NCBI GenBank assembly: GCA_021732415.1
Contig: JAKFVC010000017.1
Span: forward strand, 1-44,711
DNA length: 44,711 nucleotides
Source: Planctomycetaceae bacterium
GTDB lineage: Bacteria > Planctomycetota > Planctomycetia > Planctomycetales > Planctomycetaceae
Reading direction: 5' to 3'
In this document: positions 1 through 44,711 of the stretch, piece by piece
Layout: each line of letters begins with the position of its first letter
Numbering within the stretch: the first letter of the stretch is position 1
The notes under the pieces: model-generated
Databases searched by the model: none
The model's input: the letters and a program-made list of their open reading frames with translations, nothing else
What the model was told of the DNA's origin: nothing
Translations under genes and position numbers: made by a program

Positions 1-38
1 CCTCTCCCCGGAGTACCAGGGCGAGGGGAGCTAGAATC
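1..38. repeat. Dispersed palindromic repeat, family A, copy 1
   Basis: These 38 bases are the exact reverse complement of positions 44665-44702 at the other end of the window. A shorter, more symmetrical relative lies at 21492-21527, downstream of flhG. The core reads CTCGCCCTGGTACTCC and can pair with itself into a hairpin. The remaining stretch up to about position 124 shows nothing else recognisable. Function is unknown; it may be a bidirectional terminator or a mobile palindrome. Confidence 0.75.
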
Positions 39-124
39 AATCTCTTCTCGCGTCGTAGACTTCCCTCAAACGATACATCGGGCCGCCTCTACCATCTTGA
101 TCCCAGCCCAATCAGCAACAAACT

Positions 125-466
125 ATGCCCCCAACCGAACCAATCAACAAACCGCTGGTAGGAGCCATTGGCCTCGTATGCCTGTGCGCCTCCGCGGTTT
201 GCTTTTTCTGGTTTCCCGAGCAAACTTCGGCTCAGTCTGCCACGCTACGGATCGGTGTCGTGATGACGGCTCTGTTCCTGGCCCTCCCGAAATCCGGTGA
301 GCATGTCCGCTGGGAACGACTGACGCCCGTCATCGTCGCCTCGGTGATCATCATGGCTCTGGCCAAGAAAATGGTCCTGGTCATCTTGCCGATGTTGTTG
401 ATCATCGGAATCCTGCTGACCATCTTCCGTCCGCGAGACAAACTGCGGCCGCCCAGAGCCAAGTAA
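125..466 (+). CDS. Small hypothetical membrane protein
   Basis: This 113-residue protein is dominated by hydrophobic stretches at about residues 12-30, 43-55 and 65-100, which fits three or four membrane-spanning helices. It ends in a short basic tail (RPRDKLRPPRAK) that probably faces the cytoplasm. I do not recognise the family and see no catalytic motif. No good ribosome binding site precedes the ATG at 125, so the start could differ. It stands alone, ahead of a palindromic repeat (489-525), and converges with the lipoprotein gene on the other strand. Confidence 0.55.
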   Translation: MPPTEPINKPLVGAIGLVCLCASAVCFFWFPEQTSAQSATLRIGVVMTALFLALPKSGEHVRWERLTPVIVASVIIMALAKKMVLVILPMLLIIGILLTIFRPRDKLRPPRAK

Positions 467-488
467 TCGACCGTCACTACATGACGCG

Positions 489-525
489 TAGGCGAGCCGG
501 GCGGCGTAAGCCCCCGGCTCGCCTA
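489..525. repeat. Intergenic palindrome (GGCGAGCCGGG family)
   Basis: TAGGCGAGCCGGG at the left edge pairs with CCCGGCTCGCCTA at the right edge around a GCGGCGTAAGCC centre. A related copy in the opposite orientation lies at 20517-20546, between flhF and flhG. Here it sits between two convergent genes, where a hairpin could end transcription from both sides. Confidence 0.75.
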
Positions 526-548
526 ATCATCCTTTGGGATGGACTCCG

Positions 549-1787
549 CTACCGAATGGTCACCGGCATCTCCACGGTCACCGTCTGCTTTGCCGTTTCG
601 TCCTTCACATAAAGCTGCAACATGTAATTCCCGGCCCGCAAGCGATCCGGAATCGACAACCACTGCGACAGATGCCGTGATTCCCGCACCACCTGATTCA
701 CTTCTGCGGAGGTCAGCTTGTCGGTGTGATAGGCGATCTTGTTCTGAGCATCCCGCACCTCAATATGCGAGGTGATCCGCGTGATCGTATCACCATTCCG
801 TTCGATCTTTTCCAGTCCGTACAGATCGGTCTGGACCACCAGATGCTGGCCTCGACGCAGGTCCTGGGCATTGATGACCGAGGCCCCATTCCCCGATCGC
901 ACGTCGCGGGTCAGTTCGAATTCTCGCACGCTGAGACGAGACACAGCCGCATCCACATTGGAGACACGCGTACGGCCAATGCCGCTCATCTGCTTGTTGA
1001 CGCCGGGAAAGGCGAGATCTGATTCCTCAGGATCGCGCAATTGAGGCAACGGACCGGGCAATTTTGTCGAGGGACGATGAGCACTGGGGGCCACGCTCGT
1101 CGGCAACGATTCGTCGTCGTCTTCGATCGGCGGAGTGTGGCCGGGACCGCGTTCGAGATCCTCGTCAGACTGTCGCGGCTGCGGAAAGGCTTCGACGGGA
1201 GATCGTTCCATGCTGCGGGTTGACGGTTGATCGTCCGACACCGCTTCCGGGGTCTGCAGATCGACGAGCTGGCGGCGGCGATCGAAGGTGTCGGTGCGTT
1301 CCGCGACCCGTGGCACTTCGGCGGCCAGCGGTTCCGGAGGGGGAGGCGGAGCAATCACCGGCGGACGTGAGGCCGACTTCGAATCCAGTGAGTCATCCAG
1401 CTCGTCGGCAGCGGGAGGAATCGGCACAGGCAAGGCTTCTTCCTCGTCGACTGCGGGTCCCGGAGCTGGACCCGCGTCATTGCTCCCCGGCGGCAGCGGC
1501 GGCGGTACGGGGAGGCCTAACTTCGATTCCGGAGCAGGTCCCGACGGAACATACAAACCGCGCGGGGAATTCGGTGCATACGGTGAGCCTGAAGGATCAG
1601 CCGGAACCGGCTGATATTCAGGTTGTGCTTCATTTCGATTCCAGAACGGCTGCGGCCAGGCTTCCGGCCAGACGTTGATTCGAGCCCGCGGAGCTCGTCC
1701 GCCATGTCCGGCAGCGCAGCCCGTCAACAGTGCTGCAGAGGCCAAACCCGCGATCAGCGAGTGACAGTATTTCGTACGGAACAGCAT
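549..1787 (-). CDS. Proline-rich hypothetical lipoprotein
   Basis: The 412-residue product starts with a lipoprotein signal peptide: a basic N-terminus, a hydrophobic core, and a lipobox ending LLTGC near residue 24. It should be lipid-anchored outside the inner membrane. Residues about 30-270 are low-complexity and rich in Pro, Glu, Ser and Arg, probably an extended spacer. The last 130 residues (from about 280) look like a folded beta-rich domain, with alternating hydrophobic residues around VVQTDLYGLEKI and YMLQLYVKDE. This resembles domains that mediate protein contacts, but I cannot name a family. The ATG at 1787 is preceded by AGGGAGAG at good spacing, which supports the start. Confidence 0.8.
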   Translation of the reverse strand: MLFRTKYCHSLIAGLASAALLTGCAAGHGGRAPRARINVWPEAWPQPFWNRNEAQPEYQPVPADPSGSPYAPNSPRGLYVPSGPAPESKLGLPVPPPLPPGSNDAGPAPGPAVDEEEALPVPIPPAADELDDSLDSKSASRPPVIAPPPPPEPLAAEVPRVAERTDTFDRRRQLVDLQTPEAVSDDQPSTRSMERSPVEAFPQPRQSDEDLERGPGHTPPIEDDDESLPTSVAPSAHRPSTKLPGPLPQLRDPEESDLAFPGVNKQMSGIGRTRVSNVDAAVSRLSVREFELTRDVRSGNGASVINAQDLRRGQHLVVQTDLYGLEKIERNGDTITRITSHIEVRDAQNKIAYHTDKLTSAEVNQVVRESRHLSQWLSIPDRLRAGNYMLQLYVKDETAKQTVTVEMPVTIR

Positions 1788-2246
1788 GATCTCTCCCTAA
1801 AGACGAGGGAATCCCGCGTCTGAGCAGGTTGCAAACAATTGCTGCATGACCTAGAAACGGCAAGCCCGTGCAGATTGTCTCCTCAAGAGAAATCGGATCA
1901 TCCCGCAACGCTGGCACATCAGATTCAGCACGACTGACAGGACTCGGCCAACCCGGCCGCCGGTTATGCTTAGCGCGCCAATCCTTCGTGATATGCGCAA
2001 TGAGAGCGATCTTCGTATCGTGCAGAAAATGACGTTTGTAGCGACTTTGAGTTCTGCCAAAGGAGCGAGCAGCAGAACTCGCCAAGAGTTCTGGCTGTGC
2101 TGCTGACAGTCCCCAAAATTCGACTTGCCACCGTTAAAATGGGAATTGTAAAATCCGGTCTAGACGGTACCGGGTTTGAGCGGCCTCACTGCGCTTTTCA
2201 ACCCACCATTTCACGGACGATTTGCGACACCCGAAGGAGCGACCGC
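1788..2246. other. Intergenic region between divergent genes
   Basis: This stretch separates the lipoprotein gene (minus strand) from the acidic-protein gene (plus strand). It holds the family B palindrome at 2071-2096. An in-frame upstream extension of the plus-strand gene from 2097 is unlikely to be translated. The ribosome binding site AAGGAG lies just before the ATG at 2247, and the extension overlaps repeat-adjacent sequence. Promoters for both genes must lie here, but I could not place convincing -35/-10 boxes. Confidence 0.5.
2071..2096. repeat. Dispersed palindromic repeat, family B, copy 1
   Basis: AGCAGAACTCGCCAAGAGTTCTGGCT is imperfectly self-complementary (AGAACTC with GAGTTCT). 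The same unit occurs in inverted orientation at 37497-37530, after the exporter operon, and at 43974-44006, near the right end. All three copies lie outside or at the edge of genes. Confidence 0.75.
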
Positions 2247-2933
2247 ATGTTCGACATTCATCAACAACTCTTCGATGAAGATGGGAACCGAAACGACGAT
2301 GAGATCGCCGACTACATCGACGATCTGACAACAGAGTTCACAGACTCACCCGAAGCCCAGCCGATCATGGAGACCTACGGGGAAATCGGCTGGTGTCAAT
2401 CGATGATGGACTTGTCCATCAACCACCTCGGAAGCACGCCGGCTGAAATGACCGTGCATGATTTCAATGAAGTCGTCTATGACCTCATGCCGCGCAAGGT
2501 CACGATCGAGTCAGAATATGCCTTCGAGATCATCGCCGAATTGAAGGCCTTCTGGAAGTTTGTAGCTCGTCAGTATGGATTGCAAAACGCCCAGCAAATC
2601 TATGACTCGATCGACGAAACAGCCGCGGACGATTTGGAAGCGGAACTTGGAGACTCATCCAACTTTGGCATGGCCAAGTCGTTCTTCACGATGGGACTGG
2701 CTGCCGGTTACGACATGACCACCGAGGCTGGCCTGCTCGCCTTTCAAGCCGCCTTTAACTCCCGCGGCGCAACAGTCCCCCTGCCGGGCTCAGACCCCCG
2801 GAATCCGACGATGGTGCATGTTTTTGATTCATTCGGATTTGAGAATACTCGTCCGCATCACGGCGCAGTCTTGAAAAAGAAGCGTCTGGAAAAGAAACGC
2901 CAGCGAGCCGCGAAGAAAAAGAACCGGAGATAG
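2247..2933 (+). CDS. Hypothetical acidic protein with lysine-rich tail
   Basis: I do not recognise this 228-residue protein. Starting at MFDIHQQL, residues 1-100 are strongly acidic, with runs such as EDGNRNDDE. The middle is predicted to be mostly helical. The last 20 residues are almost all Lys and Arg (KKKRLEKKRQRAAKKKNRR), a tail that could touch nucleic acid or the ribosome. There is no signal peptide or membrane helix, so it should be cytoplasmic. The ATG at 2247 has AAGGAG seven bases upstream. It ends five bases before the convergent DUF1559 gene. Confidence 0.75.
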   Translation: MFDIHQQLFDEDGNRNDDEIADYIDDLTTEFTDSPEAQPIMETYGEIGWCQSMMDLSINHLGSTPAEMTVHDFNEVVYDLMPRKVTIESEYAFEIIAELKAFWKFVARQYGLQNAQQIYDSIDETAADDLEAELGDSSNFGMAKSFFTMGLAAGYDMTTEAGLLAFQAAFNSRGATVPLPGSDPRNPTMVHVFDSFGFENTRPHHGAVLKKKRLEKKRQRAAKKKNRR

Positions 2934-2938
2934 GCGAT

Positions 2939-3832
2939 TTAAAACTCGCCGAGGACGTTGCCGTCGTTATGGATGCCGAAGTTTTGCCAGAGCGTCAGAT
3001 TGATATTGTCACTGACGAAGCGGACTGAGCCATCACAGATTAACGTATGCACTCCGCCCACATGTCGGCTGCGAGACGAGAGAATCACGGCCCGGTTGTT
3101 CCAGGCTGAATACACTCCCGTACACGGAGCGTAGGTCTGATTACTACAGGCCACACCGGATCGAAAATTATCGGGAATTCCCGTGTTCGGTGTCCGGTTA
3201 TGCTGATACAGCGGCCCCTCGGGATAGTGCATCACTCCGCGGAAGTCATCGGCCGGAGCCTTGACCAGTTCGCTGACCAACGCCGTGTTCGAACTGCCAT
3301 CGGTGACATCTCGCAGCCCGCGGTTCACTCGCGTTTCGAACATAGCCACCGGCCCCCGGGCGGGAGCACTCGGATTGACGTCCGACGTATTCACTTGCGG
3401 ACCGATGCCGTTGTTGCCGGCATAATTTCCGCGGCCGTAATAGGTCAAGGAAGGACCGCTATTCGGATCCGAGGGACATTGGAATCCAGGCACCAGCGTT
3501 TGCGAGATCGTCGTATTGTTGTTCGGCAGGCTCCCGAAATTCTGAGCCAGGTTTTGTGTCTTATAGAGGTTAGTCAGTTCGAGATAAGGATAGATCGACA
3601 AGATCCAGGTGTTCTCACCGACGGGATAGTAGTACCCATTGGGGAACATGTTGAAGGTGTCGTGATAATTGTGCAGCGCGAGCCCAATCTGTTTGAGATT
3701 GTTCTTACACTGCGATCGCCGAGCCGCTTCCCGAGCCTGCTGGACAGCCGGCAGCAACAAGGCGATCAGGACGGCGATGATGGCGATGACCACCAGCAAT
3801 TCAATCAGCGTGAAACCCTTTCGAATCCGCAT
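2939..3832 (-). CDS. DUF1559 domain-containing pseudopilin-like protein
   Basis: The N-terminus ([18 protein letters not shown]) is a type IV prepilin/type II secretion pseudopilin signal, with expected prepilin peptidase cleavage after the Gly of KGFTLIE. A long hydrophobic helix follows. The [18 protein letters not shown] segment after it is the hallmark of the DUF1559 family, which is hugely expanded in planctomycetes. Near the C-terminus the H-x9-DG motif is intact ([12 protein letters not shown]). The length of 297 residues is normal for the family. The product should sit in the inner membrane with its body outside; its biological role is not established. It is a close paralogue of the gene at 4844-5749, sharing [11 protein letters not shown] and PNTGIPD. 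Confidence 0.93.
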
Positions 3833-4285
3833 GCGAACCTCCGCAAACTTTGGAATTGCGTCTCACGGTGATTGATTACTGACTAATCAGTGGCGCTATA
3901 CTGACAAATAGGACACTGACGATCAACCTCGCGAATTTGAGAAGTCAGTTCGCGACCATCCAGAATAGCGAATCCGCCCCGTTGCCGGTCAAGATCTATG
4001 CGATTCGATTCGGTGGTATTTCCAGGATCCCTGGAATACGAGATCAGCCGAAAATTCACGCCAGCGTGATGAAAATTCGGCCATCCATCCCAGTCCGTAT
4101 GACTGATACGCATTGGGGAACTGCCCGATCCGCCGATCTGGGCCGAAAAGAAAAATCCTCGTTCGCGAAGTGATCTCCGCTCACGAGGATTCAATTCTTG
4201 TTCGGACTTGGTTGCCGAGCTGCTATAAGCCCAGCGATAATGACAATATGTCTACAGTAGATCACAGCCTGCTGAGGAGGGTCGA
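3833..4285. other. Intergenic region upstream of DUF1559 gene
   Basis: No convincing gene is visible. A minus-strand reading frame at 3883-4194 has no recognisable protein features. The stretch includes a terminator-like hairpin (4151-4191) that would end the lipoprotein transcript. The remaining 300 bases must then contain the promoter of the downstream DUF1559 gene. Confidence 0.5.
4151..4191 (-). terminator. Probable intrinsic terminator after lipoprotein gene
   Basis: On the minus strand AATCCTCGT pairs with ACGAGGATT, and the stem is followed by TTTCTTTTC. It lies about 100 bases downstream of the lipoprotein stop codon at 4286. The loop of about 20 bases is larger than usual. Confidence 0.55.
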
Positions 4286-4738
4286 CTATTTCGACTTCAA
4301 GTCGAAGTTTTCCTGGTTGCTGCCGGGCTTCACCACTAACGACAGATTCGATTTCTTGTTGTACTGATCGGGAATATACATTTCCAGATTGTTGACGGCC
4401 CCCCCCGCCGAAGGCCCGGTGGCCGCAGATCCTGCCACTCCTTTGACGTCAGTCTTCCCAGTCGAGCGCATCGCCGTGATCTCAACTCGATGCTTGCCCA
4501 CCACGGGGCCCTGTTCGGCCGGAGTCTGGTACTTGCCGTTCTCAATTGAGGCACCAGTGGACGGCCCGACGACTCCCTCGGCTGGGATAAAGGCGATGGA
4601 CCCGTTCTCAACCGGTTTGCCGTCAAATTTCACGGTCCCGTATAGGCTGGCACGACCACCTTTGCCTCCCCCGCAACCTGGCACACAGCAGTGCACAATC
4701 AGGAAGAGACCAACAACTGCGAGACGCGGAACGGACAT
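4286..4738 (-). CDS. Small lipoprotein with carboxypeptidase-regulatory-like fold
   Basis: About 150 residues with a signal peptide and lipobox-like VPGC, followed by GGGKGG. The body (LYGTVKFDGKPVENGSIAFIP, then GKYQTP and KHRVEIT) matches small transthyretin/carboxypeptidase-regulatory-like beta-sandwich lipoproteins. In planctomycetes these commonly sit beside DUF1559 genes. The ATG at 4738 has GGAG six bases upstream and is preferred over an in-frame GTG at 4750. It is transcribed after the DUF1559 gene at 4844-5749 (105-base gap), so the two are probably one unit. Role unknown; likely a cell-surface structural or binding protein. Confidence 0.85.
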   Translation of the reverse strand: MSVPRLAVVGLFLIVHCCVPGCGGGKGGRASLYGTVKFDGKPVENGSIAFIPAEGVVGPSTGASIENGKYQTPAEQGPVVGKHRVEITAMRSTGKTDVKGVAGSAATGPSAGGAVNNLEMYIPDQYNKKSNLSLVVKPGSNQENFDLKSK

Positions 4739-4843
4739 CGATGACTCCACGCGCTGACGAGAAAAAGGAACGCTGATGGTACTGATTCGCGACCAGTATG
4801 CCCTGCAGCGCCGCTCGGCAAACCGGGGCGCAACTTGCCAGGT

Positions 4844-5749
4844 TTAGAACTCGCCCAGTACCTCACCTTTGTCTTGTGTTCCCAACCCCTGCCAGATCGT
4901 CAGACTGATGTTGTCGCTGATGAATCGCCCACTTCCGTCGCCCATCAAGACATGCACACCGCCGATATGCTGGCTGCGAGCTGACATCGTAATCTGACGA
5001 TCGTTATAGGCCGAGTGAGTTCCGACACACGGTGCTCGCGCAACCGAAACACACAGACTGGTTCGAATGCCATCCGGAATTCCCGTATTGGGAGTTCGAT
5101 CGTGCTGATACAACGACCCCTCGGGATAGTGCATGACGCCGCGAAAATCGTTACCGTCAACCTTGATGATCTCGGAAACCAGCACCGTATTGCTGGTCCC
5201 ATCCAAGAAGTCCCGCATCTCAGTCTTGCTGTTCATGGTAAACGGTCCTGAGATCCGCGAGGGATCCTTCGGCGTGGTCAAGCTCTGCAGTGCGCCGATT
5301 CCCGAATTCGCCACATAGTTTCCTCGGCGGTAAGCATTCAGGGCGAGATCGACACTGCGATCGGAGGGACACAACATCATCGGAATCAAAATCGTCGTAA
5401 TCTCATAAGACGGATTGCCCGGGCTGCTGGTGCAGCCGAAGCAGGAGCTGAAATTCGCCTTGTTGTAGATCGCCTGCTGATCAATATTCGGCAAGATCAT
5501 CGAGATCCAAGTGGCCTCGTTCTGAGCATTGGTCTGAAAATTCTGAATCGCCCCCGGGGGCAGGGCCCGGAACGTGTCGTGATAATTGTGCAGCGCCAAG
5601 CCCAACTGCTTGATGTTGTTCTTGCACTGCGACCGTCGAGCGGCCTCGCGGGCTTGCTGCACGGCAGGGAGCAGCAATGCAATCAAGACGGCGATGATGG
5701 CAATCACCACGAGCAGTTCAATCAGCGTGAAGCCTTTTCGTTGTGACAT
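4844..5749 (-). CDS. DUF1559 domain-containing pseudopilin-like protein
   Basis: This second DUF1559 protein (about 301 residues) has [18 protein letters not shown] at the N-terminus, so a prepilin-type cleavage site after Gly and an inner-membrane helix. The conserved [17 protein letters not shown] follows. The C-terminal H-x9-DG motif (HIGGVHVLMGDG) is intact. It ends in EVLGEF, as its paralogue at 2939-3832 ends in NVLGEF. The ATG at 5749 has AGGA at proper spacing; the in-frame ATG at 5761 would add only four residues. Two perfect palindromes, starting about 50 bases upstream, may control it. Confidence 0.93.
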   Translation of the reverse strand: MSQRKGFTLIELLVVIAIIAVLIALLLPAVQQAREAARRSQCKNNIKQLGLALHNYHDTFRALPPGAIQNFQTNAQNEATWISMILPNIDQQAIYNKANFSSCFGCTSSPGNPSYEITTILIPMMLCPSDRSVDLALNAYRRGNYVANSGIGALQSLTTPKDPSRISGPFTMNSKTEMRDFLDGTSNTVLVSEIIKVDGNDFRGVMHYPEGSLYQHDRTPNTGIPDGIRTSLCVSVARAPCVGTHSAYNDRQITMSARSQHIGGVHVLMGDGSGRFISDNISLTIWQGLGTQDKGEVLGEF

Positions 5750-5799
5750 CTTGTTCCTCATTATCTTTTAGACAAAAAGCAGAGAATGAATTGTGTTCA

Positions 5800-5846
5800 G
5801 ATTGTCGACAATCAAAACGGAATTGTCAAACAAATTGTCGACAATC
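5800..5846 (-). promoter_or_regulatory. Twin palindromic operator candidate
   Basis: ATTGTCGACAAT occurs twice, at 5801-5812 (14-base palindrome with its flanks) and 5834-5845. The centres are 33 bases apart, close to three helical turns. A single half-site ATTGTC lies between them at 5822, and a degenerate copy lies at 5912 (ATTGTCGGCAA). The pair sits about 50-100 bases upstream of the DUF1559 start at 5749, a plausible position for a dimeric repressor or activator. The cognate regulator is unknown. Confidence 0.5.
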
Positions 5847-5849
5847 GAC

Positions 5850-6194
5850 ACCAAACCGTCCGCGTCGCAAATCGTGTGCGCAAAAGGAAACTCTGAGGCC
5901 AAACCCAATGAATTGTCGGCAACTCACGCACTGGAATGGATCAGTCTAGCGAGAGATTCTGAGGCCAGTAGAACAAAATCGGACTCCCATCCACCGACAT
6001 ACGATGTGGTGAGCGGTTTCTGATTTTTTTATATTCTGACTTTATCTGTGCAGGAAGAGCCAGCAGGGTGCTGAACGATCTGGCAAGTCGCCGGAAAACC
6101 GGAATTGCCTGGCCAATGATTTCGAAGGCGTGACACCCGACAGACCGCAGCGATAACATATCGGAACTCAATCATCCTTCAGGAGAGTCTCCCG
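5850..6194. other. Intergenic region before hydrolase gene
   Basis: The stretch separates the divergent DUF1559 and hydrolase genes. Apart from the degenerate ATTGTC site near 5912 and a T-rich run near 6024-6034, no gene, hairpin or clear promoter was found. CAGGAGAG at 6180 is the ribosome binding site of the hydrolase. Confidence 0.45.
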
Positions 6195-7226
6195 ATGCTT
6201 CGTCAGCCTACATCTGCCGCACCGTTGCTCTATCCGGAACATAACGACCTGTCGTACTACCTGGATCCGAACGGGTACCCGCGCCCCATTCTGACGCCCG
6301 CCGACTGGCAGATCCGCAAACAACACGTCATCGCTCACATGGAGCAGGTGATGGGCAAATTGCCCGATCGCACTCAGCGAGTCCCCCTGAATCTGGAGTC
6401 ACTGGAAGAGGTCCCGCTCGAAGGGATCATTCGCGAGAAGATCGAATATCAGACCGAAGCCGACACGCGCGTGCGGGCCTACCTGTTCCGCCCCGCCAAG
6501 AAAGGCGCAGAAAAACTGCCGGCGGTGCTCTGTCTGCATCAGACGATCGGCATCGGGAAGCAAGAACCCGCGGGACTGGGTGGCAGTCCCAACCTGCATT
6601 ACGCGTTACATCTCGCCCAGCGCGGCTATGTGACGCTCGCCCCCGACTACCCGTCGTTCGGCGACTACAAGTACGATTTCGCCCCGGCTCACGGTTACAT
6701 CAGCGGATCGATGAAAGCGATCTGGGACAACATGCGGGCCATCGACCTGCTGGAAGGCCTGCCGCAAGTCGATCCCAAACGCATCGGCTGCATCGGGCAT
6801 TCACTGGGTGGCCACAACACGATGTTCACCGCAGTCTTCGACGAGCGAATCAAAGCCCTGGTCTCGAACTGCGGGTTCACCCGTTTCCCGAAGTACTACG
6901 GCGGGGCGCTCAAAGGCTGGACCAGCGATCGTTACATGCCGCTGATCAACAAGAACTACGCCAACAATCCGAACCTCGTCCCCTTCGACTTCCCCGAAAT
7001 CGTCGCCGCGTTCGCCCCGCGCGCCTTCCTGGCAAGCTCACCGAAAGGGGACAACAACTTTGAGGTCTCGGGGGTGGTCGACAGCATCGCCTCAGCCCAG
7101 CACATTTACGACTTGCTGGGAGTCTCGGACCGATTGCAGGCCAACTACCCCGATTGCGCCCACGACTTCCCGGAAGATGTCCGCAAAGTGGCGTACGCGT
7201 TTTTTGATCTGCATTTACAATCGTAG
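6195..7226 (+). CDS. Alpha/beta hydrolase, dienelactone-hydrolase-like
   Basis: A 343-residue serine hydrolase without a signal peptide. The nucleophile elbow is GHSLGG with Ser203. His323 in CAHDF is the catalytic base, and Asp286 (in PKGDNN) is the likely acid. The oxyanion region is around LCLHQTIG at about residue 113. The layout (cap-free core, late Asp and His) fits the dienelactone hydrolase/acetyl xylan esterase-like group common in planctomycetes. The substrate cannot be read from sequence. CAGGAGAG precedes the ATG at good spacing. A small gene follows after 19 bases, so they are likely co-transcribed. Confidence 0.88.
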   Translation: MLRQPTSAAPLLYPEHNDLSYYLDPNGYPRPILTPADWQIRKQHVIAHMEQVMGKLPDRTQRVPLNLESLEEVPLEGIIREKIEYQTEADTRVRAYLFRPAKKGAEKLPAVLCLHQTIGIGKQEPAGLGGSPNLHYALHLAQRGYVTLAPDYPSFGDYKYDFAPAHGYISGSMKAIWDNMRAIDLLEGLPQVDPKRIGCIGHSLGGHNTMFTAVFDERIKALVSNCGFTRFPKYYGGALKGWTSDRYMPLINKNYANNPNLVPFDFPEIVAAFAPRAFLASSPKGDNNFEVSGVVDSIASAQHIYDLLGVSDRLQANYPDCAHDFPEDVRKVAYAFFDLHLQS

Positions 7227-7245
7227 CAGCCGCCGTGGGACCATC

Positions 7246-7755
7246 ATGGAAATACCAACAGAACTGGAAATCAATCCCCTCCCTGAGGACTTAGATGGCC
7301 AATGGGCCGTGCGGCATTTTCTCGGCAAGACCGTTGAGGATGCAGAGTTGATGTTTCGGCTGAAGCTGGATTACAACGGCGAAGACCTGATGCATATGGG
7401 ACCGGTCGCGTTTCGGTATTACTTTCCTGCAGTCTGCCGATACATTCAAAGCCACCTGCCCGATGGCTCTCCCCAAATCTTTTCAGCATTTCTCGCACTG
7501 GTAAATTTCTGGTTGGAATCCGATCCGGACAGGTTGCGCCCGGTCGCCGCGCAAGCAGCCGAGTTGTTTAGCGAAATTCTCTCGCGCTCGACCGGGTTTG
7601 AAGAGTTCGAGGAGCTGATTCGCAACGTTCAAACGCTACCTGAATACAAGACTGCACTGTCCCAAGAGGACCGTGATTTGATTGCATTGGAGGCGAATCT
7701 ACAGTCGCGACTTATGGATGCAATTGCGGCTCTGACAGCGTTGAATACCCGATGA
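7246..7755 (+). CDS. Hypothetical small cytoplasmic protein
   Basis: This 169-residue acidic, mostly helical protein has no signal peptide or membrane segment. An aromatic patch (VAFRYYFPAVCRYI, near residue 55) recalls small DUF6714-like proteins, but I cannot confirm that. The ATG at 7246 starts 19 bases after the hydrolase stop and has only a weak ribosome binding site (GTGGGA). This suggests translation coupled to the hydrolase. The longer in-frame reading from 7060 overlaps the hydrolase gene and was rejected. Confidence 0.7.
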   Translation: MEIPTELEINPLPEDLDGQWAVRHFLGKTVEDAELMFRLKLDYNGEDLMHMGPVAFRYYFPAVCRYIQSHLPDGSPQIFSAFLALVNFWLESDPDRLRPVAAQAAELFSEILSRSTGFEEFEELIRNVQTLPEYKTALSQEDRDLIALEANLQSRLMDAIAALTALNTR

Positions 7756-7886
7756 ATTTGAAGAGCATGAGACAAGATCCAACGTAAGTAAGAAGCGAGA
7801 GTATCCGTGTTACAGAACAAGCTTATGCAGTTGCTATAATACAACCGGTGTCGGATTCCAATCGCGGGCCAGGTGAAGGGGAACGT

Positions 7887-9419
7887 ATGATGCTCGGACG
7901 AACTTCCCGTCGTGATTTCTTGCGAACGACCGCTGCCAGCGGAGCTTTGGTCGGTTTAGGTGACGTCGCATTTCTCTCCCAGTTGCGACCTGTGGCGGCA
8001 GAAGAATCTAAGCTCGATCCCAATATCGTGCGGTTCGACGCCGAAATCGAACCGGTAGTGAGACTCCTCGAAGAAACTCCGCGCGATCAACTGCTGGAAA
8101 AAGTGGCCGAGCGGATCCGTGGGGGACTCAGCTATCGTGAGGTTCTGACGGCACTCCTCCTGGCCGGTATCCGCAACGTGGAACCGCGGCCGAATGTCGG
8201 ATTCAAGTTTCACGCAGTCCTGGTCGTGAATTCGGCTCACCTCGCCAGCATCTCGTCCCCGGACGAACACCGCTGGTTGCCGATCTTCTGGGCGCTGGAC
8301 CAATTCAAAGAGTCGCAGGCGGCCGATGACCGTGAACGCCACTGGACGATGCCCGCCGTCCTCAGCGGCAAGGTCCCTCCCGCTGATAAGGCCCGGCAGG
8401 CGTTCATCGACGCGATGGACAATTGGGACGAAGCTGCGGCCGATGTCGCCGCCGCCGGTTTAGCGCGCACCGCCGGAATCGATGAAGTCTTCGAACTCCT
8501 CTTCCGCTACGGAGCCCGCGACTTCCGCGATATCGGCCACAAGGCGATCTATGTCGCCAATAGCCGCCGCACACTGGAGGTCATCGGCTGGCAACATGCC
8601 GAACCTGTCCTGAGATCTCTCGCCTATGCCCTGCTCCAGCATGAAGGAGGCAACCCATCCCAAGGGAACGCCCCGGCTGATCAACCGTGGAAACGCAACC
8701 TCGAATTGGCCGCCAAGCTGCGTCCCGACTGGCAGACCGGCAAGATCGATGCGGCCGCAACGACGGATCTGCTGGCAACATTGCGCCAAGGGTCTGATGA
8801 GGACGCCTGCCGCAAAGTGGTCGACTTAGTGAACTCCGGACTCGCCCCACAGTCGATCTGGGACGGCCTGATGGTCGGCTCTGGCGAACTCCTCGCCCGC
8901 CAGCCGGGAATCGTCCCCATCCACGCAGTGACCTCCACTAATGCGTTCCGCTACGCCAGCCAGGAGAGCGATCAAGACTCCACCCGCCGCATGCTATTAC
9001 TGCAGAACGCGGCGTTCGTCCCCCTCTTCCGGCAAGCAATGGCCGGACGCGGGAAACTCGCCGACACACGTCTGGATACTCTGGAACCCGCAGCACTGGA
9101 ACACGCTGGCGCTGAAGCCATCGGAGAAATCTTCACCGACGTCAGTGGCGATCGCCTCCGAGCAGCCCGCAAGATGTTGACCTATGTGAAAGACCATCCT
9201 CAACCGAAAGAGCTGATCGACGCCGCCCGGGTCCTGGTATTCCTCAAGGGAACCAACGCCCACGACTACAAGTTCAGCTCAGCCGCCTTCGAGGATTTCC
9301 AACACGTTTCGCCGGAGTGGCGCGACCGCTATCTGGCAGCCAGCGTCTTCAATTTAAGAGGCTCCAGCGGGCCGGATAACCAACTGGTGGCGAGAACCCG
9401 AGCTGCACTCAAATCGTAA
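7887..9419 (+). CDS. Tat-exported hypothetical protein rich in conserved-looking histidines
   Basis: The 510-residue product begins with a twin-arginine signal (TSRRDFLRTTAASG) ending near AAEE, so it is exported folded. This often means that a cofactor is bound before export. The mature part looks all-helical and contains histidines in ordered contexts: FKFHAVLVVNSAH, RERHW, GHKAIYVANS, WQHAEPVLRS, LLQHEGG and PIHAVTS. The pattern is faintly like questin-oxidase-type or other helical metal or heme proteins, but I cannot assign it. The ATG at 7887 has GAAGGGGA upstream; a GTG 39 bases earlier is less likely. Confidence 0.8.
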   Translation: MMLGRTSRRDFLRTTAASGALVGLGDVAFLSQLRPVAAEESKLDPNIVRFDAEIEPVVRLLEETPRDQLLEKVAERIRGGLSYREVLTALLLAGIRNVEPRPNVGFKFHAVLVVNSAHLASISSPDEHRWLPIFWALDQFKESQAADDRERHWTMPAVLSGKVPPADKARQAFIDAMDNWDEAAADVAAAGLARTAGIDEVFELLFRYGARDFRDIGHKAIYVANSRRTLEVIGWQHAEPVLRSLAYALLQHEGGNPSQGNAPADQPWKRNLELAAKLRPDWQTGKIDAAATTDLLATLRQGSDEDACRKVVDLVNSGLAPQSIWDGLMVGSGELLARQPGIVPIHAVTSTNAFRYASQESDQDSTRRMLLLQNAAFVPLFRQAMAGRGKLADTRLDTLEPAALEHAGAEAIGEIFTDVSGDRLRAARKMLTYVKDHPQPKELIDAARVLVFLKGTNAHDYKFSSAAFEDFQHVSPEWRDRYLAASVFNLRGSSGPDNQLVARTRAALKS

Positions 9420-9430
9420 CGTGATTACGA

Positions 9431-9645
9431 ATGAATACCCCGAAGGGGTTATGCAACATAGCCCAGGGTTGCCCGCACCAGCGGGCTACCCTGGGTAGGT
9501 ATTCCAAGAGGCAGTGGTACCCTGAAAGGGTTCGTCTTCATACGCAACCCTTTCAGGGTAGGGTTCAATCTAAATTGGATACCCAGGGTAGCCCGCCGAA
9601 GCGGGCAACCCTGGGCTATGATGCATATCCCCTTCGGGGAATTCA
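9431..9645. repeat. Large five-hairpin palindrome
   Basis: The block is symmetrical about position 9538. Outer hairpins are CCCC-GAA-GGGG (9438-9448) and its mirror (9629-9639). The next pair, 9462-9495 and 9582-9615, are hairpins with stems such as CCCAGGGTTGCCCGC. The centre pairs TACCCTGAAAGGGTT (9518-9532) with AACCCTTTCAGGGTA (9546-9560). Left and right halves are also reverse complements of each other. Similar-looking peptides are encoded on both strands purely because of the symmetry. It lies between convergent genes, so a terminator or mobile palindrome is possible. Confidence 0.9.
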
Positions 9646-9784
9646 TTCAACGACCGCTATTACTACGTATAACAAAAGTCAGACGAACACTATCGTCCGG
9701 TAATGTTCCTTTTCATCACATCAGACCCGACCCCTGATTAACCCAAGGGCAACTCCATTTCGCTCCCGCGATCCATCTGGATCG

Positions 9785-10648
9785 CTACCAACTAACCTCC
9801 GTGTCAGGCAACGCGGCTTGCACTTCGGCATAGCCCTTCCTGCTCACGCGAGTGCGATCCAACGCAAGCGTCTTCAACATCGTCATTCGTTTCAAGATGG
9901 GCACGGCGGCATCCGAAACTTTGGTACCCGCGAGTCTTAATTCTCTCAACCGCGTCAACTTCAGCAAATGTGGCAAGCCCCGCGCGGTGATCTGCGTATC
10001 GTCCAGAAGCAGGTTTTCCAGGGCGGTGAGAGTCTCGAGATGCACCAGGCCTGCGTCAGTAATGCGGTTTTGAGTCAGGTCTAAATAGGTCAACGTGGTG
10101 AGAGCTTGCAAGCCAGCCAGGTCAGAGTCGGTAACCGATGTATCGATGAGCATCAGAGACAACAAGGGCAACTTGTCCAGACACGCCAGATTGGCTTCCG
10201 TCATCGTCGAATTCACCACTCGCAAGTGGCGAAGACTACGAGCCCCACTTAAATGCGCCCATCCCGCATCCGTCGCCTGAACATTCACCAGCATGAGATC
10301 GCTGGATGGCGGATGTGATGAATCGTTGTAGGTCAGTGCCAACAGCTCGGACGCCAGCTTCAGATCGTCACTATCGGCGGATTCATGGTCGATCATGGTG
10401 ACGCTGGCACCTTGAATGACAAGTTGATCGGTCCGCTTCGTCATCCATTCCGGCCAGGTTTGGTCAAAGTACGGGAACCGATCAACCTGGAAATCTCGCG
10501 CGAGAAGCTCTGCCACAATCTGCTGCTGCCGATACAGGGGATAGGCTAACCGCAGCAGGCCCAGGACAAGCACAAGACAGACCATCCCGACAAGCCACCA
10601 GCCCCAGCGAGATCGCCCCCGTGATGGTCGCGGATCACCTTCAGGCAT
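9785..10648 (-). CDS. Membrane-anchored leucine-rich-repeat protein
   Basis: The 287-residue protein has a cytoplasmic basic N-terminus (RPSRGRSRWG) and one membrane helix at about residues 17-34. An extracytoplasmic domain follows. From about residue 120 there are roughly six leucine-rich repeats of the bacterial type, about 24 residues each, with LxxLxLxxTxVTDxxL spacing (for example LTYLDLTQNRITDAGL). Such repeats form a curved solenoid for protein binding; the ligand is unknown. The ATG at 10648 has GGAGG seven bases upstream, better than the longer frame starting at 10768. Confidence 0.85.
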   Translation of the reverse strand: MPEGDPRPSRGRSRWGWWLVGMVCLVLVLGLLRLAYPLYRQQQIVAELLARDFQVDRFPYFDQTWPEWMTKRTDQLVIQGASVTMIDHESADSDDLKLASELLALTYNDSSHPPSSDLMLVNVQATDAGWAHLSGARSLRHLRVVNSTMTEANLACLDKLPLLSLMLIDTSVTDSDLAGLQALTTLTYLDLTQNRITDAGLVHLETLTALENLLLDDTQITARGLPHLLKLTRLRELRLAGTKVSDAAVPILKRMTMLKTLALDRTRVSRKGYAEVQAALPDTEVSW

Positions 10649-10761
10649 AGTGCGGCCTCCAACGACGATGGCGGCGCCAAAAAAACAGAACGTGACACGC
10701 CCGACACCCGAGCAACCCTTCAAGCAGCAGCGGTGAATTGCAGAAATTACGAAGAGGATTG

Positions 10762-10869
10762 GGAACACTGATCTTCGCTAATCAACACTACTCCAGATCA
10801 TTTCAAGTCGAATTCTCGACTTGATTCTCTCTGTCTTGATCAGTGTTAATTAGCGCAGATTAGTGTTCC
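10762..10869. repeat. Intergenic inverted repeat, family D, copy 1
   Basis: The left arm (10762-10789, GGAACACTGATC...) pairs with the right arm (10842-10869, ...GATTAGTGTTCC). Inside, CAAGTCG and CGACTTG form a second small stem at 10804-10823. A close relative with the same arms but a different centre is at 22923-23030. It lies between the leucine-rich-repeat and DUF1501 genes. Confidence 0.85.
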
Positions 10870-10924
10870 AAAAAATTCTTCGTTTTCGTCTCTCCGCATC
10901 CCGGTGTCGGTCGTACGATTTCAC

Positions 10925-12337
10925 TTACAGCAATTCGGAAATGGGTTCGCCATACGGCAGAATCGGGATCGGACGGCCGCTGAAGTCGGGGAACGAGGTG
11001 TGCTGGTAATCAATCCCCAGGTGACGGAAGACTGTCGCCCACAGATCATTAGGAGTGAGCGGACGATCCTTGGGATGTTCGCCCTTGGAATTTGTCGAAC
11101 CGATGACCTGCCCGGTCCGCATGCCGCCGCCGGACACCAGCATCGACATCGACTGCGGCCAGTGATCTCGACCAGGTTGCATATACCCAGTTGCCGTGCC
11201 GATCGCGGGGGTGATCCGCGGGGTTCGGCCAAACTCGCCGCTGACGACGAGCATCACCTTTTTATCCAGACCGCGATCATAGATATCTTGAATGAGCGAC
11301 ATGATCGCCCTCTCGTAAATCGGGAACCGCAGCAGCGAGTCATTGTACAAATGACAATTAACGGCGTGCGAGTCCCAGTTGTACGACACTTCCTTCGGCG
11401 AAACCTGACCGGGGGGAATGGGGTTTTCCATCACGACCGTCACGAAACTGACACCCGCTTCCACCAGTCGCCGAGCCATCAGCGCCCGCTGGCCCCACGG
11501 ATGCCGGCCGTATCGGTCTCGCAGTTGGTCCGGTTCCTGCGACAGATCGAACGCATTGCGAGCCCGGTCGCTCGTGAGCAACGTGAGGGCCCGGCGATTG
11601 AATTCATCCAGCGCAGACATCGACCCGCGGGCATCGACGTCACGGCGAATCCGATCCAGCCCTGACAGGAGCGCCACGCGGTCGTCCAGCCGGCCTTCCA
11701 TCTCGCGGGCGAGCGACAGATTCTGAACCTGGAACTTCGCGGCATTGGGATCGCCCACGACCGAAAACGGACGGTGATTAGCCCCCAGATAGGCCGCACC
11801 GAAACCGTACGTGTCGACGTTCTCGCGACCCGCATCGGCTTCCTGAACGTAGTTCGGAATCCCCAGATTCCGGCCTTCGCGAACCTTGGCCACCATCGAC
11901 CCCACCATCGGATGGATCGTGATGAAGTGGCCTGGATCCCCAGGGGCCCGACCGGTCAGAAAATGCTTCATTCCGTCGCCGTGCCCGGCAAACTGGTGCG
12001 AGACTGACCGGATGATATTGAACTTGTCGGCCATCTTGGCGTGCAGCGGAAAATGTTCGCTGAGATCCATTCCAGGAACAACGCTCGGGATCGGCCGAAA
12101 CTCACCGCGATAATCGGACGGCGCCTGCGGCTTCAGGTCGTACATCTCCATGTGGGGAGGACCACCCGGCAGCCAGACAAAGATCACCGACGTGTCCGAA
12201 TTCGCTTGGCTCGGCGCGGCCTGGGCTCGCATCCGAAACAGGTCGGACAGCCCAAAACCCGCCATACCCAGGGCACCCGCCTGCAACAAGCTGCGGCGAG
12301 AAACGGGCCCGGGGCAACGCTTTTGCGATTCAGTCAT
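10925..12337 (-). CDS. DUF1501 domain-containing Tat-exported protein
   Basis: A 470-residue member of the DUF1501 family, very common in planctomycetes. Near the N-terminus is a Tat signal (PVSRRSLLQAGALGMAG) with cleavage near AQA, so the protein is exported. Typical family segments are visible: IFVWLPGGPPHMEMYDLKP at about residue 50, then FGRTPRI and GRDHWPQSMSMLVSGGG, and a closing histidine-containing stretch. The fold is alkaline-phosphatase/sulfatase-like; the natural substrate is not established. Family members usually pair with a DUF1549/DUF1553 cytochrome-type gene, but none is adjacent here. The ATG at 12337 was preferred over an upstream TTG. Confidence 0.9.
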   Translation of the reverse strand: MTESQKRCPGPVSRRSLLQAGALGMAGFGLSDLFRMRAQAAPSQANSDTSVIFVWLPGGPPHMEMYDLKPQAPSDYRGEFRPIPSVVPGMDLSEHFPLHAKMADKFNIIRSVSHQFAGHGDGMKHFLTGRAPGDPGHFITIHPMVGSMVAKVREGRNLGIPNYVQEADAGRENVDTYGFGAAYLGANHRPFSVVGDPNAAKFQVQNLSLAREMEGRLDDRVALLSGLDRIRRDVDARGSMSALDEFNRRALTLLTSDRARNAFDLSQEPDQLRDRYGRHPWGQRALMARRLVEAGVSFVTVVMENPIPPGQVSPKEVSYNWDSHAVNCHLYNDSLLRFPIYERAIMSLIQDIYDRGLDKKVMLVVSGEFGRTPRITPAIGTATGYMQPGRDHWPQSMSMLVSGGGMRTGQVIGSTNSKGEHPKDRPLTPNDLWATVFRHLGIDYQHTSFPDFSGRPIPILPYGEPISELL

Positions 12338-12647
12338 CACGGAATCCAACAAGAAAACAGGGGATTTTCAGTGCTTATCGACGATTTCAGTCCATCGTCT
12401 GAAAAGCAGGGGCGGGAATCAAACTAACGCTTCCAACTCATCCAATATGCGACTATTGCTGTCGCTCCGGCAGGGTTTACCTATTCTATCACATTTGAAC
12501 AACAGATCTCAATCCGTCTATGTGACGATAGGGGATAAATTCGGCAGATCAAGCCCGGGCCCCGTGGCGGACGCTGCTAGCGTCCGTGTCCCGATCTCCG
12601 AACTAAATTCCTTGACGAACAGGCAAGATGCCTATCCTACGGGCCTT
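12338..12647. other. Intergenic region with small palindrome
   Basis: No gene is evident. A palindrome at 12568-12588 (CGGACGCTGCTAGCGTCCG) resembles one at 41575-41595 beside the SET-domain gene, so it belongs to another dispersed family. A second repeat-like motif, AGGCAAGATGCCT, is at about 12629. The nadC stop codon borders the right side. Confidence 0.5.
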
Positions 12648-13526
12648 TTACCAATCCAACCCGAGATCCAGCGCGGGTGCGGAATGAGTCAACGCACCGA
12701 CGCTAATGCGTTCGATTCCGGTGGCCGCGATGGCCGCCACATTGCTCAGATTGATGCCACCCGACGCTTCCAGCTGCACCTGCGGAGCCTGGCTGTTTCG
12801 CATGGCCACCGCTTCGCGTAACAGGTCGGGGGCCATGTTATCGAGCAACACAATATCCGGCTGAGCCGTCAGGGCGTCGCGCAGTTGTTCCAGGGAATCG
12901 ACTTCAACTTCCACCACAATTCCCGGAGCCACTTTCGCCCGAGCGGCCAGAACGGCCGATGCGACAGTATGATCGGCTCCGGCGGCCTTCCAAGCTGCCA
13001 GATGGTTGTCCTTAATCAGAACCGCATCAAACAAACCCATTCGGTGATTGCAGCCTCCACCGGCCCGCACGGCGTACTTCGCGAGAATCCGCCAGCCGGG
13101 GAGAGTCTTCCTTGTGTCGAGGATCTTGGTTTGCGTTCCCGCGACCGCAGCGACGAACTTGGCGGTCAACGACGCGATGCCGCTCAAGTGGGTCATGAAG
13201 TTCAACGCGGCCCGTTCACCCGCCAGCAGGATGGGCACCGATCCGGTCACTTCGGCAATCACGCTGCCGGGATTTACGGGCGATCCGTCCGGCAACAGGC
13301 TCTTGACCTGCACGTCCGGATTGAGCAGTTTCCAGACCGTTTCGGCCAAGGGAAGACCCGCGACGATACCCGTCTGCCGCGACACGATCCGGACGGTCCC
13401 CATCTCACCCGGCGGCAAGAAGGCCTGAGTCGTGATATCTCCCTCGCGCCCCAGATCCTCACGCAAGGCAACGGTCAACAACGGTTTCGCGGCAGCACGT
13501 TCAACGTCGGTAAATTCGATCGACAT
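12648..13526 (-). CDS. nadC: Nicotinate-nucleotide pyrophosphorylase (carboxylating), quinolinate phosphoribosyltransferase
   Basis: The enzyme joins quinolinate with PRPP to give nicotinate mononucleotide, CO2 and pyrophosphate, the third step of de novo NAD synthesis in the cytoplasm. The 292-residue length is typical. Signature segments are present: the N-terminal LREDLGREGDITT (about 21-33), TRKTLPGWR (138-146), the AGGGCNHRMGL substrate loop (155-165) and IKDNHL (171-176). The C-terminal barrel strand ends in ISVGALTHSA. The ATG at 13526 is preferred to a longer frame from 13604 because family members begin near MSIEF. The ribosome binding site is weak. nadA and nadB are not in this window. 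Confidence 0.95.
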   Translation of the reverse strand: MSIEFTDVERAAAKPLLTVALREDLGREGDITTQAFLPPGEMGTVRIVSRQTGIVAGLPLAETVWKLLNPDVQVKSLLPDGSPVNPGSVIAEVTGSVPILLAGERAALNFMTHLSGIASLTAKFVAAVAGTQTKILDTRKTLPGWRILAKYAVRAGGGCNHRMGLFDAVLIKDNHLAAWKAAGADHTVASAVLAARAKVAPGIVVEVEVDSLEQLRDALTAQPDIVLLDNMAPDLLREAVAMRNSQAPQVQLEASGGINLSNVAAIAATGIERISVGALTHSAPALDLGLDW

Positions 13527-13741
13527 AAGATCTCGGGATTCGTTCCTGTGAAAGCTTTTTTTGGGGACACCACATCGAAGCCAAAGATCGTCACATCTCA
13601 GCAAATCAGAGTAAAGTCACATTGAGATTATAGCGGTTTTAATTTATGGCTGCGGCATCATGGAGTGATGCGCAGACTCAGACGAGGGGCCAACAGGAGA
13701 ATCTGGAGAAGGCACAATATCCAAAGATTCGAAATACAAGA

Positions 13742-13818
13742 TCTCACGCAAAGGCGCCAAGGCGCAAAGAATTCATTTCATTTCTTCGTTCTTTGCGCTT
13801 TGGCGCCTTTGCGTGAGA
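13742..13818. repeat. Intergenic inverted repeat, family C, copy 1
   Basis: Arms of 28 bases (13742-13769 and 13791-13818) begin TCTCACGCAAAGGCGCCAAG and are nearly perfect reverse complements around a T-rich loop. A second copy with the same arms and a different centre is at 27110-27190. It lies upstream of nadC and downstream of the lipoprotein gene, both on the minus strand. Confidence 0.88.
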
Positions 13819-13917
13819 TAATTCTTCGTCAAACCGCAAACGATCATCTACGAAGAAACGCGGGACAACAGATCATTGATCGCATAAACATAACCGTATT
13901 TACGCTTCGGAGTTCGA

Positions 13918-14400
13918 TCACGTCCCCGCCGCCGACAGCGGTTGAGCATTTTCCAAGTTCGTGCCGCCGGACGTCATCGTGGTCGACGCCGCGACAAAGT
14001 CTTCGGGAACGAAGAACAGGCCGTGAGCCGTATCTCGCTGATTGTCCGGGACTACCTTCCAGGTCTTCACGATCGTCTGGCGATAGCCGTTGGAAAACGT
14101 GGTGATCAGATCGAGCGGAGCATCGTGGCTCGCAGTCTTCACGGTGACCAGTACGATAAAGTACTTGGGAATCGTCAGGTCGAAGTCGATCGAATCCAAC
14201 GAGCGGCCCAGCGGTGACGCGGTGAACTGTTCGAGTGTCACACCACGATAGTAATCGTGGACAATGTCGTCATTGATCAGCGTCGCGAACGGCTGGGGTA
14301 AGGGTTTCGGAACGGTCATCGTCGTGGCGCAGCCAAGGCTGGCTGCCGCCAGGACAATACACGCCACCCACTGCAGATTTCGCCTCAGGAGATCACCCAT
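13918..14400 (-). CDS. Hypothetical lipoprotein
   Basis: A 160-residue protein with a signal peptide (basic MGDLLRRN, hydrophobic core) and a lipobox ending SLGC at about residue 24, followed by ATTMTV. It is therefore predicted to be lipid-anchored outside the inner membrane. The mature domain of about 120 residues has alternating hydrophobic residues (PKYFIVLVTVKT) suggesting a beta-rich fold; no family was recognised. GGAG precedes the ATG at 14400 by eight bases. It follows the oxidoreductase gene on the same strand after 49 bases, so the two may share a transcript. Confidence 0.78.
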   Translation of the reverse strand: MGDLLRRNLQWVACIVLAAASLGCATTMTVPKPLPQPFATLINDDIVHDYYRGVTLEQFTASPLGRSLDSIDFDLTIPKYFIVLVTVKTASHDAPLDLITTFSNGYRQTIVKTWKVVPDNQRDTAHGLFFVPEDFVAASTTMTSGGTNLENAQPLSAAGT

Positions 14401-14449
14401 GTCGGACTCCAGAATCGATCACGATCTCCGTATCAAACCACCCGGAGAC

Positions 14450-16621
14450 TCAGCCCACCCGGCTCACCCGTGTCATCACTCTTGTCGCTTGATCTAGCAT
14501 AACGTCCTCGTCGGCAATTTCATCGCCAGTCGCGACAGATTGCGCGACTTCGACTTCCACCAGATTATCAAAAAACGTCGCTCCGCCCCCCATATCTGAC
14601 AATGTCGTCGGCGTGGTGGAATTCACATTGCTGCCGCCGGGAGAATACTTGTTCCACCAGATGCTTGGAGCCATCACCACCCCTTCGCGGACCGCGTCGG
14701 TCACTTTGGCCTGAGCGAGAAACTCGCCCCGGGAATTGAAGATCCGCAATTGCTGGCCCGATTGGATGTCTCGCGCGGCAGCATCGGCGGGATGGATCTC
14801 CACTTCCGGCTGTCCGGCCGACGCCCGCAATGCATCAACGGCAACGAAGGTTGAATTGAGAAAATGAGGCGACGGGGGTGAGATTAACTGCAACGGGTAG
14901 AACGACGCGATCTCGGGCATCGAGTCGACACTTTCCGCAGGCGGAATCCACATGGGCAGCGGATCGAGTCCGGCATCGGCCATTCGCTGACTGAAGAATT
15001 CACACTTGCCACTGGGCGTGGGAAACCGCCCCTCGGCAAAGGGCGTGTGCCGTAGGGGTAGATTCAAGCGTTGTGGTCCGTTCGAGATCAGCCTGTCGAC
15101 TGTGATCCCCTGCAGTTCGGGGGGGACTTTTTCGGATCCTTCCCACAAGGCCACTTGGGCGAGTTGCTGGTCGGTGACTTCAAAAATCTCCGATTCGAAT
15201 CCCAGTCGCCGGGCCAGGTCGCGGAAGACCTGACTGTTGCAGCGCGACTCGGCATAGGGAGGAATCACCGGTTGATTGACCTGCACCCAGTTGTGACCAT
15301 ACGACGTGTGCAGATCGAAGTGTTCCAACTGCGACGTGGCGGGCAGCACGATGTCGGCGTAGTCAACAGTATCAGTCGGCAACAGATCATGAACGACGGT
15401 AAATAGATCCTCGCGCCGCAGGCCTTCCAGGACCCGCTGCTGATCGGGAGCGACCGCTGCGGGATTGCAATTGTAGACATACAAGGCCTGCACGGGAGGT
15501 CCGGGAAGCTGGCCTTCCAAAGCTTCGGCCAGTTGTACCATATTGATGGTCCGCGTTTTCGGCGGAGACAGATGAGGCATCTCCAGGCCACGCGAATTCA
15601 ACGGATAGAGACCACTCGTGGAGAGCAGGATACCACCGGCCCAGTGCCGCCAGGCCCCCACAATCGCTGGCAGACAAGCAATCGTCCGTACGGCCATGCC
15701 TCCGCCGTAATGCCGCTGCATGCCATAGTTGACGCGGATCGCTGCCGGCGAAGTCTGGGCATATTCGTGGGCCAGTCGCTCGATGTCGGCCGCTGGCAAT
15801 CCCGTAATGCGGCTGATTCGGTCGAGACCGTATTCCTCGGCCACTCGTTCTCGCAGCGCCGCACTTCCCAGGCAATGTTGATCAAGATAGTCACTGTCGA
15901 ACAGACCATCTCGGAAGATGACGTGCATCAGGCCCAATGCCAACGCCGCATCGGTCCCAACTCGCGGGGCCAGATGCCAATCACTGCGTGCCGCCGTCAC
16001 GCAGCGATAGGGATCGATCGTGACAAGTTTCGCCCCGGCTTTTCGGGCCGCAACCATGTACGTCCAGAGATGCGAATTGGTAACGGCGGTATTTGAGCCC
16101 CAATTAATAATGTAGCGGCTTTCGGCGAAGGCTTCGGCTTGAGTCCCGATGCGGTGGCCGATCGTATACGAATAACCCAAAGCCCCCGCGGTCGCACAAA
16201 TCGTCCGATCAAGCTGGGAGGCTCCCAACCGATTGAAAAACCGCCGATCCATCCCTTGCGACTGGATCTTGCCCATCGTGCCGCAATAGCTGTAGGGCAA
16301 AATGGCTTGCGGACCATGGGGGCCGTTCGAAATAGCCTGGAAGCGGGCCGCGATTTCATCCAGCGCCGCATCCCACGAAATCCGCTCGAATCGCCCTGCC
16401 CCCTTGGGACCAACGCGCCGCAGAGGATGCTGCAACCGGTCCTTGTGGTAAACGATATCCAGATAGTGCGAGACTTTGTGGCAGAGGAATCCCCGCGTAT
16501 AGGAGTTCTCCGGATTCCCGCCGAGCGCCGTCGCGCGATCGCCCTCCACCGTCACCACCATCGAGCAAGTATCGGGGCAATCAAGAGGACAGACAGATTT
16601 CGCGGGGGCGGCACTGGGCAT
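14450..16621 (-). CDS. Molybdopterin-dependent oxidoreductase, DMSO reductase superfamily
   Basis: The 723-residue subunit starts with an iron-sulfur motif, C11-x3-C15-x3-C19-x27-C47, for one [4Fe-4S] cluster. Molybdopterin-guanine-dinucleotide binding segments follow (ISWDAALDEI near 81, INWGSNTAVTNSH near 173). The C-terminal molydopterin-dinucleotide domain has VEIHPADAAARDI and GVVMAPSIWWNKYSPGG. Cys142 in TICATAG is in the position of the usual Mo ligand. There is no Tat or other signal peptide, so it should be cytoplasmic, and no electron-transfer subunit is adjacent. The substrate cannot be told; assimilatory or BisC-like roles are possible. The ribosome binding site before the ATG is weak. 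Confidence 0.88.
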   Translation of the reverse strand: MPSAAPAKSVCPLDCPDTCSMVVTVEGDRATALGGNPENSYTRGFLCHKVSHYLDIVYHKDRLQHPLRRVGPKGAGRFERISWDAALDEIAARFQAISNGPHGPQAILPYSYCGTMGKIQSQGMDRRFFNRLGASQLDRTICATAGALGYSYTIGHRIGTQAEAFAESRYIINWGSNTAVTNSHLWTYMVAARKAGAKLVTIDPYRCVTAARSDWHLAPRVGTDAALALGLMHVIFRDGLFDSDYLDQHCLGSAALRERVAEEYGLDRISRITGLPAADIERLAHEYAQTSPAAIRVNYGMQRHYGGGMAVRTIACLPAIVGAWRHWAGGILLSTSGLYPLNSRGLEMPHLSPPKTRTINMVQLAEALEGQLPGPPVQALYVYNCNPAAVAPDQQRVLEGLRREDLFTVVHDLLPTDTVDYADIVLPATSQLEHFDLHTSYGHNWVQVNQPVIPPYAESRCNSQVFRDLARRLGFESEIFEVTDQQLAQVALWEGSEKVPPELQGITVDRLISNGPQRLNLPLRHTPFAEGRFPTPSGKCEFFSQRMADAGLDPLPMWIPPAESVDSMPEIASFYPLQLISPPSPHFLNSTFVAVDALRASAGQPEVEIHPADAAARDIQSGQQLRIFNSRGEFLAQAKVTDAVREGVVMAPSIWWNKYSPGGSNVNSTTPTTLSDMGGGATFFDNLVEVEVAQSVATGDEIADEDVMLDQATRVMTRVSRVG

Positions 16622-16902
16622 AGCGAGCTGAACCTTATTAACGATGCGAGATCCGCAGCCGGGCTGCTTTCTCTATCTTCTCTATCATAAACAATATCTC
16701 AGCCAAGGCGGTGCGGCTGCGACAAATTTGGCCGCCCCTTATCGGCATTTCAGCTTCCCAACTCTTCACAATTGCTCTGGACACAAAAAAAAACTTCGGA
16801 TACATCTCCGCACCTCACCGCTTTTCATGTCTTGTCCGTCACATCTCGTCTGCATTCCCCCCCTAAAAAAGCCTATTCCCCTTACATCGCGGAGGCCCCT
16901 CC
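16622..16902. other. Divergent promoter region, oxidoreductase and flhA
   Basis: This gap separates a minus-strand gene from the plus-strand flagellar operon, so it should hold two promoters. An A-rich run at 16785-16794 and pyrimidine-rich stretches near 16840-16870 are visible. I found no clear sigma-28, sigma-54 or -35/-10 pair. GGAGG at about 16890 is the flhA ribosome binding site. Confidence 0.4.
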
Positions 16903-19020
16903 ATGCCGCCAGCGCCTGCGATCACTGCGCGCCGTTCGACCACTGCCAGCCTGGGATTCCTATTCCCCATGCTGCTGTGCGCGTCCGTGCTGGTGATCAT
17001 CGCGCCGTTGCCGGCCATGTTGCTGGACCTCCTGCTGGCCGCCAATATCACCGCCGCGGTCCTGATTCTCCTCACCACAATCTATGTGCGACGGCCGCTG
17101 GAATTCAGTGTTTTTCCCGCGATTTTGCTCGCCACCACGTTGTCCCGACTGGTCCTGAACGTCGCCTCGACCCGGTTAGTCCTCTCGCGAGGAGCTATTG
17201 ATGGCGAACTGGCCGCGGGTGGAGTTATCCGAGCTTTCGGCGATTTTGTCGCCGGGGGGCAGATTGTCATTGGATTGATCGTGTTCGCGATCATTCTGGC
17301 GATCCAGTTCCTCGTCATTACTAAGGGAGCCACCCGCATCAGTGAAGTGGCAGCCCGCTTCGCACTCGACGGCATGCCCGGCCGACAGATGGCAATTGAT
17401 GCCGATTTGAATTCGGGGCTGATTACACTCGAACAAGCCCGCGCCCGCCGCGACGAAGTGTCGCAACAGGCTGACTTCTACGGTGCGATGGACGGTGCCA
17501 GCAAATTCGTCCGCGGCGATGCCATTGCCGGGTTGCTGATTACCGTCATCAACATCGGCGGTGGTCTGTTTATCGGCATCTTCCAGCACGGAATGCCCGT
17601 CGCTCAAGCATTGGAAGTCTTCACAAAGCTGACGATCGGTGACGGTCTGGTATCGCAGGTTCCGGCGTTTTTGATCTCTCTGGCTGCCGGATTGATTGTG
17701 ACTCGCAGTTCCACTGACAGCGACCTGCCGCAAGATGTTGTCAGCCAACTGTTCCGGCATCCCGAAGCCCTGGCGGTCTCGGCCTGTTTCCTGGTTGGTC
17801 TGTCGTTTACAGGATTGCCTGTCGCTCCGCTGTTGTTTCTCGCCGCCGTGTGTGGCGTGCTGGCCTGGTCTCAATCGCGCAGCAATGCCGCTGAGCAAGC
17901 CATGGAAGCCCTAGCGACTGCGACACCACCTGCCTCTATCGAAAACAAGTTTGAAGACCAGCTCACGGTCCATCCGCTCGAACTGGAAATTGGATATGGT
18001 CTGATTCGACTGACCGATGCGACCCCCAGCGGTGATCTGCTCAATCGCATCAACCGTATTCGGCAAAAACTGGCTCAGGAATTGGGACTGATCCTGCCGA
18101 GCGTGCGGATCGGCGACAATCTGCGGCTGAAACCACACCAATATCGCATCAAGCTGCACGGTATTCCGATCGCCACCGGCGATGCTTACGCCGACCGCTG
18201 CCTGGCCATCAATACCGATTCCGTGTCGGGAGACCTCCCTGGAATTCCCGGTGTCGATCCCGCCTTCCAGCGACCGGCCGTCTGGATTGAACCGGCCGAA
18301 CGCGAACACGCCATCGAACTGGGCTATCACGTGGTCGAAGCGGCTCCGGTCGTGGTCACGCATCTCACCGAAGTCATCCGCCGGCATAGCGATGAACTAC
18401 TGTCGCAACAACAAGTTCATCAGTTGCTGGAACGCTTGAAAAAACAGAGCCCGCGAGTCGTCGATGATCTGATCCCCGGGACGATGAAAGTCGCCCAGGT
18501 CCATCAAATCTTGATCAATCTGCTCCGCGAACGGGTCACCATTCGCAATCTGGAAACAATCCTCGAAACGCTCGCCAACCATGCCGGACGGACGCAGGAT
18601 CTCGGCCGACTGACCGAATGTGTGCGAGTCGGTCTGCGTCGTACAATCTGCCAGCAGTTCCGAGATTCCCAAGGCAATTTGCGGGTCGTCACCCTCGAAC
18701 CTGAACTGGAAGATTTGTTACTGCAAAGCCTGTCCGCACAGCACGGTGACGAGATCACACTACTGTTGACTCCCCGCACCGTTGAAGCCGTCCAACAATC
18801 GATCGACTTTGAACTTGCTCAGCTCACGCTGCCCGGCCATGCACCGGTCGTCCTGTGCAGCCCCGCCTTACGAGCTTGCCTGCGACAACTCATCTCGGCG
18901 ACCAGCCCTGCCGCTACTGTCCTCAGCCTGTCTGAAATCACGCCTGATACGAAAGTCCTGATCCACGGTCGCGTGTCCCTGCACGCGATTCAGGACGCCC
19001 CGCTCGTCACCAGCCGCTAA
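16903..19020 (+). CDS. flhA: Flagellar export gate protein FlhA
   Basis: FlhA forms the nonameric ring of the flagellar type III export gate in the inner membrane, using the proton gradient to drive export. The 705 residues are normal. About eight membrane helices lie within residues 18-330. The family signature, RISEVAARFALDGMPGRQMA with DADLNSG, is near residues 145-172, and VNVASTR-like and NIGGG loops are present. The C-terminal cytoplasmic part (about 340-705), which binds chaperone-substrate complexes, is complete. A GGAGG site precedes the ATG. It starts a run flhA-flhF-flhG in the same direction, with a 42-base gap to flhF. The wider similarity to non-flagellar type III gates is noted, but flhF/flhG neighbours favour flagella. 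Confidence 0.96.
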   Translation: MPPAPAITARRSTTASLGFLFPMLLCASVLVIIAPLPAMLLDLLLAANITAAVLILLTTIYVRRPLEFSVFPAILLATTLSRLVLNVASTRLVLSRGAIDGELAAGGVIRAFGDFVAGGQIVIGLIVFAIILAIQFLVITKGATRISEVAARFALDGMPGRQMAIDADLNSGLITLEQARARRDEVSQQADFYGAMDGASKFVRGDAIAGLLITVINIGGGLFIGIFQHGMPVAQALEVFTKLTIGDGLVSQVPAFLISLAAGLIVTRSSTDSDLPQDVVSQLFRHPEALAVSACFLVGLSFTGLPVAPLLFLAAVCGVLAWSQSRSNAAEQAMEALATATPPASIENKFEDQLTVHPLELEIGYGLIRLTDATPSGDLLNRINRIRQKLAQELGLILPSVRIGDNLRLKPHQYRIKLHGIPIATGDAYADRCLAINTDSVSGDLPGIPGVDPAFQRPAVWIEPAEREHAIELGYHVVEAAPVVVTHLTEVIRRHSDELLSQQQVHQLLERLKKQSPRVVDDLIPGTMKVAQVHQILINLLRERVTIRNLETILETLANHAGRTQDLGRLTECVRVGLRRTICQQFRDSQGNLRVVTLEPELEDLLLQSLSAQHGDEITLLLTPRTVEAVQQSIDFELAQLTLPGHAPVVLCSPALRACLRQLISATSPAATVLSLSEITPDTKVLIHGRVSLHAIQDAPLVTSR

Positions 19021-19062
19021 TCCCATCCAGCTTCTTCCCCTGCCCTAGGAAGCCGCGAAGCC

Positions 19063-20400
19063 ATGACCGAAGTCAGAACATTTCGAGCCCCCACGATGCA
19101 AGCCGCGATGGACGTCGTGCGCCGCGAATTTGGGCCGGAAGCGGTGATCCTGCACACCCGGGAAACGGCCGCGTCCAAAATCTGGCCGTGGTCTCGACGA
19201 GACGCCGCAGTCGAAGTCACCGCCGGCCGCGACGTGTTTTCCACATCGCGGTCCGATGCTCATCGACTACCCGTCGCGAAACCCGCCACAGTCGCCACTC
19301 CCTTTACCATTGGCGAGATGAAATTCGAACCCGTCCGCGTGGCCCCCCCGTTGGAGACTCCACGAGTCCCCCGGTCTCAAGCCGCTCGACAACCGGTGAT
19401 CCAGGGACTGGCGAGTGCCCCTAGAATCAGCGCTCCGATCATCACGCAAACACGGTCGTTCTCTTCCGCCAGCAATCGAGCGGCCGGGAATACCAACGTC
19501 GCCAGCCTGGCCTCGCAATCCGATATGGCCCAGCAGGTCCTCGCACTGCAAAACCTGTTGCAACAGCTGACCGCCCGCCTGGAGCCCGATCGCACCAGCA
19601 TTCCGACAGAACTGTTTCCTGTTTACACCCGTTTGATTGATGCCGAAGTTCCCGAAGAGACGGCGCGGCAATTGACTATCCGCCTGAAGCGAGAATTCCC
19701 GCAGGCCAACTGGTCAGACGCCACCCAGGCCCCCGCCCTGCTATCAGGATTGGTGGAGCGCGATCTGCGATGTACGGGGGCCATCCGCACCATCCCCAAT
19801 CGTCGTAAGGTCGTCGCTCTGGTCGGCCCGACAGGCGTTGGCAAGACGACCACGATCGCCAAGCTGGCCGCCAACTTCAAACTACGGGCTGGTCTCCGCG
19901 TGGGATTAGTGACAGTTGACACCTATCGCATCGCAGCCGTCGATCAACTGCGAACTTACGCCGAGATCATCGATATCCCCATGAAGGTGGTCTCCGGCCC
20001 GCGCGACATGCCGCGGGTCTTAAGCGAAATGGCCGACCTGGATCTGATCCTGATCGATACTGCCGGCCGCAGTCCCGCCGACGAACTGCAAGTGCAGGAA
20101 CTCAAGAACCTATTGGCCGAAGGACCCGTCGACGAAGTCCACCTGGTCCTCAGCCTGGCAGCCAGCACCCGCTCATTGATCAACACGGCCAGGCAATTCT
20201 CAGGCGTCCGCACCAGTTCGATGATTCTGACAAAGCTCGATGAATCACCGGGTCTGGGACAATTGCTAGCCGCCCTCCCCGAGTTGCCCTTCCCGATCAG
20301 CTATCTCACGACCGGCCAGAACGTTCCGGACGACATTGAACCAGCGGTCGCATCCAGATTGGCACGATTGGTCCTAGGGATGGAAACACTGCGAGTTTAG
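19063..20400 (+). CDS. flhF: Flagellar biosynthesis GTPase FlhF
   Basis: FlhF is an SRP-family GTPase that marks the site and number of flagella, working with FlhG. The 445 residues comprise an N-terminal B domain (MTEVRTFRAPTMQAAM), a long poorly conserved linker (about 60-150), the N domain and the G domain. The G domain has Walker A GPTGVGKT (255-262), DTYRIAA, the DTAGR motif, and the TKLDE guanine-specificity motif. Spacing from flhA is 42 bases and the upstream region is pyrimidine-rich. Length and motifs show an intact gene. Confidence 0.95.
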   Translation: MTEVRTFRAPTMQAAMDVVRREFGPEAVILHTRETAASKIWPWSRRDAAVEVTAGRDVFSTSRSDAHRLPVAKPATVATPFTIGEMKFEPVRVAPPLETPRVPRSQAARQPVIQGLASAPRISAPIITQTRSFSSASNRAAGNTNVASLASQSDMAQQVLALQNLLQQLTARLEPDRTSIPTELFPVYTRLIDAEVPEETARQLTIRLKREFPQANWSDATQAPALLSGLVERDLRCTGAIRTIPNRRKVVALVGPTGVGKTTTIAKLAANFKLRAGLRVGLVTVDTYRIAAVDQLRTYAEIIDIPMKVVSGPRDMPRVLSEMADLDLILIDTAGRSPADELQVQELKNLLAEGPVDEVHLVLSLAASTRSLINTARQFSGVRTSSMILTKLDESPGLGQLLAALPELPFPISYLTTGQNVPDDIEPAVASRLARLVLGMETLRV

Positions 20401-20404
20401 GTCC

Positions 20405-20490
20405 ATGGGAGGGTGAGGCTCCTGCCGAACCGCAAGCGTCATTCGGCTCTCGATAGACTATGCGGTTCGGCAGGAGCCTCACCCTCCCAT
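20405..20490. repeat. Perfect 30-base inverted repeat between flhF and flhG
   Basis: The arms 20405-20434 (ATGGGAGGGTGAGGCTCCTG...) and 20461-20490 are exact reverse complements separated by 26 bases. A transcript from flhF would form a very stable hairpin here, upstream of the flhG start at 20587. No U-run follows, so a classical terminator is unlikely. A second dispersed palindrome (GGCTTACGCCGCCCGGCTCG family) is at 20517-20546. Confidence 0.92.
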
Positions 20491-20516
20491 CAACCGTCAA
20501 GAAACAACGAAGAATC

Positions 20517-20546
20517 CGGGGGCTTACGCCGCCCGGCTCGCCTGGC
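20517..20546. repeat. Intergenic repeat related to 489-525
   Basis: The sequence reads CCGGGGGCTTACGCCGCCCGG and continues into GCTCGCC. It is the reverse-complement relative of the palindrome at 489-525. It is a shortened copy lacking the outer stem on one side. Confidence 0.6.
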
Positions 20547-20586
20547 CAATTTGTATTGCTCGTCCCGTTACCGAAAGCCCACCATC

Positions 20587-21474
20587 ATGCCCGATCAAGC
20601 CACCATCCTGCGAGGTCTGATGGAACGGCACGCCCAGCCCCAGGCTCGGCCGGAGAGTGCCGCATCGAAAACGGGAACGCGCTGCTTGACGATCGCCAGC
20701 GGCAAGGGTGGCGTCGGCAAGAGTCACATCGCTCTCAATCTCGCGGTGCAACTGTCGAAAGCGGGACGCTCTGTTTGTCTGCTCGATGCGAACCCCGGAC
20801 CGGGAAATCTCGAATTGATGTGCGGACTCAATGGCTACTGGAATCTGAAACATGTCGCCACCGGAGCCCGCCGTGTCGCGGATGTGGCATTAGAGGGCCC
20901 GCAAGGCATCCACATCCTGAGCGGTGCCGCGGAACTACTCGATTCACCGTTTCGTTCGCCGACAGCCTCCCAATTGCACATCTGGCACGAAGTCTCGGAG
21001 TTCCTCAATCACTATAAGTACGTCATCATCGACACGGCCAGCGGAGACCAGCCGGTCACCCGTCGCCTGATGCAGGCGGCAGACTGCACGTGGCTCGTGA
21101 CGACGCCCGAACTCACCGCGATTGCCGATGCGTATAGTCTGGTCAAGTCGTGTGCAGCTCAAGGTCCGCTGCCGCAGATTGAAGTCCTCGTCAATCGTTC
21201 CGAGTCGGCCGTTCAAGCCCGTGAGATCATCGAACGGATGCAGCAGACGGCACGCAACTTCTTACAACAAGAAATCTACTCCGCCGGTTATCTGCCGCAA
21301 GACGCCAGCGTCGCCGCAGCGGTAACTCAGCGGCAACCGTTCGTGCTGGCTAATCCCAAGTCGGCAGCAGCCCAAGCCATCAGCCAACTCGCGACACAAT
21401 GGACGAAACGCACAGTTGAAAGTCATTCCACATTTACACATCGCATGACGGGTCAGTCCCGTCGTGCCGCGTAA
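20587..21474 (+). CDS. flhG: MinD/ParA-type ATPase FlhG (FleN/YlxH-like)
   Basis: A 295-residue P-loop ATPase of the MinD/ParA family. The deviant Walker A KGGVGKS (40-46) carries the signature Lys. Other family elements are LLDANPGPGNLELM for Walker A' and IIDTASGDQP for Walker B. Next to flhF it should control flagellar number and placement. The ATG at 20587 is chosen because the region upstream of it is repeat DNA (20405-20546). A longer frame from 20413 would translate those palindromes. The ribosome binding site is weak, so the start is not certain. Confidence 0.92.
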   Translation: MPDQATILRGLMERHAQPQARPESAASKTGTRCLTIASGKGGVGKSHIALNLAVQLSKAGRSVCLLDANPGPGNLELMCGLNGYWNLKHVATGARRVADVALEGPQGIHILSGAAELLDSPFRSPTASQLHIWHEVSEFLNHYKYVIIDTASGDQPVTRRLMQAADCTWLVTTPELTAIADAYSLVKSCAAQGPLPQIEVLVNRSESAVQAREIIERMQQTARNFLQQEIYSAGYLPQDASVAAAVTQRQPFVLANPKSAAAQAISQLATQWTKRTVESHSTFTHRMTGQSRRAA

Positions 21475-22032
21475 GAGAAGATGTCACTTATCTCCCCCCT
21501 CGCCCTGGTACTCCAGGGCGAGGGGAGCAAGTTTTACCTACTACTCAACGCAGCCAACCCAATCCAACTATAACCACCGTCTGTTGGGCCATTCGCTATC
21601 AACAAATGTTAAACCGGGCCGTTTTTTAGTCCTTGGCAAGATCTTCCTTAAACAACGATTTGATTAAATTCTCCGTCCGCAAATGCCGATATTAAAATAT
21701 ACGGGACAAAACCGACGCTGCATTTTCCAGCCGACCATGGCCGGGACTGCAGACAGGTCTGTCTCCATGGGTCACGAAATGCACGATCCGTCCTGATCGC
21801 CCGAGTGCGATGCGGACAATTGGGCAAATTAGCGACGGCTTTGCGGATCGAACAGCCGCCAGTTCCCCCGAGCTGGCAGTCGCGTCCACAGTGATGAAAC
21901 ATCCATACCGATTCCAACTGCTGGCTGCTCAGCCAACCCCGTTGCGAATCAACGTATATGGACTGCGACAACGCCTGATATCCACACAAGTCGACGCCAC
22001 GATTTGCCACTGAGTCAACCACGGAGGGTTGT
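21475..22032. other. Intergenic region flhG to fliA
   Basis: The 558 bases include a family A palindrome (21492-21527) followed by GCAAGTTTT, which could act as a terminator for the flhAFG unit. No convincing gene is visible; opposing frames at 21648-22112 and 21810-22013 lack protein-like features. The fliA promoter must lie in the right half, but I could not identify it. Confidence 0.5.
21492..21527. repeat. Palindromic repeat, family A, middle copy
   Basis: CTCGCCCTGGTACTCCAGGGCGAG forms an almost perfect hairpin, more symmetrical than the copies at 1-38 and 44665-44702. It sits just after flhG and may end the flagellar transcript. Confidence 0.8.
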
Positions 22033-22812
22033 ATGACAACACAGACAGAGAACGACGTCAGTGACATCTGGACGGCACTCAAGCTGGATCCTGAAAACCA
22101 GGATTTACGCAATGTCCTGATTGAGCGCTACCTTCCCTTAGTGCGTTACAATGCCGACCGCGTCTGGGCCAAGTTGCCGGACGGCGTTGACTTGAACGAT
22201 CTGATTTCTGCGGGCGTATTCGGCTTGATGGATGCCATCGAAGCTTTCGATATGACTCGCGGCGTCAAGTTCGAAACGTACTGTGTGCCGCGTATTCGCG
22301 GTGCCATGCTGGATGAACTGCGAACGATGGACTGGGTCCCCCGCCTGGTCCGCAGCAAAGCCAGCAAGATGGAAGCCGCTCGCAAGCAGGCCGAAGCCGA
22401 ATTCGGTCGTCCCCCGACCGATGGCGAAATTGCCGTCAAGCTGGAATTGCCGCTCCCCGAATTCGAAAAGATGAAGGCCGAAGCCAGTGCGGTGGGCCTC
22501 GTCAGTTTGAACAAGAAGTGGTACGAAACCGACAGCTATAAAGACGTGCGAGAAATCGATATCGTCGAAGATAGCAAAGGTGAAGATCCGACCCGCGGCA
22601 TCCAAAAGCGGGATCTGATGAAGCTGGTCACCAAGGGCCTGAACCGCAACGAACGACTCATCATCATCCTCTACTACTACGAGGAATTGACGATGAAAGA
22701 AATCGGTCAAACGCTGGGACTGAGTGAATCGCGCGTCAGCCAGATGCATTCGAGCATCGTGGCCCGCCTGAAAGATCAACTCCGCCGCCGCCGTCCTGAA
22801 TTCTCGTCATAG
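22033..22812 (+). CDS. fliA: Sigma factor of the FliA/WhiG (sigma-28) family
   Basis: A 259-residue sigma-70-family factor. Region 2 contains ERYLPLVRYNADRV and the -10 recognition stretch DLNDLISAGVFGLMDAIEAF, then FETYCVPRIRGAMLDELRTMDWVPR, the hallmark of the FliA/WhiG group. Region 3 is PTDGEIAVKLEL. Region 4 ends with the helix-turn-helix LTMKEIGQTLGLSESRVSQ. CACGGAGGG precedes the ATG. Its position behind flhA-flhF-flhG supports a flagellar role, although WhiG-like factors may serve other programmes. A clean terminator follows. No anti-sigma factor FlgM gene is visible. Confidence 0.94.
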   Translation: MTTQTENDVSDIWTALKLDPENQDLRNVLIERYLPLVRYNADRVWAKLPDGVDLNDLISAGVFGLMDAIEAFDMTRGVKFETYCVPRIRGAMLDELRTMDWVPRLVRSKASKMEAARKQAEAEFGRPPTDGEIAVKLELPLPEFEKMKAEASAVGLVSLNKKWYETDSYKDVREIDIVEDSKGEDPTRGIQKRDLMKLVTKGLNRNERLIIILYYYEELTMKEIGQTLGLSESRVSQMHSSIVARLKDQLRRRRPEFSS

Positions 22813-22848
22813 CACATTAAATAATAGTCCGACAACTTAATGCAGACA

Positions 22849-22875
22849 GGGCGAGGCAACACCTCGCCCTTTTTT
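22849..22875 (+). terminator. Intrinsic terminator after fliA
   Basis: GGGCGAGG and CCTCGCCC form an eight-base GC-rich stem with a CAACA loop, directly followed by six T residues. It lies about 37 bases after the fliA stop codon. Confidence 0.9.
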
Positions 22876-22922
22876 CGTACACCGGACACCAGGAGTCAGA
22901 AAAACGAAGACAGGGAATTTTT

Positions 22923-23030
22923 AGAACACTAATCTCCGCTAATTAACACTGATCAGAACAGAGAGAATTCAATTGAGCTCTTCTGTTGAAATAATCTGAA
23001 TTAGTGTTGATTAGCGGAGATTAGTGTTCC
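22923..23030. repeat. Intergenic inverted repeat, family D, copy 2
   Basis: Arms 22923-22950 (AGAACACTAATCTCCGC...) and 23003-23030 (...GCGGAGATTAGTGTTCC) pair nearly throughout. The 52-base centre is unlike the one in the copy at 10762-10869. It lies between two convergent genes. Confidence 0.85.
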
Positions 23031-23087
23031 AAATATTCTTCGTGTTCCTGCAATCTGGCGCGGATTGGTGATCGGGGGTCGTATGGC

Positions 23088-24464
23088 CTACGGCACTCGT
23101 CGCGTTAGCGGCAAACTGAGTCGGAAGCAGGTTTGGGCGGATTCTCGCTCCCAGGTCAGCAGGCCGCCGTGATCGATGGCGACTTGTTTGGCGAGGGCTA
23201 ATCCTAAACCGACACCTTCGGCTTTGCCCGTGACGAACGGTTCGCCCAGGGCGTCAGCCAGTTCCGCGGGGGGGCCGGGGCCGTTGTCGCGGACTTCTAT
23301 TAGGACAGCGTTCGCGAAAGTTTGTTCGCTGACTTGAAGATGAACCTCACCGGAAGGCCCTGCGGCTTCAATGGCGTTTAAGGTGAGGTTGAGAACGGCT
23401 CCTCGGAGGCCCTGAATGTCGACTACCAGACTGGGTAACCCGGCCATGGCGTGGTGTTGAAAACGGACTTGGGCATGCTCGCAAGTGGGCCCGACCAGTG
23501 CGGCGATTTCGGTGATTAATTTCGCCAGGTCGCACGGTTCGGGTGGCTTTTGTTCCTGACGGCCTAACGACAAGAAGCCTTTGATCTGCTCTTCAGTCAG
23601 TGAGAGTTGCCGCAAGGCCACGGTCAGGCTGTCGTCCGTCTGGTTGGCGCTGGTGCAGCGGCGGAGATGGATTTGAACGGCCAGTCGGGCTCCCGTCACG
23701 GCATTGCGAAGTTGATGGGCCAGTCCCCCGGCTAATTGGCCCAGTAGGCGTGAGCGTTCCGCCTGCCGGATCGTCTGTTGCATTTGCCGCAGCTGGCGGC
23801 TCATTTCGTTGACGGAGAGCGCCAGCTCGCGGATTTCGTCCTGCCGCTGGCCCGTTTCGATTTCGATGAACTCGCCCCCCGCGATCGCCGCGACTTGCGT
23901 CTGGACCGATTGAATCCGGCGACTTAAGCGCTGCGCCAACCATGCCGACAAGATCACCATCAGCAGAATGGTCGCGGCACCGACGGCCAGCGGGGGCAGT
24001 GCGGCTTCCCAGCGGGCCTGTCGCAGGCTCTGTTCCGGATAGAGGACGATCAGCGTCGTACGGTCTGCACTGGGATTGCGGACCGCCGATACGAGATAGC
24101 GTTGTCCCAGCAGCGTGAGTGCGGGGTATTTCCGCAACGAGGCGAGCTCTTCCGAGGGCGGAATCTGCTCCAGTGCCGTTCGCAACTCGTCGGTCTCGCC
24201 GATGGTTGCCGCAATGAGTTTTCCCTGGGCATCACGGACCACAAAGTCGGCACCGGACAGCCCTCGCATCTTGTCGAGGACATTCGGAGCCAGCGGGAAG
24301 CTCGACTGGCCGAGCGTCGCGATGACTTCCTGCAAATGACGCAGCGTTTGTTCTTCGCTGCGTCGCGTCGCCAGCACCGCCGAAAAAACAGCAATCAGAG
24401 TTACGGCCGCCGTCAGCAGCGCGGCGACCGGCACCAGAATCTGATTGCGAATCGGCCAGCGCAC
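23088..24464 (-). CDS. Sensor histidine kinase (HAMP, HisKA, HATPase)
   Basis: The 458-residue membrane kinase has a first membrane helix at about 10-31, an extracytoplasmic sensor of about 120 residues, and a second helix at about 158-176. HAMP follows at about 177-230. The HisKA domain carries phospho-acceptor His250 in GGLAHQLRN. The ATP-binding domain has NLTLNAIEAA, RDNGPGPP and GVGLGLALAK. The start is GTG at 24464, with GGGAG eight bases upstream. It begins 23 bases after the TerC gene, so the two are probably co-transcribed. No response regulator is adjacent; the partner must be elsewhere. Confidence 0.9.
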   Translation of the reverse strand: MRWPIRNQILVPVAALLTAAVTLIAVFSAVLATRRSEEQTLRHLQEVIATLGQSSFPLAPNVLDKMRGLSGADFVVRDAQGKLIAATIGETDELRTALEQIPPSEELASLRKYPALTLLGQRYLVSAVRNPSADRTTLIVLYPEQSLRQARWEAALPPLAVGAATILLMVILSAWLAQRLSRRIQSVQTQVAAIAGGEFIEIETGQRQDEIRELALSVNEMSRQLRQMQQTIRQAERSRLLGQLAGGLAHQLRNAVTGARLAVQIHLRRCTSANQTDDSLTVALRQLSLTEEQIKGFLSLGRQEQKPPEPCDLAKLITEIAALVGPTCEHAQVRFQHHAMAGLPSLVVDIQGLRGAVLNLTLNAIEAAGPSGEVHLQVSEQTFANAVLIEVRDNGPGPPAELADALGEPFVTGKAEGVGLGLALAKQVAIDHGGLLTWERESAQTCFRLSLPLTRRVP

Positions 24465-24487
24465 AAATCACGCTCCCGGGGCAGCTT

Positions 24488-25597
24488 CTACGCGGCCGGC
24501 TCGGTCTTATCTGCCTCATGTTCGATCTTCGGCGGCCAAATCCACGAAGCCGCCATGCATGCAAACAGAATTCCCAAGATGATCAATAACGACCAGAACG
24601 GCGGAATCTTCCACGCATGGTTGTAGTGCTCGGCCACCATCTTGGCACCGACAAACGTCAGGATGACCGACAGGCCGTACTTGAGGTAGTGGAACTGCTG
24701 CATCAAGCCGGCGAGTGCGAAGTACATGGACCGCAGTCCCATGATCGCGAACACGTTCGACGTGTAGACGATAAACGGATTCTTGGTCACGCTAAATATC
24801 GCGGGAATCGAATCGACGGCAAACACGACGTCGGTCGTCTCGACGATGCAGATCACCAGGCACAGCGGTGTTGCAAACCACTTGCCATCAATTTTGACGA
24901 AGAAATTCTTGCCGTGATACTCCGGAGACAATCGAAAGAACCGATGAAACAACCGGAAAATGATATTCTTTTCGGGATGAATGTCATCGTCGTCCCCTTT
25001 AAACATCAGCTTGAGCCCAGTGTAGACGAGGAACCCGCCGAACAAATATTGCAAATAGGGGAAATTCTCGAGCAGTGACAGACCGGCCGCGATAAAGATG
25101 CCGCGGAAGACGATCGCTCCCAGGATACCCCAGTACAACACCGTTCGCTGATAGGCAGTCGGAACTCGGAAGAACTGGAAGATCAGCACGAACACGAACA
25201 AATTGTCGACGCTCAGCATTTCTTCGACGAGGTACCCGGTGACGAAGAGGAGCGCGTTTTCGTGGGCCAATTCGGTTTTTTCGGCGGGCGTCAATTTTGG
25301 CAGAGGAGCATTGGCTACCGGTTCGGCTTCCACGTGGGGCCCGTGCTCCGGTTCTGGATGCAGGACAGCCTGGACGTGTCGAATGTCGGCCAGACTGCCG
25401 CCGGCATCGATCAACTCAAAGTAGATCGCCCCGGCAAACACCAAAGCGCTGAGGATCCAGATCACCGTCCAAGTCAGCGCATTCTTCATCGTGACGTCTT
25501 TTTCCTTGCGGTTCAAGACGCCCAGATCGAGCAGCAGCATCACGATAATAAAAATCGCAAATGCTGACCAAGCAATGACTTCGTGCGTAAATACCAT
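24488..25597 (-). CDS. TerC family integral membrane protein
   Basis: A 369-residue polytopic membrane protein of the TerC/Alx family, members of which export manganese or act in tellurite and pH stress. Two conserved acidic motifs lie in membrane helices: LSVDNLFVFVLIF and FAVDSIPAIF, matching the family. A long hydrophilic insert between early helices is rich in Pro, Glu and Ala (HPEPEHGPHVEAEP, about 75-105) and would lie outside the membrane. The ATG at 25597 has AAGGA at nine bases. No yybP-ykoY riboswitch could be confirmed upstream. A histidine kinase follows after 23 bases. Confidence 0.9.
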   Translation of the reverse strand: MVFTHEVIAWSAFAIFIIVMLLLDLGVLNRKEKDVTMKNALTWTVIWILSALVFAGAIYFELIDAGGSLADIRHVQAVLHPEPEHGPHVEAEPVANAPLPKLTPAEKTELAHENALLFVTGYLVEEMLSVDNLFVFVLIFQFFRVPTAYQRTVLYWGILGAIVFRGIFIAAGLSLLENFPYLQYLFGGFLVYTGLKLMFKGDDDDIHPEKNIIFRLFHRFFRLSPEYHGKNFFVKIDGKWFATPLCLVICIVETTDVVFAVDSIPAIFSVTKNPFIVYTSNVFAIMGLRSMYFALAGLMQQFHYLKYGLSVILTFVGAKMVAEHYNHAWKIPPFWSLLIILGILFACMAASWIWPPKIEHEADKTEPAA

Positions 25598-25866
25598 CCC
25601 AAATAATCCTTGCGAAGCAACCTTCGGCAAGACTTTGCAGCCTTCCAGATTGCCAGTAACGCTGAGGCCCGCGCGACCAGCGGCGTTCAAATGCCAACCG
25701 CTGCCCAATGTGGCAGCGGTCTCGTGTCGATTCTAACGCAAACCAAGACCAACGGGATCATCTAAATCCACGGGTTCGGTCGAAATCGGAACCCGTATCT
25801 AAGCAAACCCTCCGCACAGACACAACCCTGAGAGAATTTGTCACAACAGGAACCGGCAAACGGCAT

Positions 25867-26056
25867 CGTGGGACGGGTCTCCAGGCCCGTCCGTCCGCCT
25901 TGGAAATTGGCAGAGCATTAATCCAGGTTTCGATCGCCAGAATCTTTGTGTCCTTTGTGTTCTTCTGTTCCATTCCTTTTGAACAGAAGGTCACAAAGGA
26001 CACGAAGAAAAGAATGCCATGAAGCTGGACGGACGGGCCTGGAGACCCGTCCCACG
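25867..26056. repeat. Composite nested inverted repeat, family E copy 1
   Basis: Outer arms are 25867-25896 (CGTGGGACGGGTCTCCAGGC...) and 26027-26056, perfect reverse complements of 30 bases. Between them lies a second palindrome: CTTTGTGTCCTTTGTG near 25947 and CACAAAGGACACGAAG near 25991. The same outer arms recur at 35211-35240 and 35496-35525 around a different insert. It lies between the TerC start and the aminotransferase stop; the rest of 25598-26068 has no gene. Confidence 0.9.
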
Positions 26057-26068
26057 ATACTTCGCACT

Positions 26069-27019
26069 TCAATCCGCGCGCATCCGCTCTTCCGCGATCT
26101 GCCGCATTTGGGCCGCGATGTCGCAGCCCACTTTCCGGCCCCAGGCTTCCAGCAGTCGCTGATAGACCGGACCGGGTTGGCCATTGCCGACTGTCTGCCC
26201 CTCAAAGCGGGTGACCGGCAACAGGCAATAAGGTGTCGATGAGGTAAAGGCTTCACTCGCCCGGCGGACTTCCAAGGGCTGGATATCGGCCACCGTCACT
26301 GGAATTCCCAGTTCCTCCGCCAGCAGGAAGACGACGTACCGGCTGATCCCGCCAAGGATCGACTTCGGCCGCGGGGTGAGAATCGAATTGTCCTTCACTA
26401 GAAAAAAGTTGCCCGCCGACGTCTCAGTGAGATCACCCTTGGCGTCCAGCAGGATGGCGGTCCCCTGCGGATCGCGTTCCCGCACCTGAGCGTCTGCCAG
26501 CAACCAATGCAAACGACTGCGGTGCTTCATCGCCGGCGACAGGCATTCCCCGGGGATCTGCCGGATGTTGGGAACGAGCAAATGCTGTCCCACCGTGTAC
26601 TTCTCGGCCCATAGCTCACATGGTAAGGGAAACGTATGACAGCAAACCGTCGGCCGGCGACATTCCTCGCGGCGAGCGGCCCCGAGGTAGGTCAGATTTT
26701 GTCCGGCAGTGACGAACTGGATCAAACCCAATTCGTGCCCGGCCGGCAACAGCCGAGCGTTATGAGCCAGCAATTTCTCGGCGATGATCGACAATTCCGG
26801 CAGCGCGTAAGGAATATCCCAGCCGGTTGTCTTCAGTGAAGTTTCCAGCCGCCGCAGGTGATCATCCAAACGAAACCAAGCTTGTTGAAAGGACCGGGTC
26901 ATCTCGGTGACCGACGCTCCATGGACCAGTCCCAAGTCGGTCACGGGCAGTTTGGCCTGCGACGCGGGAATAAACTGGCCATTCAGCCAAGCTAACGGTT
27001 CGTTCGCGGAAGGAGCCAT
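26069..27019 (-). CDS. Class IV aminotransferase (branched-chain or D-amino acid type)
   Basis: A 316-residue PLP enzyme of fold type IV. Lys165 in SPAMKHRSRL is the Schiff-base lysine. Glu199 in LTETSAGNFF holds the pyridine nitrogen, and GGISR (near 225) with TSSTP (near 260) binds the phosphate. The N-terminus WLNGQFIPA and GLVHGASVTE is typical. The family includes branched-chain aminotransferase, D-alanine aminotransferase and 4-amino-4-deoxychorismate lyase. Sequence alone does not decide; a cytoplasmic biosynthetic role is likely. The ATG at 27019 has no clear ribosome binding site. Confidence 0.87.
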   Translation of the reverse strand: MAPSANEPLAWLNGQFIPASQAKLPVTDLGLVHGASVTEMTRSFQQAWFRLDDHLRRLETSLKTTGWDIPYALPELSIIAEKLLAHNARLLPAGHELGLIQFVTAGQNLTYLGAARREECRRPTVCCHTFPLPCELWAEKYTVGQHLLVPNIRQIPGECLSPAMKHRSRLHWLLADAQVRERDPQGTAILLDAKGDLTETSAGNFFLVKDNSILTPRPKSILGGISRYVVFLLAEELGIPVTVADIQPLEVRRASEAFTSSTPYCLLPVTRFEGQTVGNGQPGPVYQRLLEAWGRKVGCDIAAQMRQIAEERMRAD

Positions 27020-27109
27020 TTTCAATTCAAATCGAGTTTTGGAATTCGTTCACTCCCTCGATTGTAGCGAGAGGGTATCCAGCGATGTCATTTATCGGAA
27101 ATACATGAG

Positions 27110-27190
27110 TCTCACGCCAAGGCGCCAAGGCGCAAAGATAGAAAATGCACTCCTCTGTTGAACTTTGCTCCTTGGCGCCTTTGCGTGAGA
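27110..27190. repeat. Intergenic inverted repeat, family C, copy 2
   Basis: Arms 27110-27137 and 27163-27190 repeat those of 13742-13818 (TCTCACGCCAAGGCGCCAAG...). The centre differs. It sits between the divergent aminotransferase and cyclase-like genes; the rest of 27020-27406 shows no gene. Confidence 0.85.
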
Positions 27191-27406
27191 TTAATCCCCA
27201 ATTACCGTACGAAATGCTCTGAGGTTCACTCCAACCCACATCAGGAGTGATCAATGCGTCTTGACAGCAGGCACTCCTGCCCGAAAATGAATTTCTATCC
27301 CCGGTCTTCGCAGCGAATCGACTTTGAATCGACTTTACGTCGGGCCGAATCCCTTCTATCGCAGCTTTTGCGAAGTTTTACCGCACGTTGACAGCCAGAG
27401 GTACCC

Positions 27407-29710
27407 ATGAAACTTCCAGCCATCCTATTGACGATCGCGGCACTGTGGTGCGGTCTCGCTGACATCGCCGTTGCTCAGACACCCCCCACCGACGAACTGA
27501 TTCAGGCGGCCCGACTACGCGGCGTGGAATTCATCAAGTCCCAGCAGACGAAAGACGGTTTCTGGGAATACGACGACGACTTGAAGGCCGACACGAACAA
27601 CGTGGGCCTGTCGGCGCTCTGCACGATTGCGCTCATCGAAAATGGTGTGCCGCACAATGACCCGGTCGTGCGGAAGGGATATGAATTCGTCCTCGGCAAA
27701 TCGGGACAGTTGAAGAATACCTACGAACTGGCACTGGCCACGGTCATGCTGTCGCGCATGGGAGATCGCCGCGACCGGCTGCGAATCAAGACCCTGGCCG
27801 CGCGGCTGGTGGCGGGACAACTGAAGACGGGTGGCTGGACCTATACCTGCCCGGAGGCCGATGCCGACATCCTGCGGACGCCTCAAAGCCTCACGTTGAA
27901 AGAAGGCGTGGGTGACAATAGCTGCACGCAGTTTGCCGTGCTGGGCCTGTGGGTGGCCTCGCGGACGGGGGTGAATATCGAATACCCGTTGCGAGCCGTC
28001 TCCGAACGCTTCATCAAGAATCAGCGACCGGACGGTGGCTGGAATTATAACCTTGACGAAAAAGCGGGATCCGGCCCCAGTATGACCTGTGCCGGTTTGT
28101 TTTGCTTGACCGTCGCGCAGGCCAGCAAGATCAAAGCGGCCAAGCTGAAAGACACGGGAGCAACGCCCCCAGCCGACACCCCCGCCGCGACCAGCGTCGA
28201 TGATCCGCCTGTGGAATCGCTGCTCGCGCACCCTGTCTTTAAGAAGGGGCTGGACCGAACCGGTCAATTTGTGGGAGGGATCGGCAACGGGACTCCCAAG
28301 TATTTCCTGTGGTCGGTCGAGCGTATCGGGGTCCTGTTGGGCCTGCAGAAGCTGGGGACCACCGACTGGTTCGCGAAAGGGTCGACCGCGTTGCTGGCGA
28401 CTCAGAAGACAGACGGGGCCTGGGAAGAAGCAGGACACGGCGGTGGGCCGCTGGTCTCCACATCATTCGCCATCCTCTTTCTGCGCAAAGCCAATCTGGG
28501 CAGCGATATTTCGCGGTTGCTGGAGGGGGAATCACCTCTGAGCTTTGTCATTGTCGGATCAACTCCCCCGGCGCGCTTCAAGAGCATTGCCGAGGCCCTC
28601 AAGGGGAGTAAACCGGGAGACACAATCCGCATCGAAGGCAACGGGCCGTTTCCTCTGGAAAGCTTGGAACTCAATCAGGATGTCACCATTCAAGCGGGAT
28701 TCGGCTACAGCCCGGTGTTCAACTTCCAGCTCGGAGTCGACCGCCTGGGAATCAAGCGGAAGCCCGAAAAGGATCCGCTTGCCCGCAACGCGTTGAATGT
28801 CACGAAAGGGAAAGTGACACTCGAAGGACTGACCATTCAAATGGATCCCCCCAGTCAGCGAGCCAAGGTCGCCTGGGGTGGGATTGGGGTTTCCGGCGGT
28901 ACCTTGCGACTACTGAACTGCTCGGTGACGGAAGGCAACCGCGGTGGATTTGCGGGCGTGGTGTTCTCAGCCCCGGGGAAGCTGATCCTGCGGAATAGCG
29001 TTCTGGCCGGAGGCCGGGCGGCGCTGGAAATTGTCCCGAACGGTGCCCAGGAAGTCCTGATCGATAACTGCCTGCTCTTCAGTGATAGCGGAGTTCAAGT
29101 CATCCCGGATCCCGCGGCGAAAGCCAACGCGGCGGTCAAGCTGCAACTGCTGCAGTGCACGGTCCAATGCAATAACTCGTTCAATTTCCCAGGCGTCGTC
29201 GGTCAGATCGACATCGCCACGGAACGCTCGGTATTGCAAGGGAAATCGCTCGGTTTGAACCTGTTGGCGGGACCGACCAAGCAAGGCCGGTCGTTCCGCG
29301 GTACCAAAAACGTGTACGATGTGAAGGACTGGGTCGGAGCCAAAGGGCAGCGATTGCCCGAGATCACCAATCAAAAGTCGTGGGCCAAGTTCTGGGGCAG
29401 CGATTCGGACAAGAATTCGTACCTGCAACTGGCCAAGTTCTCGGTGCCACATTCCGCCGGCGGCTTCTCGCATCTCCTGCAAGTTCAGGACTGGGGCCTG
29501 GAACTCCCGGAATCGGCCGAGCCGATTTTGTTGAAGTCGAACGTGGGCATCGACCCCTACTTCGCGGGTGCCGGTCGAACGTTCGACCAATACCGCGATT
29601 CGGTGGGCTACAACGCCTGGTTGAAGGGCAACCTGGAATTGGATACGGAAGTGGCATTCGCGGAAGCCGCACCCGCGAAGCCTGCTACTACGCCCAAACC
29701 GAAGAAATAA
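27407..29710 (+). CDS. Exported terpene-cyclase-fold protein fused to a beta-helix domain
   Basis: The 767-residue protein has a Sec signal peptide (cleavage near VAQ, residue 24). Residues about 30-385 form an alpha/alpha toroid like prenyltransferases and squalene-hopene cyclases. At least four QW-like repeats are visible: QQTKDGFWEY, QLKTGGWTY, QRPDGGWNYN and QKTDGAWEE. The DxDD protonation motif of cyclases is not seen, so catalysis is doubtful. From about 390 a right-handed beta-helix follows (TIRIEGNG, VTLEGLTI, LRLLNCSV, LILRNSVL, VLIDNCLLF). It ends in a Pro-, Ala- and Lys-rich tail. The ligand is unknown. AGAGG lies near the ATG. Confidence 0.8.
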   Translation: MKLPAILLTIAALWCGLADIAVAQTPPTDELIQAARLRGVEFIKSQQTKDGFWEYDDDLKADTNNVGLSALCTIALIENGVPHNDPVVRKGYEFVLGKSGQLKNTYELALATVMLSRMGDRRDRLRIKTLAARLVAGQLKTGGWTYTCPEADADILRTPQSLTLKEGVGDNSCTQFAVLGLWVASRTGVNIEYPLRAVSERFIKNQRPDGGWNYNLDEKAGSGPSMTCAGLFCLTVAQASKIKAAKLKDTGATPPADTPAATSVDDPPVESLLAHPVFKKGLDRTGQFVGGIGNGTPKYFLWSVERIGVLLGLQKLGTTDWFAKGSTALLATQKTDGAWEEAGHGGGPLVSTSFAILFLRKANLGSDISRLLEGESPLSFVIVGSTPPARFKSIAEALKGSKPGDTIRIEGNGPFPLESLELNQDVTIQAGFGYSPVFNFQLGVDRLGIKRKPEKDPLARNALNVTKGKVTLEGLTIQMDPPSQRAKVAWGGIGVSGGTLRLLNCSVTEGNRGGFAGVVFSAPGKLILRNSVLAGGRAALEIVPNGAQEVLIDNCLLFSDSGVQVIPDPAAKANAAVKLQLLQCTVQCNNSFNFPGVVGQIDIATERSVLQGKSLGLNLLAGPTKQGRSFRGTKNVYDVKDWVGAKGQRLPEITNQKSWAKFWGSDSDKNSYLQLAKFSVPHSAGGFSHLLQVQDWGLELPESAEPILLKSNVGIDPYFAGAGRTFDQYRDSVGYNAWLKGNLELDTEVAFAEAAPAKPATTPKPKK

Positions 29711-29730
29711 CGCCAATCAGGTGTCTGCAT

Positions 29731-29828
29731 TGATCCCATAAGTCCCATCCGTCCCATTAGTCCCATGTGTCCCATCCAAAATACATGGGACTTATAGGAC
29801 GGATGGGACCAATGGGACTTATGGGATC
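29731..29828. repeat. Intergenic palindrome of CCCAT units
   Basis: TCCCATAAGTCCCATCCGTC and onwards (29731-29775) is mirrored by 29784-29828, reading ATGGGACTTATAGGACGGAT. Each arm contains four or five short GTCCCAT or ATGGGAC units, so it is both tandem and inverted. It fills the gap between two convergent genes. Confidence 0.88.
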
Positions 29829-31341
29829 AGGCACCGTGATTTTGAAAGCCTGCGACCCGCGTGATGATCGTTAGCGCGGCCAGAAGCTGACAGATCCAGG
29901 CAAATAACCAGCGCCGCTGGGCATCGCGAATACCTCCTTCGCCCGGGCTGATCAGTGTGTCCCAACCGCTGCCGGCGGACCAGATGATCCACGGCATCAG
30001 GAAGATCCACAGCCGGGCCGCTTCGCCCATGTTCTTGCCGGTCAACCAGAGTAGCGACCATGTCACAAGACTCATCCAGAACGGCCCCGCGGTGGTGGCC
30101 CGTGGATTTTTCCACACCGACGAGACGCTCAAGAGTGCAACCACAATCAGCGGCAGTCCCGCGGCAAACCATAACTCGACCGGGTTGACCAGCAGCCACT
30201 TCCAGTAAGTCCGTGGGAATTGCGCGTAGAAGCCGGCGTGGTTGCGATAATTCCACATCCACACTTCCAGCAGATTGCACCCCGTCGCGATCGCCGTCAC
30301 CGTGGTGAGCGTAATGAAAGCCGCTCCTCCTGCTGCCAGGCCTCGCAGCAGTCGAGCCACCGGCTGCGGGCTGCGATCCTCGGCGCGACATAGCCATAGG
30401 TCCCAAGCGGTCAACAGTCCGGCCAGACATGCGACCGGCAACAATGCCAAGCTGAGCGTCATCCCCAACCAGAAAACGCAGGCGGCAGCCAGACACAGCA
30501 GCAGTGAATTCTTTCGCAGCCCATGCAACCACAGCGCCAGGACCGCGCAACCTAGAAACGGAAAACAGGTATCCGACTTCGGCGAAAACATCGTGACGGC
30601 AGGCACTAGAGGCCAGAAGGCTGCCAATTGCCAACTGGTGATCCGGCGCGTGTGCAGACGGAGGAGACTGTAGAGAGGTATGACCGTCGCCGCGGCACAC
30701 GCTTGCATCAAAATGGCCGCCAGCCACAGCACACAACGATCGTGCTCAGTCAACGGTGTCGGCGATTGCAGATTGGCTCCCTGAATAATGCGGAAGGCCT
30801 CACGCAAATCTGCGGGCTGTGTCGCCAGCAAGATCTGTCGCAACCATTTGGATCGACTGCAGGCCCACATCAGACCGCGATACCCGACGATCAAACCCGG
30901 GGGATGAGTCCCCTGGTGCAGCACGTCCCCCTTCTTTAACTCGTCGGTGTAGTGCGCGAGAAACTCACCGGTATCGCGAACCTTGCGAGCCTCGGTGAAA
31001 TATCCGGATGAGCCCTGGTAATAAAGTACCCAGGCGACCTTCGCCGCACGGAACTCAGGTGGGGCGGCTTCTCGGAGAGCCCCTAGTATCCCAAAGCTGA
31101 CCAGAAACAGTCCCGCCAGCCACGCGACCCGTTCCGAACGTTTGGCGATCTCGATGCGCCCACTGCCGATCCAGACCAGAATTCCGAAGATCGTGGCCCA
31201 GCCGCAAGTCGGAATCAGGCTAAACCAGAAGTCATCCGCGATCGGACTGCGAGTCCAGGTCCACTCGCCCGGGACACCCAATGGGATAGTCGAACACCAG
31301 ATCAGCAGGAACCCAGCGATGACCGCACAGACCAGTTTCAC
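29827..31341 (-). CDS. Large polytopic membrane protein, GT-C glycosyltransferase-like
   Basis: The 504-residue protein has about ten to twelve membrane helices. An extracytoplasmic loop near residues 105-150 carries YYQGSSGYFTEAR and THPPGLIVGYRG. An H-P-P-G motif in this position is typical of GT-C transferases such as ArnT/PMT relatives. These move sugars from lipid-linked donors to acceptors outside the membrane. The usual N-terminal Asp-Glu or Asp-Asp motif is not obvious, so enzyme activity is inferred only. The start is GTG at 31341 with GAGG six bases upstream. Acceptor and donor are unknown. Confidence 0.72.
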   Translation of the reverse strand: MKLVCAVIAGFLLIWCSTIPLGVPGEWTWTRSPIADDFWFSLIPTCGWATIFGILVWIGSGRIEIAKRSERVAWLAGLFLVSFGILGALREAAPPEFRAAKVAWVLYYQGSSGYFTEARKVRDTGEFLAHYTDELKKGDVLHQGTHPPGLIVGYRGLMWACSRSKWLRQILLATQPADLREAFRIIQGANLQSPTPLTEHDRCVLWLAAILMQACAAATVIPLYSLLRLHTRRITSWQLAAFWPLVPAVTMFSPKSDTCFPFLGCAVLALWLHGLRKNSLLLCLAAACVFWLGMTLSLALLPVACLAGLLTAWDLWLCRAEDRSPQPVARLLRGLAAGGAAFITLTTVTAIATGCNLLEVWMWNYRNHAGFYAQFPRTYWKWLLVNPVELWFAAGLPLIVVALLSVSSVWKNPRATTAGPFWMSLVTWSLLWLTGKNMGEAARLWIFLMPWIIWSAGSGWDTLISPGEGGIRDAQRRWLFAWICQLLAALTIITRVAGFQNHGA

Positions 31342-31358
31342 CGAAGACCTCGGGGGGA

Positions 31359-31510
31359 AATGACTAATGTCTAACGACTAATGTCTAAAAGGACTTTGAA
31401 GCGACCGTCATGGCAATGTGTGACCTGCAAAGTACCCTATGATGAGACCGGTATCCATTCGGAATCGTATCCTCATCCTTTTAGACATTAGTCATTAGAC
31501 ATTAGTCATT
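31359..31510. repeat. Intergenic inverted repeat of ACTAATGTCTAA units
   Basis: Left arm 31359-31393 contains GACTAATGTCTAA twice. Right arm 31476-31510 contains TTAGACATTAGTC twice. The arms pair over about 35 bases with an 82-base centre. It lies between the divergent GT-C-like and histidine kinase genes; the remaining bases to 31794 hold no gene. Confidence 0.85.
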
Positions 31511-31794
31511 CTTTCAACAACCTCGTTCCCAAATCCTACCCCGCCCCCCTTATCTCAGCCAGACCCATTAATCGGCACAAGAGTTGCAAACTCTTTTATC
31601 CTACAATTCCGACCGATTGCCGCAGCCCCTCTTGCTGATCACTTGATTTGCGTGATAAGCTGCGGCCAGGATTGGAGTTCGAGCCGAGTGCGCGGGGGGG
31701 AAACCGCGGTTCTGCGAATTTTAGGGGGAGGCCGTTGGGGTCGGCCGATTCGCAGCACGAGCAGGTAGGCGACGCGACAAGGAGGTTGGGCCTT

Positions 31795-33342
31795 ATGAAC
31801 GGCACCATCAAACGCAAGTTGGTGGTCGGCGCGGTCTTGGTATTCTGCTTATCCGCCACCATGACGGTGAGCGGCATCGTGGGGTTGGTGTCGTATAAAA
31901 ACGTCATCTTCAATCTCGATCTGGGGTTGAACGTTGCGCCGCACAAGACGGAACTCATTGAGGCGGTTGGCGACTTATTCGTCCCGTTGCGCGTCCCCGT
32001 GGCCAAGCGGCAAGAAGTAGCGAACCGCCAACAGCAGGAATTTGAGTCGGCCCTGAAAAAAGCGGTCGCTGCGCATGATAACTTCTGGCGCCGTACCGAA
32101 AGTCTGCCCGCCTCGGAGGTCATCTCCGGCCGCCGGGCGGTCACGCAACCGATTCTCGTCGGGATGGCGACGAAGCTGAAGGAAATCGAACGCCTTCAAC
32201 CGCTGCTCCGGAAACTCGATGAGCGCGATCACATCGAGCCAGTCCTCAGTCACCTCATCGCGTATCTCGTGACGGATGCCAATGAGCTACCTGATCCGGC
32301 CACCAGTCTGCGCAGCGAACTGGAGCACGCCCGGCGAGTGTACCGCACCACTTGGACGATCCTGATTACGACCTCGATTGCGGGGCTGTTCATGTTTCTC
32401 GGGCTGATTTACACCGGCTACGCCGCGATCTTCAGCCCTTTGAAGAAATTACATTCCGGAGCCGTCCGGGTGGCGTATGGCGACTTCGATTACCGAGTCT
32501 CGATTAACACCAAGGATGAAATGTCGGAACTGGCCGACGCCTTCAATAAAATGACCACGCGCTTCCAGGAGACCAAGTTCGGCCTCGACGACCAGGTCCG
32601 ACAGCGGGTCGCCCAGTTGGTCCGATCCGAACGCCTGGCCGGTGTGGGCTTTTTAGCGGCGGGCGTCGCGCATGAGATCAACAACCCATTGTCAGCGATC
32701 CAGATGGCGGCCGACTCGTTACAGGATCGCGTGGGAGCAGTCGAACGGGTGATGGATCCGGCGGAAGCGGCTGTCGTCAAGCAGTATTTTCACTTGATCC
32801 AGAATGAAGCCGACCGCTGCCGGCAAATTACCAGCAAGCTGCTGGACTTTGCCCGCGGCCAGGATGGAACCCGCTCACGGACCGACGTCAGCAGCCTGAT
32901 CCTTGAGGTGCGTGACATGATCCAGCTCCTGAGCAAACACCGCGGCAAGCAGATCGTGTTCGACCGCATCGAGCCTTGCTATCTCGAAATCAACGGCGCT
33001 GAGATCAAACAGGTCTTTTTGAACCTCGTCGCCAACGCGCTGGAATCGATGGACCCCGGCGGAACATTGACCATCGGGCTGCTCGAGCAAACTGATCAAA
33101 TCCTGATTACCTTCCACGACGATGGCTGCGGGATGACACCCGAGGTCCGCGATAACCTGTTCCAGCCGTTCTTCACGCAACGGCGCGGCGGCCAGGGAAC
33201 GGGTTTGGGCTTATCGATCAGCAACCGGATCGTCCATGACCACGGCGGCACGTTAGAAGCGAAAAGTGATGGTCCTGGTTCGGGGAGCACATTCTTGGTG
33301 CGATTGCCCCGTCGGGCACAAGCACAAGGTGCGGCGGCGTAA
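31795..33342 (+). CDS. NtrB-type membrane sensor histidine kinase
   Basis: A 515-residue kinase. The first membrane helix is at about residues 8-31, a helical periplasmic sensor at 35-184, the second helix at 186-213 and HAMP at 214-265. HisKA has His293 in GVAHEINNP, the NtrB-like H-box. HATPase has FLNLVANALES, DDGCGMT and GTGLGLSIS. It should phosphorylate the sigma-54 activator encoded downstream at 33810. The ATG at 31795 has AAGGAGG at eight bases. The 467 bases between the two genes carry inverted repeats, unusual for such a pair. Confidence 0.92.
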   Translation: MNGTIKRKLVVGAVLVFCLSATMTVSGIVGLVSYKNVIFNLDLGLNVAPHKTELIEAVGDLFVPLRVPVAKRQEVANRQQQEFESALKKAVAAHDNFWRRTESLPASEVISGRRAVTQPILVGMATKLKEIERLQPLLRKLDERDHIEPVLSHLIAYLVTDANELPDPATSLRSELEHARRVYRTTWTILITTSIAGLFMFLGLIYTGYAAIFSPLKKLHSGAVRVAYGDFDYRVSINTKDEMSELADAFNKMTTRFQETKFGLDDQVRQRVAQLVRSERLAGVGFLAAGVAHEINNPLSAIQMAADSLQDRVGAVERVMDPAEAAVVKQYFHLIQNEADRCRQITSKLLDFARGQDGTRSRTDVSSLILEVRDMIQLLSKHRGKQIVFDRIEPCYLEINGAEIKQVFLNLVANALESMDPGGTLTIGLLEQTDQILITFHDDGCGMTPEVRDNLFQPFFTQRRGGQGTGLGLSISNRIVHDHGGTLEAKSDGPGSGSTFLVRLPRRAQAQGAAA

Positions 33343-33343
33343 C

Positions 33344-33409
33344 GTAGCCCGACTCTCCGAGTCGGGTAGACCTGACACGAAAAGCACCCGACTCAGAGAG
33401 TCGGGCTAC
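33344..33409. repeat. Inverted repeat of GACTC/GAGTC stems, copy 1
   Basis: GTAGCCCGACTCTCCGAGTC at 33344 onwards pairs with the right arm 33387-33409 (CCCGACTCAGAGAGTCGGGC...). Each arm is itself a hairpin, giving a double-hairpin element. A second copy is at 33583-33647. Confidence 0.85.
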
Positions 33410-33582
33410 GGGTTTGTCGCGACAAACCAACAACCACGACCGTCACTGTCGTCACCTTGCAATTTTTGCAAACTCGCATCGACCTGATTTGTAGTTTCTG
33501 CTACAAGACCGCCCGCGCCGCGGCCGATGAATGAATCAGTTCCCAATTTTGCATTGGTAGCCGCCATTCCCCGGTCCGGCGT
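33410..33582. other. Intergenic region between kinase and regulator genes
   Basis: This segment lies between the two copies of the double-hairpin repeat. A TTTGTCGCGACAAA palindrome is at about 33413-33426. No gene was found. ntrC-type expression must cross it or start from its own promoter downstream. Confidence 0.45.
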
Positions 33583-33647
33583 GGCCCGACTCTCCTGAGT
33601 CGGGTGGTTGGTTGCGACGAAGACTCCCGACTCAGAGAGTCGGGCTA
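33583..33647. repeat. Inverted repeat of GACTC/GAGTC stems, copy 2
   Basis: GGCCCGACTCTCCTGAGTCG at 33583 onwards pairs with 33626-33647 (CCCGACTCAGAGAGTCGGGC...). The arms match copy 1 at 33344-33409 with one base inserted. The element is repeated in the same orientation about 240 bases after the first. Confidence 0.85.
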
Positions 33648-33809
33648 CGGGCTGAATGCGGAGCATTCGGCCTCGTGTTGCCCGGGCCGGCAGCGCGGAA
33701 TTGATGGGGAACGTTGCTCGACACAGATCGGTGCAGCTCTGGTCTCGGTTCTTGAACCGGCCAGTCGCTCAGCATCTCGTCGGCACAATCAAGCAAAGGA
33801 GAATGCGAC

Positions 33810-35207
33810 ATGAGTACCCCAGCCGTCAATAAATTGCGTGTGCTGTTCGTCGATGACGAGGCACCGATTCGCGAAGTCATGAAGAACGAACTCCCCCGCA
33901 TGGGCCACGACGCCACCATCTGCGAAGACGGTCGAGCCGCCCTGGAAGTTCTCGAGAAGCATACGTTCGACGCGGCCATCATCGACCTCCGGATGCCGGG
34001 CCTCAGCGGTTGGGATGTGGTCGAGCACATCAAACGCGTTGCCCCGGAAACGGAGATCATCATCAGTACCGGTCACGGCAACATGGACGACGCCATCCGC
34101 GCCCTGCGGAGTGGTGCGTATGACTTCCTGCCGAAGCCCGTCAAGCTGGTCACGATCTCCAACGTGCTGCAGCGGGTCGCCGAAAAACGCTCGATGGTCA
34201 ATCAGAAGATTGCTCTCGAAGTTCAACTGACTGCCGTCCAAGGAGCCCGGGACCTCGTCGGCAGCACGGCCGCCATGCAACGCGTCAAGAAGCTGATCGA
34301 ACGGATTGCCCCGACGGAATCGAGCGTCCTCATCCTCGGTGAGACCGGCACGGGCAAAGAACTCGTCGCCCGGCGGGTGCATGATCTCAGCAATCGGGCC
34401 AACATGCCGTTTGTCGCGGTCAACTGCGGAGCTTTGCCGGAAAACCTTGTCGAAAGCGAACTCTTCGGACATCGCAAGGGAGCCTTCACGGGTGCCGATG
34501 CGCCGCGGAAGGGACTGATTGAAGTCGCTAACGGCGGGACACTGTTCCTCGACGAATTGGGCGAGCTCGACAAGTCGATGCAGGTGAAACTGCTGCGGTT
34601 TTTGGAATCGGGGGAAGTTCGTCGCGTGGGTGAAAATGAAGCCTTCATGGTCGATGTTCGCATCGTGTGTGCGACCAATCGTGATCTGCAGGAAATGGTC
34701 GAAGAAGGCAAGTTCCGCGAAGATTTGTTCTTCCGCGTCAACACGTTCGAGATCCACCTGCCGGCCCTGCGTGAGCGCAAGGAAGATATCCCGGAACTTG
34801 CTACGGCACTGATTGCCCGGCACCTGAAACGACGCACGATTTCAGAGGATTTCCTCACTCCGGAAGTCATCGAACTGCTGAAGAATCATCATTGGAGCGG
34901 CAACGTTCGCGAGCTGGCCAATGCCCTGGAGCACGCGGTGATCATGGCCGCTGGCAAGGCACTGACCGTAGACGATCTGCCGGCCAGCATCGTCGGCCGC
35001 AATCGCAAATCGGCCAAGAGCAGCACGGGAAGCTTCACCCGGATCGATGGCGCGAAGACGTTGCGCGAAATCGAAATGGATGTGATTCATCAATGCCTGG
35101 AAAAGCACCAGGGAGACAAACCCAAGGTCGCCCAGGAACTGGGGATTTCCCTGAAGACGCTCTATAACAAGCTGAATCAGAACACGAATTCCGCCGCCGC
35201 GAGTTGA
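33810..35207 (+). CDS. Sigma-54-dependent response regulator (NtrC family)
   Basis: The 465-residue protein has a receiver domain (1-125) with the acidic pair Asp15-Asp16, phospho-acceptor Asp59 (IIDLRMPG) and Lys109. The AAA+ sigma-54 activation domain has Walker A GETGTGKE (177-184), the sigma-54-contact loop GAFTGA (224-229) and Walker B GTLFLDE. A Fis-type helix-turn-helix ends the protein (KVAQELGISLKTLYNKLN). All key residues are intact. It should activate sigma-54 promoters when phosphorylated by the kinase at 31795. AAGGAG lies eight bases before the ATG. Target genes are unknown; no sigma-54 promoter was identified here. Confidence 0.94.
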   Translation: MSTPAVNKLRVLFVDDEAPIREVMKNELPRMGHDATICEDGRAALEVLEKHTFDAAIIDLRMPGLSGWDVVEHIKRVAPETEIIISTGHGNMDDAIRALRSGAYDFLPKPVKLVTISNVLQRVAEKRSMVNQKIALEVQLTAVQGARDLVGSTAAMQRVKKLIERIAPTESSVLILGETGTGKELVARRVHDLSNRANMPFVAVNCGALPENLVESELFGHRKGAFTGADAPRKGLIEVANGGTLFLDELGELDKSMQVKLLRFLESGEVRRVGENEAFMVDVRIVCATNRDLQEMVEEGKFREDLFFRVNTFEIHLPALRERKEDIPELATALIARHLKRRTISEDFLTPEVIELLKNHHWSGNVRELANALEHAVIMAAGKALTVDDLPASIVGRNRKSAKSSTGSFTRIDGAKTLREIEMDVIHQCLEKHQGDKPKVAQELGISLKTLYNKLNQNTNSAAAS

Positions 35208-35210
35208 ATC

Positions 35211-35525
35211 CGTGGGACGGGTCTCCAGGCCCGTCCGTCCAGCAATATATCAGGATTTGGTCGTCTATTGCTCATCGAGCCAGACATTTTTTAACCACGA
35301 ATAAGACGAATGACACGAATTTGGAAGGCAAACAGCCGCTCCAAAAAATGCGCTTTTCAGGATTTCGATTCGTGTCATTTGTGTGATTCGTGGTTCACAA
35401 ATTCATGACTAACTGGAGGTGTTGTTCTCTAATCTTTTTTCAAAAGAAGGTTACGCAGGACACGAAGATCTGCTTCTTTCAAACACCAGAAGACTGGACG
35501 GACGGGCCTGGAGACCCGTCCCACG
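35211..35525. repeat. Composite nested inverted repeat, family E copy 2
   Basis: Outer arms 35211-35240 and 35496-35525 are the same 30-base arms as at 25867/26027. Inside lies another inverted repeat: 35293-35320 (AACCACGAATAAGACG...) against 35368-35395 (...TGATTCGTGGTT). To its right, AAGGTTACGCAGGACACGAA near 35449 resembles the inner arm of family E copy 1. It lies between convergent ntrC-type and lexA-type genes. Confidence 0.9.
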
Positions 35526-35546
35526 GTTACCGCAACCATCAATAAA

Positions 35547-35576
35547 AAACCCGGCTACTTTACAGTAGCCGGGTTT
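35547..35576 (-). terminator. Strong bidirectional hairpin, probable lexA terminator
   Basis: A perfect 13-base stem (AAACCCGGCTACT with AGTAGCCGGGTTT) has a four-base loop. On the minus strand it runs into a T-rich tail (TTTTTTATT); on the plus strand it is followed by CTGTTTTC. It lies about 170 bases after the lexA stop and 340 bases after the regulator gene, so it could serve both. Confidence 0.8.
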
Positions 35577-35744
35577 CTGTTTTCATTCAGACATCTTCTG
35601 TGGAGCGTGTTTCCGTTTGCTGGCTGCCGACATCAAACTTGGCCAGGACTTGCCTGGTGGCCCCTCACAGATTGTCCCGCCTGAACGCGATCTGCAAACG
35701 ATTGCTCATGGTGGTGACGGAGCAATCAGCCATCGAACCGGCGA

Positions 35745-36341
35745 CTAGAACTTGCGGATCACAGCGACAGCCTTGCCCAGAACCTGGACGCTGTTCGAGA
35801 GGATCGGCTTGGTCTTGCCGCTGGCTTCCAACCGGACACGGTGTGCTTCTTTGTAGTACACGCGGAGCACGGGGTCCGCACCGTCGATCAGCGCCAACAC
35901 GATGTCGCCATCTTGAGCACTCTTCGTGCGTTTCAGAACGACGGTGTCGCCATCGGTGACGTGAGCATCAGCGAGAGTCTCGCCGGTGGCCGTCACGCTG
36001 AAGTTGTCTTCATTTTCGAACAACGGAGCGAAGTCCAACTGGTCGCCACGGTCGAGGACTTCCAACGGGTTGGCACCATTCAGGCGACCAACGCTGGCCA
36101 GAGACGAACGTGACAACGGCTGATCGGACAACTGAATGGCACGTGACATGTGGGCTTCGCGAGAGATCAAACCCTTGCGTTCGAGAGCCTTCAAGTGACA
36201 CATGACACCATTGGGGGAACGAATTCCAAACTGTGCCCCAATTTCTCGCACCGTGGGACCGTACCCACGCTTCAGAATCTTCTCTTTCAGGAACTCAAAG
36301 ATTTCCTGCTGGCGTTGGGTCAAAATTGGCTTTTGCTTCAT
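35745..36341 (-). CDS. lexA: LexA-family repressor with degenerate self-cleavage site
   Basis: The 198-residue protein matches LexA along its length. The N-terminal winged helix-turn-helix is clear (LTQRQQEIFEFL, PTVREIGAQFGIRSPNGV, HLKALERKGLI). The C-terminal peptidase/dimer domain aligns, but three essential features are replaced. The cleavage site Ala84-Gly85 of E. coli LexA corresponds to Gly89-Ala90 (GRLNGANPL). The nucleophile Ser119 corresponds to Thr122 (ATGETLADAH, codon ACT at 35976-35978). The general base Lys156 corresponds to Leu159 (ADPVLRVYY, codon CTC at 35865-35867). DNA binding should persist, while RecA-stimulated self-cleavage looks impossible. GGAGG lies ten bases before the ATG. 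Confidence 0.9.
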   Translation of the reverse strand: MKQKPILTQRQQEIFEFLKEKILKRGYGPTVREIGAQFGIRSPNGVMCHLKALERKGLISREAHMSRAIQLSDQPLSRSSLASVGRLNGANPLEVLDRGDQLDFAPLFENEDNFSVTATGETLADAHVTDGDTVVLKRTKSAQDGDIVLALIDGADPVLRVYYKEAHRVRLEASGKTKPILSNSVQVLGKAVAVIRKF

Positions 36342-36380
36342 CTTACTAGATCCTCCAAAACATCAAATACGGGGGGCCGA
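36342..36380 (-). promoter_or_regulatory. lexA leader with ribosome binding site
   Basis: On the minus strand this leader carries GGAGGATCTAGTAAG just before the ATG, a strong site with slightly long spacing. A GC-rich run (CGGCCCCCCG) lies upstream. No hairpin leader was found. Confidence 0.5.
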
Positions 36381-36396
36381 GTTGACACAAATCAAC
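36381..36396. promoter_or_regulatory. Candidate lexA operator, GTTGA-N6-TCAAC dyad
   Basis: GTTGACACAAATCAAC has five-base arms and a six-base spacer, centred 47 bases upstream of the lexA start. LexA proteins usually repress themselves from such a place, but LexA operators differ between phyla. No second copy was noticed elsewhere in the window, so this is a suggestion only. Confidence 0.35.
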
Positions 36397-37256
36397 CTGT
36401 TTTTACTGCACTTCTTTCTGACATATCGCGGGCAATATCCTACCTGGAATCCAACACGAATCACCAACCAGGAATTGCCTCCGATGCTGTTGCTTGGCCG
36501 CAAAACCGCGTCTCCTCGCGAATACGACCCGACGGGTCACTTCTCGCTCGTTTCCACCGCTTGCTTCAGCATCACCTGCGCTGCTCCTGAACGGGGCCTG
36601 CACCCCTGACAACTCAGATCGCAGCTCATCCTCATTCCCATAACCATTCGCGTGGAATAGTCTCCAATAGCCGGCCCGTCCATCGGGGGAAACCACTAGC
36701 CCGTAATCTGCGTGATCAGAATCTCACTGGTGACGAGCTAAGGTTCACGTATTGAAGTTTCTGTCCACGCTACAGTCAACCCTAGAATAGCGAATTCTAT
36801 TGAAGAATTTAGGAAATTGTGCCGGTCAGGCAGTTTTTATAAAATGCACGAAACCCGAGGTGTTCACGCACGCACGCTTGTCCCAAATCTGTACATTCAT
36901 TAATTGATGACATGGGGATATAAGGGGAAACCCCAGTGTAATGCACAGTGACATCGCCAGTGCCGGCCTGTACCAGTGCTCTAGAAGTATTGCCTGCAGG
37001 GGAAGACTGAACAAGAACCTTGGCTCCCGCGAGCATGGGGCTTTGGCCTATAGACTTAAGCCATTCCGTCTTACGGGAATCTTGCTCTCAAGAGTGAGAC
37101 TAGGGGAAAAGTCGTTAGACAGTTGGGAGGCGAACACTCCGAAATCGTGCCATCGATGCAGTTTTATACAATGTTAGGTTTCGGAAACATCGATGCGGAC
37201 CGTGGGAGCCAAGCTGGCCTTGGCGAGACGAAGAAGTCCATCCCGGAGGGATTGCA

Positions 37257-37308
37257 GAGAGTAGCCGGTGGTTGAGGAGCGGAGCGACGACACCACCGGC
37301 TACTCTCT
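37257..37308. repeat. Small inverted repeat
   Basis: AGAGAGTAGCCGGTGGTTG at 37257 is mirrored by CACCACCGGCTACTCTCT ending at 37308. The stem is about 18 bases with a GC-rich loop. It sits in the gene-free region. Confidence 0.75.
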
Positions 37309-37496
37309 ACGAGCCCTTCAGGCTCGGAATTCAGCCTGATATCAACCAGCTGAGAACGATGTTGCGCCATGAATGGCGCAACTTCAAAAAACGCAACCGA
37401 GTGCATTTCAACCTTTCACTGGAGGAAATGCACTCGCTTGCGCTTCGAGCTTGTATAAGTCCGACGCGGCCTGGACTTCGAGTCGCCACCCATGCG

Positions 37497-37530
37497 GCCA
37501 GAACTCTTGGCGAGTTCTGCTACACAATTC
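37497..37530. repeat. Dispersed palindromic repeat, family B, copy 2
   Basis: GGCCAGAACTCTTGGCGAGT and onwards repeats the 2071-2096 unit in opposite orientation and the 43974-44006 unit in the same orientation. It ends two bases before the stop of the HlyD-type gene, so it may fold just after the operon. Confidence 0.8.
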
Positions 37531-37531
37531 T

Positions 37532-38647
37532 TTACGGGTTGCTGGCCGTATCCCGTTGAAGACTGGCAGATGGCGACTCGGACGGCACGGGGTTCGCCGC
37601 GGCCTTGGCATCAGCGAAGACGTCCAACTGCTGCCCCACATAGACTTCCGGCTGCGACTGGTCGATCGCGAAGATGACCTGCAGGACGCGAGTGTCGACC
37701 CGCTCGGTGCTGTTCCCTGTCAACGATTTCTTCGGCTGCACATACGGCTCAACGCGGACGAATTCCAGCGGGATGGGGCAGTCCGAAGCTCCCCGGACGA
37801 AGGCGCGCGCCCGGTTGCCGACCTGCAGGCGAGGTATGTCGACCTCGTCGACATCCGCCCGCACGTGGACCCGTTCCATATCACCCAGGATGATCAACGT
37901 CTGACCTGCCGGTTGACCAACATATTCGCCCGGGCGGACATTCACTCGCAAGACCTGTCCCGAGATAGACGCTTTGACCGTCAGACGATCGAGATCCACC
38001 CGGATCTGATCGACCTGGGCCTGATTCTGAGCGACAGTCGCCCGAGCTACCAGCAGATCGGGCTCCCATGTTCCCGCTCGCAGCAACTGATCGTCAGCCA
38101 GGGCCTTGGCGTGTTGCTCCTTGGCAATCAGCCAGTCCTGCTTCGAGGCGACGATCTCTTCCGCGGTGATGACTCGCGAATCCCGGTCGAAGATCTTCTG
38201 CTGCCGACGGTAATGATCTTCCTGTTGAATGACCTTGGCTTCCGCTTCGCGGACCTTCGCGGCACTTGCGGGCAATTCCTCCGGTCGAGGTGATTGTTCC
38301 AGTTTCTTGAGCTGGGCTTGCGCAGTCGCCAGAAGTGCTGCACGAACGGCGAGGTCTGCACGCACCTGACGATCATCAATGCGGAACAACGGGGCGCCGG
38401 CTGGCACCTTGTCCCCCACTTTGACGAACACTTCCTGCACGACTCCCGTGACATGCGTACCGACCGAGATATCTTCAGTCCGGGGCTCGGCAATCCCCAC
38501 GGCGGCCACCGACAAGCCGAACGGAGAGCGCGGCGGGGGCACCGGTGGATCGAGGGGCGGTTTCGCCTGGGCATTCCGCGTCACGTGATATCCCGCGACG
38601 CTCAGCAAGGACAACGCCATCATGGGCAGCAACCAGTTACGCAACAT
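37532..38647 (-). CDS. HlyD-family membrane fusion (periplasmic adaptor) protein
   Basis: The 371-residue protein has one N-terminal membrane helix (about 5-22) and a Pro-rich linker (PPLDPPVPPPRSP). A split biotinyl-lipoyl domain follows (VFVKVGDKVPAGAPLFRID and LRVNVRPGEYVG). A long helical hairpin (about 95-215, rich in Ala, Glu, Gln and Lys) lies between its halves. A beta-barrel domain (VHVRADVDEVDIPRL) completes the classic adaptor layout. It should bridge the inner-membrane ABC complex to an outer-membrane partner. The ATG overlaps the end of the ATPase gene by 11 bases, so they are translationally coupled. No TolC-like gene is present. Confidence 0.92.
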   Translation of the reverse strand: MLRNWLLPMMALSLLSVAGYHVTRNAQAKPPLDPPVPPPRSPFGLSVAAVGIAEPRTEDISVGTHVTGVVQEVFVKVGDKVPAGAPLFRIDDRQVRADLAVRAALLATAQAQLKKLEQSPRPEELPASAAKVREAEAKVIQQEDHYRRQQKIFDRDSRVITAEEIVASKQDWLIAKEQHAKALADDQLLRAGTWEPDLLVARATVAQNQAQVDQIRVDLDRLTVKASISGQVLRVNVRPGEYVGQPAGQTLIILGDMERVHVRADVDEVDIPRLQVGNRARAFVRGASDCPIPLEFVRVEPYVQPKKSLTGNSTERVDTRVLQVIFAIDQSQPEVYVGQQLDVFADAKAAANPVPSESPSASLQRDTASNP

Positions 38648-39449
38648 GATCTACACTCCCGAAGACACGATTCACAGAGAGCAACTCATTCGCGATCGGC
38701 TCAGCGGCCGGTTCTGACCTCACGGCAATTCGCTGCGCACGTGTTTCAATTTTTTCGATGCGACCGTCCGTCATGGAGACAATCCGATCACCGTACTCGA
38801 AGACTCGGTTGTCGTGGGTCACCACCAGGACGGCGCGATCAGGATGCACGGCGACCCGTCGCAACAACTCCATGACGGTCTGACCGGACTGAGCATCCAG
38901 AGCCGCAGTCGGTTCGTCACAGACCAGCAAGCGCGGTTCATGCACTAGGGCTCGAGCAATTGCGACTCGCTGCTGCTGCCCGCCGGACAACTGCGACGGC
39001 TTGGAATCAGCGCGATTCCCTAGTCCCACTGTTTCCAGGGTTTCCCGGGCCTTGGACACCGCCTGTCGACGCGGCATGCCGGCAATGATGAGCGGCAAGG
39101 CAGCGTTCTCCGCCGCAGTCAGCGCGGGCAACAAGTTGTACTGCTGAAAGACGAACCCGATGTTCTTGCCGCGAAACTGCACCAGTCGGGTTCCTCGCAG
39201 AGATTGATGCGACTCTCCGAACAATGTGATGTCGCCCCCCGTCGGCTCCAGCAATCCACAGACGATCGAAATGAGCGTCGTCTTGCCACAGCCGCTGGGC
39301 CCGACCAGCAACGTGATCTCACCGAGTGGAATGTCCAGATCGATTCCGTGCAACACGCGGATGCGAGTATCACCGTCACCAAAGTCACGGGTGATCCCGC
39401 GGCAGGAGACCGCGATAGCAGGCTCAACCAGAGGCGCTACGATTCTCAT
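38637..39449 (-). CDS. ABC transporter ATP-binding protein (MacB/LolD/DevA-like)
   Basis: A 270-residue ATPase with Walker A GPSGCGKTT (50-58), the Q-loop at FVFQQYNLLP, signature LSGGQ (154-158), Walker B LLVCDEP (174-180) and the H-loop VVTHD. The FQQYNLLPALTAAEN stretch fits the MacB/LolD group, which powers FtsX-type permeases rather than classic importers. It follows the permease gene after 6 bases and overlaps the adaptor gene, so all three are one complex. The ribosome binding site is weak (AGG). Confidence 0.94.
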   Translation of the reverse strand: MRIVAPLVEPAIAVSCRGITRDFGDGDTRIRVLHGIDLDIPLGEITLLVGPSGCGKTTLISIVCGLLEPTGGDITLFGESHQSLRGTRLVQFRGKNIGFVFQQYNLLPALTAAENAALPLIIAGMPRRQAVSKARETLETVGLGNRADSKPSQLSGGQQQRVAIARALVHEPRLLVCDEPTAALDAQSGQTVMELLRRVAVHPDRAVLVVTHDNRVFEYGDRIVSMTDGRIEKIETRAQRIAVRSEPAAEPIANELLSVNRVFGSVDHVA

Positions 39450-39455
39450 AATTGT

Positions 39456-40592
39456 TTACCTGAACACGACGGCTGGTTCCAGGACCAGAACTTTGCGAAT
39501 ACTGAGCACGCTGGACAGTACGACAATGAATCCCACCGCAACAGCCGTCATCAACGCCACTTGCCAGGGTGTCTGAAACCCAGCCAGGTGCGTCACATCT
39601 TTGGTCACCTCGAAGAACATGGCGGACATCCCGATCCCGATCGAATAGCCCAGGACCCCGACCACGACGGCTTGCAGCAGGATCATTTGAATGATGCGCA
39701 AATTCGTTACCCCCATCGCCTTCAGATTGCCGAACTGCTTGAGGTTCTCAATCGTGAAGAGATAGAACGTCTGCCCGGCAATGGCGGTACCGACAATAAA
39801 TCCCAAGGCGACCGTAATCCCAAAATTGATCGGAATTCCAGTCGATTTGATGTAATACCACACCGTCATCCAGGCAAACTGAGACGTCGTGAGGGCCACC
39901 CGACCGGAACGCTGTTGAATCTGCTGACAAAGTTTTGCAGGTTCGGTCCCCGGCATCATCTTCACGAGGACGAACGACAAAAAATTGCGATCGCGAGGTG
40001 CATATTGGCGGGCGACATTGTAGCGCGCAAACAAGATCGGAAAAGTCTGGAAGGGGGGCGACGCCTTGCAGATGCCGACGATCACGGCGCGGCGGTCATT
40101 CATTTCCAGCGTGCGCCCCAACTGATACGGCTGGTTGGGAAACAGGTAGGAATAGCCGGCTTTGTCGATGATCACGGCATCCGGCTGACGTAAATCGGCC
40201 AGGCTGCCATAGAGCATTTCACGCGGCGCACCGACTAGTGAACTGTCATCTAATCCCATCAAGATCAGTTGTCGATGCAATCCGTTCGGCTGCCGTGCCG
40301 TCACCATCCCCTTGTACAACCCCACAGCCCATGCCACACCAGGCACACCGCGGACCACGCTGACTTCTGTATCGGGCAGCGGGCGCAGTTCATCGACGCT
40401 TTGGACGTTCTCGTTCATGACCCACACATCAGCATCGGCCACATCGATGATTTGGCTGACCGTGCGCCGCATCAGGCTGACAAAAATGGAGGTCTGATGG
40501 GCGATCAACACCGACCCGAACGCCACACCAAACACAATCCCCAGGTACTTGGTGCGATCCCCGGTCAACATTTTCCACGCGACCCAGTTCAT
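39456..40592 (-). CDS. ABC transporter permease, FtsX/DevC-like
   Basis: The 378-residue permease has a first membrane helix at about 17-38, a large extracytoplasmic domain (about 45-245), and three more helices (about 250-272, 295-320, 345-368). This four-helix pattern with a big first loop is the MacB/FtsX/DevC type. Segments such as NLKQFGNLKAMGVTNLRI precede helix three. The partners at 38637 (ATPase) and 37532 (adaptor) suggest export of a lipid, peptide or drug. The gene start overlaps the end of the TetR-type gene by four bases. Confidence 0.92.
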   Translation of the reverse strand: MNWVAWKMLTGDRTKYLGIVFGVAFGSVLIAHQTSIFVSLMRRTVSQIIDVADADVWVMNENVQSVDELRPLPDTEVSVVRGVPGVAWAVGLYKGMVTARQPNGLHRQLILMGLDDSSLVGAPREMLYGSLADLRQPDAVIIDKAGYSYLFPNQPYQLGRTLEMNDRRAVIVGICKASPPFQTFPILFARYNVARQYAPRDRNFLSFVLVKMMPGTEPAKLCQQIQQRSGRVALTTSQFAWMTVWYYIKSTGIPINFGITVALGFIVGTAIAGQTFYLFTIENLKQFGNLKAMGVTNLRIIQMILLQAVVVGVLGYSIGIGMSAMFFEVTKDVTHLAGFQTPWQVALMTAVAVGFIVVLSSVLSIRKVLVLEPAVVFR

Positions 40593-41242
40593 GACATCTG
40601 CTCCAGGCTGCTGGTGGCGGTGACGGGTGCCCCCTGCCCCAGCGCCGCCAGACTGAATCGGGTGATATGTTCGGCGATGACCGGTAAATTGAAGTGGGTA
40701 TACTCGTCACGTCCCACCAGCAATTCGGCAATCGGCCGATGGACTTTGTAGAACAGACACTGACTGACAATGCTGAAGCCGATCATCCAGCCTTGTCGCT
40801 CGGCTAGATCGTCTGGGGTCAACTCACGGATGACGCCACGCAACGTTTCAGCCATCGGACGGATGTAGGCTTCCACCAGCTTGACGCAGGCGTCTGTCGG
40901 ATCGGCCATTTCTCGCAGCATCAATCGCATATGCCAGCTCGGTAAATCCTCGGCCAGTTGCTGCTCCAGCCACTGGCGGATGAAGACCCGCAGTTTCTGC
41001 TGTGGCGTCCAACCTTCAGGCCAGACCACATTGATCAAGCCGGCCGTGTTGCAGTGAGCCCGTTCGACGGCCGCGATATACAAAGCCCGCTTGTCGCCGA
41101 AGTAGTAATTCACCGCAGCCACATTCGCTTTGCCGCGTCGGCAGATATCTCTGATTGTGGCGGCTTGAAAACCGTATTCCGCGAAGATCTCTCCAGCGGC
41201 TTCCAGCAGGCGGTCCCGGGTTTGTTCTTGTAAGGCATCCAT
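40589..41242 (-). CDS. TetR/AcrR family regulator of the exporter operon
   Basis: About 217 residues. The N-terminal helix-turn-helix is clear (RDRLLEAAGEIFAEYGFQAA, TIRDICRRGKANVAAVNYYF). The C-terminal part (QWLEQQLAEDLPSWHMRLMLREMADPT) fits the CerR/CecR-like ligand domain. It is first in a four-gene operon with permease, ATPase and adaptor, so it probably represses them until a ligand binds. The ATG at 41242 is used; the longer frame begins with TTG at 41284 and has no ribosome binding site. A palindrome about 54 bases upstream is a candidate operator. Confidence 0.9.
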   Translation of the reverse strand: MDALQEQTRDRLLEAAGEIFAEYGFQAATIRDICRRGKANVAAVNYYFGDKRALYIAAVERAHCNTAGLINVVWPEGWTPQQKLRVFIRQWLEQQLAEDLPSWHMRLMLREMADPTDACVKLVEAYIRPMAETLRGVIRELTPDDLAERQGWMIGFSIVSQCLFYKVHRPIAELLVGRDEYTHFNLPVIAEHITRFSLAALGQGAPVTATSSLEQMS

Positions 41243-41295
41243 GAGGTGTTCGAGCGCCTCCACCGAATAAATCGGACGTTTCAATCAAGTGTATG

Positions 41296-41307
41296 AAACA
41301 ATTGTTT
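41296..41307 (-). promoter_or_regulatory. Candidate TetR-type operator AAACAATTGTTT
   Basis: A perfect 12-base palindrome in an AT-rich stretch, about 54-65 bases upstream of the TetR-type start codon. The position and symmetry fit autoregulation of the exporter operon. Matching sites elsewhere in the window were not found. Confidence 0.5.
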
Positions 41308-41406
41308 TAATTCAAGAGGTGAATTGGCAACTGAGGAGTAACACCAGCGATTGATTCATCGCAAGTATTTACTACCAGAATGGTTGTGAGTTTTATAAAT
41401 TCCGCA

Positions 41407-41482
41407 GGGTGCCACTGGCTGTGCCAGTGCTAAGTCTTTCGACTCCCGATCCGGCAAAGCACTGGCACAGCCAGTGGCACCC
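41407..41482. repeat. Perfect 25-base intergenic inverted repeat
   Basis: GGGTGCCACTGGCTGTGCCA and onwards (41407-41431) is mirrored exactly by 41458-41482, with 26 bases between. Each arm contains its own TGGCTGTGCCA dyad. It lies between the exporter operon promoter and the SET-domain gene. Confidence 0.9.
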
Positions 41483-41574
41483 GAATTCAGGGTCTGCACG
41501 CGGTTTAGGGCCGTATTGATTGACGCCGGGGACTGGACAAAGAAAGAACCGGCGGCTGGGCCGCGCACACATTG

Positions 41575-41595
41575 CCGACGCTAGCAGCGTCGGCC
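41575..41595. repeat. Small palindrome near SET-domain gene end
   Basis: CCGACGCTAGCAGCGTCGG is a short near-perfect hairpin ending about 12 bases before the SET-domain gene stop at 41607. It resembles the palindrome at 12568-12588. With no T-run it is not a classical terminator. Confidence 0.7.
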
Positions 41596-41606
41596 ACGGG
41601 CTGTGG

Positions 41607-42038
41607 TTAGCGCCCTGCCAAAACAGGCAGCTCTGCGGGATCGACGATCCAGCCTCGACAACGAGGACTGCGGCAACCACAGCGGATTGCGGCGTCGGCT
41701 GGCCAGCAGTAGTCAATTGACAATTCTTCGCCCGGTTCGATGACCCGCAGGGCCTCCACCCAAACGGTGTTCGGTAGCGGATCGCTTTTGCTGAGCGGCT
41801 CGTACCACGTGAATCGACAGTTCGGCGTGCAACTGTGGTTGATGAAACGGAACGGGGCCCCGGGTTCCAGACGACGGGGGCCGCCGAGATCAATGCAATA
41901 GTTGGAATCGTAGCCTTCCGTATCGATCACCTCACCGGTCACTTCTCCGACCGCCGCCCCTTTCTTGAAGCGTCGACGCGCATAGACTCCCTTACCATAG
42001 GCCGCCTGACCAACACGCACAGTTTCGAAGTCATCCAT
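41607..42038 (-). CDS. SET domain-containing protein
   Basis: The 143-residue protein is a compact SET domain. It has GKGVYARRRFKKG near residue 15, the S-adenosylmethionine-binding motif FINHSCTPNC (65-74) and the catalytic ELSIDYCW (105-112). A post-SET zinc site is formed by C120-x-C122-x4-C127. SET enzymes usually methylate lysine in proteins; bacterial ones may target host or own proteins, and the substrate here is unknown. No signal peptide, so cytoplasmic. The start could be the ATG at 42038 or the one at 42047; GAGG lies between two and eleven bases upstream. Confidence 0.9.
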   Translation of the reverse strand: MDDFETVRVGQAAYGKGVYARRRFKKGAAVGEVTGEVIDTEGYDSNYCIDLGGPRRLEPGAPFRFINHSCTPNCRFTWYEPLSKSDPLPNTVWVEALRVIEPGEELSIDYCWPADAAIRCGCRSPRCRGWIVDPAELPVLAGR

Positions 42039-42168
42039 AACGAACATTACCTCTGCAAACGGGGAACGAACTCATCGCGTCAAGACCGAGCGGCTTTCAG
42101 CAGTGCATTGTCGTTATTGGAAGTTTGCTTTCAAGAGTGGGGAATCTGCAGGTCGGATGGGAAGCATT

Positions 42169-42325
42169 GATCCACAGATTTCACAGATGACGCAGATGAA
42201 ATTCAGATTCGAAATCGTCTGCCTAGAATCGCTCACAGCGTTCCAGGACCCTTCGTGTGTCATTGAGAAGCCCATCGAAGAATTCTCCGAATCCAATCTG
42301 CGCCATCTGCGAAATCTGTGGATGT
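42169..42325. repeat. Intergenic inverted repeat, CACAGATTTCACAGATG arms
   Basis: The left arm starts at 42169 (GATCCACAGATTTCACAGATG...) and the right arm ends at 42325 (...CATCTGCGAAATCTGTGGAT). Each carries several CAGAT or ATCTG units. The centre is about 75 bases. It fills the gap between divergent SET-domain and barrel genes; a further short repeat, GTCAGGCACAGCCTGAC, is near 42348. Confidence 0.85.
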
Positions 42326-42466
42326 TGGTCTGCCTTCAACCCATCGTCAGGCACAGCCTGACCTACGATGACTGGAATTGATCTTGCAGAAAACGCCACG
42401 TTGACGTATGAACCGGCTCCCTCCGGTTGACAGCCTTCGTTCTCGACCATCTCCCCAAGACATCCC

Positions 42467-43615
42467 ATGTTACCGGCATCCTCTGACGCCCGATGCGTTT
42501 GGTTGCGCCGCCATTGGCCGGTTGGGGTACTGCGCTGGTGGATCGTGTCACGGGCTGTCTGCGTCTTGCTGTGCCTGCTCAGCATGTTGGCTGGCAGCAG
42601 TTTCTCGACCGGTGCGTTGTGGGCAGAGTCCCCTCCGGAACGCATATCAACCGAAACTGAATCAGGTGCCACCCGCGAGGCATTCGCGATCGATCAGGCC
42701 CAACTCCCGGTCAACGAACTCGCACTGGAGTCCGGACCGTTGTGGAGTACCAGCGCGAATAAAAACAAATGGCTGGCGGATCATCTAAAACTCGTGGCTG
42801 ACGATGAGCCGGATGATCCCGCGAAGCCGTTTTCCGAGCCTGATATTACCGAACCTGGCCCGGACATGGGTGATTATCCGAATAGCGCATTCACGCTGCC
42901 GAAAGGCCGGGCCTATGTCGAGTTCGCACCGCTCACGTTACAGACCGCTGACAAATTCAATGCCGCTTCCTATAATTTCCCGTTCCTGCTGCGGTACGGT
43001 ATTACCGACGACGTGGAAATCCGATTGATCAGTTCCGGATTGGCCAGCGTGTTCGACCAGGGTAACACGGTTTCCGGCTTCACGCCGTTGATCATCGACA
43101 CCAAGATCCATCTCTGGGACGACCAGATGGAGCGCTACATTCCGGCGGCCTCACTGGAGGTCTACGTCCAGACCACTTTAGGAACGCCGGCGTTTCAAGG
43201 TGGCGTGGAACCGTCCATCAATCTGAATCTCGATTTCCCGATCACCAAGAAAACGAATGTCGAGATGACGTTTGGCTACACCGGAGTTCAGGATGCACTC
43301 TTCGTATTTGGCGGGGAACGCTTTATCCCCCGCTTCAGCCATGAAGTTCCCGTCATCCATCGCGAGAATCTGAATGTCAATCAGTTTTCGTATCAATGGG
43401 CGGTTGAGCATCAGCTCACTGACGATTTGCAAATCTTTATCCACGGCTACTTCAATGGGCCCGTGTACCTACAGAGCGGCCCGGGGAAGGTCATCGGAAC
43501 CGGCTGGTTCTATAAGGTGACGCAGCAAATCATGCTGTTCAGCTCTTACAATTTCGGCCTGGACTCGTCTTCGCCGCCGTTCTCGACCCAACTGGGGATG
43601 GCGTTTGCGCTCTAG
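42467..43615 (+). CDS. Outer-membrane beta-barrel candidate, phenol MetA-like transporter family
   Basis: The 382-residue protein has a hydrophobic signal-like segment at about 27-52 and a disordered acidic part (55-135). The C-terminal domain has amphipathic beta strands (AYVEFAPLTLQT, VEIRLISSGL, NLNLDFPITKKTNVEMTFGYTG, LQIFIHGYF) and ends in an aromatic-hydrophobic residue pair. This fits the putative MetA-pathway/transporter family of outer-membrane proteins (PF13557 as I recall it). Function is unproven; a porin-like or anchored role is likely. There is no good ribosome binding site before 42467; an internal start is possible. Confidence 0.72.
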   Translation: MLPASSDARCVWLRRHWPVGVLRWWIVSRAVCVLLCLLSMLAGSSFSTGALWAESPPERISTETESGATREAFAIDQAQLPVNELALESGPLWSTSANKNKWLADHLKLVADDEPDDPAKPFSEPDITEPGPDMGDYPNSAFTLPKGRAYVEFAPLTLQTADKFNAASYNFPFLLRYGITDDVEIRLISSGLASVFDQGNTVSGFTPLIIDTKIHLWDDQMERYIPAASLEVYVQTTLGTPAFQGGVEPSINLNLDFPITKKTNVEMTFGYTGVQDALFVFGGERFIPRFSHEVPVIHRENLNVNQFSYQWAVEHQLTDDLQIFIHGYFNGPVYLQSGPGKVIGTGWFYKVTQQIMLFSSYNFGLDSSSPPFSTQLGMAFAL

Positions 43616-43659
43616 AGAGTGGCTGGAAAATGCGGTTTCAAGACGCATTTCCGCCGGGA

Positions 43660-43893
43660 TCAGGCGATCGGTTGCGCTGGCTCCCAATACCATACGATGA
43701 CAACGATCTCTTTGGCGCATGCACCAAGTGCCACGCTGCTGCCGATGCCCGTTGTGTAAGACTCGCTCGGATCTACGACCGTGTTGACTCCGATCAAGTT
43801 TTCCTGACCGATGCGAGTGATGTACTCGTTCGCTCGGATCAGGACCTCCTCATGCCCCTTTGAACCTCGTATGGTCTTGAACGCACTACGCAT
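43660..43893 (-). CDS. Small hypothetical protein (77 residues)
   Basis: The sequence contains a protein-like centre: EEVLIRANEYITRIG, LIGVNTVVDPSES, then GSSVALGACAKEIVVIVWYW. This suggests alternating strands and helices in a compact domain. No family was recognised and there is no signal peptide. A GAG lies ten bases before the ATG at 43893, a weak ribosome binding site. It converges with the barrel gene ending at 43615. It may be a genuine small gene; about even odds. Confidence 0.5.
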   Translation of the reverse strand: MRSAFKTIRGSKGHEEVLIRANEYITRIGQENLIGVNTVVDPSESYTTGIGSSVALGACAKEIVVIVWYWEPAQPIA

Positions 43894-43973
43894 CGAAGTA
43901 TTCTCACAGCGCAGAGACTAACACTAATTGTGTGAGACCTCGAAATTCACACTTGGGGAACGGCAACCATCGC

Positions 43974-44006
43974 GGCCAGAACTCTGGGCGAGTTCTGCTA
44001 CACAAT
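43974..44006. repeat. Dispersed palindromic repeat, family B, copy 3
   Basis: GGCCAGAACTCTGGGCGAGT and onwards. It overlaps the stop codon of the small membrane protein gene at 43998, as family B copy 2 abuts the HlyD gene stop at 37532. Confidence 0.8.
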
Positions 44007-44222
44007 ATCCGCGTTGTTCGCCTTGCGTTGTGCCGCGAGATCCTCGGCCTTCTCGATTTGCGCTGCCATGAGTTCCGCTAAGCCGGAGAGCAGGCTCCCC
44101 GCGCGCTGGCTGCTTTCGACCAGGACGGGACCAAACGTTGTAAGCACTTTGGGCAGGCCGGCACCGACAGCCACACCAGCAGCAATGCCACCACCAATTA
44201 ATAGCCATTCTCGCTGTGTCAT
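43998..44222 (-). CDS. Small hypothetical membrane protein (74 residues)
   Basis: The protein has a Gly- and Ala-rich membrane helix near residues 6-25 (LLIGGGIAAGVAVGAGLPK) and a charged helical tail (ELMAAQIEKAEDLAAQRK). A single-pass membrane protein of the YtxH-like size class fits. Its end overlaps a family B palindrome. A weak GGA lies before the ATG at 44222. Function unknown. Confidence 0.55.
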   Translation of the reverse strand: MTQREWLLIGGGIAAGVAVGAGLPKVLTTFGPVLVESSQRAGSLLSGLAELMAAQIEKAEDLAAQRKANNADIV

Positions 44223-44664
44223 GTTATCCGTGTCTCAATCTTACTGGCACCTGGGAAGAACCGAGTGTCCACAAATCTGCGTTCGAGATATCGTCGTACA
44301 ACCCCCACCAGCGAGGCGTCTGGGGTCAGAACCGATCACTCAAGGTGCTGATGCAACACTGCTCGCCAAATTCGTTCGGGGACTCGGTGGTCGTTCTGCA
44401 GTTACAGAAATCGACTTTCGCCGGCGTCAAGCATAATTCTGCGCGGCAGCGATAATGCTGCACGTATTACAACGACTGGAGCGAAATTGCCGAAAACGGG
44501 CAATGCAGGCGGCATTGCGTTTTGGGAAGCATGAGTGCATCGTTCGGATCGGACCACTCGAAACAACCGGGTAAACAAATTATCTGGGTGAACCCAGTGC
44601 CGCGAGACCGCGCTCGACACAAATAGGGTCAGTTCGGGGCAAATTTGCGCCGCGAGATAAGAAA
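44223..44664. other. Right-end region without a convincing gene
   Basis: No protein-like reading frame is visible, and no RNA gene or terminator was found. Sequence continues into the family A repeat at 44665. Confidence 0.4.
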
Positions 44665-44702
44665 GATTCTAGCTCCCCTCGCCCTGGTACTCCGGGGAGA
44701 GG
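44665..44702. repeat. Dispersed palindromic repeat, family A, copy 3
   Basis: Exact reverse complement of positions 1-38, ending in GAGAGG. The window therefore begins and ends with the same element in opposite orientation. Confidence 0.75.
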
Positions 44703-44711
44703 GGCTGGGGG

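Follow-up and report, generated by a model that had tools for sequence, protein, structure and literature searches.

A conserved, probably non-cleavable LexA homologue at the ancestral lexA locus of a member of the Planctomycetaceae

The DNA analysed here (the window, a stretch of 44,711 nucleotides from a Planctomycetaceae bacterium) carries a gene that probably encodes a conserved non-cleavable LexA-type repressor at the ancestral lexA locus, while other LexAs would take care of SOS induction. In textbook accounts, bacteria trigger the SOS response through self-cleavage of LexA. As judged from sequence, the DNA-binding domain of the window protein is kept, its scissile bond, Ser and Lys are replaced, purifying selection on the gene is strong, its position is conserved and more copies occur in the genus. 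Such a protein would fold and dimerise like LexA, bind LexA-type palindromic operators and repress, and activated RecA would be unable to remove it. Repression would be permanent, or would last until another signal (modification, ligand or proteolysis) releases the protein. Induction by DNA damage would be carried by separate catalytically intact LexAs, often adjoining imuA-imuB.

Domains, fold and catalytic residues

The following features were assigned to the gene:

35745..36341, minus strand: predicted non-cleavable LexA homologue, 198 aa (open reading frame, TIGR00498, PF01726, PF00717, AlphaFold2 model)
36138..36323, minus strand: LexA winged-helix DNA-binding domain, residues 7-68 (PF01726 match)
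35766..36050, minus strand: S24 peptidase-like C-terminal domain, catalytically degenerate (PF00717 match and structure alignment)
36072..36077, minus strand: former scissile pair, Gly89-Ala90 for Ala-Gly (three alignments)
35976..35978, minus strand: former nucleophile Ser, Thr122 (three alignments)
35862..35864, minus strand: former base Lys, Arg160 (alignments; Leu159 in one alignment)

By domains and fold, the window protein is an intact LexA homologue. It passes the NCBIfam equivalog model for LexA (TIGR00498; 155.1 bits, cut-off 110.95), its LexA winged helix is recognised by PF01726 (82.6 bits, cut-off 23.7) and an S24 fold follows after a linker (PF00717; 42.7 bits, cut-off 23.3). The recognition segment SPNGVMCHLKAL is identical in a catalytically intact LexA of the same host, C46. 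The winged helix-turn-helix is intact, as a sequence-only reading of this DNA had stated. LexA crystal structures are the top structural matches of an AlphaFold2 model built from 15 input sequences (pLDDT 76.3, pTM 0.69). Residues 80-198 align with the C-terminal domain of LexA S119A (1jhh_B) at Z 12.7 and 2.5 A over 102 residues; the hinge and the old cleavage loop (residues 86-110) are modelled with pLDDT below 50.

Autoproteolytic LexAs are recognised by Ala-Gly (or Cys-Gly), Ser and Lys, and the aligned window protein has none of these. All three alignments agree that Ala84-Gly85 of E. coli LexA corresponds to Gly89-Ala90 and Ser119 to Thr122, both as first proposed. Lys156 had been assigned to Leu159. 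A single alignment, A3, gave that pairing; it compares the protein with viral LexAs, which have one residue fewer ahead of the strand in question. Arg160 is the better match, both against the nearest intact homologue C46, where the alignment is gap-free, and in a larger alignment that includes E. coli LexA; either way no Lys is present. All 48 lexA loci listed in the larger alignment keep Ala-Gly, Ser and Lys. The original suggestion that the protein seems unable to cleave itself is, on these alignments, well supported.

Position of the gene

The window gene has a convergent neighbour that serves as a marker of the ancestral lexA locus:

33810..35207, plus strand: NtrC-type response regulator with receiver, sigma-54 interaction and Fis-type HTH domains

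Of 48 loci with intact lexA, each compared over a flank of up to 1.5 kb, 21 have this regulator in convergent orientation, and other families of the class are included among them. Altered lexA genes have it as a neighbour too, in 11 out of another 23 loci: it is convergent in g11, g13 and g284 (five loci) and on the same strand in g301 (six loci). These 23 were read from a set of 30, the remaining seven being duplicates of genes already counted. Since a convergent NtrC-type regulator is common with intact lexA, the window gene appears to be the ancestral lexA altered in place. Its synteny with the regulator speaks against a simple paralogue, one of the possibilities raised at the outset; by position the gene is the orthologue of lexA, and the genus copies branch within the clade of the window gene.

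A phage or plasmid source was rejected, full-length matches being 30-35% identical (best 15 per search). Most of the 80 viral loci kept match the DNA-binding domain only. In two viral contigs (L163 and L164, match 3001-3207) a LexA-type DNA-binding domain that shares 65% identity with the one in the window protein is joined to an unrelated C-terminal part, and two more (L166, L167) carry such a domain in open frames 129 and 115 residues long. These four proteins are possible phage-borne binders of LexA sites that have no protease domain.

Other LexAs of the host

The host genome (G000; 9.87 Mb, 98% complete) encodes five full LexA homologues. Three have a broken active site (the window gene on contig C57, C7 and C130), and two have intact catalytic residues (C46 and C161). 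An extra LexA DNA-binding domain stands alone in a short frame at a contig end (L016, G000:C218:8-193). recA is present in the host, and a recA above cut-off was detected in three of the four genus genomes. A search for a second lexA and for recA, recommended along with the first description of the gene, found both.

Upstream of C46 lie imuA, imuB and the error-prone DNA polymerase gene dnaE2, although the ImuA model scores 91.6 bits at this cassette, below its cut-off. C161 has a divergent DNA-binding domain and adjoins another imuA-imuB pair. In trees C46 groups with LexAs of genus g6, and its surroundings have 61% GC, higher than the 57-59% of the window and of four further stretches of the host; horizontal gain is therefore inferred. 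The whole imuA-imuB-dnaE2-lexA cassette (L012:127-6484), with 61% GC and its lexA nearest another genus, is likely an imported SOS mutasome cassette.

LexAs across the family

A first control comprised 40 loci of the same family and 40 from outside it, drawn non-randomly from score-ranked lists. All 40 sampled LexAs outside the family are intact (38 by alignment and the other two, L348 and L358, by eye). Inside the family 12 of 40 are not, which rules out a loss limited to one genus. A directed search covered 66 family genomes, picked non-randomly as low-scoring or already suspect; the survey as a whole leaves aside the residues of about 32 of 170 family genomes.

In total, 148 main-type LexA sequences from 135 genomes were classified, 81 as intact (C46 included) and 67 as not intact. 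The count per genome covers a non-random set of 134 genomes in 55 genera, omitting three sequences shorter than 160 aa and the genus of the window. By this count, 71 genomes had only intact and 45 only broken main-type LexAs, "only" referring to the fetched sequences, as extra copies in a genome may be missed. Eight genomes had both kinds, and the remaining 10 keep Ser and Lys with the scissile pair changed or unalignable.

Among 54 broken LexAs, 37 have lost Ser, 48 Lys and 31 both, the class being defined by sequence such that 17 members keep Ser (Lys lost) and six keep Lys (Ser lost). Their recognition helix reads SPNGV in 52 of 54 cases, and their DNA-binding domain is no less conserved than in 80 intact LexAs (mean entropy 0.84 bits, compared with 0.95 bits in the intact set). 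The four catalytic positions range from 1.0 to 2.6 bits in the broken set; their zero entropy in the intact set follows from how that set was defined. Entropy of the C-terminal domain is 1.99 bits in broken and 1.08 bits in intact LexAs, as would be expected if selection on this domain had relaxed somewhat in the long term. When broken LexAs are paired within a genus, the 20 pairs with dS of 0.05-1.2 have dN/dS between 0.00 and 0.15.

Several variants were met on the way. Cys replaces the catalytic Lys in 22 of the 54 broken LexAs (genera g11, g13, g269, g284 and g303), where it might sense redox state. One protein (L368, G411:C57) has two LexA DNA-binding domains in tandem in a single open frame of 395 aa, and two others (L447 and L448, in G403 and G457) have LexA-type DNA-binding domains with no recognisable S24 part, as in the solitary host domain L016. 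An intact second-LexA subtype with helix SPTSV occurs alongside the broken main LexA in g268, g276 and g296 (L312, L419, L421, L422, L426, L427, L429).

Second LexAs were examined in 20 regions, all taken from genomes whose main LexA is altered. Ser and Lys are kept in 17 and the Ser/Lys motif was not found in the other three; an imuA match lies within about 1.3 kb in 10 of the 20 (G307, G344, G395, G429, G459, G467, G468, G474, G478 and G505). These counts support, rather than prove, a division of labour between the two kinds of LexA. Several broken-only genomes (e.g. G404, G405, G408 and G494) showed no second LexA domain, so that either this division is not general or a second LexA was missed there.

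Coexistence of both kinds admits another, distinctly less likely reading, to which we still give some weight. The window protein could compete or form mixed dimers with a cleavable LexA at common operators, and the regulon would then open only partly on damage. The recognition segment identical to that of C46 in the same genome speaks for this, as does one genome (G461, g298) in which a Lys-to-Arg copy stands beside two intact LexAs with nearly the same helix. However, no C46-type intact LexA was found in the three other genus genomes (85, 87 and 97% complete), and in seven of the eight genomes with both kinds (those of g268, g276 and g296) the intact partner reads DNA through the different helix SPTSV. 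The 45 of 134 genomes that showed only broken main-type LexAs likewise argue against it. Moreover, divergence between the window protein and C46 is greatest in the C-terminal part that would have to dimerise (dN 0.58, compared with 0.14 in the DNA-binding domain).

Copies within the genus

The named records of the genus are Planctomycetaceae bacterium MAGs (RYN_439, RYN_440) and MAGs labelled Planctomicrobium piriforme (series LH-05nov19). Broken copies were detected in all three other genus genomes: one in G392, eleven loci in G393 (of which three are truncated at contig ends and two lose the frame at one end) and two plus a 28-residue fragment in G394. One copy lies in a genome from another genus (G530) of the same LH-05nov19 series, where the contig is 3.2 kb long and a binning error is possible. 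The 16 genus copies in the tree form one clade (support 100/100), with the window orthologues as its first branch. The C130 group has multiplied in G393, its members having about 100 bp of upstream DNA in common. In these copies (L023-L025, L027, L029-L031) a unit of about 700 bp, the gene with this upstream DNA, recurs between flanks that are otherwise little alike.

Apart from the window gene, 16 copies of the genus clade cover the site, one of which is partial, and none has Ala-Gly, Ser or Lys. As the change recurs in 16 of 16 copies and LexAs outside the family are intact in 40 of 40, it goes beyond chance. Among the 17 copies the nucleophile position holds T, A, F, G, V, D or L, and the Lys position holds Arg in 16 and Gln in one. 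A rebuilt active site is disfavoured because the former position varies while the latter is almost uniformly Arg.

In a rival reading, Thr122 and Arg160 still cut Gly89-Ala90 or a nearby bond, slowly or with a partner. The K156R mutant of E. coli LexA shows slow cleavage at high pH, and Arg160 could serve as a poor base, which counts against the main reading. Thr and Arg are mild replacements, and both are kept in the window gene and two orthologues. Nevertheless, we regard a variant protease as very improbable: some copies under purifying selection (C130, G393_197, G394_258 and G530_280) have Ala, Val or Phe in place of the nucleophile, and the scissile pair is also lost and variable.

Selection

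The window gene and its orthologue in the sister species (G393_710) differ in one of 198 amino acids (dN 0.002, dS 0.18, dN/dS 0.012), with dN/dS of 0 in the DNA-binding and 0.018 in the C-terminal domain. Against the G392 orthologue dN/dS is 0.09, among all window orthologues it ranges from 0.012 to 0.10, and in the C7 group it is 0.019-0.027. Both halves of the window protein are guarded by selection, the dead protease domain included. The loss of all catalytic residues had been ascribed to relaxed or redirected selection; these ratios do not support relaxation for the window gene and do support redirection.

That the gene is decaying as selection relaxes, or that it is an artefact of assembly or binning, is hardly credible: two G393 copies (G393_327 and G393_543) are indeed out of frame at one end and have a mutual dN/dS of 0.43, but the values of 0.012-0.10 in window orthologues and the C7 group rule out decay of the window gene, and syntenic orthologues with matching flanks in other MAGs, RYN_439 and RYN_440, rule out a binning artefact at its locus.

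Candidate operator and regulon

Three orthologues have a palindrome at the same place ahead of the gene:

36381..36396, no strand assigned: candidate operator GTTGATTTGTGTCAAC (read on the minus strand), 5-bp inverted arms, 6-bp spacer

G392 has ATTGATGCGTGTCAAT instead, with a change in each half of the outer pair. Conservation of the palindrome together with this paired change hints at self-regulation and is suggestive only. A 6-4-6 arrangement was considered and dropped, as no perfect 6-4-6 exists at the site.

According to passages of an earlier study (PMC3108266), LexA of planctomycetes fails to recognise the motif of E. coli. A family LexA box, AnTGTACA-nn-TGTACAnT, was derived de novo from 70 lexA and imuA upstream regions (log-likelihood 102.7, compared with 29.8 and 27.3 in two single-base shuffles). 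This model gives only 3.6 bits on the palindrome of the window gene and 1.4 bits upstream of the host's intact lexA C46; recA promoters have no clear family box (5.5-5.7 bits). Strict matches to the box number 5, 7, 2 and 0 in the four genus genomes, against 22, 23, 19 and 12 for a reversed-pattern control. The pattern RTTGAYNNNNRTCAAY occurs at 25, 27, 35 and 24 places in these genomes and its reversed control at 7, 5, 2 and 2, an excess that base composition may account for. The operator and box searches of the genus genomes yielded no target gene or signal for the window protein.

A promoter of the form GTAGTTGAC-N16-GTAGACTATAGT was dropped as a LexA-like candidate, since it is also present in G216, whose fetched LexA is intact. 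A strongly conserved promoter with a palindrome, CGAGCGTAGTTGAC-N16-GTAGACTATAGTCYAC, was observed upstream of a small CxxCxGxG-repeat protein in G000 and G392; it is also present in G393 and four times in G216 (places L259, L260, L268, L271 and six more).

Number of losses

A branch with SH-aLRT 96 in the LexA tree sets apart 75 of the 77 altered rows. This topology allows one origin, and the program warns of long branches meeting. The tree of the neighbouring regulator disagrees with it on the number of losses: altered rows require three changes, and a single change suffices in none of 200 bootstrap trees. Well-supported branches of the regulator tree, taken alone, force only one change. Either the change would have arisen separately elsewhere in the family, in its other genera, or one ancient change would have been inherited.

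A broader reading is that much of the Planctomycetaceae uncoupled its main lexA from DNA damage, perhaps several times, and that other LexAs, often with error-prone repair cassettes, took over. We hold it tentatively, at slightly less than an even chance. If true, the RecA-LexA switch is a part that evolution removes while the repressor stays. Loss at the native locus in many genera, with the DNA-reading half kept, would constitute a natural experiment on a LexA regulon closed to RecA. An SOS response should not be read into the label "transcriptional repressor LexA", as the window protein passes the model cut-off with none of the catalytic residues.

Comparison with known systems

No report of a non-cleavable LexA in planctomycetes was found among the open-licence papers listed. 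The window protein has the domain order, fold and DNA-binding domain of E. coli LexA (PDB 1jhf, 1jhh, 3jso). Unlike it, the protein has no Ala-Gly, Ser or Lys and in effect resembles laboratory non-cleavable mutants; the G85D and S119A LexA structures are among the structural matches of its model.

Other unusual LexAs resemble the window protein in part, as far as the passages cited here describe them. IrvR of Streptococcus mutans is LexA-like and uncoupled from RecA, as proposed for the window protein, but it still self-cleaves in a RecA-independent manner (PMC7101444). Leptospira interrogans has a second LexA, as does the host of the window; this LexA2, unlike the window protein, keeps Ser, Lys and a Cys-Gly bond, and UV-C depletes it, presumably via cleavage (PMC3789691). 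Some Bacteroidetes species have several SOS-repressor paralogues of a non-canonical LexA type. In contrast to the window protein, their DNA-binding part is not homologous to LexA, and the scissile bond and Ser-Lys dyad are conserved (PMC8565304).

The nearest precedent is LexA of the cyanobacterium Synechocystis sp. PCC 6803, in which the scissile pair is Gly-Gly and Ser119 is replaced by Asp. The cited parts of the reports state that no cleavage products were seen under salt stress, suggest non-SOS targets and consider that phosphorylation perhaps tunes its activity (PMC3091678, PMC7567884). The window protein is likewise without the scissile pair and Ser, a likeness of state and not of descent (PMC3091678). 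Judged by the same passages, it differs from Synechocystis LexA in that Lys is also lost, the gene occupies a syntenic lexA locus and intact LexAs coexist with it; in addition, further copies occur in the genus, and main LexAs are altered in many genera.
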